Positions 1 to 48,051 of a stretch of 48,051 nt of DNA are shown here, in pieces. The position numbers and the translations under genes are program-made. The stretch lies in assembly GCA_001872455.1 (NCBI GenBank), contig MNXJ01000023.1, forward strand, positions 1-48,051, read 5' to 3'. The notes beneath the pieces were generated by a model. That model saw only the letters and a list, made by a program, of their open reading frames with translations, made no database searches and was not told the origin of the DNA. The first letter of the stretch is position 1; each line of letters starts with the position of its first letter. The stretch is from Anaerolineae bacterium CG2_30_57_67 (GTDB lineage Bacteria; Chloroflexota; Anaerolineae; Anaerolineales; Villigracilaceae).

Positions 1-143
1 CAGCGGGCAAGTTACCGGTGCGTGGACAGTTCAGAGTGACATGTATGGCAATCGCATCTGCCGCCACAACCAACGTGCGGAGGATCCAACGCTGCCTGAA
101 TGCAAAAATGAAACAAGCAGAAGCCGCAAAAAGCGTACAAGGC
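1..143. other. Left edge, no gene assigned
   Basis: About 140 bases precede a terminator. Frames are open on the plus strand and could be the 3' end of a gene that begins outside the window, but none has a recognisable domain, and every open plus frame runs on through the terminator at 144-178. I therefore assign no product. Confidence 0.4.
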
Positions 144-178
144 GAAGCCGTACCTGCTACGGTGGCTTCTTTTTTTGT
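144..178 (+). terminator. Rho-independent terminator of an upstream gene
   Basis: GAAGCC (144-149) pairs with GGCTTC (164-169), with GTA/TAC adding to the stem, and a run of about nine T follows. It closes whatever plus-strand gene lies to the left and separates it from the CsbD gene. Confidence 0.75.
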
Positions 179-264
179 TTTTTCGGCGCGCTGGCTATAC
201 TCCCGGCTGGTTTTCAGCCCAGGTTTCGGTTATTAAAGAACAGCTTCTTGCAGAAGAGTCAACC

Positions 265-504
265 ATGAATAAAGATATTTTTGAAGGCAAATGGAAACAA
301 ATTCGAGGCGAGGCCAAATCTTGGTGGGGAAAACTCACCGATGATGATCTGGATCGGGCTGCCGGTAAGTTTGATGTCTTGACCGGCCTGCTGCAGGAGA
401 AATATGGCTATTCGCGTGAACACGCCGCTGATGAAATTGACAAGCGCGTGACGGCCTACGAGGCCAAACTGAAGAAAGAAACAGTCGCCACACCCGCTAA
501 ATAA
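265..504 (+). CDS. CsbD family stress response protein
   Basis: A 79-residue soluble, highly charged protein. It opens with MNKDIFEGKWKQIRGEAK and continues through WWGKLTDDDLDRAAGK to LLQEKYGYSREHAADEID, the full pattern of the CsbD family (general-stress proteins first described in Bacillus). The biochemical role of the family is unknown. The ATG at 265 is chosen because the domain starts there; the in-frame upstream extension is unlike the family and only a weak AGAAG lies upstream. It is first in a plus-strand run of small stress or envelope proteins. Confidence 0.9.
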   Translation: MNKDIFEGKWKQIRGEAKSWWGKLTDDDLDRAAGKFDVLTGLLQEKYGYSREHAADEIDKRVTAYEAKLKKETVATPAK

Positions 505-516
505 CGGAGACTGCAC

Positions 517-576
517 CGCCTCTTCTCGCCTGATAAGAGGCGAAAATTCGAAAAGGACACGGAGCGTCCGTGTCTT
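517..576 (+). terminator. Two tandem hairpins after the CsbD gene
   Basis: CGCCTCTT (517-524) pairs with AAGAGGCG (535-542). A second stem, GACACGGA (555-562) with TCCGTGTC (566-573), is followed by only a short T-run. The pair may terminate or attenuate transcription, or stabilise the upstream mRNA, between the CsbD and GlsB genes. Confidence 0.5.
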
Positions 577-600
577 TCAACTGCTCAAAAAGGAAGAAAA

Positions 601-867
601 ATGAATCTCATTATTTACCTCATCGCTGGCGCAATCATTGGTTACGTTGCCAGCAGAATTATGCACACGAATTCACAACAAGGTTTATTGCTGGATATCG
701 TGGTCGGTGTGCTCGGCGCGTTCCTGGCTGGCTATTTCATCAGCCCGCTGCTGGGAATCGGCACCATCAATGACGCAATCACCATCCCCACCTTGCTGGT
801 CACGCTTCTTGGCTCCATCATCCTGTTGGCGATTGTCAAACTCTTCACTGGCAGAGGCCGCCGTTAA
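601..867 (+). CDS. GlsB/YeaQ/YmgE family membrane protein
   Basis: An 88-residue protein with three hydrophobic segments. It has the family pattern: an N-terminal helix with IAGAIIGYVASRIM, a middle LLLDIVVGVLGAFLAGYF stretch, and a C-terminal helix ending in a basic tail (FTGRGRR). These transglycosylase-associated or stress-response proteins sit in the inner membrane and their exact function is unknown. An AAAAAGGAAGAAAA ribosome binding site precedes the ATG. The next gene starts 11 nt after its stop. Confidence 0.88.
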   Translation: MNLIIYLIAGAIIGYVASRIMHTNSQQGLLLDIVVGVLGAFLAGYFISPLLGIGTINDAITIPTLLVTLLGSIILLAIVKLFTGRGRR

Positions 868-878
868 AAAGGTCAAAA

Positions 879-1292
879 ATGACAAACGAAAATCGAGTTT
901 CGGAAGTCAGAACTTCACAAAAAGAACCAGAGCGGGAACAGCGCATTTTTACGTTCAAGGCTACCCAACTGATCTGGTTACTGTTCGGCGTTTTGGAAGC
1001 GCTGATTGCTCTCCGTATTGGGCTGATGCTGATTGGCGCCAATGCCGGCAGCCCAATCGTCGCCATGATCTACGGGTTCACGGCCCTGTTTCTCTTCCCC
1101 TTTGTCGGGCTGATTGGCTCGCCGGCGGTTGGTAACATGGCGCTCGAACTCTCATCACTGTTTGCCATGCTTCTTTACGCCCTGATTGCGTGGGGGCTGG
1201 AGAGAACCGTCTGGTTGCTCTTCTATCGTCCGCGCGGCCCGGTGGTAGATGTCACAGAAACGACCACCAGCGACCACCATACAACTCCCTAA
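879..1292 (+). CDS. YggT-like integral membrane protein
   Basis: A 137-residue protein. A polar N-terminus of about 24 residues is followed by hydrophobic helices near residues 28-48 (FKATQLIWLLFGVLEALIALR), 55-75 and 88-110, then a Thr/His-rich tail. The arrangement resembles YggT-family proteins of Chloroflexota; the assignment is by resemblance. The start has AAAAAGGTCAAAA upstream and lies 11 nt after the GlsB-like gene, so the two are probably co-transcribed. Confidence 0.75.
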   Translation: MTNENRVSEVRTSQKEPEREQRIFTFKATQLIWLLFGVLEALIALRIGLMLIGANAGSPIVAMIYGFTALFLFPFVGLIGSPAVGNMALELSSLFAMLLYALIAWGLERTVWLLFYRPRGPVVDVTETTTSDHHTTP

Positions 1293-1334
1293 AACAACGC
1301 TTCAACTTGTTTCTTGCACCAAAAAGGAAATATC

Positions 1335-1685
1335 ATGCAAAACGAAAATCAAGAATACCAATACCGCAGTAATGTTCCTGGCATTTTAGCCGGAATGCTG
1401 GTCGGAAGCCTGGCTGGCGCCGTGACGATGCTTTTGCTTGCGCCGCAATCTGGCAAAAGAACCAGAATGCAAATTCAGGAAAAAGGCATTGAACTGCGCG
1501 ACATGACCAGCGAAATGGTGGAAAATACGGTTGCTCAAGCGCGTTTGAGCGCGCACAAACTCACCAACGATGGTCGTCGCAAGATGAAAAAATTGCAACA
1601 TCAGGGTCAGGAACTGGCGACTGAGCAATTTGAGCGTGTCGCAGCAGCTTTTGACGCTGGTAAAGCGACCGTCCAAAGTTCTTAA
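1335..1685 (+). CDS. YtxH domain-containing protein
   Basis: A 116-residue protein with one N-terminal transmembrane helix (PGILAGMLVGSLAGAVTMLLLAP) followed by the YtxH signature APQSGKRTR and a long amphipathic, coiled-coil-prone helix rich in Lys, Gln and Glu. YtxH proteins are small general-stress membrane proteins of unknown mechanism. The ATG at 1335 is preferred over the one at 1314 because AAAAAGGAAATATC precedes it and the extra seven residues are not family-like. Confidence 0.85.
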   Translation: MQNENQEYQYRSNVPGILAGMLVGSLAGAVTMLLLAPQSGKRTRMQIQEKGIELRDMTSEMVENTVAQARLSAHKLTNDGRRKMKKLQHQGQELATEQFERVAAAFDAGKATVQSS

Positions 1686-1730
1686 CGCAAAATCACCTGA
1701 ATCTGGATACGAAAAGGAGTCTAAAAAACC

Positions 1731-1901
1731 ATGAAACTCAGCGAACCTAAAGTTGTCACGTTTTGGATTTCTGTGGCGCTCGTACTGCTCGGGCTGCTGG
1801 CCTCGCAAGGGACCATCCCCGCACTCGCCGCCTACGCCTTCTGGCTGGTAGTGGCCGGGTTTGTTCTGCTCGCCCTCGGAAACTTGCTCAAAGACCTGTA
1901 A
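1731..1901 (+). CDS. Small hydrophobic membrane protein (56 aa)
   Basis: This short ORF begins MKLSEPKVVTFWISVALVLL and ends GNLLKDL. GAAAAGGAGT lies upstream at a good distance. Two hydrophobic helices (about residues 9-25 and 32-52) form a hairpin with both ends probably cytoplasmic. It lies in line with the stress genes on either side. I do not recognise a named family; the coding call rests on the ribosome binding site, the hydrophobic pattern and the spacing. Confidence 0.75.
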   Translation: MKLSEPKVVTFWISVALVLLGLLASQGTIPALAAYAFWLVVAGFVLLALGNLLKDL

Positions 1902-2013
1902 TGCTGCGGTTGGGAGCGGGTTGGCGGCAGAGAATAGCCGGGCCGCTTCCATCCGAAAGCCGTTACCATAAACCTATTCGCCGGTTTTTGCGCTCAAAAG
2001 GAAGGAAACTCTT

Positions 2014-2163
2014 ATGAAATTCACTCGAAACATTGGCTTCTTGTTGTTAGCCATCTGGCTCATTCTAACGGGTTTATCCGCCTTCATCTCTCTGGGCGGG
2101 CTCGGCATCCTCCTGGCGATACTTGCCATTGCGGCTGGCATTTTCATCCTGCTGGGACGTTAG
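2014..2163 (+). CDS. Small hydrophobic membrane protein (49 aa)
   Basis: The ORF begins MKFTRNIGFLLLAIWLILTG and ends AAGIFILLGR. CAAAAGGAAGG lies upstream of the ATG. Two hydrophobic helices are joined by a short SLGGLG turn, a pattern common in tiny uncharacterised membrane proteins of this phylum. The lipoprotein gene follows 15 nt later. Function unknown. Confidence 0.75.
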   Translation: MKFTRNIGFLLLAIWLILTGLSAFISLGGLGILLAILAIAAGIFILLGR

Positions 2164-2178
2164 GATAGTATCAATATT

Positions 2179-3066
2179 ATGAACCGTTCAGTGGGCGGCA
2201 TTGCTCTTCTGGTATTGATGCTGGCTTTGCTCACGCTGGCTGCGTGCGGCGTTTTGACCGGGACTCCGATCGTTAATGGAAAACCCATGCTGTTACCCAT
2301 GGCGACGCCGGGCAGTAGCCCGACGTTGTCTTGCGAGACGTGCGCCCAGGCAACGCTGGCGGTTCTTCAGACTCAAGCGCAGGGTGGTGTTGATGCTCAG
2401 GCGGCGGCTACGGCTGAAATTATGCGCGCTAATGCTCAGGCAACTTTGGATGCGTCTGGCTTAACTTTGAGCGCGGCACTGACGCAGGAGCAAAACAACG
2501 CCAACATCATTGCGGCGCAGGTGGCGGCTACGGCTGCCATTGTGCGCGCTAACGCGCAGGCCACCCTGTCCGCCGCTGGCTCGACTCAGAGCGCCGCGCT
2601 AACCCAGGATGTAATTTCACAGACACAAATGGCTGGCCTGGCAACAGCAGCCGCGCAAGCGACTTTTTCCCAACAAAATAGAAACGATATTGCCGCTGGA
2701 ACGCAAACGGCAGTGGCTGAATACATCGCCACACAAACCCAATCTGCGGTTGCCACTGAACAAAAGTATGCAGACCAAAGACAAGTTCCGCTTAATTTTC
2801 TGTGGATGGGTTGCCTGCCGCTCTTTGTTATCGCCATTGCGTTCGTGGGTCTTTGGTTCTTCTGGCGTTGGATGAAAATTTGGGAAAATCAGCAGCGTAT
2901 TGAAATGCAACCCGTTGCGCCGATTGTCATCGAGGCCAACCCGCAATCAGTAGACGAGGCCGTCAATTCTCCATATCCACTCGTAAAACGCCATGATCCT
3001 ATCGGCGGGTGGATGAAGGAAATCAAACGCAAGTTAATCGCTGGTAAAAAGGATGATCATGAGTAG
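2179..3066 (+). CDS. Repeat-containing lipoprotein with a C-terminal membrane anchor
   Basis: A 295-residue protein. A signal peptide ends in lipobox LAAC (Cys23). A 40-residue repeat unit occurs twice, at about residues 77-103 and 117-143, each carrying ATAxIxRANAQATL and SAALTQ; the region is Ala/Thr/Gln rich and probably a long helix. A second hydrophobic segment (about 207-230, ending WFFWRW) is followed by a basic tail with MKEIKRKLIAGKK. A lipid anchor plus a transmembrane segment suggests a periplasmic or outward-facing helical stalk tethered at both ends, which is inference. It overlaps the next gene by 8 nt. Confidence 0.75.
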   Translation: MNRSVGGIALLVLMLALLTLAACGVLTGTPIVNGKPMLLPMATPGSSPTLSCETCAQATLAVLQTQAQGGVDAQAAATAEIMRANAQATLDASGLTLSAALTQEQNNANIIAAQVAATAAIVRANAQATLSAAGSTQSAALTQDVISQTQMAGLATAAAQATFSQQNRNDIAAGTQTAVAEYIATQTQSAVATEQKYADQRQVPLNFLWMGCLPLFVIAIAFVGLWFFWRWMKIWENQQRIEMQPVAPIVIEANPQSVDEAVNSPYPLVKRHDPIGGWMKEIKRKLIAGKKDDHE

Positions 3067-3715
3067 CCAAGGCGTTGACCCGCATCATTTTGTTAGCCGG
3101 GCGCATCAAATCAAAGCCCAATTGCCAACGATCCTGTCGGAGTGGGGTCTGTTGCCCAGGTTTAAACGCTGGCGATTGGCGCAAGACCCGGATACGGGTA
3201 CGGCAGTGCTTTTTGGTGTCCTGAATAACAGGTATATTGCCATGCACACTACCACCCCGTTTAGTGATTACTTTGACCCGCGTTTATTGCGCGATATCGC
3301 CACGAAACTACAAGTGCAGGTGATCCCATCCGCCAACGATGGTCTGCGCTATGCTTTTATCCTTGAACGCGGTCAAGTTGGCCATCCGAAGGACGTGCCT
3401 GCGCTCCCGAGTGGTGTCGCCGCCGAAGCGATGCCTGCCCCTGCCTCTACAACCCAAATATTTGAACGGTATGCTGTTGCCCCGACAGCAACCGAACGCT
3501 CTGTCCTGCTTGATGAGCTTGTCGTGAGACAACAAAGACTAACAAAATTTTTAATAGTTGCTGACGCTCTCAATGCGCTCAACAATATTCCATCGCAGCC
3601 TTTGCCCGATATTTTGCGGATGGATGAATTCGAATTCAACCAGAAAATAACAGGCTATGAAACGAGCCGCATAAGAACAAAGCTTAAATCGCAAAAAGGA
3701 GAACCCAATGGATAA
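3059..3715 (+). CDS. Hypothetical protein coupled to the lipoprotein gene
   Basis: A 218-residue soluble protein with no recognised family. The N-terminal half is a compact alpha/beta region (about residues 1-105, with LLPRFKRWRLAQDPDTGTAVLFGVLN). A Pro/Ala linker follows, then a helical C-terminal part. The ATG at 3059 is chosen over the one at 3053 because AAAAAGGA then sits 6 nt upstream. It overlaps the lipoprotein gene and the following gene by 8 nt each, so the three are probably translated as a unit and may act together. Confidence 0.7.
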   Translation: MSSQGVDPHHFVSRAHQIKAQLPTILSEWGLLPRFKRWRLAQDPDTGTAVLFGVLNNRYIAMHTTTPFSDYFDPRLLRDIATKLQVQVIPSANDGLRYAFILERGQVGHPKDVPALPSGVAAEAMPAPASTTQIFERYAVAPTATERSVLLDELVVRQQRLTKFLIVADALNALNNIPSQPLPDILRMDEFEFNQKITGYETSRIRTKLKSQKGEPNG

Positions 3716-4112
3716 AAGGGTTGGTTTGTGGTTCGACAACGAGAAGGCCGTCGTTGTAAGCGTTACGGACGATGCTGAAGAAATAAAAAGATTCACTTCA
3801 AGTATGAAAAATTATATTTGGTTTTCGAGCAGTACCCCGGGCGATGGCTTACCAGAAGATGCGCGCGACAGACGTTCTTGGAATCACCTTAACGAATATT
3901 ATGATAACGTTGTCGCACATATTCGTGATGCGCGGATGATTCAAATCTTTGGGCCGGGAGATGCCAAGTATGAACTCAAAAAACGTCTCGAAAAAATAGG
4001 CTTTGCTGAGCATAGTGTGGAAATTGATAGTGCAGATCATTTGACCGACCATCAAATCGCCGCCAAAGTAAGAGAGCGATTTCCGGCCCGTTCCCAGTTT
4101 GATATTTCCTGA
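3708..4112 (+). CDS. eRF1/Dom34-like (baeRF-type) small protein
   Basis: A 134-residue protein starting KRVGLWFDNEKAVVVSV. A central EDARDRRSWNHLNEYYDNVV and a C-terminal IQIFGPGDAKYELKKRLEK and DHLTDHQIAAKVRERF follow. This is the pattern of bacterial proteins resembling the third (L7Ae-like) domain of eRF1/Dom34, sometimes annotated as translational machinery or host-attachment proteins. The role is not established. AAAAAGGAGAACCCA precedes the ATG. It closes the overlapping three-gene unit. Confidence 0.65.
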   Translation: MDKRVGLWFDNEKAVVVSVTDDAEEIKRFTSSMKNYIWFSSSTPGDGLPEDARDRRSWNHLNEYYDNVVAHIRDARMIQIFGPGDAKYELKKRLEKIGFAEHSVEIDSADHLTDHQIAAKVRERFPARSQFDIS

Positions 4113-4226
4113 ATGGCTTCAACCTCCCCCAAGCGGCGGATGCCAATACTCTCCGGTAGATGGATGCGATCAGCAAGCCTTCGTTGTAGACTTAGGTAGA
4201 ATGAATTACTCAAAAAGGAGAAATAC

Positions 4227-4406
4227 ATGGGACGCAAAGGTGATAGTAAACGTAAGCCAAAAACAAAATCCAATTCGGTTTCCAACAGTGCCAGCCCGGC
4301 TGAAAGTATGCCGGTGGCATCTGCCGTGAGAGGCCGCGAAGCCGCGCTCGGGAAGGGTGGCGTGAACCCATCTGCCGGAGCGGGTAAATCGCAAAAGAAA
4401 CATTAG
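4227..4406 (+). CDS. Small basic Ser/Lys-rich protein (59 aa)
   Basis: Begins MGRKGDSKRKPKTKSNS and ends GAGKSQKKH. CAAAAAGGAGAAATAC sits upstream of the ATG, the same style of ribosome binding site as the neighbouring genes. It is strongly basic, low in complexity and probably disordered; a nucleic acid-binding role is possible but unproven. Two strong hairpins follow within 20 nt, marking the end of the stress region. Confidence 0.65.
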   Translation: MGRKGDSKRKPKTKSNSVSNSASPAESMPVASAVRGREAALGKGGVNPSAGAGKSQKKH

Positions 4407-4422
4407 GTCAGAAAAAGCAACC

Positions 4423-4490
4423 GACGCCAGGAAAATCAAAATTTCCTGGCGTCTTCGCGTAACGACAGCCCAGCAGTGGGCTGTCGTTTG
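4423..4490 (+). terminator. Two tandem hairpins ending the stress gene region
   Basis: GACGCCAGGAAA (4423-4434) pairs perfectly with TTTCCTGGCGTC (4442-4453). AACGACAGCCCA (4461-4472) pairs perfectly with TGGGCTGTCGTT (4477-4488). T-runs are short, but two perfect 12-bp stems in a row directly after a stop codon are typical of a termination region. Confidence 0.7.
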
Positions 4491-4570
4491 TTACGTTGGG
4501 GGTAAAAAATCAGTATATCAGGCAGGAGTCAAACCCGTAGCCTCTGCTCGAAGCGAGAAAAGTATTCGTC

Positions 4571-4660
4571 CTGGTCGTGCAAATCGCCAATTTTCGTCCT
4601 GCGGACAAACGTGACATTTATGTCACGTTGCAGAGTGGAGCAAAGATGTGGGCAGCGCCG
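4571..4660 (+). repeat. MITE-like palindromic repeat, copy 1 (degraded ends)
   Basis: Shares the core ATCGCCAATTTTCGTCC, TGCGGACAAA, the palindrome ACGTGACATTTATGTCACGT, then GCAGAGTGGAGCAAAGATGTGGG with the copies at 13688 and 47727. The left 19-bp end is reduced to CTGGTCGTGCAAATC and the right end diverges after AGATGTGGG. A promoter starts 13 nt beyond the right boundary. Confidence 0.75.
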
Positions 4661-4672
4661 GAAAATTGCCCG

Positions 4673-4701
4673 TTGACAATTTAGAATAAATGTTCTATAT
4701 T
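4673..4701 (+). promoter_or_regulatory. Sigma-70 promoter with internal palindrome
   Basis: TTGACA (4673-4678), a 17-nt spacer, and TATATT (4696-4701). Transcription would begin near 4708, leaving a leader of about 31 nt to the ATG at 4739. The spacer holds TAGAATAAATGTTCTA, an imperfect palindrome that could be a repressor site. Confidence 0.75.
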
Positions 4702-4738
4702 TAATGGGCAGTTTCATTCTGCGACTGGAGCGTATCTG

Positions 4739-5443
4739 ATGAACCGTAACCTTCCCATCCAATTTCTTTCTGCCCTGCGCGGCCTTGGCCTGAAACGTGG
4801 CGCGCTATTCGGCGGCATTTTGCTGGTAGCCTTGCTGGCCTTTGAAGTTTTCAACTATACCACCACCGATTTTGCCTTGAGCGATGTGCTGGGCAATGAC
4901 CTGAAGTTCCTGGGGCTGCGCTGGGCAACGATTCTCTCCATTGCCTTCTGCGCGATTGACTTTGCCGGGGTTGCCCGCTTATTCACGCCCGAACAAGGGC
5001 GCGATGAACCCGCCGAAGTCTGGTATTTGTTCGGCGCATGGATTTTAGCGGCAGGCATGAACGCCACCCTCACCTGGTGGGGCGTGGCCGTTGCCATCAA
5101 TAGTCACGTCGCGCTCGGCGCGGCCATCGTCGGGCGCGCAACCGTCAGCAGCGCCGTGCCAGTTTTTGTGGCTGTCATGGTCTGGCTGATTCGGATTCTT
5201 ATCATCGGGACATTTTCGATGGCGGGAGAACGTCTCTTCTCGCTGGACGAAGCCCGGCCGACCCGCGCGCCCGCCGCCCGCTACGAAAACGTCCAACCCT
5301 CGCCCGCCCGCGCACCCATGCCGCGCCCGCTGGCAGCCTCGCCCGCCGCCGCGCCGCGTCCCCGCCCCGAGCCAACCTATCACCCGGCGGGAATGTCGTC
5401 TAGCCCCGCCGCCAAAGAAAAATCATCCGGCTGGCGCGTCTGA
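4739..5443 (+). CDS. Four-helix membrane protein with a Pro/Ala-rich tail
   Basis: A 234-residue protein. Hydrophobic helices lie near residues 21-38, 60-81, 95-120 and 132-160. A C-terminal tail of about 70 residues is dominated by Pro, Ala and Arg and is probably disordered and cytoplasmic. I recognise no named family. It has its own consensus promoter and a GGAG ribosome binding site. The tail is much more GC-rich than the gene body, as expected for Ala/Pro/Arg repeats, and need not mean transfer. Confidence 0.75.
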   Translation: MNRNLPIQFLSALRGLGLKRGALFGGILLVALLAFEVFNYTTTDFALSDVLGNDLKFLGLRWATILSIAFCAIDFAGVARLFTPEQGRDEPAEVWYLFGAWILAAGMNATLTWWGVAVAINSHVALGAAIVGRATVSSAVPVFVAVMVWLIRILIIGTFSMAGERLFSLDEARPTRAPAARYENVQPSPARAPMPRPLAASPAAAPRPRPEPTYHPAGMSSSPAAKEKSSGWRV

Positions 5444-5544
5444 TAAATTATTGCGAAAGTTTTGGTTTGCGTTACTTCCCATCCTGCGCGGGTTTGTGGT
5501 AAAACCAATCAAAATTGCCTTTTTTCTTTTTCAAAAGGAGAACC

Positions 5545-5949
5545 ATGCCCGCCATCACCAACATCAACCATATCGCCATCGTCGTTGACGATATGGAAAA
5601 AGCGCTCACCTTCTGGCACGACACGCTGGGAATAACCCTGCACGAACTGCGCGAGGTTCCCGCCGAAGCCAGCCAGGTGGCTTTTTTGCCGCTGGCAGGC
5701 GCAGAAATTGAGTTGGTACGCCCCACCAGCGCCGATTCGGGGCTGGCAAAATACCTCGCCAAACGCGGCCCCGGAATGCACCACGTTTGCCTGGAAGTGG
5801 ACGACATCGAAGCCATGCTGACGCAACTTAAAAACAGAGGCGCGCGCCTCATCAACGAAACCCCACGCACCGCCGCCGACGGCAAACGTTACGCCTTCAT
5901 CCACCCCGAAAGCACCGGCGGCGTGCTGGTCGAACTTTATCAGGTTTAA
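5545..5949 (+). CDS. mce: Methylmalonyl-CoA epimerase
   Basis: A 134-residue vicinal-oxygen-chelate (glyoxalase fold) protein. It begins with NINHIAIVVDDMEKALTFW, whose His is the first metal ligand, and has GMHHVCLEVDDIEAML in the second half and a C-terminal GVLVELYQV whose Glu is the last ligand. This is the standard architecture of methylmalonyl-CoA epimerase, which interconverts R and S methylmalonyl-CoA in propionate metabolism. The ATG at 5545 is chosen for the AAAAGGAGAACC upstream. No mutase subunits lie in the window. Confidence 0.85.
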   Translation: MPAITNINHIAIVVDDMEKALTFWHDTLGITLHELREVPAEASQVAFLPLAGAEIELVRPTSADSGLAKYLAKRGPGMHHVCLEVDDIEAMLTQLKNRGARLINETPRTAADGKRYAFIHPESTGGVLVELYQV

Positions 5950-5962
5950 AATTCATCCAACC

Positions 5963-7324
5963 TTGAACTCATCCATTCTCCTCGCGGCTGTTTCCGGCGG
6001 CGCCGATTCGCTGGCGCTGTTATATTTTTTGCGCGAGTCGGGCCAGCGTGTGGTTGTGGCGCACTTCAACCATCAACTGCGCCCCGAAGCCGACGCAGAC
6101 GAGGCCTTTGTGCGCCAAACCGCCGAAATTCTCAACTTGCCCTTCCTGCGCGGCTCGACAGACGTGGCCGCCTTTGCCCAACAGCAACATCTTTCGCTCG
6201 AAGAAGCCGCGCGCAAGTTGCGCTACCGCTTTCTCTTTCACGCCGCGCGCCAGGCCGCGGCGCAAGCCGTCGTCACCGGTCACACCGCCGATGACCAGGC
6301 CGAAACCGTACTGATGCACTTTCTGCGCGGCGCGGGGTTGCCCGGTCTAAAAGGCATGACCCCGCGCACCCTTCTGCCGGCTTTCGACCCACAAATCCCG
6401 CTCCTGCGCCCCCTGCTTGGCTGGACGCGCGCCCAAACCGAAGACTACTGCCATGCGCGCGGGCTGGTCTACCGCACCGATTCCAGCAACACCGACACTG
6501 CCTATCTCCGCAACCGCCTGCGTCACGAACTTTTACCCCTGCTCGAAACCTACAACCCGCAAATTCGCCAAACATTGGCAAAAACTGCCACGCTTTTACA
6601 GGAAGAAGAAGAACTCCTGTTTCAGATGACAGATTCAACCTGGGAGCGAGTCGCCGTCCGCGCCGAAAGTGGATTCGTGCAATTTGATTTGATGCAGCTC
6701 GAACAACTTTCCCCGGCGCTGAGGAGGCGTCTGTTCCGAAAAGCCGCCTTCAGCCTCAGGCCCGCCCTGCGCGACGTAGATTTTTCCGCACTGGAGCGCG
6801 CCGCCAGCCTTCAGCCGGAAACTTTGGCAGGAGGGTTGAAAACATTTCTCGAAGGAGAATCACTCTACCTGGCAGAAAGCGCCTCTGCGCTGCCGGTAGA
6901 CGTTGCGCAAGTCCATGGTCAGTGGACAGTGGAAAACGGTCAGACATACGATTTGGGCAATGGCTGGAGTCTGACCTCCAAAATTATGCCCGCCCAATTT
7001 TCATTCTCTACGGCCAATTCCCCATTTTCCGACAATTTTTCAGCCGCCCTGGATACCGGCTTAATCGGGGACAAGTTACAGTTAAGAGCGCCACATCCTG
7101 GCGAACACTTTGAACCGCTGGGAATGCCCGGAAAGACGGTAAAACTCTCCGATTTGTTCATCAATCTCAAAATTCCCAAAAGATTGCGAAAAAACTGGCC
7201 GTTGATCTGCGTAGAGACTGAAATCGCCTGGATTCCCGGCCTGCGGATGGCAGAAAAATTTCGAGTGACGGAAAAAACGTTGCGCGTGACACAGTTAAAA
7301 CTTGAAAGGCAAATAAAAAAATGA
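5963..7324 (+). CDS. tilS: tRNA(Ile)-lysidine synthase TilS
   Basis: A 453-residue N-type ATP pyrophosphatase. The PP-loop SGGADS is at residues 11-16. The family's HFNHQLR, VTGHTADDQAETVLMHFLRG and YRTDSSNTDTAYLRNRLRHELLP motifs follow. A C-terminal TilS domain is visible (LRAPHPGEHFEPLGMPGKTVKLSDLF). The enzyme converts C34 of the CAU-anticodon tRNA-Ile to lysidine, which is essential for AUA decoding. The start used is a TTG 13 nt after mce; no clear ribosome binding site is visible, so a slightly different start is possible. Confidence 0.93.
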   Translation: MNSSILLAAVSGGADSLALLYFLRESGQRVVVAHFNHQLRPEADADEAFVRQTAEILNLPFLRGSTDVAAFAQQQHLSLEEAARKLRYRFLFHAARQAAAQAVVTGHTADDQAETVLMHFLRGAGLPGLKGMTPRTLLPAFDPQIPLLRPLLGWTRAQTEDYCHARGLVYRTDSSNTDTAYLRNRLRHELLPLLETYNPQIRQTLAKTATLLQEEEELLFQMTDSTWERVAVRAESGFVQFDLMQLEQLSPALRRRLFRKAAFSLRPALRDVDFSALERAASLQPETLAGGLKTFLEGESLYLAESASALPVDVAQVHGQWTVENGQTYDLGNGWSLTSKIMPAQFSFSTANSPFSDNFSAALDTGLIGDKLQLRAPHPGEHFEPLGMPGKTVKLSDLFINLKIPKRLRKNWPLICVETEIAWIPGLRMAEKFRVTEKTLRVTQLKLERQIKK

Positions 7325-7352
7325 GCGCAGGCTGCCAGCCTGCGCTCATTTT
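7321..7352. terminator. Bidirectional terminator between tilS and the recombinase gene
   Basis: ATGAGCGCAGGCT (7321-7333) pairs perfectly with AGCCTGCGCTCAT (7337-7349) around a GCC loop. T-runs follow on the plus strand (TTTTTTTT) and, through AAATAAAAAA on the left, on the minus strand. It serves both convergent genes. Confidence 0.9.
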
Positions 7353-7354
7353 TT

Positions 7355-8251
7355 TTATTTTTCAGCCAATTGTTTTAGTTTGAGATACAACTCACGCCAC
7401 TGAATTTTGGAAACGCCCAAGTTTTGCCGAATCGTATCCGGCTCCGTGCCGCGCTTGTACTCGCCCAACGCATACGTCCAGCGGCACATATCGAAGGAGA
7501 GATGCTTCGTCAGTCCGGCGTCAACGCCAACATCTTCCAACAGATATTCCAACCGGCGCGGCGACCAGGGGAAGATTTTATCGGTGGGCGCATACTGGCT
7601 GATATATTCGTCGTAAACGGGAATCCATTCATCTGATAGGGCGAGTTTGCGTTCTTTGTATTGATTGGCGGCCCCAGCGTAACGGATGAAGAGAATCGCG
7701 CCATTGGGGGCTTGCAAATCAATATGATTAACGTGAGCGCCCAAACATTCACTCTTTTTGATGCCGGTGTTGAGCAAGAGGTGAAGCAAAGCATACGGAC
7801 GCGCATCGGGCTTAGCCTTGCGGCGATAGCGGTCAGCGGCCAGCAAAGCAGTCTGGGCTTCTTCATCGGTCAGCACCTGCGGCAGCGGGCTAATGGCCGA
7901 TTTCTGCACTACTTTTTCGGCGGGGTCCAGCAAAAGCACACCATTTCGATATACCCAGCGAAAAAAAGATTTTATAGTAGTAATACGCCGCGCCAACGTT
8001 TTGGGCGAACATGGCACCTCGCGCTCATGCTCCATCCACTCAAAAAAAGCGTTCAAGTCAGCCGTGCTGATATTTCCGAGCGCGCGGTCGGGCGGGAAAT
8101 ACGAGGCCAGCAGACGCAAATCGGATAGAAAGGCTTTGACGGTATAGGGGGAACGCGCCTGGTCGTTGAGATACATCTCATAAGCGCTCATCGCCGGAAC
8201 CAGCGTGGTGGCGTTGGTGATATGCGCAGAAGTTTCGTTTGACGTGGACAT
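7355..8251 (-). CDS. Tyrosine recombinase-like protein with degenerate catalytic residues
   Basis: A 298-residue protein. An N-terminal SAM-like core-binding domain (about residues 20-115, with SPYTVKAFLSDLRLLASYF and TIKSFFRWVYRNG) is followed by an integrase catalytic fold (about 125-295). The usual TGLRxSE is TGIKKSE (Arg replaced by Lys165); the beta-strand Lys is kept (Lys199). HxxR becomes DMCR (Asp254, Arg257), LGH becomes LGV (Val280), and Tyr289 is kept. The ATG at 8251 has AAGGAGATATTT upstream; longer upstream frames are unlike the family. It may be a DNA-binding or altered-chemistry XerC/D relative. No att sites were seen. Confidence 0.8.
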   Translation of the reverse strand: MSTSNETSAHITNATTLVPAMSAYEMYLNDQARSPYTVKAFLSDLRLLASYFPPDRALGNISTADLNAFFEWMEHEREVPCSPKTLARRITTIKSFFRWVYRNGVLLLDPAEKVVQKSAISPLPQVLTDEEAQTALLAADRYRRKAKPDARPYALLHLLLNTGIKKSECLGAHVNHIDLQAPNGAILFIRYAGAANQYKERKLALSDEWIPVYDEYISQYAPTDKIFPWSPRRLEYLLEDVGVDAGLTKHLSFDMCRWTYALGEYKRGTEPDTIRQNLGVSKIQWRELYLKLKQLAEK

Positions 8252-8342
8252 AAATATCTCCTTGAAAATACAACTTGCGTATAGTTTAGACGTTTTTAGA
8301 ACAAATGGCAAGGCCTTTGGCGTGTTAATATGTTTTTGCAAT

Positions 8343-8373
8343 TGGAACGTTCTATAGCCGAGCAGGTTATAAT
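8343..8373 (+). promoter_or_regulatory. rsmI promoter placing the start site at the ATG
   Basis: TATAAT (8368-8373) lies exactly 6 nt before the rsmI ATG (8380), so transcription probably begins at or next to the start codon. TTGGAA (8343-8348) is a possible -35 box with a long 19-nt spacer. No ribosome binding site precedes the ATG, consistent with a leaderless mRNA. Confidence 0.65.
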
Positions 8374-8379
8374 CTCGGC

Positions 8380-9204
8380 ATGGGTATTCTTTATCTGGTC
8401 GCAACCCCAATTGGCAACCTGGAAGATTTTTCGCCGCGCGCGATTCGCGTTTTGCGCGAGGCGCGGCTGATTGCTGCGGAAGATACCCGCCAGAGCCAAA
8501 AATTACTCAACTATTTTGAAATTCATACCCCGCTCACTAGTTATTTTGAACATAATAAATTTTCCAAGATCGAAACCATCCTGGCGGCGCTCCAAGAGGG
8601 TGATGTGGCGCTAGTATCGGACGCCGGAACACCCGCAATCAACGACCCTGGCTACGAGTTGGCGTGCGCTGCCATCGCCGCCGGTCACACCGTCAGCCCC
8701 ATTCCTGGGCCGTCTGCGCCGATTGCGGCGCTGAGCGTTTCCGGCCTGCCAACTGACGCATTTCTCTATCTAGGCTATTTGCCGCGCAAAAGCGCGGAAC
8801 GTAAAAACGCGCTGCGCCAGGTGGAAAATTTACCGTACACGCTGGTTTTTCTTGAGACCCCGCACCGCCTGCTGGATGCTTTACGCGACCTGCGTGAAAC
8901 GCTGGGCGAACGTCCACTGGCCGCCGCGCGCGAGATAACCAAAATTCACGAGGAAATTGTGCGCGGCGAAACATCCGAGCTGTTGGCTCATTTTTCGGCC
9001 ACCGCGCCGCGTGGAGAATTTGTGCTCATCGTCGGCGGTAAACCCATTTCCGCGCCCACGCGCTGGAGCGATGCCCAAGTGCGAGAATTTTTGCAGGCGA
9101 CTCCCAACATCGGGCGCAAGGCGCGCGAACTTTCTGCCGAAGTGGCTGAAATCAGCGGCTGGAACAAGCGCGATATTTATGCCCTGCTGAACGAAATAAG
9201 ATAA
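8380..9204 (+). CDS. rsmI: 16S rRNA (cytidine1402-2'-O)-methyltransferase
   Basis: A 274-residue tetrapyrrole-methylase-fold enzyme. It opens with MGILYLVATPIGNLEDFSPR, continues AAEDTRQSQKLLNYF, VALVSDAGTPAINDPGYEL and IPGPSAPIAALSVSGLP, and has YLPRKSAER and LVFLETPHRL in the middle: the full RsmI signature. It methylates the 2'-OH of C1402 in 16S rRNA near the P site, using S-adenosylmethionine. The short C-terminal domain includes LSAEVAEISGWNKRDIYALL. Probably leaderless. Confidence 0.95.
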   Translation: MGILYLVATPIGNLEDFSPRAIRVLREARLIAAEDTRQSQKLLNYFEIHTPLTSYFEHNKFSKIETILAALQEGDVALVSDAGTPAINDPGYELACAAIAAGHTVSPIPGPSAPIAALSVSGLPTDAFLYLGYLPRKSAERKNALRQVENLPYTLVFLETPHRLLDALRDLRETLGERPLAAAREITKIHEEIVRGETSELLAHFSATAPRGEFVLIVGGKPISAPTRWSDAQVREFLQATPNIGRKARELSAEVAEISGWNKRDIYALLNEIR

Positions 9205-9231
9205 AAGGTGGAAGTAAGATAGATTGTAATG

Positions 9232-9262
9232 AAAAGAGCGGCCTCAGGCCGCTCTTTTTTTT
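9232..9262. terminator. Bidirectional terminator between rsmI and rpoC
   Basis: AAGAGCGGCC (9234-9243) pairs perfectly with GGCCGCTCTT (9247-9256) around a TCA loop. TTTTTT follows on the plus strand and AAAA precedes the stem, so it can act on both convergent genes. Confidence 0.88.
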
Positions 9263-9270
9263 ACCTGGTG

Positions 9271-12200
9271 TTATTCGGTTTCTGCCGCAGGTTCAACCAA
9301 GTCCACCGGGCCGGGTTCCAATGCCTTTTCGCTCTGCGAAAAACGCCCATGCACAAAGCCCGTCCCGGCAGGGATTAACTTGCCGATGATGACGTTCTCT
9401 TTCAGGCCAAAGAGTGGGTCGGTGGTGGAAGCAATCGCCGCGCCCGCCAGCACCTTGATGGTATGCTGGAAAGAAGAGGCCGAGAGAAACGAATCAGTGG
9501 AGAGGGAAGCCTTGGTCACGCCCAGCAAGATTTCCTGGAAGCGGGCGGGTTGCTTGTTTTCGGCCAGCAATTGCTCGTTGATGCGGCGCATCTCCAAGCG
9601 GTCAACCATATCACCCGGCAGGAAGAGCGTATCGCCGGGGCGGGTAATTTGCACCTTGCTGAGCATTTTGCGAATAATGACCTCGAAGTGCTTGTCGTGA
9701 ATATTCTGCCCTTGCGAGCGGTACACTTTTTGCACATCGGTCATCAAGTACATCTGGCAGGCATCGCGGCCTTGCAGTTTGAGAATGCTATGCGGGTTAA
9801 GCGAGCCTTCTGTCAGCGGTTGACCAGCGGTGACATGATCGCCATCCTTGACCAGCAGGCGTAAAGTGTTGGGGACTTCGTTTTCCACTTCTTCGCGCTG
9901 TTCGTAGGAAACAATCACCTGACGGTTTTCAAGGCGCACACGCCCGGCATGTTGGGAGGTAATCGTCGCTTCGCCAAACGATGCCAGAATTTCACCGGCT
10001 TTCACTTCGCTTTCTTCCTTGGCGTCAACGGTCCACTCTTCCGGCACATCGTAGGTATCCGCAACCATCTCGGCATGCTCAATGCGCACCAGGCGAATAT
10101 CGGCATACTTCTCCGACATGACGATGCGCACCACGCCATCAATCTCTGCCATGGCTGCTTCACCCTTGGGCATCTTACGGGCTTCAAAAAGTTCTTCAAC
10201 GCGCGGCAAGCCAGTTGTGATGTCGCCGCCAGCGGCCACACCGCCGGTGTGGAAGGTACGTAACGTGAGTTGTGTTCCCGGCTCGCCGATGGATTGCGCC
10301 GCCACGATGCCGACCGCCGCGCCCATTTCGACGAGTGAACCACGTCCCAAATCGAGCCCGTAGCAGTAGGCGCAAATGCCGTGATTCAGTTCACAGGTCA
10401 TGGCCGACCGCACTTTGATTTCAGCAACACCTGCGGCGGCAATATGACGCGCCATCTCATGGTCAATGATTTTGCCCGCTTCGAGCAACAACTCCCCTGT
10501 TTTGGGGTCAACTACCGGCGCAGCGGTCATGCGGCTGTAAATGCGGCTCGAAAGTGCCTGTCCGGCGACATCGTCTGCCGCACGGATGTAGATGCCTTCT
10601 TCGGTGCCGCAATCCACTTCATTAATGATGATGTCCTGGGCAATATCCACCAGACGGCGTGTAAGGTAACCAGCATCCGCGGTACGTAGAGCGGTATCTG
10701 CCAGGCCTTTGCGCGCGCCGTGCGTTGAGATAAAGTATTCGAGCGCCGTCAGTCCTTCACGGAAGTTGGACTGAATAGGAAGCGGAATGATACGCCCGGA
10801 TGGGTCAGCCATCAGACCGCGCATGCCCGCCAACTGTGAGATGGGGCCAAAACCACCTTTCGTGGCGCCAGAGTTTGCCATGGTGGACAGATTGCCGTTG
10901 GGATCCATGTTGGCGCGTACCGCTTTGGCAACATCCAAAGTGGTTTTTTGCCAGACCTGAATGACGCGCTCGTTCTGCTCCTGCTCGGTCAACAAGCCAC
11001 GGCGGAAGTCACGTTGAACCAGTTCCACGTCCTTGAGCGACTCTGCGATGATAGCGGTCTTGGCCGCCGGAACAGCGATATCAGAAACAGCAATGGTCAT
11101 ACCCGAACGCATGGCGTACTCAAAGCCGATGCGTTTAACTTCATCTGCGGTTTGGGTTGTTTTTTCCTGCCCGCAAATTTCGTACACTTCGGCAATCAGG
11201 TCTTTCACGCCGCCCTTTTCGAGCGGAGCATTAACGAAGCGCACTTCATCGGGCAAAATATCGTTCATAATGACGCGTCCAACCGAGGTGCTGATGAGAC
11301 GGGTCTCGGGCATATCCATACGTGAATTCTGTTCGTCATACCAGGTTGTGGCGTTCACCTTGACCTTGGTATGCACTTCCACCTGGCCGAGTTGATAAGC
11401 CATGATGACTTCTTCAAGACTGGCAAACGCGCGTCCATCGCCTTTGTGCGGACGAGTGTCGTCCATTGTTAGATAATAAACACCCAAGACCATATCTTTG
11501 GATGGTGAAATAATCGGTTCCCCATCCGCAGGTTTGAGCAGGTTCTTGGATGCCAACATCAGGCGACGCGCCTCGGCCACAGCTTGTTGTGAAAGCGGCA
11601 CATGCACGGCCATCTGGTCGCCGTCAAAGTCAGCGTTGAAGGCGGTGGTCACCAGCGGGTGCAACTGAATGGCCGAACCTTCAATGATGAGTGGTTCAAA
11701 AGCCTGAATACCCAGGCGGTGCAGAGTCGGCGCGCGGTTGAGCATCACTGGTCGGTCTTTGATGACTTCTTCCAGCGCCTCCCACACTTCGGGACGATTG
11801 CGCTCAATCAAACGGCGCGCGCCCTTAACGTTAGCGGCGTAGTTGAGATGCACCAAGCGGGCGATGACAAAGGGCCGGTAAAGTTCCAGCGCCATTGTTT
11901 TGGGCAAGCCGCACTGGTAGAGTTTAAGTTGTGGGCCAACCACAATCACCGAGCGGCCAGAATAATCTACACGCTTGCCGAGCAGGTTGCGGCGGAAGCG
12001 GCCTTTTTTACCCTTGAGCATATCACTCAACGATTTCAACTCGCGGCGGCCGCGGCGGCTGAGCGCCTTGCCTCGCTGAGAGTTATCAATCAGGCTGTCA
12101 ACGGCCTCCTGCAGCATCCGTTTTTCGTTGCGAACGATAACGTCCGGCGCACCCAATTCGAGCAAACGTTTGAGACGGTTGTTACGATTGATGACACGGC

Positions 12201-13509
12201 GGTACAGGTCGTTTAAGTCGGATGTGGCGAAACGCCCGCCATCGAGTTGCACCATCGGGCGCAGGTCAGGAGGAATCACCGGCAAAATGGTGAGAATCAT
12301 CCACTCCGGGCGATTGCCCGAGCGGCGGAAAGCTTCCACAACCTTCAGACGGGTCGTGGCCTTTTTGCGTTTCTGCTTGCTCTTGGTGGTGCGAACTTCC
12401 TTCCACAATTCTTCCGAGAGCTTGTCCAAGTCGAGACGCTTAAGAATATCGTAGAAGGCTTCCGCGCCCATATCGGCGCGAAAAACCTGTCCCCAACGAG
12501 ATTTAAGTTCACGGTAGCGTGTTTCACTCAGAAAGGTGAAGGGGCGCAACTCCATCAGTTCTTCGCGCAGGTGCGTATTTTGCCCCTGGCTAACGGAAGA
12601 TTGATCTTCGAGCTGATTGCGCAAGGCCTCCATTTGTTCAGCAGCAACGGCGCGCACTTGTTCAATTTCGAGCTTGGTGTGCTCAATTTCACGCGCTTTT
12701 TGGTCTTTTAATTCATTTTCAAGCGCTTCGAGCCTTTCGCGTACATTTTTTTGCACTCTGCTGATGTGCTGAGAGCCGATAACATCGCCAGCGTTGATGA
12801 TGATTTCACCAGTAGCCTGAAAAACGATCGCCTTACCTGCCGCCGCGCCAGACTGCTCCTGCAAGGCAGACTCAAGTCGCTGGCCTTCTTGAATGACAGG
12901 TTCAATTTGCGAGGCAACCTGCTCATCATAGGAGCGTTCGATATCACTATTGCGCTGATTAAATTCGGCTATTTTTTGGTCACGCCCGGTTTTGACTTCG
13001 GCGATTTTAGCATTCACGACCGATGCCTGTTCCCGCTCCGAGACAGAAATTTCGTCATCCAGGCGCTTAAGCGCCTTCTGCCGGGAGTCGTCATCCACAT
13101 AGGTGACGATATACTGGGCAAAATATAGCACGCGGTCGAGATTGCGGCGTGAAATATCAAGCAACAACCCCAAATACGATGGGATGCGGCGGGTATACCA
13201 GATGTGCGCGATGGGAGTCGCCAGGGTAATGTGCCCCATGCGCTCACGGCGAACAGCGGCGCGGGTCACTTCGACGCCGCACTTGTCGCAAATCAAGCCC
13301 TTGTAGCGAGGGTTTTTATATTTTCCGCAATAACATTGCCAATCGCGGGTGGGGCCAAAAATGGCCTCGCAGAACAAACCATCTTTTTCGGGGCGTAGGC
13401 GCCGGTAGTTGATGGTTTCGGGCTTCAAGACTTCACCGTACGACCAACTACGAATGGTCTCGGGCGAAGCGATGCTGATGCGGAGAGCGGTCAAACCTTT
13501 GGTTTCCAC
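9271..13509 (-). CDS. rpoC: DNA-directed RNA polymerase subunit beta'
   Basis: About 1412 residues. The N-terminal zinc site is Cys59, Cys61, Cys74, Cys77. The catalytic NADFDGDQM loop is at about residue 625 (Asp627, 629, 631). The second zinc site includes the Cys cluster near residue 1039 ([13 protein letters not shown]). A long Gln/Glu-rich coiled-coil-prone insertion follows the clamp helices (about residues 150-320), as in several non-proteobacterial beta' subunits. The GTG at 13509 is preferred: AGGAGG ends 8 nt upstream and [16 protein letters not shown] then begins the protein as in other RpoC; a GTG at 13515 and an ATG at 13578 are alternatives. No rpoB adjoins it. Confidence 0.95.
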
Positions 13510-13579
13510 TGTCACGTCCTCCTGTGGGAGAAAGGAGATAAAAAACGTTTCCTGGCCCTCTATGAGACGAACAAACACA

Positions 13580-13608
13580 AGCGCCTGGTATTTTTCCAGC
13601 GCTTGCGA
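13580..13608 (-). promoter_or_regulatory. Hairpin in the rpoC leader
   Basis: On the minus strand AAGCGC-TGG pairs with CCAG-GCGCTT around an AAAAATA loop. It lies between the likely transcription start (near 13640) and the rpoC start, within a leader of about 130 nt, and could affect expression or mRNA stability. No T-run follows, so it is not a simple terminator. Confidence 0.45.
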
Positions 13609-13646
13609 TGTGAGCCAAGTTTTAATGACTAATTGTCAATCCTTTT

Positions 13647-13676
13647 ATTATACCGAAAAATGTGGGTTCAAGTCAA
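13647..13676 (-). promoter_or_regulatory. Promoter of rpoC
   Basis: On the minus strand TTGACT (13676-13671) is followed after 18 nt by TATAAT (13652-13647). It lies 11 nt outside the left end of the MITE copy at 13688, so rpoC has its own promoter and need not be read from an upstream rpoB. Confidence 0.75.
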
Positions 13677-13687
13677 GGAGCAGTATT

Positions 13688-13810
13688 CTGGCGATTACCC
13701 ACAAGTCGCCAATTTTTGCCCTGCGGACAAAAGCGACATAAATGTTGCGCTACGTTGTGTGACATTTATGTCGCTTTGCAGGGTGGAACAAAGATGTGGG
13801 TAATCACCAG
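13688..13810 (+). repeat. MITE-like element, copy 2 (both ends intact)
   Basis: A 123-bp element with terminal inverted repeats: left CTGGCGATTACCCACAAGT (13688-13706); right, read inward, CTGGTGATTACCCACATCT (13810-13792). The centre carries AAAGCGACATAAATG and its complement CATTTATGTCGCTTT, an expanded form of the palindrome in other copies. The ends resemble the 19-bp ends of Tn5 and of the IS at the right edge of the window. It lies in an ISAs1 remnant. No 9-bp target duplication is evident. Confidence 0.85.
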
Positions 13811-14102
13811 ATCGTGTTGTCGTGTCGCTGATAATGCGTGTGAAAACCACCAAGGCAATGCTCCGTAACCCAACCCGGTTTTCCAAGCATCGAATCAGGT
13901 GCAAATAATCAGGTTTGGATGTGCTCCAACATTCTCGGATGTCAATGCGTCCATGTCCCTGGTTGGTGGTTCTTTCGTATTCATAGAAAGCATATTTGAA
14001 AGATACTGGCCTGATCCACAGCAAATAAGGTTGAAATATCCTCAAGCAAGTGTCCCTGATTTCTCTTTGACGATTGCCCCCGCATGGGGGAGTCCGCCGC
14101 AA
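13811..14102 (-). pseudogene. ISAs1-family transposase remnant
   Basis: The minus-strand frame reads RTTNQGHGRIDIRECW, then YLHLIRCLENRVGLRSIALV and TRIISDTTTR. This matches the conserved DKGHGRIE-type motif and the following segment of ISAs1-family transposases. Only about 80-90 internal residues remain. The frame runs straight into the right end of the MITE at 13810, where RYYISSL would be expected, and no continuation is found beyond the MITE. The far end (towards 14102) is degraded. The family call is by resemblance. Confidence 0.65.
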
Positions 14103-14130
14103 TAGCGCTGGCTGAGCAGAAATTTATTTG

Positions 14131-15527
14131 TTAGCCTGCCGCGGCATCCGTCGTTGGGGTAGCCTCGCCGCCGAAAGCGCCGCCGCTGCCCACCGGGCAA
14201 ACGCCAATATTTTGCTGCACCACACAGCCCGAAAGGTCGCCGTAGGCCGCCAAATTAATCAGCATTGCCAAATCTTCAGGCGTATCGGCCAGCAGCACCA
14301 GCGCGTTGTGATTCAGCCCCGGTAGGAACAGGATGACGCCGTTTCCGGCGCGGCCAATTTCTCCCAGCCCGGCGATGGTGATGGTTTCACTGCCATCTTC
14401 AAACGTGACGCCGAACTGGTCGAAGTAGGGGTTCAGCAAGTCGCTGTCGGTGAAACTGCCTAAAATCAGCCAGTCGCCGCTGCCGGTATCGGCGGAAAGG
14501 CTCAGCGGCAGGTTGATTCCGCGCAGGTGGTTTGCAGCCCGGCGACGGCGGTCAGCGTTTCGGCGGTCAGTTTGGCATTCCCAGCCGTCACCAGGCTGAC
14601 GGGCCGGGTGAAGACGAAGGGGAAATTCGCCAGCGCGGGCAGGCGTTGGCCGCTCAGCGCAAATTCGGCCAGGTTTTGAATCAGGCGGGCGTTGTCGGCG
14701 GCCTGGTCGAAGGGCGGCGTCATGAAGGTGTAGCTGCCGATGGCGGCGACGTTGCCGCTGGCATCCACACCCGCCACTGCCAGGCCGCCGCCCTGGTCGT
14801 TGAGCGAGGAGCGCAAATTGGCGTCGCCGCGGATGAGCGCTTCGCCGCCGGTGATATTGACCGAGCGCGCGCCGTAAAAGACGACTTGCTTCAGCCCGCT
14901 GGTCAGGGCGTTTTCGGCAAAGTCGTTCAGTTTCACGTTGCGGAAGTTGCCATCATTTTCGGCCAGGTTGTAAACATAGTTGCCAGTGAAGGAAAGCCCG
15001 TAGGGCGCCAGCAGCAGGTTGGCGCTGACGGTGTCGGGAAATTCGCCGCTGTAGCCTTGCACGCCGCGATAGGCGTCCGCAAAAACCAGCAGCCGCCCGC
15101 CCTGCGCCACAAAGTCGCGCAGCGCTGTCACTTCGGATGCTTCAAAAATCATGTAGGGCGAAAAAAGCACGAAGGCGTCGGCGTATTTCAGCCGTTCAGC
15201 CAGCGGACGGGTGTCCAGGTCGGTGATGAAATAATATTCCACGGTTGCGCCGCGCGCCGCCAGGGCGCGGGTGAAGAGTTCCACATCCGCAATCTGGTAG
15301 GTGTTTTGGTGATTTAAGTCCAGCAAAATGCGCGCGCCGCTGTGATTGACCTCGGCGGGGACTAATTCGGCGGACGGGGTGGGCGCTTCTGGCGCGCGGA
15401 AACTGGCGTATTCGGGCATCTGCGGCGTTGGGCGCGGCTGCGGCAGGCCGGTGTAATGCGCCGCCTGAAATAAAATGGGCAGGAGAAACAGACCCAGGGC
15501 AATCCATAATCGGTTTTTGAGAGTCAT
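14131..15527 (-). pseudogene. DUF4350/GATase-like membrane protein gene with a frameshift
   Basis: The first frame (15527-14502) encodes an N-terminal membrane anchor (LWIALGLFLLPILFQ) and an extracytoplasmic alpha/beta domain with ARILLDLNHQNTYQIADVEL, DAFVLFSPYMIF and GGRLLVFADAYRG, resembling DUF4350 / class I amidotransferase-like folds. It stops after GLQTTCAESTCR. Reading one frame over, translation continues LRGINLPLSLSADTG to LLNPYFDQFGVTF and on to 14131, giving about 465 residues in total. One missing base near 14525-14535 explains it: a real mutation or a sequencing error. It lies 9 nt after the S49 peptidase gene. Confidence 0.75.
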
Positions 15528-15536
15528 TTTGTCCTC

Positions 15537-16403
15537 CTATTTTTCAGCGGCCAGCGTGGCGGGCGGAATGTAGAGCAGGTACAGCCCGGCTTTGGCGGGT
15601 GTGGTCAGCGTCACGCCGTCGGGCGAAACGCCGTAGAAGGGGGAAGAGACCGGCGCGTCGTATATTGCCAGCGGGTAGATTTCGACTACTTTGGGGTTGC
15701 GCACCCCGGCCAGCTGCGCCGCTTTTTCGATGGCGTCGCTCTCCGTGCCGAGGGCATCCGCCAGGCCGAGACGAACCGCCTCCATCCCCGGCCAGAGTTT
15801 GCCGCTGAGCACTTCGCTCATTTCGGCTTTGAGCGCCGCGCCGCGCCCCAGTTTTACGGCGCTGGCGAAGCCCTGTTTCACCGCTTCAATCTGACGCACA
15901 TACTGGTCGCGCTCGAAGCCGAAGAGTTTGTACGGCCCGGTGGAGACGATGCCATCCACCAGAGAGGGCGCGGGCGGCGTATAGCCAATGACGCCGATGT
16001 TGCCCACGTCGGAGGTGGGTTTGCAGAAAATGTAATCGCTGCCCACCGAAAGGTAGTACGCGCCGCTGGCGGCCATCAGGTTGATGGAGGCGACGATGGG
16101 GGTTTGCTGGCGCACTTTCAGCATTTCCATGTAGACGGCTTCGGTGTCGGCGACGGTGCCGCCGGGGCTGTCGAGCACCAGTACCACGCCGCGAATTTCG
16201 GGATGCTGGCGCACATAGTCCAATTGTTTGAGCAGGTCGCTGGCAGAAACCGGGTCAATTTGTGTGCTGAGCCGGATGATGCCAATTTGTGGCTGGGGCA
16301 AGAGCGCCGCGGCAATCAGCAGACCGGCTACCAGCGGCAGAACCGCCCAGAGCAAAATTGCGCGCGCGTTTTCCCAGGTGAATAGAGGCTGTTTCTCGTT
16401 CAT
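15537..16403 (-). CDS. S49 (SppA-like) signal peptide peptidase
   Basis: A 288-residue protein. An N-terminal transmembrane helix lies at about residues 14-35. The crotonase-fold peptidase domain has RGVVLVLDSPGGTVADTEAVY (about 71-91), the catalytic Ser in MAASGAYYLS (Ser113) and a candidate catalytic Lys in TGPYKLFGF (Lys159). The S49 family cleaves remnant signal peptides in the membrane. The long helical tail is shorter than in E. coli SppA, as in Gram-positive forms. It shares a promoter and operon with the frameshifted DUF4350-like gene. Confidence 0.85.
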   Translation of the reverse strand: MNEKQPLFTWENARAILLWAVLPLVAGLLIAAALLPQPQIGIIRLSTQIDPVSASDLLKQLDYVRQHPEIRGVVLVLDSPGGTVADTEAVYMEMLKVRQQTPIVASINLMAASGAYYLSVGSDYIFCKPTSDVGNIGVIGYTPPAPSLVDGIVSTGPYKLFGFERDQYVRQIEAVKQGFASAVKLGRGAALKAEMSEVLSGKLWPGMEAVRLGLADALGTESDAIEKAAQLAGVRNPKVVEIYPLAIYDAPVSSPFYGVSPDGVTLTTPAKAGLYLLYIPPATLAAEK

Positions 16404-16435
16404 ACCCTCTCCTTTTGGATGAAAATCATGGCTTC

Positions 16436-16464
16436 AGCATACGCTTTTGAAAGTCGCTTGTCAA
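16436..16464 (-). promoter_or_regulatory. Promoter of the S49 peptidase operon
   Basis: On the minus strand TTGACA (16464-16459), a 17-nt spacer, and TATGCT (16441-16436). Transcription would start near 16429, giving a short leader that includes AAAAGGAGAGGGT before the ATG at 16403. Confidence 0.7.
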
Positions 16465-16482
16465 TTGGTTGGCGTTCGACAT

Positions 16483-16533
16483 GGAGTGTAAAATCTCCCG
16501 ACTGCGGCGCAAAATCGGGAGATTTTGCACTCC
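16483..16533. repeat. Long hairpin repeat (GGAGTG family), complete copy
   Basis: GGAGTGTAAAATCTCCCGA (16483-16501) pairs with TCGGGAGATTTTGCACTCC (16515-16533) with one mismatch in 19. It lies just past the 3' end of the minus-strand epimerase gene. It may help end or stabilise that transcript. A half copy lies at 20104 and a degraded relative near 34506. Confidence 0.75.
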
Positions 16534-16548
16534 GAAACCGCGGCTGGG

Positions 16549-17448
16549 CTAAAAGTGTCTTGCCAGTTCGGATGCGTATTTTGTGCCGATGGTGTTGCGG
16601 TTGGCGGCCAGCCAGTCGGCCAGGCGGGTGACTCCGCGCGGCGGTTCGGCGGAGATGAGCAGGTTGGCCGTCAGCCCGTCCACTTCCTCGGGGGTCAGTA
16701 CTACGTCGCCGACAAAGCGGCTGATGGTTTGGGCCGCCAGCAGCGCCAGGCGCGGCGACAGGTGAATCAGCGGGCGGGGGGCGCCGATGGTCTTTCCAAT
16801 CAACCGCACCAACTCGTCGAAGGTGAAAATATCCGGGCCGACGGCGTCCCAGGTCAAATTTTCGGCGCGCGCACCGGCTTCCACAGCCAGCGCAGCCAGG
16901 TCATCCACGAAAATGGGTTGCAGCCGGTACTGGCCGTCGCCAATCTGCCCGAAGATGGGGAAACGCCGCAGCAGCCAAGCGATGTTATTGATGAGAATAT
17001 CCTCCGCGCCGAACAGCACGGTTGGGCGCAAAATGGCGTAACTCAGCCCGCTTTCGACGACGGCTTTTTCGTTGGCGGCTTTGCCCGAAAAATAGGGCAG
17101 GGGCGAATTTTCTGCTGGTTGGGTGATGCTGACGTGGACGATGCGCCGCACTCCGGCTTGTTGGGCGGCCTGCACCAGGCGGTGGGTGTTTTCCACCGCG
17201 TGCGCCTGAGTGTTTTGGCCGTGGTCGAAGCGAATCCAATAGGTGTTGTAGAGAACCTCCACCCCGGCCAGGTTTTTTGCCATGCCCGCCACGTCGAAAT
17301 CGAGCGGGTAGGCCGGGATTTTCCCGTCAAACGGGTCGGGGCGGTTGGGGTGACCCGTCAGCGTGCGCACTTCGTCGCCTTGCGCCAGCAGTCGGCGGGC
17401 GATGTATTTGCCAGAGTAGGAAAAAGCGCCAGTGACAGCGGTTTTCAT
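16549..17448 (-). CDS. NAD(P)-binding epimerase/dehydratase-like protein
   Basis: A 299-residue atypical short-chain dehydrogenase. The N-terminal nucleotide-binding motif is TGAFSYSGKYIARRLL, a variant of GxxGxxG in which the middle Gly is replaced. HVSITQPAENSPLPYFSGKAANEKAV and YAILRPTVLFG follow, as in NDUFA9-like SDRs. A Tyr-x3-Lys pair is not obvious (YFSGK is the nearest), so it may bind cofactor without classical dehydrogenase chemistry. It overlaps the upstream membrane protein gene by 4 nt. Confidence 0.8.
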   Translation of the reverse strand: MKTAVTGAFSYSGKYIARRLLAQGDEVRTLTGHPNRPDPFDGKIPAYPLDFDVAGMAKNLAGVEVLYNTYWIRFDHGQNTQAHAVENTHRLVQAAQQAGVRRIVHVSITQPAENSPLPYFSGKAANEKAVVESGLSYAILRPTVLFGAEDILINNIAWLLRRFPIFGQIGDGQYRLQPIFVDDLAALAVEAGARAENLTWDAVGPDIFTFDELVRLIGKTIGAPRPLIHLSPRLALLAAQTISRFVGDVVLTPEEVDGLTANLLISAEPPRGVTRLADWLAANRNTIGTKYASELARHF

Positions 17449-17798
17449 TTTTCTCCCTGCACTTGCGGGCGCGGGGCTACCAGGGCGAAAAAAGCCAGCG
17501 CCGCGCCGATTGCGGTCAGTGCCAGGGTAAAGCCGAACAAGTTCCAGCGCAGCTGCCCGGCCAGCTCAAAAAATAACCCGGCGGGGTCGGCGCTTTCGGG
17601 GTGAAATCCCAGGCCAAAGATGGCCGGAAAAATGACCAGCAGTGTCTGGCTGAAGGTCGTCCAGAAGTGGGCGCGTTCCGCTGTGCCGCACAAATCCATC
17701 AGTAGCGGGCGCAGTGAGCGACGCAGCAAGGCCGAAAGCGCCAGGCAAACTGTCAGCGTCAGCGCCAGTTGTCCAAGAAAATAGAGGATGGAAGTCAT
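17445..17798 (-). CDS. Small integral membrane protein
   Basis: A 117-residue protein with about three hydrophobic helices (near residues 4-24, 45-64 and 84-108) and a short polar C-terminus. No named family recognised. It starts 10 nt after the regulator gene, with a CAAAGGAGCTGCC ribosome binding site (minus strand reads AAGGAGCTGCC before the ATG), and its end overlaps the epimerase-like gene, so all three are one operon. Confidence 0.75.
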   Translation of the reverse strand: MTSILYFLGQLALTLTVCLALSALLRRSLRPLLMDLCGTAERAHFWTTFSQTLLVIFPAIFGLGFHPESADPAGLFFELAGQLRWNLFGFTLALTAIGAALAFFALVAPRPQVQGEK

Positions 17799-17808
17799 GG
17801 CAGCTCCT

Positions 17809-18327
17809 TTATTTCAAAATTTTCAAAACGGTTTGGACGGTATTCAGCCCCAGGCTGTCGAGGCGCGAGATGGCCGAGGCCAGCGCGTCGAGCGTGTCGA
17901 AAAAATCCTTCAGCGCTCGCGCGCGCTCGGTGAGCAAGGCGCGCTCTGGCGGGGCGAAGTCGCCCTCGCCCGCTTCGAGCCGCCGCAGGGTTTGCGTCAC
18001 CGAGTCAACTGCCCGGTCAAATTCGCCGCTCTGACGTTCCTGTAAAATGGCGCGGATGGCGCGGTAGAAATCGGTTTCGGCCTGGTAGTAATCCTTGCGG
18101 TCGCCGAGCCGGTTGACGGGGCGAATTAATCCCATGCGGGTCAGCCCGCGCACGTTGGCGCTGATGGCGCCCTTGGTCAGCCCGCTTTGCGCCACCAGTT
18201 CGTCCAGCGAAAGCGCGGCGGGGGCCAGGTAAAGCACGGCGAAAATGGCGCCCATGCCTTTGGGCAGCCCCCAAAATTGGCTGATGCCGCTTAATCCTTC
18301 GATAAAATCACTTTTGATGTCGCCCAT
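17809..18327 (-). CDS. GbsR/MarR-family transcriptional regulator
   Basis: A 172-residue protein. A winged helix-turn-helix occupies about residues 20-85 (LSLDELVAQSGLTKGAISANVRGLTRMGLI, then VNRLGDRKDYYQAE as the wing). A helical C-terminal dimerisation region follows. The pattern fits the GbsR branch of MarR-like regulators. A perfect palindrome overlaps the expected transcription start just upstream, suggesting that it represses its own operon; the ligand is unknown. Confidence 0.82.
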   Translation of the reverse strand: MGDIKSDFIEGLSGISQFWGLPKGMGAIFAVLYLAPAALSLDELVAQSGLTKGAISANVRGLTRMGLIRPVNRLGDRKDYYQAETDFYRAIRAILQERQSGEFDRAVDSVTQTLRRLEAGEGDFAPPERALLTERARALKDFFDTLDALASAISRLDSLGLNTVQTVLKILK

Positions 18328-18345
18328 ACGCTCTCCGTTCTGAAT

Positions 18346-18394
18346 GTTTAGTAAGTACTAAACAAAGTATATATCAGGGCTGTGCATTTGTCAA
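18346..18394 (-). promoter_or_regulatory. Promoter and palindromic operator of the GbsR-like operon
   Basis: On the minus strand TTGACA (18394-18389), a 17-nt spacer and TATACT (18371-18366) form a near-consensus promoter. Immediately downstream lies GTTTAGTAAGTACTAAAC (18346-18363), a perfect 8-bp inverted repeat with a 2-bp centre. It covers the expected start of transcription, a classic site for autorepression. Confidence 0.8.
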
Positions 18395-18491
18395 GAGGAT
18401 CGAATCCTGTCGCTTTTGGCCGCAGAGAAAAATTTGGCGATTTGTAGGCAATCAGTGGTAATTGGTCAACTGAAAAACTGAAGAATTGCTT

Positions 18492-18497
18492 TATAAT
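18492..18497 (+). promoter_or_regulatory. -10 box of the small conserved gene
   Basis: A TATAAT sequence 38 nt upstream of the ATG at 18536. No -35 box with ideal spacing is obvious (TTGGTC at 18462 is too far). CAAGGAGTTACCT provides the ribosome binding site. Confidence 0.5.
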
Positions 18498-18535
18498 GGG
18501 TCAAATTTCGTGTTTCTATTTTCAAGGAGTTACCT

Positions 18536-18718
18536 ATGGCAAAATCCCCCGAACCGAAGACCGAAACCCTGGCTGAGACCGAGAATTATCTGGTCTGGAA
18601 CGCCGAGGAGCCGGATGGCGAAACCACCTATCACGTGGAACTCGGCAGCGTGACCGTCCATTTCTTCAAAGAAGAATGGGAAGAGTTCCTCGAGCTGGTG
18701 CACGCGCTGGAAGGCTAA
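18536..18718 (+). CDS. Small acidic conserved protein (60 aa)
   Basis: An acidic soluble protein with a beta-like middle (YHVELGSVTVHFFKEEWEEF) and a C-terminal helix (FLELVHALEG). It is a single gene with its own -10 box, a strong AAGGAG site and a terminator directly after the stop. I do not recognise a named family; the compact expression unit argues that it is real. Confidence 0.78.
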   Translation: MAKSPEPKTETLAETENYLVWNAEEPDGETTYHVELGSVTVHFFKEEWEEFLELVHALEG

Positions 18719-18756
18719 AAAAAGAAGGACAGGCTCAAACCTGTCCTTCTTTTTTA
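18719..18756. terminator. Bidirectional terminator between the small gene and obgE
   Basis: AAAAGAAGGACAGG pairs perfectly with CCTGTCCTTCTTTT around a CTCAAA loop, with A- and T-rich flanks on both sides. It ends the small plus-strand gene and, read the other way, obgE, whose stop codon overlaps its edge. Confidence 0.9.
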
Positions 18757-20019
18757 TTCCTGCCATTCCAGTTCAAAATCTACGATGTGAACGGTGTCGC
18801 CTTGTTTCACGCCCGCTTTGCGCAGGGCTTCATCTACGCCCAGCGCTTCCATGATGCGTTGGAAGCGGCGCACCGAACCAGCGTGTTCCCAGTAGGTCAT
18901 TGAGGCGGCGCGCTCAATCGCTGGGCCGCTCAGCCGCCAATCGTTGCCATCCTCGCGCTGAACGCTAAATTCTTTCGGGTCGTCTTTGGGACGGTAGACC
19001 GGCATTGGCGCGGGAGCATTTTCCAGTGTGGGGACTTCTGTCAGCCGCGAGACGGCTGTCAGTAGTAATTCTCTCACGCCCTGGCGCGACATGGCCGAAA
19101 TGCTGGTGAGCGTGATGCCGCGTTTCTTCAATTCTTTTTCAATCTTGGGCAGGCGTTCTTGCGCTTCGGGTTGGTCAATTTTGTTGAACGCCACAACTTG
19201 CGGTTTTTGAGCCAGATTTGGATCGAAAAGCGCCAATTCACTGTTGATTTGACTAAAATCAGCCAGCGGGTCGGGTGAAAGCCCGTCAATCAAGTGAATG
19301 AGAACGCGTGTGCGCTGAACGTGGCGCAGAAAATCATGTCCCAGCCCAATGCCCTGGCTGGCGCCTTCGATGAGACCGGGGATGTCGGCCAGCACGACGC
19401 TGGTATCCAAATCAATTTCAGCCACGCCCAGGTTGGGTTCGAGGGTGGTGAATGGGTATGGCGCAATTTTGGGCTGGGCGTTGGTCAGCGCCGCCAGCAG
19501 GGTGGATTTTCCAGCGTTGGGAACACCGATGATGCCGATGTCGGCAATTAGTTTGAGCTCCAGCCGCAGGCGTTTTTCCTCACCGGGTTCACCTTTTTCG
19601 GCGGTGAGCGGTGTTTGGTTGCGGGAGCTTTTGAAGTGTGTGTTGCCGCGTCCGCCGCGCCCGGCTTTGCAGATTAAGAACTGCTGTCCGGGGGTTGTCA
19701 GGTCGCCCAGCAGTTCTCCGCTGACAGCGTCGTAGACGATGGTTCCGGGCGGAATATACACCACTAGATTTTCGGCGGCCAGCCCAGATTTGTTATTGGA
19801 GCCGCCATTGTGGCCGTCTTCGGCGACGTAGCGCATGACGTGATGGAAGGCCGCCAGCGTGTTAAGTGTGGCGCGCACTTCAAGAATGACATCGCCGCCG
19901 CGCCCGCCATCGCCGCCATCCGGCCCGCCGCGCGGAACAAATTTCTCGCGGTGCATGTGAACGATACCGTTGCCGCCTTTGCCCGATTTCACAAAAATTT
20001 CTGCCTGATCTATAAACAT
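18754..20019 (-). CDS. obgE: Obg family GTPase
   Basis: A 421-residue GTPase. The glycine-rich Obg fold is at about residues 1-158 (VPRGGPDGGDGGRGG). The G domain has G1 GVPNAGKS (165-172), the Thr-containing YPFTTLEPNLG switch, G3 DIPG (212-215) and NKID. A C-terminal OCT domain follows (FSVQREDGNDWRLSG to the end). Obg/CgtA acts in large-subunit ribosome assembly and stress control. A TACAAT box lies exactly 6 nt before the ATG and no ribosome binding site is seen, so the mRNA is probably leaderless. Confidence 0.95.
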   Translation of the reverse strand: MFIDQAEIFVKSGKGGNGIVHMHREKFVPRGGPDGGDGGRGGDVILEVRATLNTLAAFHHVMRYVAEDGHNGGSNNKSGLAAENLVVYIPPGTIVYDAVSGELLGDLTTPGQQFLICKAGRGGRGNTHFKSSRNQTPLTAEKGEPGEEKRLRLELKLIADIGIIGVPNAGKSTLLAALTNAQPKIAPYPFTTLEPNLGVAEIDLDTSVVLADIPGLIEGASQGIGLGHDFLRHVQRTRVLIHLIDGLSPDPLADFSQINSELALFDPNLAQKPQVVAFNKIDQPEAQERLPKIEKELKKRGITLTSISAMSRQGVRELLLTAVSRLTEVPTLENAPAPMPVYRPKDDPKEFSVQREDGNDWRLSGPAIERAASMTYWEHAGSVRRFQRIMEALGVDEALRKAGVKQGDTVHIVDFELEWQE

Positions 20020-20025
20020 GCGCGT

Positions 20026-20031
20026 ATTGTA
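20026..20031 (-). promoter_or_regulatory. -10 box of obgE, 6 nt before the ATG
   Basis: On the minus strand TACAAT (20031-20026) is followed by ACGCGC and then the ATG at 20019. Transcription should start at or beside the A of the ATG. Confidence 0.6.
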
Positions 20032-20103
20032 TCATGCTGGGATTATTTTTTTGGCGGTGTGGACCAGTGGTGTGCACGCAAAGGTTGTCAGAGCGGAGTG
20101 ATC

Positions 20104-20119
20104 GGAGTGCAAAATCTCC
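20104..20119. repeat. Half copy of the GGAGTG hairpin repeat
   Basis: GGAGTGCAAAATCTCC is identical to 16 bases of the right arm (read on the minus strand) of the hairpin at 16483-16533. The second arm is absent here. It lies between obgE and a minus-strand membrane protein gene. Confidence 0.55.
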
Positions 20120-20144
20120 TGGTTTTTTCCGTTTTAGAATACGT

Positions 20145-20564
20145 CTACACAAACGCGCTCATTACCACGATAAATGCCCACAGCGCCAGGCAGAACGTGA
20201 TCAGCGCAAAAACGCTGGTTGCGATTCCCGTCACCGTGGAGCGAATCCAACCGGATAGCCCTACACCTGCCAAAAAGAAAACAAACCCGATGACTGCCAC
20301 CAGAAAGGCCCAGGTACCCAACCCATCCAGCGAAGCAATTTGCTGGTTCAGTTCTGCTGTCGCTGCCCCAATCAACACAAATGCAAAAATCGTGAAGAGA
20401 AACATCAGCGTTGCCAGGGTAAAAATGATGATGACGGCAGAGGTCAGCCGCCCTTTGCGCTCCCCGGCCAGAAGTTGCACCACCGCTGAGAAGGCGAACC
20501 CGGCCAAAATTCCGGCCAGTGTTGCAATCTGATTGGCTTCTTGCAAAATGTTGTCAATGGGCAT
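20145..20564 (-). CDS. Four-helix membrane protein
   Basis: A 139-residue protein. Hydrophobic helices lie near residues 14-32, 44-68, 82-105 and 113-137 (for example VIIIFTLATLMFLFTIFAFVLIG). No named family recognised. The ATG at 20564 is chosen for the AAGGAGCATTTTC upstream; the longer in-frame start adds 17 Cys/Thr-rich residues with no ribosome binding site. It stands alone between two terminator or repeat regions. Confidence 0.75.
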   Translation of the reverse strand: MPIDNILQEANQIATLAGILAGFAFSAVVQLLAGERKGRLTSAVIIIFTLATLMFLFTIFAFVLIGAATAELNQQIASLDGLGTWAFLVAVIGFVFFLAGVGLSGWIRSTVTGIATSVFALITFCLALWAFIVVMSAFV

Positions 20565-20612
20565 GAAAATGCTCCTTGTACAATTTGTGGCGCAAATTTT
20601 GGTTTGCGCGTA

Positions 20613-20660
20613 CAAAAAGCAAGAGATGACCGTCTTTGTCTGCGGTCATCTCTTGCTTTC
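20613..20660 (-). terminator. Terminator of the SPFH-HTH gene
   Basis: AAAGCAAGAGATGACCG (20616-20632) pairs with CGGTCATCTCTTGCTTT (20643-20659). On the minus strand the stem is followed by TTTTTG, ending transcription from the gene at 20688-21755. Confidence 0.82.
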
Positions 20661-20687
20661 ACAAGTTTTTTTCTTGGAAAATCACAC

Positions 20688-21755
20688 TTATCCCCTCAGA
20701 AACTCTTCGAGTGAGCTTTTGCTGATGCGATAGGCGCTGCCCAATTTCTTGGCCTTCAAATCGCCAGCGGTGATGGCGGCGATGACATCTTCCTCCGAGA
20801 CGCGCAGAACTGCCGCCGCCTCGCTGGGAGTCATCACGTCGGCCATGCCACCCGCCGCCGGGGCAGACCCGCCTGCCGGCTGTGAAGTCGGCTGGCTGGC
20901 CTGATTCGCCATACCGCCCGCCAGCGCCTGATTCATGATGTTGCCGATGCCCATCCCCGCGCCGATGCCTGCCGTCAGACCGGCGCCGCCGCCGGGATTT
21001 TGAGCCGCGTCGCGCATCGCATCCGCCGCCTGCAGTTGGGTATAGACGTTCATATCCAACATGCCCATATCGCGCAATTCCTGCGCCGATTTTTCCGAGG
21101 GTTTCAGGTTGCCAATGTAGAAAGTGGTCAGCGTTAGCCCCATTGCGCCGAAGTCGTCTTGGGCTTTGGCGCGCACGCCCGCGCCCAATTCTTCGGTCAG
21201 GCCAATCAGTTCCACCACGCTTTTCTTCGCGCCGGTTTCGCCCAGCAAATCCTGGAATTTGGAGAGCAGCATGGTGCGCATGCGTTCTTCAATTTCACTG
21301 GTGCGGAAGATGGCCTGCTTGCCGACAATGTTGGTGACAAACAACTGCGGGTCGCTTACCCGGAAGGTGTAGGTGCCGAAGCCTTGCAGCAGCGCCACGC
21401 CCAACCCCATGCCGGGGTTGCGCACAATAATCGGCTGGGGCGTGCCCCATTTTTTATTCTGAAATTCCTTGGTCGAAACAAAATAGACTTCCGCCGGGAA
21501 AGGCGTGCGGTCGTTGAACGCTTTCCCGATGAAATCAATCACTTTTGGAATGTTGGCCGTCGCAATCGTGTGCATGCCTGGCCCGAAGACATCCAGCGCC
21601 AGCCCGTTGCGGAAGAAAACCGCCGCCTGGCCCTCGCGCACAATCACCTGCGAGCCGATGCGGTAGTCGCCGATGCTGGAATCGTCCGGGAAACGATGGA
21701 CAATCTCATCCGTCATTTCGTTGCGATATTCAATTACATCAAAGATTCGAGCCAT
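20688..21755 (-). CDS. SPFH-domain protein with C-terminal excisionase-type HTH
   Basis: A 355-residue protein. The SPFH/Band 7-like region occupies about residues 25-250 (VIVREGQAAVFFRNGLALDVFGPGMHTI, GFGTYTFRVSDPQLF), as in YdjI-type virion-core-like proteins. A Gly/Ala/Gln-rich linker (about 255-305) follows. It ends with an excisionase-like helix-turn-helix (MTPSEAAAVLRVSEEDVIAAITAG, then KLGSAYRISKSSLEEFL). Relatives usually end in a zinc ribbon or GYF domain. The linker and HTH suggest a scaffold that binds DNA or a peptide; this is inference. An AAGGAGAGAAGC site precedes the ATG. Confidence 0.85.
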   Translation of the reverse strand: MARIFDVIEYRNEMTDEIVHRFPDDSSIGDYRIGSQVIVREGQAAVFFRNGLALDVFGPGMHTIATANIPKVIDFIGKAFNDRTPFPAEVYFVSTKEFQNKKWGTPQPIIVRNPGMGLGVALLQGFGTYTFRVSDPQLFVTNIVGKQAIFRTSEIEERMRTMLLSKFQDLLGETGAKKSVVELIGLTEELGAGVRAKAQDDFGAMGLTLTTFYIGNLKPSEKSAQELRDMGMLDMNVYTQLQAADAMRDAAQNPGGGAGLTAGIGAGMGIGNIMNQALAGGMANQASQPTSQPAGGSAPAAGGMADVMTPSEAAAVLRVSEEDVIAAITAGDLKAKKLGSAYRISKSSLEEFLRG

Positions 21756-21797
21756 GCTTCTCTCCTTTTGAATTTGCGTTCAGGTATTCTGCGTTCA

Positions 21798-22775
21798 TTA
21801 TAGCCCAAGCCAGCGAGCGCTTTCAAGGGCAACGTTTCCATTTACGGCTGATTGGCCCAAAAGTTGCTGGCTGATGACCCGCGCAATCGTCTCCGCGTCA
21901 TATTCATCCAGCGCAAACCAGTGAATTTGCGGGTCGTCCGGCTTAAACCAGTTGGTCTGGCGGCGCACAAAAATGCGCGTTGCCCGCTTCATCTGAATTT
22001 TGGCGTCTTCCAGGCTCATTTCGCCGCGCAAGACAGCCGCCGCCTCGCGGTAGCCAATCGCCGACATGCTCGGCAAATCGGGAGAAAATCCCTTTTCCAA
22101 CAGGCCGCGCACTTCTTCCAAAAATCCCTGCGCGAACATGGATTCGACGCGGGTGTCCACCCGCCGATAAAGTTCCTCGCGCGGGCGGCTCAACCCCGCC
22201 TGAAAGAGCGCAAAAGGCGACTCGCTCTGGCCGGTTTGCCGCGAAAAGAGTCTTCCTGTGCTGAAGATGACTTCCAGCGCCCGCACCGTGCGCCGCAAAT
22301 TGCGCGCGTCAATCCGTTCTGCCGCCAGCGGGTCGAGAATTTTTAGTTTGGCGTGCAACCAATAGACGCTGTTTTCTGCCGCCAGATTTTCCAGCGCCGC
22401 GCGCAGGCGCGGATTGGGCGGCACTTCCGGCGGCGTCCAGCCCTGGGTGACGGCGCGGATATATTGACCGGTTCCGCCCACCAGCAGCGGCATCCGCCCG
22501 CGCGCCTGAATCGCGCCGATGGCGGCCAGCGCCGCCTGCTGAAACTGTGCCAGCGACCAGGTTTCGTCGGGTTCGGCCACGTCAATCAGATGATGCGGCA
22601 CGCCGCGCATTTCTTCGCGGGTAGGTTTGGCTGCGCCGATATTCATGCCGCGGTAGAAATAGCGCGAATCTGCTGAGACGACTTCGCCGTTCAGGCGCAG
22701 CGCCAATTCGACAGCCAGCGCGGTTTTGCCGACGGCGGTTGGTCCCACCAGAACAATCAGCGGCGGTTTAGACAT
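21798..22775 (-). CDS. miaA: tRNA dimethylallyltransferase
   Basis: A 325-residue enzyme that adds a dimethylallyl group to A37 of tRNAs reading UNN codons. The P-loop GPTAVGKT is at residues 11-18. ADSRYFYRGMNIGAAKPT, GVPHHLIDVAEPDE, LVGGTGQYIRAVTQGW and the C-terminal RRQTNWFKPD and WF motifs follow the family order. The ATG at 22775 is chosen because MSKPPLIVLVGPTA is the normal N-terminus; it overlaps the yraN-like stop by 8 nt. Expressed with the yraN-like and GT4 genes. Confidence 0.93.
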   Translation of the reverse strand: MSKPPLIVLVGPTAVGKTALAVELALRLNGEVVSADSRYFYRGMNIGAAKPTREEMRGVPHHLIDVAEPDETWSLAQFQQAALAAIGAIQARGRMPLLVGGTGQYIRAVTQGWTPPEVPPNPRLRAALENLAAENSVYWLHAKLKILDPLAAERIDARNLRRTVRALEVIFSTGRLFSRQTGQSESPFALFQAGLSRPREELYRRVDTRVESMFAQGFLEEVRGLLEKGFSPDLPSMSAIGYREAAAVLRGEMSLEDAKIQMKRATRIFVRRQTNWFKPDDPQIHWFALDEYDAETIARVISQQLLGQSAVNGNVALESARWLGL

Positions 22776-23115
22776 TTTCAAAATGCTCGATGCGCGGGGC
22801 AACGCCGGGGACGCCCTCAACGGCCAACACGTCCAACTGCCAGTGGTCAATTTCGTGTTCGGCGGCGTACAATTCGGCGGCGGCGCGCATGTGGGCCAAC
22901 TTGCGGGGCGAAACGGCTTCTTCTGGCAGGCCAAAGCCCCGGTTGCTGCGGGTTTTGACTTCTACGAAAACGGTGACGCCCTCCAGCCGCGCTACCAGGT
23001 CAATTTCTCCGTGAGATGCGTGGACGTTTTTCTCCAGCAGCGTGTAGCCGTTTTTTTGCAGGTAGTCGGCGGCGGCCTGTTCGCCCCAGCGCCCGATGCG
23101 CTGATTGTGGTTCAT
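22768..23115 (-). CDS. YraN/UPF0102 family endonuclease-like protein
   Basis: A 115-residue protein with the UPF0102 signature: GRWGEQAAADYLQKNGYTLLEKN, then HGEIDLVARLEGVTVFVEVKTRSN, which is a restriction-endonuclease-like core (Glu, Asp, Glu-x-Lys). The cellular role of the family is uncertain. It overlaps the upstream GT4 gene by 4 nt (ATGA) and the miaA start by 8 nt, so the three are translationally coupled. Confidence 0.88.
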   Translation of the reverse strand: MNHNQRIGRWGEQAAADYLQKNGYTLLEKNVHASHGEIDLVARLEGVTVFVEVKTRSNRGFGLPEEAVSPRKLAHMRAAAELYAAEHEIDHWQLDVLAVEGVPGVAPRIEHFENV

Positions 23116-24311
23116 GTTCTGAATCTTTCCGCCAGTCGGCGCAACTGGTAGCCCAGCCCTTTTTGATGGGTGACTCTTGCGGCAGATAGGCGTTGGTAGT
23201 GTTCCAACATGATCTGGCTGGTGCGGCGGATGTCGTATGTTTGCGATGCGACGCGGGCGGCTTGTCCCATTTTTGCTCGCAGGGGTGCATCAAGACACAG
23301 ATGGGTCAGTTTGGCGGTGAAGGCGGGCAGTTCTTCGGGGGCGAGAAAGCCGGTTTCGCCGTCGCGGATGGTGTCGCCGACGCCAACGGAGCGAATCCCC
23401 AGCGCGGGCAAGCCGGCGGCCATGGCTTCGATGATGGAAAGTGGGTGAACTTCACTGATGGAGGCGGTGACGAAGACATCGCACAGCGCCAGGTAATCGG
23501 GAATGATATTGTAGTCTATGGCGCCGATGAAGTGGATGCGTTGTGGCGCGGCGCTGGCGGCGGCTTGTTTTTGAAGGGCTTCGCGTTCGGGCCCGTTGCC
23601 GACCATAATCAGGTGGACGTTTTGAATCTCTTGTGTGACGCCGTTGAAGGCATCCAGCAAAAACGAAAGGTTTTTTTCGCGCGCCAGCCGGCCTGTGTAA
23701 ATGAGTGCCAGATCATTTTTCTTCAACCCCAGGCTGGCGCGGGTGAGTGAGCGTGTTGCCGTCTCGAATCGGCTTAAATCCACCCCGTTGGGAATGACCT
23801 GAATGGGCGCTTGTACTTTGAAGTGGCGTAATACTTGCGCCATGCCTGCGGAGGGCGAAATGACCAGATCTACTGCGGCGCAGAAATTGGGCATATAGTT
23901 TTCCAGAAAGGTCGCTGAGAGTTCTTCAGGCAGGCCAGGCAGGTAGGCTTGCGCGTACAGGTCGTAGCGTGTGTGATTGGTGAAAATGATGGGGATGGAA
24001 AGTGGGCGTCCGTAGTGTAGGGCCAGCCGTCCGCTGAGAAAGGGGTGGTGGACGTGGATGACGTCCATCGTTTGCAATAGGGCTTTGGCTTTTGGGCTGT
24101 AGCGGAAGGAAAAATGGTAGCCGGTATCCATCAGCGGCATGCCCGGTGAGCGGATGATGCGCGGTTCATCATCTTCAATAGTTTCGTCGCCAAAAGTGAA
24201 GACGAAGACCTCTTGCCCGGCCTGTTCTAGAAGGCGTTTGTTGAGTTCGATGTAGGTAGTAATGCCGCTGATGTGCGGTTTATAGGCGTCTGCCAGCATG
24301 GCAATGCGCAT
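23112..24311 (-). CDS. GT4 glycosyltransferase (diglucosyl-diacylglycerol synthase-like)
   Basis: A 399-residue GT-B enzyme. The N-terminal domain begins RIAMLADAYKPHISGITTY and contains DVIHVHHPFLSG and IIFTNHTRYD. The C-terminal domain has VIPNGVDLSRF, LIYTGRLAREKNLSFLLDAF and EVHPLSIIEAMAAGLPALG, the EX7E motif that contacts the nucleotide-sugar. The pattern resembles 1,2-diacylglycerol 3-glucosyltransferases, which make membrane glycolipids; the acceptor here is not certain. It leads a minus-strand operon with its own TATAAT box (24362-24357) and GGAGTG ribosome binding site. Confidence 0.85.
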   Translation of the reverse strand: MRIAMLADAYKPHISGITTYIELNKRLLEQAGQEVFVFTFGDETIEDDEPRIIRSPGMPLMDTGYHFSFRYSPKAKALLQTMDVIHVHHPFLSGRLALHYGRPLSIPIIFTNHTRYDLYAQAYLPGLPEELSATFLENYMPNFCAAVDLVISPSAGMAQVLRHFKVQAPIQVIPNGVDLSRFETATRSLTRASLGLKKNDLALIYTGRLAREKNLSFLLDAFNGVTQEIQNVHLIMVGNGPEREALQKQAAASAAPQRIHFIGAIDYNIIPDYLALCDVFVTASISEVHPLSIIEAMAAGLPALGIRSVGVGDTIRDGETGFLAPEELPAFTAKLTHLCLDAPLRAKMGQAARVASQTYDIRRTSQIMLEHYQRLSAARVTHQKGLGYQLRRLAERFRT

Positions 24312-24375
24312 GAAATCACTCCGTCCCGTTTTGATGGTTGCAGTTTATGAATACCTATTATATACTCAACCTATA

Positions 24376-24436
24376 TGGTTCTCTTGGTTTGCCGTGGAAA
24401 ATTTTGGTATCTGCCACGAAAATTTTCAGAGAACCA
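24376..24436. repeat. 61-bp element with perfect 9-bp terminal inverted repeats
   Basis: TGGTTCTCT (24376-24384) is the exact complement of AGAGAACCA (24428-24436). Between them GAAAATTTT occurs twice. CCTAT flanks both sides (24371-24375 after allowing one base, and 24437-24441), a possible short target duplication. It lies in the gap between the divergent GT4 and NYN genes. Confidence 0.5.
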
Positions 24437-24464
24437 CCTATGACTCCACTGCAAAATGAAAATC

Positions 24465-24570
24465 TTACCGCAGAGACGCAAAGAAGGCAGAGATTTTCTG
24501 CTTTTTCCGGGAAAAATTGGCGTTTACTGCCGAAAAAGCATTTTCTGCGCTTTGTATACTCAGCGGTGAA
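24465..24570. repeat. Decayed CCGCAGAGACGC-type inverted repeat element
   Basis: The left arm has TTACCGCAGAGACGCAAAG and AAGGCAGAG; the right arm has TTCTGCGCTTTGTATACTCA followed by GCGGTGAA. They are imperfectly complementary. The outer ACTGCAAAA (left) and TTTTTGCAGT (right) extend the symmetry. The CCGCAGAGACGC..AAGGCAGAG pattern is a recurring palindromic repeat in many environmental bacterial genomes. This copy has lost much of its pairing. Confidence 0.55.
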
Positions 24571-24621
24571 TGGGTTTTTGCAGTAGAGCCACCTATATTG
24601 AAAACAAAAAGGGAGAGAGAT

Positions 24622-25914
24622 ATGCCAGATAATGCGCAAGTTGCACTTTTCATTGATTACGATAATATCGAAATCAGCGTGCCAGAAGTCATGGGGAAAG
24701 AAATCGAAGTGGATTGGCAGGTGGTGCTGGAAACGGCCACCCGCATCGGGCGGATTGCCCTGCGCCGCGCCTACGCCGACTGGGCGGTGTATCCGGCCCG
24801 TCAGCGCGAAATGCTGGGGCTGGGCATCGAACTGGTGCATGTTTCCAGCAAACGCGGCAAAAATGCCGCCGACATTCGCATTGTGATGGACGCGCTGGAC
24901 ATGATTAACCGCGGCACGCCTGTGACGCATGTTCTACTGGTGTCGGGTGATGGCGATTTCACCGAATTGGTTCATCGTTTGCGCACCGAGGGGAAAACCG
25001 TGGTCGGTCTGGGCGTCAGTGGCACCAGCGCCGAATACCTGGTCAATTCTTGCGACGAATTTATCTACTACGACAAATTGGTCGCGCCCGCGCCCAAGCA
25101 GCCCACCAAGCCCGTCAAAAACGGCAAGCCCGAAGAACCCGCCGAACCCGTGGTTTCGTTTGACATCAGCGAAGCCCGCCAGCTTTTGCGCAAAGTTTTG
25201 GAAGCCGATGAAGAAGAGTGGATGTTGGCCGCCGAAATCAAACACGTCATGCTGCGTCTCAACCCGGCCTTCAACGAACGTAACTACAATTTCAAAAGTT
25301 TCAAAGACTTTATGCAGGCCCAAAAAGACATGCTGGAAGTACGCCTGAATGACAACCAGCAAATCGAAGCTCGCCTGATTGAAACCACCGAAGCGTCAGA
25401 TTCGCAGGCGCCCGACGCCATGCTCGATCGCTATCTGCAAATTTTGGAATCGCTCAAAATTCGCATGACGCCTAACGAATTCCGCCCGGCGATTGTTTTT
25501 AAGTTCTACGAAATGCTCAAAACTAGCCCGGATTTGACTCTGACGCAGTTGAAAGACAAGGTACAAGCGCACTTTGAAGAGAATGCCCCGCACGTCAAAA
25601 TGCAGCACATCACCGAAACGGCGCACCAACTCTTCCATACCTATTGCTTTACTTTTGACCAGGAACAGGCCAATTATGAAGCCGATGTGCGCTTGTGGGA
25701 CAAGAAAGTATCGCTGACCCCGGATGTCAGCCGCTCCACCGACTTGCTTGATAAGTGTGACCGCGCACTGTTGAGCCGCCTCGGCAAGGCGCTCGGCTCC
25801 ACCGAAAAAATCAACAAAGAAGTCGCCGCCCGCCTGCTGTATGGCAGTTTCCGCGGCCAGCGCATGTTGGAACACGTCACCCACTTGCTGCAGGGATTAA
25901 AAGCCTCCAAATAA
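24622..25914 (+). CDS. NYN-domain ribonuclease-like protein with LOTUS/OST-HTH domain
   Basis: A 430-residue protein. The NYN (PIN-like) domain occupies about residues 1-155: VALFIDYDNIEI with Asp12 and Asp14, GKNAADIRIVMDALDM, then HVLLVSGDGDFTELVHRL. These are the acidic residues of the predicted nuclease site. A Pro/Lys linker follows. An OST-HTH/LOTUS-like RNA-binding domain spans about 180-250 (ISEARQLLRKVLEADEEEWMLAAEIKHVML to FKDFMQ). The C-terminal third is helical and probably contains a second, divergent domain. A role in RNA turnover is likely from the family, but no target is known. GGGAGAGAGAT precedes the ATG. Confidence 0.85.
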   Translation: MPDNAQVALFIDYDNIEISVPEVMGKEIEVDWQVVLETATRIGRIALRRAYADWAVYPARQREMLGLGIELVHVSSKRGKNAADIRIVMDALDMINRGTPVTHVLLVSGDGDFTELVHRLRTEGKTVVGLGVSGTSAEYLVNSCDEFIYYDKLVAPAPKQPTKPVKNGKPEEPAEPVVSFDISEARQLLRKVLEADEEEWMLAAEIKHVMLRLNPAFNERNYNFKSFKDFMQAQKDMLEVRLNDNQQIEARLIETTEASDSQAPDAMLDRYLQILESLKIRMTPNEFRPAIVFKFYEMLKTSPDLTLTQLKDKVQAHFEENAPHVKMQHITETAHQLFHTYCFTFDQEQANYEADVRLWDKKVSLTPDVSRSTDLLDKCDRALLSRLGKALGSTEKINKEVAARLLYGSFRGQRMLEHVTHLLQGLKASK

Positions 25915-25938
25915 CCGCAGCCTGCCTCACGTCAGATG

Positions 25939-25968
25939 AACGCGCCGGTTTCGCCCGGCGCGTTTTTT
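25939..25968 (+). terminator. Terminator of the NYN-LOTUS gene
   Basis: AACGCGCCGG pairs with CCGGCGCGTT around a short loop (TTTCGC), followed by TTTTTTAT. It separates the NYN gene from the thiolation pair. Confidence 0.85.
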
Positions 25969-26008
25969 ATCCTCCATGATACAATCTCCGCCCGCAAGGA
26001 GAAATCCA

Positions 26009-26203
26009 ATGACCGTCAAACTGGTATTACGCGGCAAAGAATATGAAGTCAAATCGGGCATGACCCTGCTCGATTCGCTGCGGCGCGCCGACATTTTGCC
26101 CGAAGGCGTGCTCGCCATCCGCGAGGGGCAGATGATTGTCGAAGACGAAATCCTGCGCGAAGGCGAAACCATCCGCCTGGTGGCCGTCATTTCGGGGGGC
26201 TGA
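26009..26203 (+). CDS. MoaD/ThiS-like sulfur carrier (TtuB-like)
   Basis: A 64-residue ubiquitin-fold protein beginning MTVKLVLRGKEYEVKSGMTLLDSL and ending VAVISGG. The C-terminal Gly-Gly is the site of adenylation and thiocarboxylation in ThiS, MoaD and TtuB. The ATG at 26009 has GCAAGGAGAAATCCA upstream, and a TACAAT box lies at 25980-25985. The thiolase-like gene begins 3 nt after its stop, so it very likely supplies sulfur to that enzyme rather than to thiamine or molybdopterin synthesis. Confidence 0.88.
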   Translation: MTVKLVLRGKEYEVKSGMTLLDSLRRADILPEGVLAIREGQMIVEDEILREGETIRLVAVISGG

Positions 26204-26206
26204 CCG

Positions 26207-27127
26207 ATGAAATGCAAAACCTGCGGCCAAAAAGCCACTGTCAATTTACGCCAGCATCGTCTCGGCCTGTGTACCGACCATTTTTTGGAATGGATGCTGA
26301 CCCAAACCGCGCGCTTCATCAAAAAATACCGCATGTTTGGCCCGGATGAAAAAGTGCTGGTGGCCGTCTCCGGCGGCAAAGATTCGCTCTCGCTGTGGGA
26401 TATTCTCACCCGGCTGGGCTACCAGGCCGACGGCCTCTACCTCGGCCTCGGCATCGGCGACGAGCAGAATCCCTACTCCGCCGAGTCGCACCGCCTGGCG
26501 CAGCAGTTCGCCGACCAGCGCGGGCTAAAACTCCAGGTTGTGGACATCCGCGAAACCCACGGCCAAACCATCCCCCAACTGGCTGAAAGCGTCCATCGCG
26601 GGCAGGGACGCCCCTGCTCGGTCTGCGGCGTTGCCAAACGCCACGAAATGAACCGCATCGCCCGCGATTTGGGCTACGACGTGCTCGCCACCGGTCACAA
26701 CCTCGACGACGAGGCCGCCGTCCTGTTCGGCAACACCCTCGGCTGGCAGGCTGACCTGCTGCCGCGTCAGGCGCCGGTGCTGGCGGGCCACGATGGCCTG
26801 GCGCGCAAAGTCAAACCGCTTTGCCGTTTTTACGAAAAAGACATGGCCGCCTACGCCATTTTGCGCGGCATTGAATACATTTATGAAGAATGCCCTTTTT
26901 CGGTTGGCTCCACCTCGATTTATTACAAAGAACTGCTCAATCGCCTTGAATCTGACCGCCCTGGCGCCAAACTGGCCTTTTATGTGAAGTTTCTGGAGGC
27001 GCGCTCTGTCGGATTATTTGCCGCCCAGCAGGCCGAAGTTTCCCAGCCGCTTTTTACCTGCCCCACGTGCGGCCAGCCGACGGCTCACGAGGGACAGTGT
27101 TCTTTCTGTCGCATGGTTCTGCGCTAA
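26207..27127 (+). CDS. TtuA/TtcA-family tRNA 2-thiolation protein
   Basis: A 306-residue ATP pyrophosphatase. The N-terminal zinc finger uses Cys3, Cys6, Cys22 and His25. The PP-loop SGGKDS is at residues 55-60. The Fe-S ligands expected in TtuA are present: Cys137 and Cys140 (PCSVC) and Cys229 (EECPF). LATGHNLDDEAAVLFGN follows the PP-loop fold, and a C-terminal CPTC...CSFC zinc finger closes the protein. In Thermus TtuA uses thiocarboxylated TtuB to make 2-thiothymidine at tRNA position 54. The adjacent carrier supports the same reaction here. Start ATG at 26207. Confidence 0.9.
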   Translation: MKCKTCGQKATVNLRQHRLGLCTDHFLEWMLTQTARFIKKYRMFGPDEKVLVAVSGGKDSLSLWDILTRLGYQADGLYLGLGIGDEQNPYSAESHRLAQQFADQRGLKLQVVDIRETHGQTIPQLAESVHRGQGRPCSVCGVAKRHEMNRIARDLGYDVLATGHNLDDEAAVLFGNTLGWQADLLPRQAPVLAGHDGLARKVKPLCRFYEKDMAAYAILRGIEYIYEECPFSVGSTSIYYKELLNRLESDRPGAKLAFYVKFLEARSVGLFAAQQAEVSQPLFTCPTCGQPTAHEGQCSFCRMVLR

Positions 27128-27136
27128 ACGCGCGCT

Positions 27137-27173
27137 CTGGCGGTCGCAGCTCCCGCCTCATCAAAACAAGGAG
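27137..27173 (+). promoter_or_regulatory. preQ1-I riboswitch
   Basis: GGCGG (27139-27143) pairs with CCGCC (27153-27157) around TCGCAGCTC. An A-rich tail TCATCAAAACAAGGAG follows. The order and the sequences CTGG..GGTCGCAG and ACAAAACAAGG closely match the class I preQ1 aptamer known from Thermoanaerobacter. The 3' tail contains the AAGGAG ribosome binding site (27168-27173) 6 nt before the GTG, so ligand binding would sequester it and block translation. The downstream gene encodes a queuosine precursor transporter, the expected target. Confidence 0.88.
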
Positions 27174-27179
27174 TGAAAG

Positions 27180-27893
27180 GTGAAAGCAGACAGGCAGTAT
27201 CACTATTTCGACCTCATCATGGCGCTTTTTGTCGCCGTGCTGATTATTTCCAACATTGCCTCCTCGGCCAAGATTGTTGACCTGGGCTTCAGCGTGGCCG
27301 GCGTGCCGATGGCCTTTGACGCCGGGACGATTCTTTTCCCGCTCGGCTACATTTTTGGTGATATTTTGACGGAAGTCTACGGCTTTCGCCGCTCGCGCCG
27401 CGTCATTTGGGTCGGGTTTTTCGCCCTGGGGCTGGCTGCCGCCACCTTTTGGTTGATTCAGCGCTTGCCGGGCGAAAGCGCCTGGCAGGGCTACGCCGGA
27501 GACACGGCCTACGCCGCCATTTTGGGCGGCATGTCCAGCGGCGGAATCGTCTTCGGCTCACTGGCCGGTTACTGGTCGGGCGAATTTTCCAACTCGGTGG
27601 TGCTGGCAAAAATGAAAGTTTGGACGGGCGGGCGCTGGCTGTGGTTGCGTACCATCGGCTCGACGCTGGTGGGCGAGTTGGTGGATTCTGCCATTTTTGT
27701 GCTGGTCGCCAGCCTGTTCGGCGTTTTCCCCTGGGCGTTATTTCTCACGCTGGCGCTGACCAATTACCTGTTCAAAACGGCGGTGGAGGCGCTGATGACC
27801 CCGCTCACCTATGCCGTTGTCCGCTTTTTGAAGCGCGCCGAAAACGAAGATTTCTACGACCGCGCCACCGACTTCAACCCCTTCGGGCTTTAA
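27180..27893 (+). CDS. Queuosine precursor transporter (YhhQ/QPTR family)
   Basis: A 237-residue protein with about six hydrophobic helices. It opens with YHYFDLIMALFVAVLIISNIASSAKIV. The family motif region DAGTILFPLGYIFGDILTEVYGFRRSRRVIW and the later LRTIGSTLVGELVDSAIFVLVA are present. The family imports queuine, preQ0 or preQ1 for queuosine synthesis. The start is a GTG. The preQ1-I riboswitch upstream covers its ribosome binding site and shows feedback control by the precursor. No queuosine synthesis genes lie in the window, so salvage may be important. Confidence 0.9.
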   Translation: MKADRQYHYFDLIMALFVAVLIISNIASSAKIVDLGFSVAGVPMAFDAGTILFPLGYIFGDILTEVYGFRRSRRVIWVGFFALGLAAATFWLIQRLPGESAWQGYAGDTAYAAILGGMSSGGIVFGSLAGYWSGEFSNSVVLAKMKVWTGGRWLWLRTIGSTLVGELVDSAIFVLVASLFGVFPWALFLTLALTNYLFKTAVEALMTPLTYAVVRFLKRAENEDFYDRATDFNPFGL

Positions 27894-27991
27894 TCATCGT
27901 TAAAACCTATCCGAAACTTCCCCGAAGCGCGCACGCTCATCTAAAAAAATCTCCGCGCAAGCCCTGATTGGCAAAATATGCAGCCAAACGA

Positions 27992-28035
27992 GGCGCAAAT
28001 CTGCGATTCGTGCGGACAAGTCGGAGACTTGCGCC
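27992..28035. repeat. Hairpin between convergent genes
   Basis: GGCGCAAATCTGCGA (27992-28006) pairs with TCGGAGACTTGCGCC (28021-28035), 13 of 15 positions matching. It lies between the queuosine transporter gene and the convergent GT39-like gene. It resembles the GGAGTG hairpin at 16483 in layout (GCAA-ATCT arms with a CG-rich loop). It may act as a terminator, although T-runs are not adjacent. Confidence 0.55.
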
Positions 28036-28061
28036 ACCTGCCGTATTTTTCGGATAGACCT

Positions 28062-29555
28062 TTACGGTAGCAGGCGTTTGGCGGTGTAAATGTAGGTTGG
28101 CCGCCGCCGCGCGCCCGTCACCGGGTAAAAAACATCCTCGTCCGCGAAAACGCTGCCCGTCGGCGTGTAATAGCGCTCAAGTTCCCCGCAGCAATAATTC
28201 CACCGCGAGTCGAAAATGATCAGGTCGAATTTTTGCTGGCGGATAGCGTCATCAAAAGCCGATTGGATGCGCGTCTGCGCTGCTGAGGGCTGATTGCCGC
28301 GCAAAATATCCCACAGCGCTGACTGGTGACTGTAACTGCGCTTTCCGGCCAGGCTGGCAAGGTAGCCATGATCTGGCAGGTAAACTTCCCCGTGGGCGCT
28401 GGCGATTAAGTTGAGCAAAGACTCCCCGGCCAGACGGTCTGCCGCGTTGGGAAGTTGTTGATAGGGGTTGTAGGCCAGCACCAAAAATTGAACCAGGCAG
28501 GTGGCATAGAGCAATTTTTGCAGGGTCTGGCGTTCTGTCAGCGTGATTTTTTGCAGAAATTGGTCCGCCGCCGAAAGCCCCAGCCCGAAAAGAATTGTGG
28601 CGACGGCGTAGGCGGGCAAAAGAACATTGTTGTAGCCGCCGACTTTGGCGCGCGTCAGAAATGCGCCCGCCACGCCGCCGAGGGTGACGGCCAGCCAAAA
28701 ACAGGCCCGCTGGCGATTTTCAGCGCCCAAGAAAAAAAGCGCCATCATGCTGACAATTGGCAGGTGCGCCAGTAAATCTTCCTGCCAGAAAGCGAAAAAA
28801 TAGTAGGGCAGCCATTCGGTTTGTTGAAAAAGCAGGCCGTAAACGTAGTAGGAGAACCAGCCGCCGCTGGCGCGTTCCAGCAGCAGGCTGACAGCGGTCA
28901 CCAGCATCAGCGCGACGCCCAGGGCGGTCAGGCCGTGCTGCCAGTTTTGCCAAATCAGCCAGAGGAAAACGGGGGCGCAGACAATCAGGGCGGTTTGCTT
29001 GGTGAGAAAAGCCAGGGCGGCGAAACTTCCGGCGGCGAGTGCGCTGCCGGTGGAGATGGGGCGCCGGGCGGCAAGCAGGAACATCAGCCAGAGGGCGAGG
29101 AAAAGCGTATCCACGCGGGCAACATCCAGCCAGGCGCCGGTTACCCGAAAGGTGGCGGCGAACAGCCCGGCGGCGAGAAATCCCATCAGTCCGGAATGCG
29201 TTTCGCGGCGGACGATTTCAAAAATTCCCCAAAACACCAGCAGCGACGCCAAAAAGGAAATCAGACGCAGTGCCAGCAGGCTGCTGCCGGTTAGTTTTGC
29301 CAGCCCGGCGGAGAGGTAGAAATAGAGCGGCGGGTAGAGAAACGGCGTAAATTCCAGCGTTGGCGCGCCGTATAGCTGGCCGGTTTGCAGCAGGTGGGTG
29401 ACTTCGTCGGCCAGGCCGCCTTCGGTCCATTCCAATTCAAATGGGTAGGGGATGCGCTGGCTGGCAAGCCACACATAAATCAACAAAGAAAGCGCCGCGC
29501 TTAAAATCAGCGACGCTTTCAAAATTTGCAGGGTGGAAATTCGCCGGGCGCTCAA
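28062..29555 (-). CDS. GT39-like membrane glycosyltransferase
   Basis: A 497-residue protein with about ten transmembrane helices. The first outer loop carries YPFELEWTEGGLADEV, the acidic motif of PMT/ArnT-type GT-C enzymes. TPFLYPPLYFYLSAGLAKL and WLDVARVDTLFLALWLMFLLAARR follow. A C-terminal soluble domain begins near residue 370. Such enzymes transfer sugars from polyprenyl-phosphate donors to extracytoplasmic acceptors; the acceptor is unknown. It overlaps the molybdenum-subunit gene by 4 nt. Confidence 0.8.
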   Translation of the reverse strand: MSARRISTLQILKASLILSAALSLLIYVWLASQRIPYPFELEWTEGGLADEVTHLLQTGQLYGAPTLEFTPFLYPPLYFYLSAGLAKLTGSSLLALRLISFLASLLVFWGIFEIVRRETHSGLMGFLAAGLFAATFRVTGAWLDVARVDTLFLALWLMFLLAARRPISTGSALAAGSFAALAFLTKQTALIVCAPVFLWLIWQNWQHGLTALGVALMLVTAVSLLLERASGGWFSYYVYGLLFQQTEWLPYYFFAFWQEDLLAHLPIVSMMALFFLGAENRQRACFWLAVTLGGVAGAFLTRAKVGGYNNVLLPAYAVATILFGLGLSAADQFLQKITLTERQTLQKLLYATCLVQFLVLAYNPYQQLPNAADRLAGESLLNLIASAHGEVYLPDHGYLASLAGKRSYSHQSALWDILRGNQPSAAQTRIQSAFDDAIRQQKFDLIIFDSRWNYCCGELERYYTPTGSVFADEDVFYPVTGARRRPTYIYTAKRLLP

Positions 29556-31744
29556 TTCAACTTTCCCAGCGCTTTCAGCACGCGCTCGGGCGTCAGTGGA
29601 AATTCGTCAATCCAGACGCCGGTCGCGTCGTGGATGGCGGCGGTGATGGCCGGGGCGAGCGGTAGGTAGGGCAGTTCGCCCACGCCTTTGGCGCCCCACG
29701 GGCCGTTTTCATCGGGAATTTCCACAATCACGGTTTCCATTTTTTCGGGAATGTCCAAAATGGTGGGGATGAGATAGGTGCTGAGCTGGTCGGTGAGCGG
29801 TTTTCCGTTGCGGCTGACGAAGTTTTCCTGGATGACGTAGCCCTGCGCCTGGACGATGGCGCCTTCCACCTGGCCCTGCACTTGCGCCGGGTTGATGGCT
29901 TTGCCCACGTCGTTGGCGCTGACCACTCGCAGCAGGCGCACATGGCCGAGGTCGGTATCCACTTCCACTTCGACGGCTTGCGCGGCGTAGGCGTACATGA
30001 AGTTGGGCATACAGAAGCCGGTCTCCTTGTCCATCGGCGTGGTGGGTGGGGCCAGGTAGGTGAATTCGGCCAGCGCCGGGCGCTCTGCGCTTTGCCACTT
30101 CGCCAGCGCCGCTTCTGCCGCGCCCTTGACGGCGTTGCCCGACATGACCGTCAGCCGCGAGGCGGAGGCCGAACCGGCGTTGCCCATGTCGAGCGTGTCC
30201 ATCGTCACCATCTGAACATTTTCCAGCGGAACACCGGTCACTTCGGCGGCGATTTGCGCCAGAATGGTGTGGTTGCCCTGGCCGACTTCTGCCGCGGCGC
30301 ACCAGACCGTGACCGATTCGACTTTTTTCGCGCCGAAAATTTCAACCCGCGCCCAGCAGTTTTCCTTGTAGCCAAACGAAAAGCCGATGTTTTTGAACCC
30401 GGCGGCAAAGCCACGCCCGCGCGCCAGGGCAGAATTGGGCTGCCGCGCGCCTGCTGCCGGTTGCGCCCAGCCGAATTTTTCGGCGGCGGCCTGCATCACG
30501 TCCAGCACGGTTGGCCGGTTGGGTGGCGGCGTGCCGACGGCCAGCGTGTCCGTCATTTTGAGCGCGTTGCGGCGGCGCATTTCCAGCGGGTCGAGCCCTA
30601 GTTTTTCGGCCAGTTTGTTCATCTGGCTTTCGGCCATGAAGAGGGCCTGCGGTGCGCCGAATCCGCGAAAGGCCGCGCCTGGCACATTATTCGTGTATAC
30701 GCCAATCACGTCAGCCTGCATATTCGGGATGAAGTACGGCCCGCTCTCGGTGATGGTCGAATTTCCCAGCACTTTGTTGGTGGTGTACATGTAAGCGCCC
30801 GCGTCGGCGATGATGATGTTTTCGGCGGCGGTCAGCGTGCCATCGCGTTTGGCGCCCCATTTGGCACGCAGAATCATGGCGTGGCGTTTGCCGTGGCCGA
30901 TGATGGATTCCTGCCGCGACCAGATGATTTTGACCGGGCGGCGCAGTTTCCAGGCCGCCAGCGCCAGCACAATTTGCACCGATAAATCTTCGCGCCCGCC
31001 AAACGCCCCGCCGATGGCCGGGTACTGTACCCGCACTTTTTCCTCGCTCAGCGCCAGGGCGTGGGCGATTTGTTTGCGGTCAACGTGCGTCCACTGCCCG
31101 GCGGCCAGAACCGTCAGTAGGCCGTTTTCGTCCACAAAAGCCAGCCCGGCTTCGGGCTGCAGGTAGGCATGTTCCTGCATCGGCACGCGATATTCGGCTT
31201 TCACAATCACATCGGCTGCGGCAAAGCCTTGCGCCACATCGCCCTTGCGAATTTTGTCGTGGACGCAGATGTTGTCGGCGCCGCGTTCCGGGTGGAGTAA
31301 AACCGCGTCCGCCGCCAGCGCGCTTTCCGGATCGGCGAGAATCGGCAGGTCTTCGTATTCCACCACCATCAGCCGCCGCGCCTGCTCTGCCGCCGATTCG
31401 CTTTCGGCGACGATGGCGGCTACCTGGTCGCCGGTGAAGCGCACAATCGCGGCGTCCACCCGGCCTTCCGCGGGGGCCAGGCCGCACAGCACGGGCTGGT
31501 CGGGAATCTGCAGCCCATATTCATTGACCGGTACATCGGCGGCGGTGAAGATTTTTACCACACCGGCCACTTTTTCGGCCTGGGTGGCGTCGAAGCGCAA
31601 AATGCGGGCGTGCGGCCTGCCTGCGAACAGAATTTTCATGTGTAACATGCCGGGCATCGTCAAGTCACCGGAATATAAAGTTTCACCGGTGACTTTGCCA
31701 GCTGCGTCAATGCGCGGTGCAGATTGTCCAACGAGGGTGGTCAT
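29552..31744 (-). CDS. Xanthine dehydrogenase-family molybdopterin-binding subunit
   Basis: A 730-residue large subunit of a molybdenum hydroxylase. It opens with RIDAAGKVTGETLYSGDLTMPGMLHMKILFAGRPHARI. GGAFGGREDLSVQ, GAAFRGFGAPQALFMAESQM and the C-terminal GAKGVGELPYLPLAP follow, with the catalytic glutamate at about residue 690. The start at 31744 is chosen because upstream residues are not family-like. The true substrate (a purine, an aldehyde or another heterocycle) cannot be read from sequence. No XdhC/MoCo-insertion gene lies nearby. Confidence 0.9.
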   Translation of the reverse strand: MTTLVGQSAPRIDAAGKVTGETLYSGDLTMPGMLHMKILFAGRPHARILRFDATQAEKVAGVVKIFTAADVPVNEYGLQIPDQPVLCGLAPAEGRVDAAIVRFTGDQVAAIVAESESAAEQARRLMVVEYEDLPILADPESALAADAVLLHPERGADNICVHDKIRKGDVAQGFAAADVIVKAEYRVPMQEHAYLQPEAGLAFVDENGLLTVLAAGQWTHVDRKQIAHALALSEEKVRVQYPAIGGAFGGREDLSVQIVLALAAWKLRRPVKIIWSRQESIIGHGKRHAMILRAKWGAKRDGTLTAAENIIIADAGAYMYTTNKVLGNSTITESGPYFIPNMQADVIGVYTNNVPGAAFRGFGAPQALFMAESQMNKLAEKLGLDPLEMRRRNALKMTDTLAVGTPPPNRPTVLDVMQAAAEKFGWAQPAAGARQPNSALARGRGFAAGFKNIGFSFGYKENCWARVEIFGAKKVESVTVWCAAAEVGQGNHTILAQIAAEVTGVPLENVQMVTMDTLDMGNAGSASASRLTVMSGNAVKGAAEAALAKWQSAERPALAEFTYLAPPTTPMDKETGFCMPNFMYAYAAQAVEVEVDTDLGHVRLLRVVSANDVGKAINPAQVQGQVEGAIVQAQGYVIQENFVSRNGKPLTDQLSTYLIPTILDIPEKMETVIVEIPDENGPWGAKGVGELPYLPLAPAITAAIHDATGVWIDEFPLTPERVLKALGKLN

Positions 31745-31749
31745 CCCAG

Positions 31750-32184
31750 TTACCTTTTGTAGCGTTTTATGTTTACACGCGGCGCGGGAACATCCAGCGG
31801 GCCGTAGCGCGGTGGCCCCATCAAACGATAAATCATCGCATAAAGCAGCGAGAGCAGACCCGAGAAAATCAGCAATGCCACAATAAAGAACAAAATTTTG
31901 ATCTTGATGTCGGGGTAAGTTGCCACCCAATGCAACGCATTGTTCAAGATGGGAACGTACGACAGCCAGGACGGCAGGCTAAACCCGCCGCGCAAGCCGT
32001 AAAATAGCGCCTTGATGTTTTGGTCGGGCAAGGGTTTTAGCATTTCCACAGCCACTTCGCCTGCCGCCCACGACATGACCGGCGTCATTAAAATCATTAC
32101 AAAGCCGATTCCGCGCCAAATGGGGTGAATGGACGGCGCTTCTTTGGCTCCCTTTGGTCCAAATGAATTTGATTTTGAAGACAT
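31750..32184 (-). CDS. Membrane protein embedded in the molybdenum hydroxylase operon
   Basis: A 144-residue protein with two strong hydrophobic helices (about residues 22-44 and 94-118) and a basic C-terminus rich in Arg and Pro. No named family recognised. It lies between the fused FAD/2Fe-2S subunit and the molybdenum subunit, 5 nt before the latter's start, so it is very likely co-expressed with them. It may anchor the enzyme at the membrane; that is inference. Confidence 0.75.
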   Translation of the reverse strand: MSSKSNSFGPKGAKEAPSIHPIWRGIGFVMILMTPVMSWAAGEVAVEMLKPLPDQNIKALFYGLRGGFSLPSWLSYVPILNNALHWVATYPDIKIKILFFIVALLIFSGLLSLLYAMIYRLMGPPRYGPLDVPAPRVNIKRYKR

Positions 32185-32194
32185 GGTTTTCTCC

Positions 32195-33598
32195 TTAGGC
32201 TCTGCTGGCCGTTTCCACGGCCTGAATAATTTTGGCGTAGCCGGTACAACGACACAAATTACCGGTCAGCGCTTGCTCAATTTCAGTTTTCGTTGGGCGG
32301 GGACGTGCCTCCAATAATTTTACCGCCGACATGACAAAGCCCGGCGTGCAGTAACCGCACTGCACCGCGCCCGCTTGCACAAAAGCCGCCTGTACCGGGT
32401 GCAGTTTGCCATCAGTTGCCAGCCCTTCTACGGTCACAATTTCGGCGCCATCGGCGCGCGGCGCGGGCGTCAGACAGGCCATCACTGCCTTGCCATCCAG
32501 AAACACCGTGCATGCGCCGCATTCGCCCTCGGCGCAACCTTCCTTGGTGCCGGTCAGTCCGGCCTCCTCGCGCAACAAACGCAGGAGCGATTTTTCCTGT
32601 CCGCTGGTAAAGATGTAGTTTTTTCCGTTTATTTTTGTGTGGATGTCTCGCACCTGTGCGGGGGAGGCGGCTGGCAGCGGCTCGGATTTAATAGCCTTTG
32701 GCTGGCCCCACAGCAAGACCGGCTCGGCTGGCAGTTGGTTCTGGCCGCTGAGAAGCGCTTCCAGCCCGCGCCGGGCAATCACCCCGCAAGTATGACGGCG
32801 GTAGCCCGCCGAGGCGCGCACATCGTCAATCGGCTTGGCCGCCGTTTGAACCAATTCGGCGGCGCGCGCGATGGTTTCAGCGGAGAGTGGCTTGCCCGTC
32901 AGAAACGCTTCCGCTGCGCGCGCGTGAATGATGGTTGGCGCCACCGCTCCGAGCGTGATGGCGGCCTGCTCAACGGTATCCCCGTTCAGCCGGAGAATGA
33001 TGGCGATATTCACCAGCGAAATGGCCTGGGCGCGGCGTAGCGCCAGTTTGATGAAAATTCCCCGCTCGCGCGGTGTCAGCGCCCGAAAGGAAATTTCTGT
33101 CAGAATTTCATCGGCCTGCATCACAGTTTTGCGCACGCCGCTATAAAATTCGCGCAGCGGCACAACTCGCTCACCGCGCGGAGAAAGCAGGGTCAGGCGG
33201 GCGTCCAGCGCCATGAGCGGGGTGATGGTGTCGTTGGCGGGGCTGGCGGTGATGATGTTCCCGGCTAGCGTGCCGCGGTTGCGAATTTGCGGCGAGCCGA
33301 CTTCCCAGGCGGCTTGCGCCAGCGGCCGGGCGCGCTCGTGCAGCAGGCCGCTGGCGACGACGGCATTGTGCGTTACCAGTGCGCCGAGGTGGATGATGCC
33401 GTTTTCGTCGAGGCGGATTTCGTCCAGGCCGGGGATGCGGGTGACATCAATCAGCGTGTTCAGGTTGGGGCGCAGGCCGCGCTCCAGTTCCAAAAGCAGG
33501 TCGGTGCCGCCGGCCACAATCCGCGCGGCGGGGGCGCGCTCGGCCAGGAGTTGAACGGCTTCTTGCAGGCTGGTAACGTTGAAGTAGGTTTGCCACAT
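32195..33598 (-). CDS. Fused FAD-binding and 2Fe-2S subunit of a molybdenum hydroxylase
   Basis: A 467-residue fusion. Residues about 1-290 are a CoxM/XdhB-type FAD domain (RIVAGGTDLLLELERG, NRGTLAGNIITASPANDT). A Pro/Ala linker follows. Residues about 305-467 are a CoxS/XdhC-type iron-sulfur domain: plant-type 2Fe-2S ligands Cys355, Cys360, Cys363 and Cys375, then QCGYCTPGF and NLCRC for the second cluster. These domains are separate subunits in most bacterial family members. The ATG at 33598 has CACTGGAGAATCG upstream, and a TATAAT box lies at 33635-33630. Confidence 0.9.
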   Translation of the reverse strand: MWQTYFNVTSLQEAVQLLAERAPAARIVAGGTDLLLELERGLRPNLNTLIDVTRIPGLDEIRLDENGIIHLGALVTHNAVVASGLLHERARPLAQAAWEVGSPQIRNRGTLAGNIITASPANDTITPLMALDARLTLLSPRGERVVPLREFYSGVRKTVMQADEILTEISFRALTPRERGIFIKLALRRAQAISLVNIAIILRLNGDTVEQAAITLGAVAPTIIHARAAEAFLTGKPLSAETIARAAELVQTAAKPIDDVRASAGYRRHTCGVIARRGLEALLSGQNQLPAEPVLLWGQPKAIKSEPLPAASPAQVRDIHTKINGKNYIFTSGQEKSLLRLLREEAGLTGTKEGCAEGECGACTVFLDGKAVMACLTPAPRADGAEIVTVEGLATDGKLHPVQAAFVQAGAVQCGYCTPGFVMSAVKLLEARPRPTKTEIEQALTGNLCRCTGYAKIIQAVETASRA

Positions 33599-33683
33599 GC
33601 GATTCTCCAGTGAGGGCGGTATGCCTGCATTATAAAAGAAAACCAACCGCGCAACGCGGCATTTATCGCGTGGCTGCGCCGGG

Positions 33684-33721
33684 GCGAAAAAAAGCCTTCA
33701 GGGAAGTTTTTCCCTGAAGGC
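33684..33721 (-). terminator. Terminator of the 173-aa protein gene
   Basis: GCCTTCAGGGA (33694-33704) pairs perfectly with TCCCTGAAGGC (33711-33721). On the minus strand it is followed by TTTTTTTC (from GAAAAAAA at 33686-33693), ending the gene at 33740-34261. Confidence 0.85.
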
Positions 33722-33739
33722 CGGGTGTTTTTGGATGAT

Positions 33740-34261
33740 TTAGCCCGCGCTGTTGATTTGGTCGTAGCGATGCTCAAAAGTTTGCGTGGCTTCGCGCGCC
33801 AGGCTGGTCAGGTTGCGGATGGTGGCGGGCAGGGCTTCGGGGTTGCCCAGGCTGCCTTCCAGCGTATCGAGCGCGGCGCTGATGCCGTCGGCAAATTGGA
33901 AGAAGGCGGTATCAAACTGGTAGAGTTTAGTTAGTTCGTCTTCATTGATTTTGACGGCGTCGAAGAAACCAGAGTAGCCATAGGTGGCGGTACGGATTTT
34001 GTCGGCAAAGGTGCGCAGTTGCAGGGCGGCTTTTTCCATCTCGTCAATGTATTCGATGCCGCCGCTGGCGATGACCTCGCTTTGCAGGGCCGAAAGGCGT
34101 TTGTAGAGTTCTTCAAAGCGGCGCGAGACGCTGTCGCGCAACAATTTATCGGCGGCGCGGCGATTTTCACGTTCGATGTAACCGCCAAAGCCGGGAATAT
34201 AGGCCAAAAGTTTGCGCAGTGGGTCTTGGTCGCCGCTGACTGTGCCAAAGAAATCGCTCAT
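33740..34261 (-). CDS. Conserved hypothetical helical protein
   Basis: A 173-residue, mostly helical, acidic soluble protein starting MSDFFGTVSGDQDPLRKLLAYIPGF. The middle is coiled-coil-prone (RRFEELYKRLSALQSEV) and no membrane segment is visible. I do not recognise a named family. AAGGAAAAGGAGGCACC-like sequence precedes the ATG (the minus strand reads CAGGAGGCACCCC). A TATAAT at 34317-34312 with TTGATT 18 nt upstream provides its promoter, and a terminator follows. Confidence 0.7.
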   Translation of the reverse strand: MSDFFGTVSGDQDPLRKLLAYIPGFGGYIERENRRAADKLLRDSVSRRFEELYKRLSALQSEVIASGGIEYIDEMEKAALQLRTFADKIRTATYGYSGFFDAVKINEDELTKLYQFDTAFFQFADGISAALDTLEGSLGNPEALPATIRNLTSLAREATQTFEHRYDQINSAG

Positions 34262-34583
34262 GGGGTGCCTCCTGAAAAAGGAAAGGAAGAAATTTACAAG
34301 CCGTTGAACTCATTATAGCCTGTCAGTACGGGTATAATCAAGCGAGTTTTTATTGGCCTGCGGGTTTCTACGCGGTGGGGCGCAGGATGGTTGCAGAATA
34401 ATGCGCTTTTTGTTTCTTTCTATAAAAATGCAATGAGCGCCAATGCCGTATTGCGAACTCATCTTACAAGCAATATTGTTTAGTTAGCGTTGTCGGATCC
34501 CAATGTCTCCCGACGTTGGCGCCAAAGTCTGATTTTGGAGTGCCTTATCTAAACGGTATTGGTCTTACAAGGAGAAAAATACA
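34262..34583. other. Intergenic region with divergent promoters and a possible structured leader
   Basis: A minus-strand promoter (TTGATT 34341-34336, TATAAT 34317-34312) serves the 173-aa protein. A plus-strand TATAAT at 34333-34338 could start a leader of about 240 nt before the aldolase ATG. Within it TCTCCCGACGTTGGCGCCAAAG and ATTTTGGAGTGCC (34506-34546) look like a degraded GGAGTG hairpin repeat. I recognise no known riboswitch. The ribosome binding site is ACAAGGAGAAAAATACA. Confidence 0.5.
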
Positions 34584-36002
34584 ATGTCTTCCGAACTCAA
34601 TGAACTTTTAACCCTGGTAGAAAACAGCCTGAGCGTGTCTGGGAAAACCGTGACGGTAACCGCCCCGGCCAAATTCCGCGCCAACGTCGGCAAACTTGTG
34701 GAAGTTTCCGCGCTGGGAAGCGGCCAACGTCAGGGCTGGGCGCGTTTTCTCGTGCGCGCCGCCGCGCTGGAACTGGGCATTGTCCCCGCTTCCATTCACG
34801 ACCTGTATTTGGCGTGTGGCCGCGGCGAAGCGCCGATGGCCTGGAGCACCCCGGCCTTCAATTTGCGCGCGCTGTCTTTTCACGCCGCGCGCGCCATGTT
34901 CCGCGCCGCGCTGAAAATCAATGCTGGCGCTTTCATCTTTGAAATTGCCCGTTCCGAAATTGGCTACACCGCTCAGCGCCCGGCGGAATACGCCACCAAT
35001 ATCCTCGCCGCCGCCATCGCCGAAGGATTCGTCGGCCCGATTTTCCTGCAGGGCGACCACTTCCAGATGTCGGCCAAAAAATTTGCCGCCGACCCGCAAG
35101 CCGAAATTAACGCCGTCAAAGACCTGACGCGCGAAGCGCTGTCTGCTGGTTTTTACAACATTGATATTGACTCGTCCACCCTGGTGGATATTTCCAAAAT
35201 CACCGTGCCGGAACAGCAGAAACTAAACGTGGAACTTTCTGCAGAATTTGGCTTCTTCATCCGTCAGATTGAACCGCAGAGCGTCACCGTTTCTGTTGGC
35301 GGCGAAATTGGCGAGGTGGGCGGTCACAACTCCACCGAGGAAGAACTGCGCGCCTTCATGGATGGCTATCTGGCCGAAATGGGCAGACGCGCTCCGAGCA
35401 AGCCCGGCCTGTCCAAAATCAGCATTCAGACCGGCACCTCGCATGGCGGCACGGTGCTGCCAGATGGCTCCATTGCCAAAGTCAATCTCGATTTCGACAC
35501 CTTGCGCAATCTCAGCCGCGTGGCGCGCAGCGTTTATCACATGGGCGGCACGGTTCAGCACGGCGCTTCCACCCTGCCGGAAGATATGTTTGATAAATTT
35601 CCGCAAAACGAAGCCATCGAAGTTCACCTGGCGACCAACTTCATGAATATGTGGTTTGACAACATCCCCGCTGATTTCCGCAAGGAAATTTACGCCTGGC
35701 TGGATGTCAACGCTGCCGCTGATCGCAAACCCGGCCAAACGGATGAGCAGTTCTATTACAAATCACGCAAAAGCGCGGTTGGCGCGTTCAAGGCCAAAGC
35801 CTATGCCCTGCCCGCAACCGACAAGAAAAAACTGACCGACGCCTGGGAAGCGCAGTTTGATAAACTCTTCATGCTGCTGAATCTGAAGAACACCAGCGAA
35901 CAGGTCAAGAAATTTGTGCATCCCGCCAAAGTTGCTCCCGACCTGAAGTTCTATCTGGGCGCTGACGTGGCCGAAGAACTGGCCGACGACTTAGCGGATT
36001 AA
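34584..36002 (+). CDS. Extended class II (zinc) aldolase
   Basis: A 472-residue protein, longer than typical class II aldolases (about 280-360). GPIFLQGDHFQ carries the catalytic Asp158 and zinc ligand His159. FYNIDIDSSTLVD, GGEIGEVGGHNSTEEELRAF, QTGTSHGG (zinc ligand) and VNLDFDTLR follow the family order. These are the hallmarks of fructose- or tagatose-bisphosphate aldolases. The extra length is an N-terminal helical region (about residues 1-100) and a C-terminal tail (about 375-472). The substrate is not certain. Clear AAGGAG site; a Nudix gene follows by 6 nt. Confidence 0.8.
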   Translation: MSSELNELLTLVENSLSVSGKTVTVTAPAKFRANVGKLVEVSALGSGQRQGWARFLVRAAALELGIVPASIHDLYLACGRGEAPMAWSTPAFNLRALSFHAARAMFRAALKINAGAFIFEIARSEIGYTAQRPAEYATNILAAAIAEGFVGPIFLQGDHFQMSAKKFAADPQAEINAVKDLTREALSAGFYNIDIDSSTLVDISKITVPEQQKLNVELSAEFGFFIRQIEPQSVTVSVGGEIGEVGGHNSTEEELRAFMDGYLAEMGRRAPSKPGLSKISIQTGTSHGGTVLPDGSIAKVNLDFDTLRNLSRVARSVYHMGGTVQHGASTLPEDMFDKFPQNEAIEVHLATNFMNMWFDNIPADFRKEIYAWLDVNAAADRKPGQTDEQFYYKSRKSAVGAFKAKAYALPATDKKKLTDAWEAQFDKLFMLLNLKNTSEQVKKFVHPAKVAPDLKFYLGADVAEELADDLAD

Positions 36003-36008
36003 TTTCCC

Positions 36009-36497
36009 GTGCCTGCGCTTGACCAAAATGTAAACCCCCAGCGTTACCAAATCATTCCCCGTGTCCTTGTTTTTGCCAGGCGCGGGGAAGAACTTTTGTT
36101 GCTGAAAATTGTCGGCAAAGGGCGCTGGGCGGGAAAATTCAACGGGCTGGGCGGCCATGTCGAAGCGGGCGAAGACCCGCTTTCGGCGGCGCGGCGCGAG
36201 CTGATGGAAGAATCCGGCCTGCAGGCTGAGCTGCGTCTGGTGGGGACGCTCTTTGTGGAGACGGGGAAATCTCCTGGCATTGGAATTTTCATCTACACCG
36301 GCCAGGCCGTCCCCGGCGAGATTCATTCCAGCGCCGAAGGCGAAGCCGCCTGGTACACGCCTGCAGAAACAAAACATCTCCCATTGCTGGAAGATGTTCC
36401 CATTTTGCTGGCGAAAATCGCGGAAAACGTTCCGTACCCGTTTAGCGCGCGCTCATTCTATGATGCTGATGGATGTTTGCGCGTGGAATTTGCGTAA
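36009..36497 (+). CDS. Nudix hydrolase (8-oxo-dGTP-type)
   Basis: A 162-residue protein. The Nudix box G49-H-V-E-A-G-E55 followed by R63-E64-L-x-E67-E68-x-G70 is complete. The N-terminal PRVLVFARRGEELLLLKIVGKGRW and the region around it resemble MutT-like house-cleaning enzymes. It starts with GTG 6 nt after the aldolase stop, so it is the second gene of that unit. The substrate is unknown. Confidence 0.85.
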   Translation: MPALDQNVNPQRYQIIPRVLVFARRGEELLLLKIVGKGRWAGKFNGLGGHVEAGEDPLSAARRELMEESGLQAELRLVGTLFVETGKSPGIGIFIYTGQAVPGEIHSSAEGEAAWYTPAETKHLPLLEDVPILLAKIAENVPYPFSARSFYDADGCLRVEFA

Positions 36498-36500
36498 GGG

Positions 36501-37703
36501 TCAGATGACGATTTTCATGGCTTTCAGGCGCACCGTGAAGGTACTGCCTTTGCCGGGTGTACTCTGCACCGAGAGACGGCCATTGTGCTGTTTGATGACC
36601 TGATTGGTGATGGACAGCCCTAGCCCGATGCCGCTGAAGAGTTGTTCGTCAGAGCGTTCCATGTGATAGAAGCGGTCAAAAATCTTGGGAATGCTGGCTG
36701 CTTCAATGCCGATGCCTTCATCAATGACATCCATAACAACGTAATTTTCTTCTTCGCGCAGTTTGAGCCAGACCTGACCGCCGTTGGGGCGGCTAAATTT
36801 GACGGCGTTATCTACCAGCGCGGTGACGGCGCGTTCCAGCGATTTCGGGTCGCCGGAGACAGGCGCGAGCGGGGATGCCGCTTCGACGTGTAGTGTCAGC
36901 AGGTTGGCGGCGGCTTTGCTCTGGTAGCTGTCGGTCACTTCGTGCGCCATTGCCAGCAGGTTGACGGGTTGAAATTTTGGGAGAATCAAATCCATCTCTT
37001 GCAGAAAGAGAATGTCGTTGACCAGCGCTGTGATTTGTTGAATATTACGCGCTACGGTTTCGAGCGTTGTTCCCAGTTTTTCGGCGGGGATGACGCCTTT
37101 TTGGAGCAATTGTAGAAATCCGCCGGCGGCCATCAATGGGGTGCGCAGCTCGTGCGCCACGTTTGCCAAAAATTCACGCCGCGCCAGGTCTTGCTCGGCC
37201 AGCTTTTGATAGGCCTGCGCCAACTCATCGGCGCGCATTTTTAGGTCTTCCACTGCCATTTCGTCGTTGGCGCGCAGGCGATTGGAGATTTCGCGTACCA
37301 TCGCCATGGAGATGCTACTGGAGTGTTGCAGGATGCGGTCGAAATTTTCTTTGTCCAACTCCATAACTGTTACAGCCGAGGTCGTTACCACGGTAGCGGC
37401 GCGCGGGGCATTGTGAATTAGCGCCATTTCGCCGAAAAAATCTCCGGCTTCAAGCGTTTTCAGGTGACGTTCTTCAGCGTTGTTGATGGTTTTGGTGACG
37501 TTGACTTTTCCATCCAGTAGAATATAGAATTTCTCTTCCAGCGCGTCCTCGTGACAGAGGGCTGTACCGCCAGAGTAGTTTTCTACCCGGCTGCGGACAA
37601 TCATCTCGTCAATATCCAACTGCGAGACGCCAGGAAAGGCGCGCGAGAGGATGTCTTTGGCCGATGGCAGGGGTTTGCGGGGAAGATTAAACGATGGATG
37701 CAT
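36501..37703 (-). CDS. Sensor histidine kinase with cyclic nucleotide-binding domain
   Basis: A 400-residue soluble kinase. The cNMP-binding domain spans about residues 15-130 (FYILLDGKVNV, LEAGDFFGEMALIHNAPRAATV). A coiled coil follows. The HisKA domain contains FLANVAHELRTPL with phospho-acceptor His184. The HATPase domain has the N box (ALVDNAVKFS), G1 (DVIDEGIGI) and GIGLGLSI. No transmembrane segment, so it probably senses an intracellular nucleotide. No response regulator is adjacent. A TACAAT box (37729-37724) lies 20 nt before the ATG. Confidence 0.9.
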   Translation of the reverse strand: MHPSFNLPRKPLPSAKDILSRAFPGVSQLDIDEMIVRSRVENYSGGTALCHEDALEEKFYILLDGKVNVTKTINNAEERHLKTLEAGDFFGEMALIHNAPRAATVVTTSAVTVMELDKENFDRILQHSSSISMAMVREISNRLRANDEMAVEDLKMRADELAQAYQKLAEQDLARREFLANVAHELRTPLMAAGGFLQLLQKGVIPAEKLGTTLETVARNIQQITALVNDILFLQEMDLILPKFQPVNLLAMAHEVTDSYQSKAAANLLTLHVEAASPLAPVSGDPKSLERAVTALVDNAVKFSRPNGGQVWLKLREEENYVVMDVIDEGIGIEAASIPKIFDRFYHMERSDEQLFSGIGLGLSITNQVIKQHNGRLSVQSTPGKGSTFTVRLKAMKIVI

Positions 37704-37767
37704 AATTTTGTCCGTTAGATAGATTGTAACACGCGTTTTTTAGTAAGATTTCTAAAGGTCCGTTGCA

Positions 37768-38307
37768 TTATTGGTTTTTCATGTATTTGATGACGGCTTC
37801 GATTTCCGGGTGGGTTTTCCACTGGCCTTTTTCATAAACCTGCGCATCCCAGGGAAAGACGACCAGCGCATCGCTGGTCAGTGCGGTGAAGTTGGGCGCC
37901 GGGTCCGCCCAGGTGTGTGCTGCCAGGCTGGCGGTCAATACCCGCGGCACGCCACGACGGCGCACCCGTTGAACGCCCAGCGCCAGCGTTTGTCCGGTAT
38001 CATCCAGGTCGTCCATGACGATGGCGCATTGGCGATTGATGACTTGCATGGCGACATCCAGCAAAGTGACCGGTTGGTGATGCACCACCTCGTCGTTCAT
38101 GCGGCGCGTCAGGCGAATGGGAAACATTTCACAGCGCAGGGCAGTTGCCAGTGCGGTGGCCGGAATCAGCCCGCCGCGCGCAATGCCGATGATGACATCC
38201 GGTTTTTCGGGGGCAATTTTCTCCACCAGCGCTCGAATCAGCTCTCCAAAGTGTTCCCAGGTAATAATTTCTATGCCCTGATAACGACTGTTCTTCACTG
38301 GCTGCAT
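37768..38307 (-). CDS. Phosphoribosyltransferase family protein
   Basis: A 179-residue type I PRTase. VIIGIARGGLIPATALA is the first motif. CAIVMDDLDDTGQTL (about residues 94-108) is the PRPP-binding loop with its acidic pair. Aromatic-rich PWDAQVYEKGQWKTHPE near the C-terminus resembles xanthine/guanine-type or Archaea-type PRTases. The substrate is unassigned. The ATG at 38307 has GGGAGACCAC upstream. Last gene of a six-gene minus-strand operon. Confidence 0.8.
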   Translation of the reverse strand: MQPVKNSRYQGIEIITWEHFGELIRALVEKIAPEKPDVIIGIARGGLIPATALATALRCEMFPIRLTRRMNDEVVHHQPVTLLDVAMQVINRQCAIVMDDLDDTGQTLALGVQRVRRRGVPRVLTASLAAHTWADPAPNFTALTSDALVVFPWDAQVYEKGQWKTHPEIEAVIKYMKNQ

Positions 38308-38330
38308 GTGGTCTCCCGATAAAAAGGTGC

Positions 38331-39263
38331 TTACTGGCTGGCTTTTAGCGCCCACAAATAGATATTTTGGGCAAAATCTTGCGGCATTTTGCGAGGCGCC
38401 AAAAAGGCCATGCCGTGTTTGTTGCCGGGGTACGAAAAAATTTTGTAATTTTCGGATTGTTGCACGCTCCAGCAGGTGGACGGGGAAATTCCGTCGTTGT
38501 TGGCGTACATGCAGCGCACTTGTTTGCCAGCCTGCACCAGCGCATTGGCTGTGGCGGCGTATTCTTGCCCAAGCCAATTGCCGGGCGAGATGGAGAATGC
38601 GCCGACGCAACCTTCACCGCAGGCATCCACCACCGCGTCAGCGCCGATGCTGGTTCCTAATCCGAGAATTTTATTGCCATCCACGCCGGGCAGGCTGCGG
38701 GCAAACTGGTAGGCGGCGCGTGCATCGAAAATGTATTGCGCTGGGTCGGCGGTTGGATCGCCGCCGCTTTCGCCGTGACCGCGAAAGTCGAAAGTGAAAA
38801 CGTTGAAGGTCACGTCTGCCGGCAAGGTTGGCAGCATTCCCTGGGCGCTTTGTGTTGCCGGTGGCCAACCTGCCGGCGCGGGGAAATTCTGTAACCAGGG
38901 AATGAAACCGTTATCTTCCGCATTCCACAATGTCTGATTGGCTTCGCTTTGGTGCATCAATACAATCACTGGCTGATTGGTTTTTGCCGCCGGATAGAGA
39001 TAGCCTACCAGCACGCGCCCGTCTTCGGTGCTGAAGGTGTAGCGTTGCATCGCCTGGCTGAAGGGCGGCGGAGTCACTGACGGGGGCGGGGTGATGGTTG
39101 GCTCCAGCGTATAGGTCGGGCGTAACGTTGGCTGTGGCGCTGGCGTAGACGTGGGGGGGCGGGTAAAGGTTGTCGCCGTTGGTGACGGAAGTGTGGCCGG
39201 GGCCGGGGCGCAAGCAGAAGCCAGCAATAGACTCAACCACAACCTGGGAAGAAATTTTTTCAT
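38331..39263 (-). CDS. Alpha/beta hydrolase lipoprotein
   Basis: A 310-residue secreted lipoprotein. The signal peptide ends in LASAC with Cys18. A Thr/Pro-rich tether of about 50 residues follows (PTATTFTRPPTSTPAPQPTL). The alpha/beta hydrolase domain has FTFDFRGHGES, the nucleophile elbow LGTSIGADA, and the catalytic His in YPGNKHGMAFL. It is probably a surface or periplasmic esterase or dienelactone-hydrolase-like enzyme. The ATG at 39263 follows the upstream gene's stop by 5 nt. Confidence 0.85.
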   Translation of the reverse strand: MKKFLPRLWLSLLLASACAPAPATLPSPTATTFTRPPTSTPAPQPTLRPTYTLEPTITPPPSVTPPPFSQAMQRYTFSTEDGRVLVGYLYPAAKTNQPVIVLMHQSEANQTLWNAEDNGFIPWLQNFPAPAGWPPATQSAQGMLPTLPADVTFNVFTFDFRGHGESGGDPTADPAQYIFDARAAYQFARSLPGVDGNKILGLGTSIGADAVVDACGEGCVGAFSISPGNWLGQEYAATANALVQAGKQVRCMYANNDGISPSTCWSVQQSENYKIFSYPGNKHGMAFLAPRKMPQDFAQNIYLWALKASQ

Positions 39264-39268
39264 GGCGC

Positions 39269-39754
39269 TCAAAGCTTGTAGCCAATTGTGCGCAAGAAGT
39301 TATGCCGCCAACCTTTTTCAGCGGCGTCTTCGACACCGTTGGGCGCAGAGCCGTCAATTACGCCCAAGATGCCGCGCCCTTGTTCGCTTTCAGCCACGAT
39401 GACCTGGGTTGGGTTGGCGCTGGCGCAGAAGATGTGAGCAACCTCGGGCAGGTTTTTCAGGCTGTTTAAGACGTTAATCGGGTAAAAACCTTCGCCAAAG
39501 AAGACAATGAAGGAATGCCCCGCGCCAATTGCCAGCGCGTTTTTTTGCGCCATTTCCTCCAACGCCAGGTCGTTACCGCTGACGCGCACCAGACATTTTC
39601 CACTGGCTTCGCAAAACGCCAGCCCAAATTTAATGCCGGGAACGGCATTGATGAGCGCTTCGTGGACATCCTCGACAGTTTTGATGAAGTGCGACTGGCC
39701 GAGAATAAAATTGATGGCTTCAGACTTTTCGATTGGGATGAGTTTGAGTTCCAT
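39269..39754 (-). CDS. Adenosine-specific kinase family protein (DUF355/PF04008)
   Basis: A 161-residue protein with the conserved core of the family: NFILGQSHFIKTVEDV, FGLAFCEASGKCLVRVSGND, KNALAIGAGHSFIVFFG, FYPINVLNSLKNLPEV, FCASANPTQVIVAE and GRGILGVIDG. The family was named from the archaeal PAE2307, reported to bind adenosine; the physiological role in bacteria is unclear. The ATG at 39754 lies 2 nt after the upstream stop, so it is translated in the same operon. Confidence 0.85.
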   Translation of the reverse strand: MELKLIPIEKSEAINFILGQSHFIKTVEDVHEALINAVPGIKFGLAFCEASGKCLVRVSGNDLALEEMAQKNALAIGAGHSFIVFFGEGFYPINVLNSLKNLPEVAHIFCASANPTQVIVAESEQGRGILGVIDGSAPNGVEDAAEKGWRHNFLRTIGYKL

Positions 39755-39756
39755 GG

Positions 39757-40101
39757 TTACCACGCGCCAATCATCAAAACTGCGCCAAAAACAATTTCCA
39801 CCGCCAGGCTAATCCAGTTTGACTGCGTGGAAGATTTGTCTACAAAAATACTGACCAGACGCACGATGGCGATGCCCAGGTAGGCAAAGCCAAGCATAGC
39901 GAAGGTGTCGCCGCGATAGACCAGCGGCGCCAGCCCCAGGGCGATGAACAACCCGCCCAGCACGGCGCGGATTTCGGTGACGCCGCGTCCGCCTTCGGGC
40001 TTCAAGCCGGTAAAGCCGACGGTGGAGTGGGGCGAAAACAGGCTCCACGCCCCGGTAAGCAGTGTCAGAAAACTGATAATCAACTTCAGCATTTCAATCA
40101 T
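39757..40101 (-). CDS. DUF4345-like membrane protein
   Basis: A 114-residue protein with four hydrophobic helices. The pattern GFTGLKPEGGRGVTEIRAVLGGLFIALG resembles DUF4345 family proteins, whose function is unknown. It overlaps rsmD by 4 nt (ATGA) at its start and its stop lies 2 nt from the next start. Confidence 0.75.
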   Translation of the reverse strand: MIEMLKLIISFLTLLTGAWSLFSPHSTVGFTGLKPEGGRGVTEIRAVLGGLFIALGLAPLVYRGDTFAMLGFAYLGIAIVRLVSIFVDKSSTQSNWISLAVEIVFGAVLMIGAW

Positions 40102-40658
40102 GCGGGCCTCCGTTCATAAAAAACCAACAGGGTACTGCCATATTTGCGCTCATCCACTTTTTCAAAAAGGTTCAGATGAAGTTCGCGGTATTCGCGCGGG
40201 TGAATTTGTACAATCACCTGGCCGATTTCGCTCAGCCAGCCGGGGTTTGCATCCACCAGCCGAAGCGCCTCGCTCCACATTTCCTTGTATTGCGGCGGCG
40301 CGATGTAGAGAAAATCGAAACTGCGCGTTGGCGCAGCGCGCAGCATGGCAAAAGAATCGCCGCGCCGGATTTCGGCTTTGGCGCTCAACCCGCAGGTTGT
40401 CAGGTTTTCGCGGATGATTTCCACCGGCAGGCGATTCAAGTCGCTGAAGCGGATAAACGCTGCGCCGCGGCTGAGCGCTTCGATGCCGATGGCGCCCGTG
40501 CCGCCGAAAACATCCCACCAGGTTGAGCCGATGACCTCGCCGCCCAAAATGTTGAACAGGGCTTCTTTGACCATATCCGTCACTGGGCGGGTGGTGTCGC
40601 CCGGCACCGATTTGAGTTTGCGGCCCTTGACCGAGCCGGCGATGACGCGCAACGTCAT
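40098..40658 (-). CDS. rsmD: 16S rRNA (guanine966-N2)-methyltransferase family
   Basis: A 186-residue Rossmann-fold methyltransferase. It opens with LRVIAGSVKGRKLKSVPG, then RPVTDMVKEALFNIL, and the SAM motif WWDVFGGTGAIGIEALSRGA (about residues 47-66). The catalytic (D/N)PP(Y/F) position reads IAPPQYK, with Ala in place of the usual Asp. The family methylates G966 of 16S rRNA. The altered motif is a point of doubt about the exact chemistry. Overlaps both neighbours by 4 nt. Confidence 0.85.
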   Translation of the reverse strand: MTLRVIAGSVKGRKLKSVPGDTTRPVTDMVKEALFNILGGEVIGSTWWDVFGGTGAIGIEALSRGAAFIRFSDLNRLPVEIIRENLTTCGLSAKAEIRRGDSFAMLRAAPTRSFDFLYIAPPQYKEMWSEALRLVDANPGWLSEIGQVIVQIHPREYRELHLNLFEKVDERKYGSTLLVFYERRPA

Positions 40659-41641
40659 GGGAGAGTCTCCACGCTCATGCGCGCTGCCAGCAGATTGCCG
40701 TAGGGCGAAATCACATCAGCAACACAGCCGGTGCCGAGCAGAAAGCGCGCGCCGCCGGTTTGCGCCAGCGCATCGGCAGCCTCGGCGCTGATTTGTTCCG
40801 GTGTCCCCAGCGCCAGTGTTTCGCGCCGCAATCCGCCGCAGACGATGCCCTTGAAGCGGTTTTGCGCTTCTGCCAGGTTTGGGGCGGTGTCGCGGTCGTG
40901 CCAGTTGAGAATGGCTACCGGATAGTCGGCGACGGCGTTGAAGTAGACGTTTCGTCCGTGCAGGTGAAGCATATTCAGCGGCATGGCGCGGGCGGCCTCC
41001 AGCACTTGCAGGTCAAACGGGCGGCCAAATTCGTTGAACTCTTCGCGGGCGAGTGCCTGCGCCTGCGCGTGCTGCACGGCATAGAAAATGCCATCAATCC
41101 CCAGCGTGCGCGCGGCGCGCACAAAACGGCGCGTGCTTTCCATAATCGTCTCCAGCCCACGCCAGACGACATCCGGGTTTTGGCGCATATGCGCCAATAA
41201 ATTCTCGTCTCCGGCCAGATTTTTGGCCTGCGCCAGTGGCGAGAAAATCGTCTGCACGACAGGCGTTTCGGGCGGGAGTTCTTGCCGGAGCAGAGTCAGG
41301 CAGTGTAACTGTGCGGCCAAATGCGGGGCGTCAGCGTCCAGTACCGGCAAGCGTAGCCAGTCTTGTGGTTCCTGAATGACATGGTTGGTATAGCGGCGCG
41401 TGCCTTCGGCATGGCCTTCCCAAACATCTTCTGCGCCCCAATCCTTTAAACAAAAGGAGGAAGCCGGGGTGACTTTGACAAAATCCCAGTCGAAGGTTTT
41501 TTGCCAGTTCAGCGTGGCGGCGGCCAGCGTTTCAGGAGTCTGGTCGTCGCCGGGAAAATGCCGCCACAGGGCGACCGGCGGTCGGTCGGGGCGTTGCCCG
41601 GCGAGGCATCGTTCAATTCGTTGGCGGTGGGTGAGAGTCAT
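40655..41641 (-). CDS. Uroporphyrinogen decarboxylase (URO-D) family protein
   Basis: A 328-residue (beta/alpha)8 protein. It begins LTHRQRIERCLAGQRPDRPPVALWRHF and has DWDFVKVTP, VVQTIFSPLAQAKNL and a C-terminal GGARFLLGTGCVADVISPYGN. The RPPVALWRHFPGDDQ region and overall length fit the URO-D superfamily, which includes heme-pathway HemE and methylcobamide-methyltransferases; the conserved HemE catalytic motifs are not all visible, so a methyltransferase-like role is more likely. First gene of a six-gene operon; a TATAAT lies 6 nt before its ATG, so it is probably leaderless. Confidence 0.82.
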   Translation of the reverse strand: MTLTHRQRIERCLAGQRPDRPPVALWRHFPGDDQTPETLAAATLNWQKTFDWDFVKVTPASSFCLKDWGAEDVWEGHAEGTRRYTNHVIQEPQDWLRLPVLDADAPHLAAQLHCLTLLRQELPPETPVVQTIFSPLAQAKNLAGDENLLAHMRQNPDVVWRGLETIMESTRRFVRAARTLGIDGIFYAVQHAQAQALAREEFNEFGRPFDLQVLEAARAMPLNMLHLHGRNVYFNAVADYPVAILNWHDRDTAPNLAEAQNRFKGIVCGGLRRETLALGTPEQISAEAADALAQTGGARFLLGTGCVADVISPYGNLLAARMSVETLP

Positions 41642-41647
41642 AATTCA

Positions 41648-41655
41648 ATTATAAT
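41648..41655. promoter_or_regulatory. Overlapping divergent -10 boxes
   Basis: ATTATAAT is read as TATAAT on both strands: minus 41653-41648, exactly 6 nt before the URO-D family ATG (41641), and plus 41650-41655, 22 nt before the MBOAT ATG (41678). One short palindrome would serve both genes and make their transcription mutually exclusive. Confidence 0.6.
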
Positions 41656-41677
41656 GTTGGCTTGCTCTGGTGACACG

Positions 41678-43090
41678 ATGGATTTTACAACTCCGACCTT
41701 CTTCTTCCTGTTTTTGCCCGTTTTCTTGGTGATCATGGCGCTTTCTCAGCCGCGTTGGCGTCTGGCGCTGATGGTTGCCGTCAGCGCGATTTTTTTGTTC
41801 CTGGGTCAGCCCGCCGCGCTGATTGGGCTGGGGACGCTGGCCGCGCTGACTTTTTTTGCGGCGCTTCTGATGGAGCGCCGCCGCGCCTGGCTGTGGCCGG
41901 CGCTGATGGTTTTATTGGCAGTTCTGGCGCTTTTCAAGACGCTGGCCGTCTGGTCGCCGGAGATGTTTGGCCTGCCGAAAAGTTGGGAGACGCTTTCTGG
42001 CGGGGTGATTGGCCTGTCATATTTTATTTTCAATGCGCTGGCGTACCTGCTGGAAGTCTGGCGCGGAAAACAACCTGCCGAGCGCAATCCGTTGCGGTTG
42101 GCGGCGGTTTTACTTTTCTTCCCGCGTCTGGTTTCGGGGCCGTTGATGCGTTACGAGCCGCTTGCCCGCCAACTCGATGCGCTGGAAATCACCTCCGCTG
42201 GCCTGGCAAATGGCGCGCGCCGCGCGCTGATTGGTTTTGTCAAACGCGTCTTGCTGGCTGGTAGCCTGGCTCCGTTTGTCAACGCTGCCTTTGGCCTGGA
42301 TACGCCCAATCTGACGCCCACGTTGGCCTGGTTGGCGTTGTTGGCCTACACGCTGCAAATCTATTTTGATTTTTCGGGCTATACCGACATGGCGCTGGGC
42401 CTGGCGCAAATGATTGGCGTGCGCCTGCCAGAAAACTTCGACCAACCTTATTTGGCGTTCAGCGTCAGTGACTTTTGGCGGCGCTGGCACATTTCACTTT
42501 CCACCTGGTTTCGTGAAAATATTTTTTTCCCATTGGAACGTCATCGCCTGCCGGTTTTGGGGCAGCAACTTAATATTTTGATTGTTTTTGCGCTGACGGG
42601 GTTGTGGCACGGCTTCAAGCCGACCTACTTGCTGTGGGGCGTATTGCACGGTCTGGCGCTGGCGCTTGAATCGCTGGGGCTTGGGCGCTGGCTCAAACAT
42701 CTGCCGCGCCCGCTTGGACAGGTTTATACGCTGGCGGTGGTAATGGCGGGCTGGGTCTTTTTCCGCAGCCGCTCGCTGGCTTTTGCGCTGGGATTTTTTC
42801 CCCGCTTAATCGGCGACACGCGTGGCCTGATACTGCTCCCGTTCATGGACACGCGCCCACTGCCGCTGATTGAGCCGAGTTTTGTCCTGACGCTGATTGC
42901 TGGGATGTCTTTCTGCCTGCCGATTGGCGGCTGGTGGATGAGTTTGCGTGCCCGGCTGGAAACGCGCTTTCCGCTGATGTTTTTCCCGTTGCAATTGGCG
43001 CAGGATGCGCTCTTGGTGGGGCTGTTTGCGCTGGCGCTGGCCGCGCTGGTGAGCAGTGATTTTGCCCCCAATATCTATGCGCGATTCTGA
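41678..43090 (+). CDS. MBOAT family O-acyltransferase
   Basis: A 470-residue membrane protein with about ten helices. The family core is clear: LSYFIFNALAYLLEVWRG, LLFFPRLVSGPLMRYEPL, YFDFSGYTDMALGLAQMIG, SVSDFWRRWHISLSTWFRENIFFPLE and LTGLWHGFKPTYLLWG with the catalytic His. This is the AlgI/DltB type that transfers acyl groups onto polysaccharides or other surface polymers. No partner (AlgJ/DltD-like) gene adjoins it. The ATG at 41678 is preferred over one at 41654, which lies within the -10 box. Confidence 0.88.
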   Translation: MDFTTPTFFFLFLPVFLVIMALSQPRWRLALMVAVSAIFLFLGQPAALIGLGTLAALTFFAALLMERRRAWLWPALMVLLAVLALFKTLAVWSPEMFGLPKSWETLSGGVIGLSYFIFNALAYLLEVWRGKQPAERNPLRLAAVLLFFPRLVSGPLMRYEPLARQLDALEITSAGLANGARRALIGFVKRVLLAGSLAPFVNAAFGLDTPNLTPTLAWLALLAYTLQIYFDFSGYTDMALGLAQMIGVRLPENFDQPYLAFSVSDFWRRWHISLSTWFRENIFFPLERHRLPVLGQQLNILIVFALTGLWHGFKPTYLLWGVLHGLALALESLGLGRWLKHLPRPLGQVYTLAVVMAGWVFFRSRSLAFALGFFPRLIGDTRGLILLPFMDTRPLPLIEPSFVLTLIAGMSFCLPIGGWWMSLRARLETRFPLMFFPLQLAQDALLVGLFALALAALVSSDFAPNIYARF

Positions 43091-43107
43091 TATATCAGTT
43101 TTGGCTT

Positions 43108-43161
43108 GTCTTGCAAAGCGGCATAAATGTCGCTTTTGACTGCGGGGCAATTGGGTGGCTT
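43108..43161 (-). repeat. MITE-like repeat, copy 4 (degraded)
   Basis: Read on the minus strand: AAGCCACCCAATTG, CCCCGCAGTC, then AAAAGCGACATTTATGCC and GCTTTGCAAGA. This follows the core of copies at 4571, 13688 and 47727 (AAGTCGCCAATTTT, CTGCGGAC, AAAAGCGACATTTATGTCGC). Both terminal inverted repeats are missing. Confidence 0.65.
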
Positions 43162-43213
43162 GTTGACAATCATCAGGATGGCCGGATTTTTTGGCTTTGG
43201 TGCGCGGGTAAAA

Positions 43214-43714
43214 TTAAAATTTCATTTCCCCGGCTTCAATTTTGATCTTCAAACGGTTTTCGGCAGGCGGCAGGGGGCAAGACCAGCGTTCGTTGTAGGC
43301 GCAGTAGGGGTTGTAGGCCAGGTTGAAATCTACGAACAGGGTGTTGTGGCGAATTTCATACGGTTCTAGGTAGCGTCCGCCGCCGTAGGTTTCTGCCTGG
43401 GCGCTGGCATCGCTAAAGGGTAGGAAAAAGCCGTAGTCGTCTTCGTAGATTTGCAGGGCGACTTCTTGCTCGTTGACGCTGAAGCGGATTTGCCCGACGT
43501 GAAAGTAGCTGCGTTTGTCGCCGGTGGATGTTAAAATTATCACCTCTTTGGGGCTGGGCAGGCGTTCCAGCGGCAGTTCCAATCGCAGGACGGGATTTTC
43601 GGGAAAGTAGTGCAGACCCAAAAAGATGGCTTTTTGCTCATCGGTGAGGGGCGATTGGGAGCCAAATTTAAAAGATTGGTCTTTTTCGGCGCGGAAGCGA
43701 GCCAAGTCGGTCAT
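43214..43714 (-). CDS. DUF1684 domain protein
   Basis: A 166-residue soluble protein. The DUF1684 signature is clear: RAEKDQSFKFGSQSPL near the N-terminus and NLAYNPYCAYNERWSCPLPPAENRL at the C-terminus. The family is of unknown function; some members have been linked to lipid or cofactor metabolism only by context. The ATG at 43714 has AAGGAAATTTC upstream. It is flanked by a MITE relic and the large kinase. Confidence 0.85.
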   Translation of the reverse strand: MTDLARFRAEKDQSFKFGSQSPLTDEQKAIFLGLHYFPENPVLRLELPLERLPSPKEVIILTSTGDKRSYFHVGQIRFSVNEQEVALQIYEDDYGFFLPFSDASAQAETYGGGRYLEPYEIRHNTLFVDFNLAYNPYCAYNERWSCPLPPAENRLKIKIEAGEMKF

Positions 43715-43753
43715 GAAATTTCCTTGTGCGGTTGCGTAAATTTAGGAGCAGTT

Positions 43754-46609
43754 TTACGCGCCCAGGGTGAAATAGAAAGTGGTGCCCTGACCGGGCGCGC
43801 TCTCGGCCCAGATTTCCCCGCCGTGACGGTGGATGACGCGCTGGACGATGGCCAGGCCGATGCCAGTGCCGGGGAATTCGTCGGCGGAGTGCAGGCGTTG
43901 AAAGGCGCCGAAGAGTTTGTCGGCGTAGGCCATGTCGAAGCCGACGCCGTTATCGCGCACGAAGCAGGTTGTGACGTTGTTCTGAACGCTTGTGCCGACG
44001 TGGATGAGCGCTTTTTCGGTTTTGCCGGAGAATTTCCAGGCGTTGTTGAGCAGGTTTTCGAGTGCAACCCGCAACAGGCGCGTGTCTCCTTGCGTGATGA
44101 TGTTTTCGTCAATCGTCAGGGTGACCGAACGTTGTGGTTCGCGGCTGGTGAGTTCGTCGCCGATTTCGCGTGCCAGGCTGGAGAGATTGACGCTTTCGAG
44201 GCGCAATTCGGTGCGGGTGACGCGTGAGAGACGCAGGATGTCGTCAATCAACTGTCCCATTTCTTGCGCGGCGCGGCGCACACGGTTGAGTAGCTGGCGG
44301 CCTTCTTCGGGTAGATATGCGGCGTAATCATCGTTGATGATGTGGCTGAAACCGTCAATGGCGCGCAGTGGAGCGCGCAGGTCGTGTGAAACGGAGTAGG
44401 AGAAGGCTTCCAACTCGTGATTGGCGGTTTGCAGGTCGGCGGTGCGGAGTTGTACCCGTTCCTCCAATTCGTCATTGAGATGGCGAATTTCTTCTTCGAC
44501 GGCTTTGCGTTCTTCCAGTTCATGTTGTAACTGGTCATAAAGCTGCGCGTTGAGAATGGCATTTGCTAGTTGGTCGGTCATCATCTGAAAGGATGAAATA
44601 TCTTCGCGGCTGAAGGCGGCCTCTTGTGCGCTTTGGATGGTGATGGCGCCGAGCGCTTGTCCGCGGCTGATGAGCGGCAGGGCGATTTCAGAACGGGTTT
44701 CAGGCAGGAGCGGGTTGTTAAAACGCACGGCTTCTTTGCCGACATCCAACGCAATGCGTGCCTGGCGATTCATTATTGCCCAGCCGACCATGGATGTTTC
44801 GCCAACTTCCAGCCGTTGCTGGCGAGTCAGCATTTTTTTGCCAGCGTGCCCGGTTGCGGCGCGTAAAACTGCCCACTGACTGCTTTCGTCAATCAAAAAC
44901 ATGCCAACATAGTACAGAGCAAAGCGCAGCCTTACCAGTTCGACTACTTGCTGGCCGAGCTGGGTAGAATCGAGAATGGCGCTGGCCGCGCGCGAGACTT
45001 CTGCGCCGACTTGTAGCAGAGTGGAACGACGTTGCAGGGCGGCGGCGTTGCGTTCTAGATTGAAATCGGCGCGGCGTAATGCCCGCTCGGCACGTTTGCT
45101 ATCGGTGATGTCTGAAATGGTTCCGGCGATGTTGATGGGCTGGTTGTTGGCGTTACGTGTTAGTTTTCCATAGCCTTGTAGCCAGCGGATTTTTCCGCCT
45201 TTGTCTACAACACGGTGTTCAACGGAATATTCATCAATCGCGCCGCGCGCAATTTGTTCAATTTTTTGAACTACACGCTCACGGTCGGCAGGGTAAATCA
45301 ATTGCAGGTAATGCTCAAGCCCAGTGCCAAATTCATCGGCTTCCAATCCGAAAATGAGATATGCCTGATCAGACCAGATGACATTTCCGGAGGCGATGTT
45401 CCAACTCCACAGCCCCATTTTGGCGGCTTCCAACGCCAGGTTAAGGCGTTCCTGGCTTTCGCGCAGGGCGGTCTCGGTCAGTTGGCGTTCATTCAGCTTT
45501 TCTTGTTCCGATTGGTGAAGCAGGGCGTTATCCAGTGCCAGCGCGGCCAGCTCGGCCAGTTGTTCCACTTGCTGCGCTTGTTCGGTGCTAAATTCTCTCC
45601 CTTGTTCGGTCGATGCCAACCCAATTACTCCCACTGGTTTTTCCTGCGCTAGTAAAGGTACTGCCATGATAGCGCGAATGTTTAAATATTCAAGATTCGG
45701 ACGATGATATTCCCACTCATTGTAATTCTCTATGCGTAAAGTTTTTTTGTGGGCTAGCGCTTGGCCGGTCGCCCCTTCGTTGTAACGTGTAATTTCTCCA
45801 ATGATTGTCTTAAAGATGCCATGTCCCACTTGTTCCTGTGTGGAAAGATCTTCATTTATGACAATATCCATGTAGCCATGCTCGGTTTTAACCAATTGTT
45901 CAGCTTGATTTAAAATCGATTCCAGCAGGGGTAAAATCTCGCGCCGGTTGATGATGTCAAGTGTGGTGGCGTGTAACGCGGTGAGATATTCGCTGGTTTC
46001 GCGCAGGGTGTTCTCAACGCGCAAACGCTCCCGAATCTCATTGCGAAAACTTCCCAAAATGGTGCGGATGCTTTTGCCAGCCAGCCCCAACAGGGTAGCC
46101 GCCATCAAAAACATCAGCGTTCCATTCATCCAGGCGAAAAGCGGGGTGGTATTGGTCAGGTTGGGTTGATACCAGCCCATCGATTCGGCCAACAGCATCA
46201 CCGTTCCGACGAGGATGGCGATGATGCCCATCGTCACGGCTACGCGCGCGCGCAAAAACATGGCCGCCAAAATGATGCTGATAATCATCGTTGGGTAACT
46301 TGCGCCGCGCACCCCGCCAAACCGAATGACGCCTACCAGAAAACCGGCAAACGTTCCCAGACATAAGGTCGCACTGACCAGTTGCAAATGTCCGCGCCAA
46401 AGCAGAACCAGTAATCCCAAAAGAGTGAGAAAAAACACCCCCACAAAAATCAAGGCCTCGCGCTCCGGCGCAAGTGTCAGCAAAATTATCGCGTACAGAA
46501 GCGTTAGTGCTAATGCTATCGGAATAATCGCCATGAGCCAGCGGCGGTATAACGCGCGCTCTGGTGCGCTCAAATCGGCTATAAATAAAAAGTTTTTCCA
46601 CCAAGGCAT
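43754..46609 (-). CDS. Large membrane sensor histidine kinase (GAF-PAS-GAF)
   Basis: About 951 residues. A membrane region of five to seven helices occupies roughly residues 20-185. A GAF domain (about 215-375), a PAS domain with PAC segment (about 390-520; LYPADRERV-like and GTISDITDSKRAERAL) and a second GAF domain (about 530-690) follow. HisKA contains SVSHDLRAPLRAIDGF with phospho-acceptor His742. HATPase has NLLNNAWKFSG, VRDNGVGFDM and GTGIGLAIV. The ATG at 46609 has AAAAGGTGAAG upstream; an ATG at 46666 would add 19 residues. No receiver or regulator is adjacent. Confidence 0.88.
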   Translation of the reverse strand: MPWWKNFLFIADLSAPERALYRRWLMAIIPIALALTLLYAIILLTLAPEREALIFVGVFFLTLLGLLVLLWRGHLQLVSATLCLGTFAGFLVGVIRFGGVRGASYPTMIISIILAAMFLRARVAVTMGIIAILVGTVMLLAESMGWYQPNLTNTTPLFAWMNGTLMFLMAATLLGLAGKSIRTILGSFRNEIRERLRVENTLRETSEYLTALHATTLDIINRREILPLLESILNQAEQLVKTEHGYMDIVINEDLSTQEQVGHGIFKTIIGEITRYNEGATGQALAHKKTLRIENYNEWEYHRPNLEYLNIRAIMAVPLLAQEKPVGVIGLASTEQGREFSTEQAQQVEQLAELAALALDNALLHQSEQEKLNERQLTETALRESQERLNLALEAAKMGLWSWNIASGNVIWSDQAYLIFGLEADEFGTGLEHYLQLIYPADRERVVQKIEQIARGAIDEYSVEHRVVDKGGKIRWLQGYGKLTRNANNQPINIAGTISDITDSKRAERALRRADFNLERNAAALQRRSTLLQVGAEVSRAASAILDSTQLGQQVVELVRLRFALYYVGMFLIDESSQWAVLRAATGHAGKKMLTRQQRLEVGETSMVGWAIMNRQARIALDVGKEAVRFNNPLLPETRSEIALPLISRGQALGAITIQSAQEAAFSREDISSFQMMTDQLANAILNAQLYDQLQHELEERKAVEEEIRHLNDELEERVQLRTADLQTANHELEAFSYSVSHDLRAPLRAIDGFSHIINDDYAAYLPEEGRQLLNRVRRAAQEMGQLIDDILRLSRVTRTELRLESVNLSSLAREIGDELTSREPQRSVTLTIDENIITQGDTRLLRVALENLLNNAWKFSGKTEKALIHVGTSVQNNVTTCFVRDNGVGFDMAYADKLFGAFQRLHSADEFPGTGIGLAIVQRVIHRHGGEIWAESAPGQGTTFYFTLGA

Positions 46610-46653
46610 CTTCACCTTTTTATTATACCTATCTGTCAACCGGGTTTCATCAG

Positions 46654-47054
46654 TCAATATCTCCATAGCGCCGGAATCTGTTCGCGTGGACAGGTGGCGG
46701 CGCCTTTACTGACGCCATGCACCAGAATTTCGCGGCGTGTCAGCCCGGCGTGAACTGTCAATTTAATTTCGCCCTGGCCGCTGCAATCCCTGCAAAGCCC
46801 TGTTCCTGCGCCCAGCGCGCCATGCGTGTATTCAGAAAGGCCTTGCCCGCGTAGGTGATGGCCGATTTTCCCAGCCATCTTTCGTCCAGGGCGCGGCGAT
46901 ACAGCCCGGCGGCCTCATCAAGTTCGGCGCGGTCATAAACATATAGCGGCGTGCCAAATTCGCGCACCAATGCTTGCGCTGAAAGGTTGCCGAGGAGCAG
47001 CTCGCCGTTTTCGATTTTTGCCGAGTGTGGGAAAAGTTCGAGCCTACGAAGCAT
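46654..47054 (-). pseudogene. lysA: Diaminopimelate decarboxylase (lysA) remnant
   Basis: The first frame begins MLRRLELFPHSAKIENGEL and contains FGTPLYVYDRAELDEAAG and ITYAGKAFLNTRMARWAQEQG, the PLP-lysine region of DAP decarboxylase. It stops after AARAKLN. One frame over, SGQGEIKLTVHAGLTRREIL and VHGVSK continue the family alignment (usually SGGELYxALxAG...HGNNKS), then a stop follows. Only about 130 of the usual 400-plus residues remain. One frameshift and a truncation make it non-functional. An intact lysA is expected elsewhere. Confidence 0.78.
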
Positions 47055-47112
47055 AAGAACCTGCCTGAAATATAGCCGCAGATTGTGGCATTTTTACTAT
47101 GGATGATGTGTC

Positions 47113-47143
47113 CATATAAAAAACAGCCCCACGCAGTGGGGCT
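47113..47143 (-). terminator. Terminator of the FtsB-like gene
   Basis: AGCCCCAC (47125-47132) pairs perfectly with GTGGGGCT (47136-47143) around GCA. On the minus strand TTTTTTATA follows. The stem overlaps the stop codon of the gene at 47142-47528. Confidence 0.85.
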
Positions 47144-47528
47144 ATTGGGCACCAAATAAAAATTCCAGCCAAATTTGCCAGGGTTCCATTTGTTGCATGG
47201 GCGGAGGCGGTGTGGGGGTAGGTAGCGGAATTGCGCCGGGAATGCCGAGGGGCGCCAAAACTTTATCGCCGGGGAGCGCCATGCCGCCCTGTTCGCGCGC
47301 CCACGCTTCCACAGCCGCGTCGGAGGTGGCGTAGGCCACGCGGGTTGCTAGCGCGCTTTGCGTGACCATGATGCCCGTGGCTTGGGCGCTGATGGTAGCC
47401 GCCTCGTTTTTCAAGCGGGTTAAACTTTCCAGACGGCTATTAAAATCCAATATCAACAACAGCAGAATGCCGATGCCGATAAAAATGAAAATGCGGCGAA
47501 AATTGAGGGTAAGCGGGCCGAGTTTCAT
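47142..47528 (-). CDS. FtsB/DivIC-like septum protein
   Basis: A 128-residue protein. A single N-terminal membrane helix (about residues 12-30, RIFIFIGIGILLLLILDF) is followed by a coiled coil (SRLESLTRLKNEAATISAQ) and a Pro-rich C-terminus (PLPTPTPPPPMQQ). The layout is that of FtsB/DivIC-type divisome proteins; identity is by architecture. A TACAAT box lies exactly 6 nt before the ATG at 47528 and no ribosome binding site is present, so it is probably leaderless. The longer upstream frame runs through the tRNA gene and is rejected. Confidence 0.75.
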   Translation of the reverse strand: MKLGPLTLNFRRIFIFIGIGILLLLILDFNSRLESLTRLKNEAATISAQATGIMVTQSALATRVAYATSDAAVEAWAREQGGMALPGDKVLAPLGIPGAIPLPTPTPPPPMQQMEPWQIWLEFLFGAQ

Positions 47529-47540
47529 AGAACCATTGTA

Positions 47541-47571
47541 ACAAAAAACCCGCATAACTGCGGGTTTTTTG
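47541..47571 (-). terminator. Terminator of tRNA-Leu
   Basis: AAAAAACCCGC pairs perfectly with GCGGGTTTTTT around ATAACT. It follows the 3' end of the tRNA on the minus strand with a T-run. The promoter of the FtsB-like gene begins directly after it. Confidence 0.9.
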
Positions 47572-47573
47572 TG

Positions 47574-47657
47574 TGCCGAAGGAGGGATTTGAACCCTCAT
47601 TCCCTTGCGAGAACTACGCCCTGAACGTAGCGCGTCTGCCAATTTCGCCACTCCGGC
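47574..47657 (-). tRNA. tRNA-Leu(CAG)
   Basis: An 84-nt type II tRNA. The acceptor stem pairs GCCGGAG with CTTCGGC (one G-U). The D arm has GCGAAATTGGCAGACGC. The anticodon stem CTACG/CGTAG encloses loop TTCAGGG, giving anticodon CAG. The long variable arm is TTCTCGCAAGGGAATGA. The T arm has GGGTTCAAATCCC. The 3' CCA is not encoded (discriminator A then CAC). It reads CUG codons. Confidence 0.97.
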
Positions 47658-47687
47658 ATTGGTCTTACCGTGGCTTGAGCGGATGGT

Positions 47688-47715
47688 ATTTTACTCTAGA
47701 TTGTGAATTTGTCAA
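47688..47715 (-). promoter_or_regulatory. Promoter of tRNA-Leu
   Basis: On the minus strand TTGACA (47715-47710), a 16-nt spacer and TAAAAT (47693-47688). It lies 11 nt outside the left end of MITE copy 3. Confidence 0.72.
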
Positions 47716-47726
47716 CGGGCAGCGCC

Positions 47727-47799
47727 CTGGTGATTACTCACAAGTCGCCAATTTTCGTCCGGCGGACAAAAGCGACATTTATGCCGCCTTGCAGGGTGG
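47727..47799 (+). repeat. MITE-like element, copy 3, interrupted by an IS
   Basis: The left end is CTGGTGATTACTCACAAGT (47727-47745), followed by the core CGCCAATTTTCGTCC and AAAAGCGACATTTATGCC and then GCAGGGTGG. At that point copies 1 and 2 continue with A(A/G)CAAAGATGTGGG, but here the sequence changes to the left end of an IS. The missing right part is expected beyond the far end of the IS, outside the window. Confidence 0.82.
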
Positions 47800-48051
47800 C
47801 TGTCTATTACCCACATCTAGGGTAGAAGTGGAGTAAACTACGCCAAGAAATCAAAAACAGGAGTGATCCGAACATTGGCAACGAAACAGAAAAGCAAGGA
47901 TATTTCTTGGGCAAAAGAAGAATTTTCGAAGATACGCCTAGAAGACAAGCGATTAAATCAGCGTTGTCAAAAAGTGGCACATGCGTTGGAGCGACAATCA
48001 ACGGAGCCGATCAATCAGGCGTGCGAAGATTGGGCAGATGCGAAAGCGGCT
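47800..48051 (+). mobile_element. Left end of a Tn5-like (IS4 family) insertion sequence
   Basis: CTGTCTATTACCCACATCT (47800-47818) matches the 19-bp Tn5 mosaic end at 16 of 19 positions. A transposase reading frame begins about 60-75 nt inside. The preceding 9 bases, GCAGGGTGG (47791-47799), would be the target duplication expected for this group. The element continues past the right edge of the window. Confidence 0.85.
47875..48051 (+). CDS. IS4-family (Tn5-like) transposase, 5' part
   Basis: The frame from TTG 47875 reads SWAKEEFSKIRLEDKRLNQR, then CQKVAHALERQSTEPINQA and CEDWADAKAA at the window edge. This is the N-terminal Tn5-type DNA-binding domain (typically W...EF....L.D.R...R....A..L...P..SI..AC...A..KA). 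About 59 residues are present; the DDE catalytic domain lies outside. A GTG at 47863 is in frame but too close to the GGAG to be favoured. The frame is open upstream, so the exact start is uncertain. Confidence 0.82.
   Translation, partial: MATKQKSKDISWAKEEFSKIRLEDKRLNQRCQKVAHALERQSTEPINQACEDWADAKAA

Follow-up and report, generated by a model that had tools for sequence, protein, structure and literature searches.

An SPFH protein with an excisionase-type helix-turn-helix tail, conserved across the Anaerolineae

The SPFH-HTH gene and its surroundings

We have analyzed a 48,051-nucleotide stretch of the genome of Anaerolineae bacterium CG2_30_57_67 (contig MNXJ01000023.1), called the window throughout, with a focus on a gene that joins an SPFH domain to a C-terminal helix-turn-helix (HTH). 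The gene occupies 20688..21755 of the minus strand, a strand not named in the first-pass annotation of this DNA, and encodes from an ATG start a protein of 355 aa (P0001). Residues 19-228 (21072..21701, minus strand) constitute a Band_7_1/SPFH domain that matches Pfam PF13421 with an E-value of 7.3e-47 and 160.2 bits against a gathering score of 24. This confirms the earlier likening of the N-terminal part to YdjI-type SPFH proteins; the PF13421 profile also matches in Bacillus subtilis. A linker rich in Gly, Ala and Gln follows at about residues 253-306 (20838..20999, minus strand), and the protein ends in an HTH_17/excisionase-type winged HTH at residues 307-355 (20691..20837, minus strand), with the acidic recognition helix SEEDVIAAI at 320-328. 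The HTH is found above cut-off both by Pfam (HTH_17, PF12728, residues 307-354, E 1.6e-11) and by NCBIfam (TIGR01764 'excise', residues 308-354, E 4.8e-9).

The structure was predicted with AlphaFold2 from 64 orthologues. In a model of mean pLDDT 75, the SPFH fold has human stomatin (9z7u) as its top Foldseek match (E 4.9e-10), and flotillin, prohibitin and HflK/C are matched as well. Residues 253-301 of the linker are poorly ordered (pLDDT mostly <50). The C-terminal segment, for which failure to model as an HTH had been named beforehand as the outcome to watch for, was predicted at pLDDT 92-96 over residues 311-355, as helices at 310-317 and 321-329, wing strands at 336-338 and 341-345, and a last helix at 346-354. 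Domain search and structure prediction thus agree on the excisionase-like HTH that had been proposed, and the proposed linker is also present. The closest PDB sequence match of the 64-orthologue profile, a weak one (E 0.0045), is Gp37 (4J2N), which we take to be the Xis of phage Pukovnik. Pfam gives only Band_7_1, Band_7 and HTH_17 in this protein, and the C-terminal coiled-coil domain of flotillins was not found. An N-terminal hydrophobic segment is likewise absent, the maximum Kyte-Doolittle value in residues 1-48 being 0.26. The protein does not belong to the flotillins of the FloA/FloT type.

Between the SPFH domain and the tail, the linker opens with a Gly-zipper-like stretch, GGGAGLTAGIGAGMGIGN (residues 253-272, about 20940-20999 of the window, minus strand). 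The pattern GxxxGxxxG occurs in 101 of 106 homologues, with all tail types, compared with 25% in shuffles of the same composition.

Just downstream of the SPFH-HTH gene, 20145..20615 (minus strand) encodes a small protein that has four hydrophobic segments. Its homologues adjoin the SPFH gene in four near relatives (L094-L097) and in L079, and it could conceivably act as a membrane anchor. Membrane proteins of kinds other than the integral membrane partners YdjG and YdjH occur as possible partners in many relatives, and here the four-segment protein is adjacent. On the plus strand, the window also encodes an NYN domain protein with an OST-HTH/LOTUS domain (24517-25914). Farther along, at 33740..34261 (minus strand), lies the gene of a helical protein of 173 aa (P0002), which belongs to no Pfam family and matches our profile A1 with an E-value of 5.3e-62; we refer to it as the helical partner.

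The neighbourhood was surveyed by clustering the ORFs around 58 SPFH orthologues. Outside the window's family the helical partner gene usually stands directly upstream of the SPFH gene, mostly at a distance of 4 to about 110 bases. In the window the two are 12 kb apart, and the partner gene stands beside a molybdenum-hydroxylase operon (MoCoBD and a fused FAD/2Fe-2S subunit, 29552-33646, minus strand) that lies between them. Related molybdenum-hydroxylase genes are found near the SPFH gene in other members of this family. As xanthine dehydrogenase/XdhC genes separate SPFH and partner in the window's family only, we interpret them as inserted into a gene pair that is older. Xanthine dehydrogenase and XdhC were accordingly rejected as partners, being near SPFH only in this family save for one match in L064. 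The genes adjoining SPFH in the window, miaA and obg among them, are not conserved in that position. MiaA, Obg, YraN and a glycosyltransferase were considered as functional neighbours and rejected, since none stands beside SPFH in the relatives' loci examined, except for a glycosyltransferase match in L057. At many loci a DUF2207 membrane protein and a second protein, A2, are encoded ahead of the helical partner. The A2 family (L049 3935-4474, L065 7000-7587 and homologues) has two hydrophobic segments and four cysteines resembling zinc ligands. It shows a weak TrmB/PCI-like match and possibly contains a winged helix; the one member tested had no Pfam match above cut-off. A profile search did not find A2 in the window's own genome, and most close relatives have lost the A2 gene but retained the HTH.

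Distribution, selection and tail exchange

The SPFH gene is present in 38 of the 41 nearest genomes; 37 of the matches reach residue 353-355 and the 38th is partial. A contig scan that reached close relatives returned only records of Chloroflexota type. Calculated over 12 close orthologues, pN/pS comes to 0.12 in the HTH and 0.09 in the SPFH domain, while the linker is the fastest-evolving part of the protein (0.31). The HTH is under purifying selection. Its retention to the end of the tail in these relatives, together with the pN/pS value, means that the fusion is no chance product. A phage excisionase remnant or a gene-fusion error was also considered for the tail and is ruled out by the same pN/pS value and by class-wide conservation.

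As had been suggested, the domain combination was surveyed across the Chloroflexota. Good SPFH orthologues (E about 1e-48 or better) occur in 66 of 400 genomes; the HTH is the tail of 41 of these, and the other 25 have zinc ribbons, SHOCT-type tails or an unassigned helical tail. PF09851 (SHOCT) was confirmed in L061 and the remaining SHOCT-type tails were assigned by resemblance; sub-threshold Pfam matches of these tails to GvpG were disregarded. The first-pass annotation had expected zinc ribbon or GYF domains as the usual tails, and relatives do have zinc ribbons, joined by the SHOCT type; no GYF domain was seen. It had also raised absence of the HTH from orthologues, which does not occur within the window's order and is common outside it, where many orthologues have another tail. 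The helical tail type is seen in L064 (5229-6434) and L067 (4779-6023), in which a helical-looking C-terminal domain, ILQRLAALEVELSKPDANLATIKQLRKEITETYPWLAEPLK..., replaces the HTH, SHOCT or zinc ribbon.

A search with the HTH only, over 120 genomes of the class, added several families to those with the HTH form. All 32 matches with E <2e-8 fall in frames of SPFH length, except two in short frames that sit at a contig end or a frame break; weaker matches are generic HTHs. The HTH subtype is thus almost private to the SPFH-HTH protein, and the architecture is class-wide in the Anaerolineae (Chloroflexota). Carriers of the gene include Leptolinea tardivitalis YMTK-2 and Leptolinea sp. HRD-7 (L131 and L129).

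On a tree of the SPFH domain only, the tail labels require at least 10 changes among four states, compared with 24.7 in shuffles, and the HTH label requires 4; this is a quick tree with several long branches, on which the exact number of changes is unsure and the SHOCT-type L048 was scored as 'other'. These changes mark the tail slot as modular. Within the window's order, the HTH tail is old and stable.

Two multi-TM proteins (L227 966-1703 and L231 403-1065, from genomes G495 and G471) carry an acidic HTH_17 of the SPFH-tail kind behind a Pro/Ala-rich linker, and the SPFH match in the same genomes ends ahead of the HTH. The tail type is therefore separable from SPFH and recurs on membrane-side proteins, an arrangement that, judged from the sequences, suits a docking tail on the membrane side.

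A constant helical partner and the absence of PspA

The helical partner is conserved across the Anaerolineae and further in the Chloroflexota. Homologues are about 175 aa long and share the motif IPGxxGYxEKExRRxADKLLR. Eight residues are invariant in 56 of them (Y28, R34, D38, R42, A92, L110, D117 and R165). The model consists of four long helices with a mean pLDDT of 88. No Pfam match was obtained, Foldseek gave nothing at E <0.001, and VIA-align matched common helical bundles. In comparison with PspA/ESCRT-III, CdvB is matched at just E 0.6, and the other matches are generic helical bundles. On the predicted model, these comparisons indicate neither a known nor a new fold.

A profile search found the helical partner in 39 of the 41 near genomes; the two that lack it, G030 and G038, both lack the SPFH gene. 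Among the 400 Chloroflexota genomes, 58 have both genes, 8 SPFH only, 2 the partner only and 332 neither, counts that include related genomes; by family, both are found in 18, SPFH only in 3 and the partner only in 1. The partner occurs in 40 of the 41 genomes with the HTH form. It also accompanies the zinc-ribbon and SHOCT forms, and is therefore uninformative on what the HTH binds.

In Bacillus subtilis, YdjI requires membrane proteins and recruits PspA, and the genes form the operon pspA-ydjGHI (PMC8581546). PspA (PF04012) was considered as a partner here and rejected: it was found neither in the window's own genome nor in 39 of the 41 close genomes, in searches whose controls matched. The PspA-recruiting role of YdjI is thus not transferable to the SPFH-HTH protein.

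The recognition helix and the wing

HTH_17/excisionase-type domains normally read DNA. Over a set of 80 distinct SPFH tails, the charge of the recognition helix (VSEEDVIAAI; net charge taken over residues 320-330) averages -3.2 and ranges from -5 to -2. Other HTH_17 domains from the same genomes (n=20) have a mean of +1.1 and a range of 0 to 3, with no overlap; 13 of these 20 belong to one regulator family, and 13 additional generic domains agree. The same holds farther afield, with charges of -4 to -1 in twelve SPFH tails from other families and of 0 to 3 in the 13 generic HTH_17 domains from the wider Chloroflexota. Residue 323 is Asp in 79 of the 80 SPFH tails and Glu in one, where other HTH_17 domains mostly have Thr. 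In the alignment with the Xis 4J2N (VSTKTVRNYI against VSEEDVIAAI) it is likewise a Thr that takes the position of Asp323. The neutral-to-basic recognition helix, with Thr/Ser and Arg/Tyr as DNA-side residues, that marks a DNA-binding HTH_17 domain is missing in the SPFH tails. The usual DNA-reading face seems, from these residues, to have been lost, while the HTH fold is still strongly selected.

The wing is basic in the SPFH tails and the comparison domains alike. In the 80 SPFH tails K334 is invariant, position 336 is always K or R, K337 is found in 77 and R343 in 78, and this conservation leaves room for nonspecific contact with DNA or with lipid headgroups. The acidic recognition helix favours protein docking over DNA reading. 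The first-pass annotation had proposed that the HTH domains cluster either DNA or a peptide partner; an acidic helix in every SPFH tail examined weakens the former, and a peptide or protein partner fits better. On this sequence evidence, the tail probably docks protein more than DNA.

A proposed mechanism and its alternatives

We class the SPFH-HTH protein as a variant of the YdjI-like (Band_7_1) SPFH scaffold, probably of peripheral membrane type, with an HTH tail. By analogy with solved SPFH rings it may form a multi-copy ring, in which the SPFH domains would assemble into a ring, or into a patch of cage wall, at the cytoplasmic side of the membrane. The scaffold would bind the membrane, and the helical partner would join it, occupying the place that PspA has in B. 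subtilis. The HTH domains, one hung from each subunit by a flexible linker, would together provide multivalent docking for proteins, recruiting a client or membrane receptor, and would read no DNA sequence. Since zinc ribbons and SHOCT-type tails fill the same slot in related lineages, the SPFH core and helical partner are probably the constant part, and the tail the part that sets which client or receptor is engaged. The proposal builds on the observed architecture, HTH conservation, acidic recognition helix, tail exchange, partner co-occurrence and absence of PspA. That a constant membrane scaffold of SPFH core and partner recruits a protein client or receptor through its HTH tails, with no reading of DNA sequence, is in our judgement about evenly balanced between right and wrong. 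Our fuller reading is more tentative: a PspA-independent membrane-surveillance scaffold of the Chloroflexota, formed by an SPFH assembly with a helical protein as yet undescribed, and in which the HTH, originally a DNA-binding domain, has become a protein-docking tail throughout the class, one of several interchangeable tails that define the client.

Two of the alternatives keep the HTH in the service of gene regulation or DNA. A ring of HTH domains might bind DNA mainly through the basic wing and so anchor the nucleoid, or a particular locus, at the membrane. The HTH_17/Xis fold, the conserved basic residues of the wing and the avidity expected of a high copy number speak for this, but the charge of the recognition helix, Asp323 in place of Thr and the fact that relatives fill the same slot with modules that are not known to read DNA (SHOCT) make it improbable. 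We consider it just as improbable that the protein is a stress-responsive regulator, whose HTH would bind a transcription factor or its operator and stay at the membrane until set free by stress. The clusters of relatives do encode A2, with its two hydrophobic segments, weak winged-helix/PCI-like match and zinc ribbon, so that regulators near membranes fit the theme; however, A2 has mostly been lost among close relatives that keep the HTH, no conserved regulator gene was recognized beside the SPFH gene in the window's family, and the acidic helix also disfavours direct DNA binding.

The tail might instead serve self-association, the acidic helix of one subunit docking on the next subunit's basic wing and thereby closing or stacking SPFH rings with no outside client. 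Helix and wing are indeed complementary in charge, and for SHOCT, which fills the same slot, an oligomerising role was once put forward, but that role was tested and not supported (PMC3581485), and we regard self-association as rather unlikely.

The locus has a wider bearing. PF13421 SPFH proteins are widespread and the best-studied case depends on PspA, whereas here a large lineage keeps such a protein with another constant partner and without PspA; the general job of SPFH scaffolds is thus open to study independently of the phage-shock response. In the HTH tail, nature also offers a clear example of a DNA-binding fold that is under strong selection although it seems no longer to have DNA-reading chemistry.

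Comparison with known systems

We know of no paper that describes the combination of SPFH with an excisionase-type HTH, and a literature search on SPFH plus excisionase returned only an unrelated paper. One of the nearest counterparts is YdjI of B. subtilis, which has a PF13421-type SPFH domain and, like the protein described here, no N-terminal membrane segment (PMC8581546). The Firmicutes homologue is described, under the name YdjL, as having a C-terminal zinc ribbon (PMC11237479). The present system differs in its HTH tail, in the lack of PspA from the genome and in having an undescribed helical protein as its constant partner; the wider cluster, where present, adds DUF2207 and A2-type membrane proteins, the latter with two hydrophobic segments, a possible winged helix and a zinc ribbon. 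The SPFH-HTH protein may act as YdjI does, collecting a helical protein at the membrane in the role of a peripheral scaffold, outside the YdjI-PspA system.

With Xis/HTH_17 proteins such as 4J2N the tail has in common the fold, the profile match and a similar LKA-K-x-G wing; it differs in the acidic recognition helix, in having Asp and Ala/Ile for the Thr/Arg DNA-side residues, and in its fusion to SPFH. MamR, a magnetosome protein (NF040990), likewise has an HTH_17 domain and a role in a membrane organelle, but MamR stands alone as a small protein of about 72 aa (PMC3905215), and the NF040990 profile matches our HTH only below threshold (E 1.7e-5; it scores 25 where the cut-off is 100), so that the HTH is not a member. 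Similar in design are the SHOCT- and zinc-ribbon-tailed Band_7_1 proteins, which share the SPFH core, a similar Gly-rich linker and an exchangeable small C-terminal module (PMC3581485, PMC11237479); the first account of SHOCT found it fused most often to the Band_7 family to which the SPFH-HTH protein belongs (PMC3581485). In the Anaerolineae protein, that module is an HTH.
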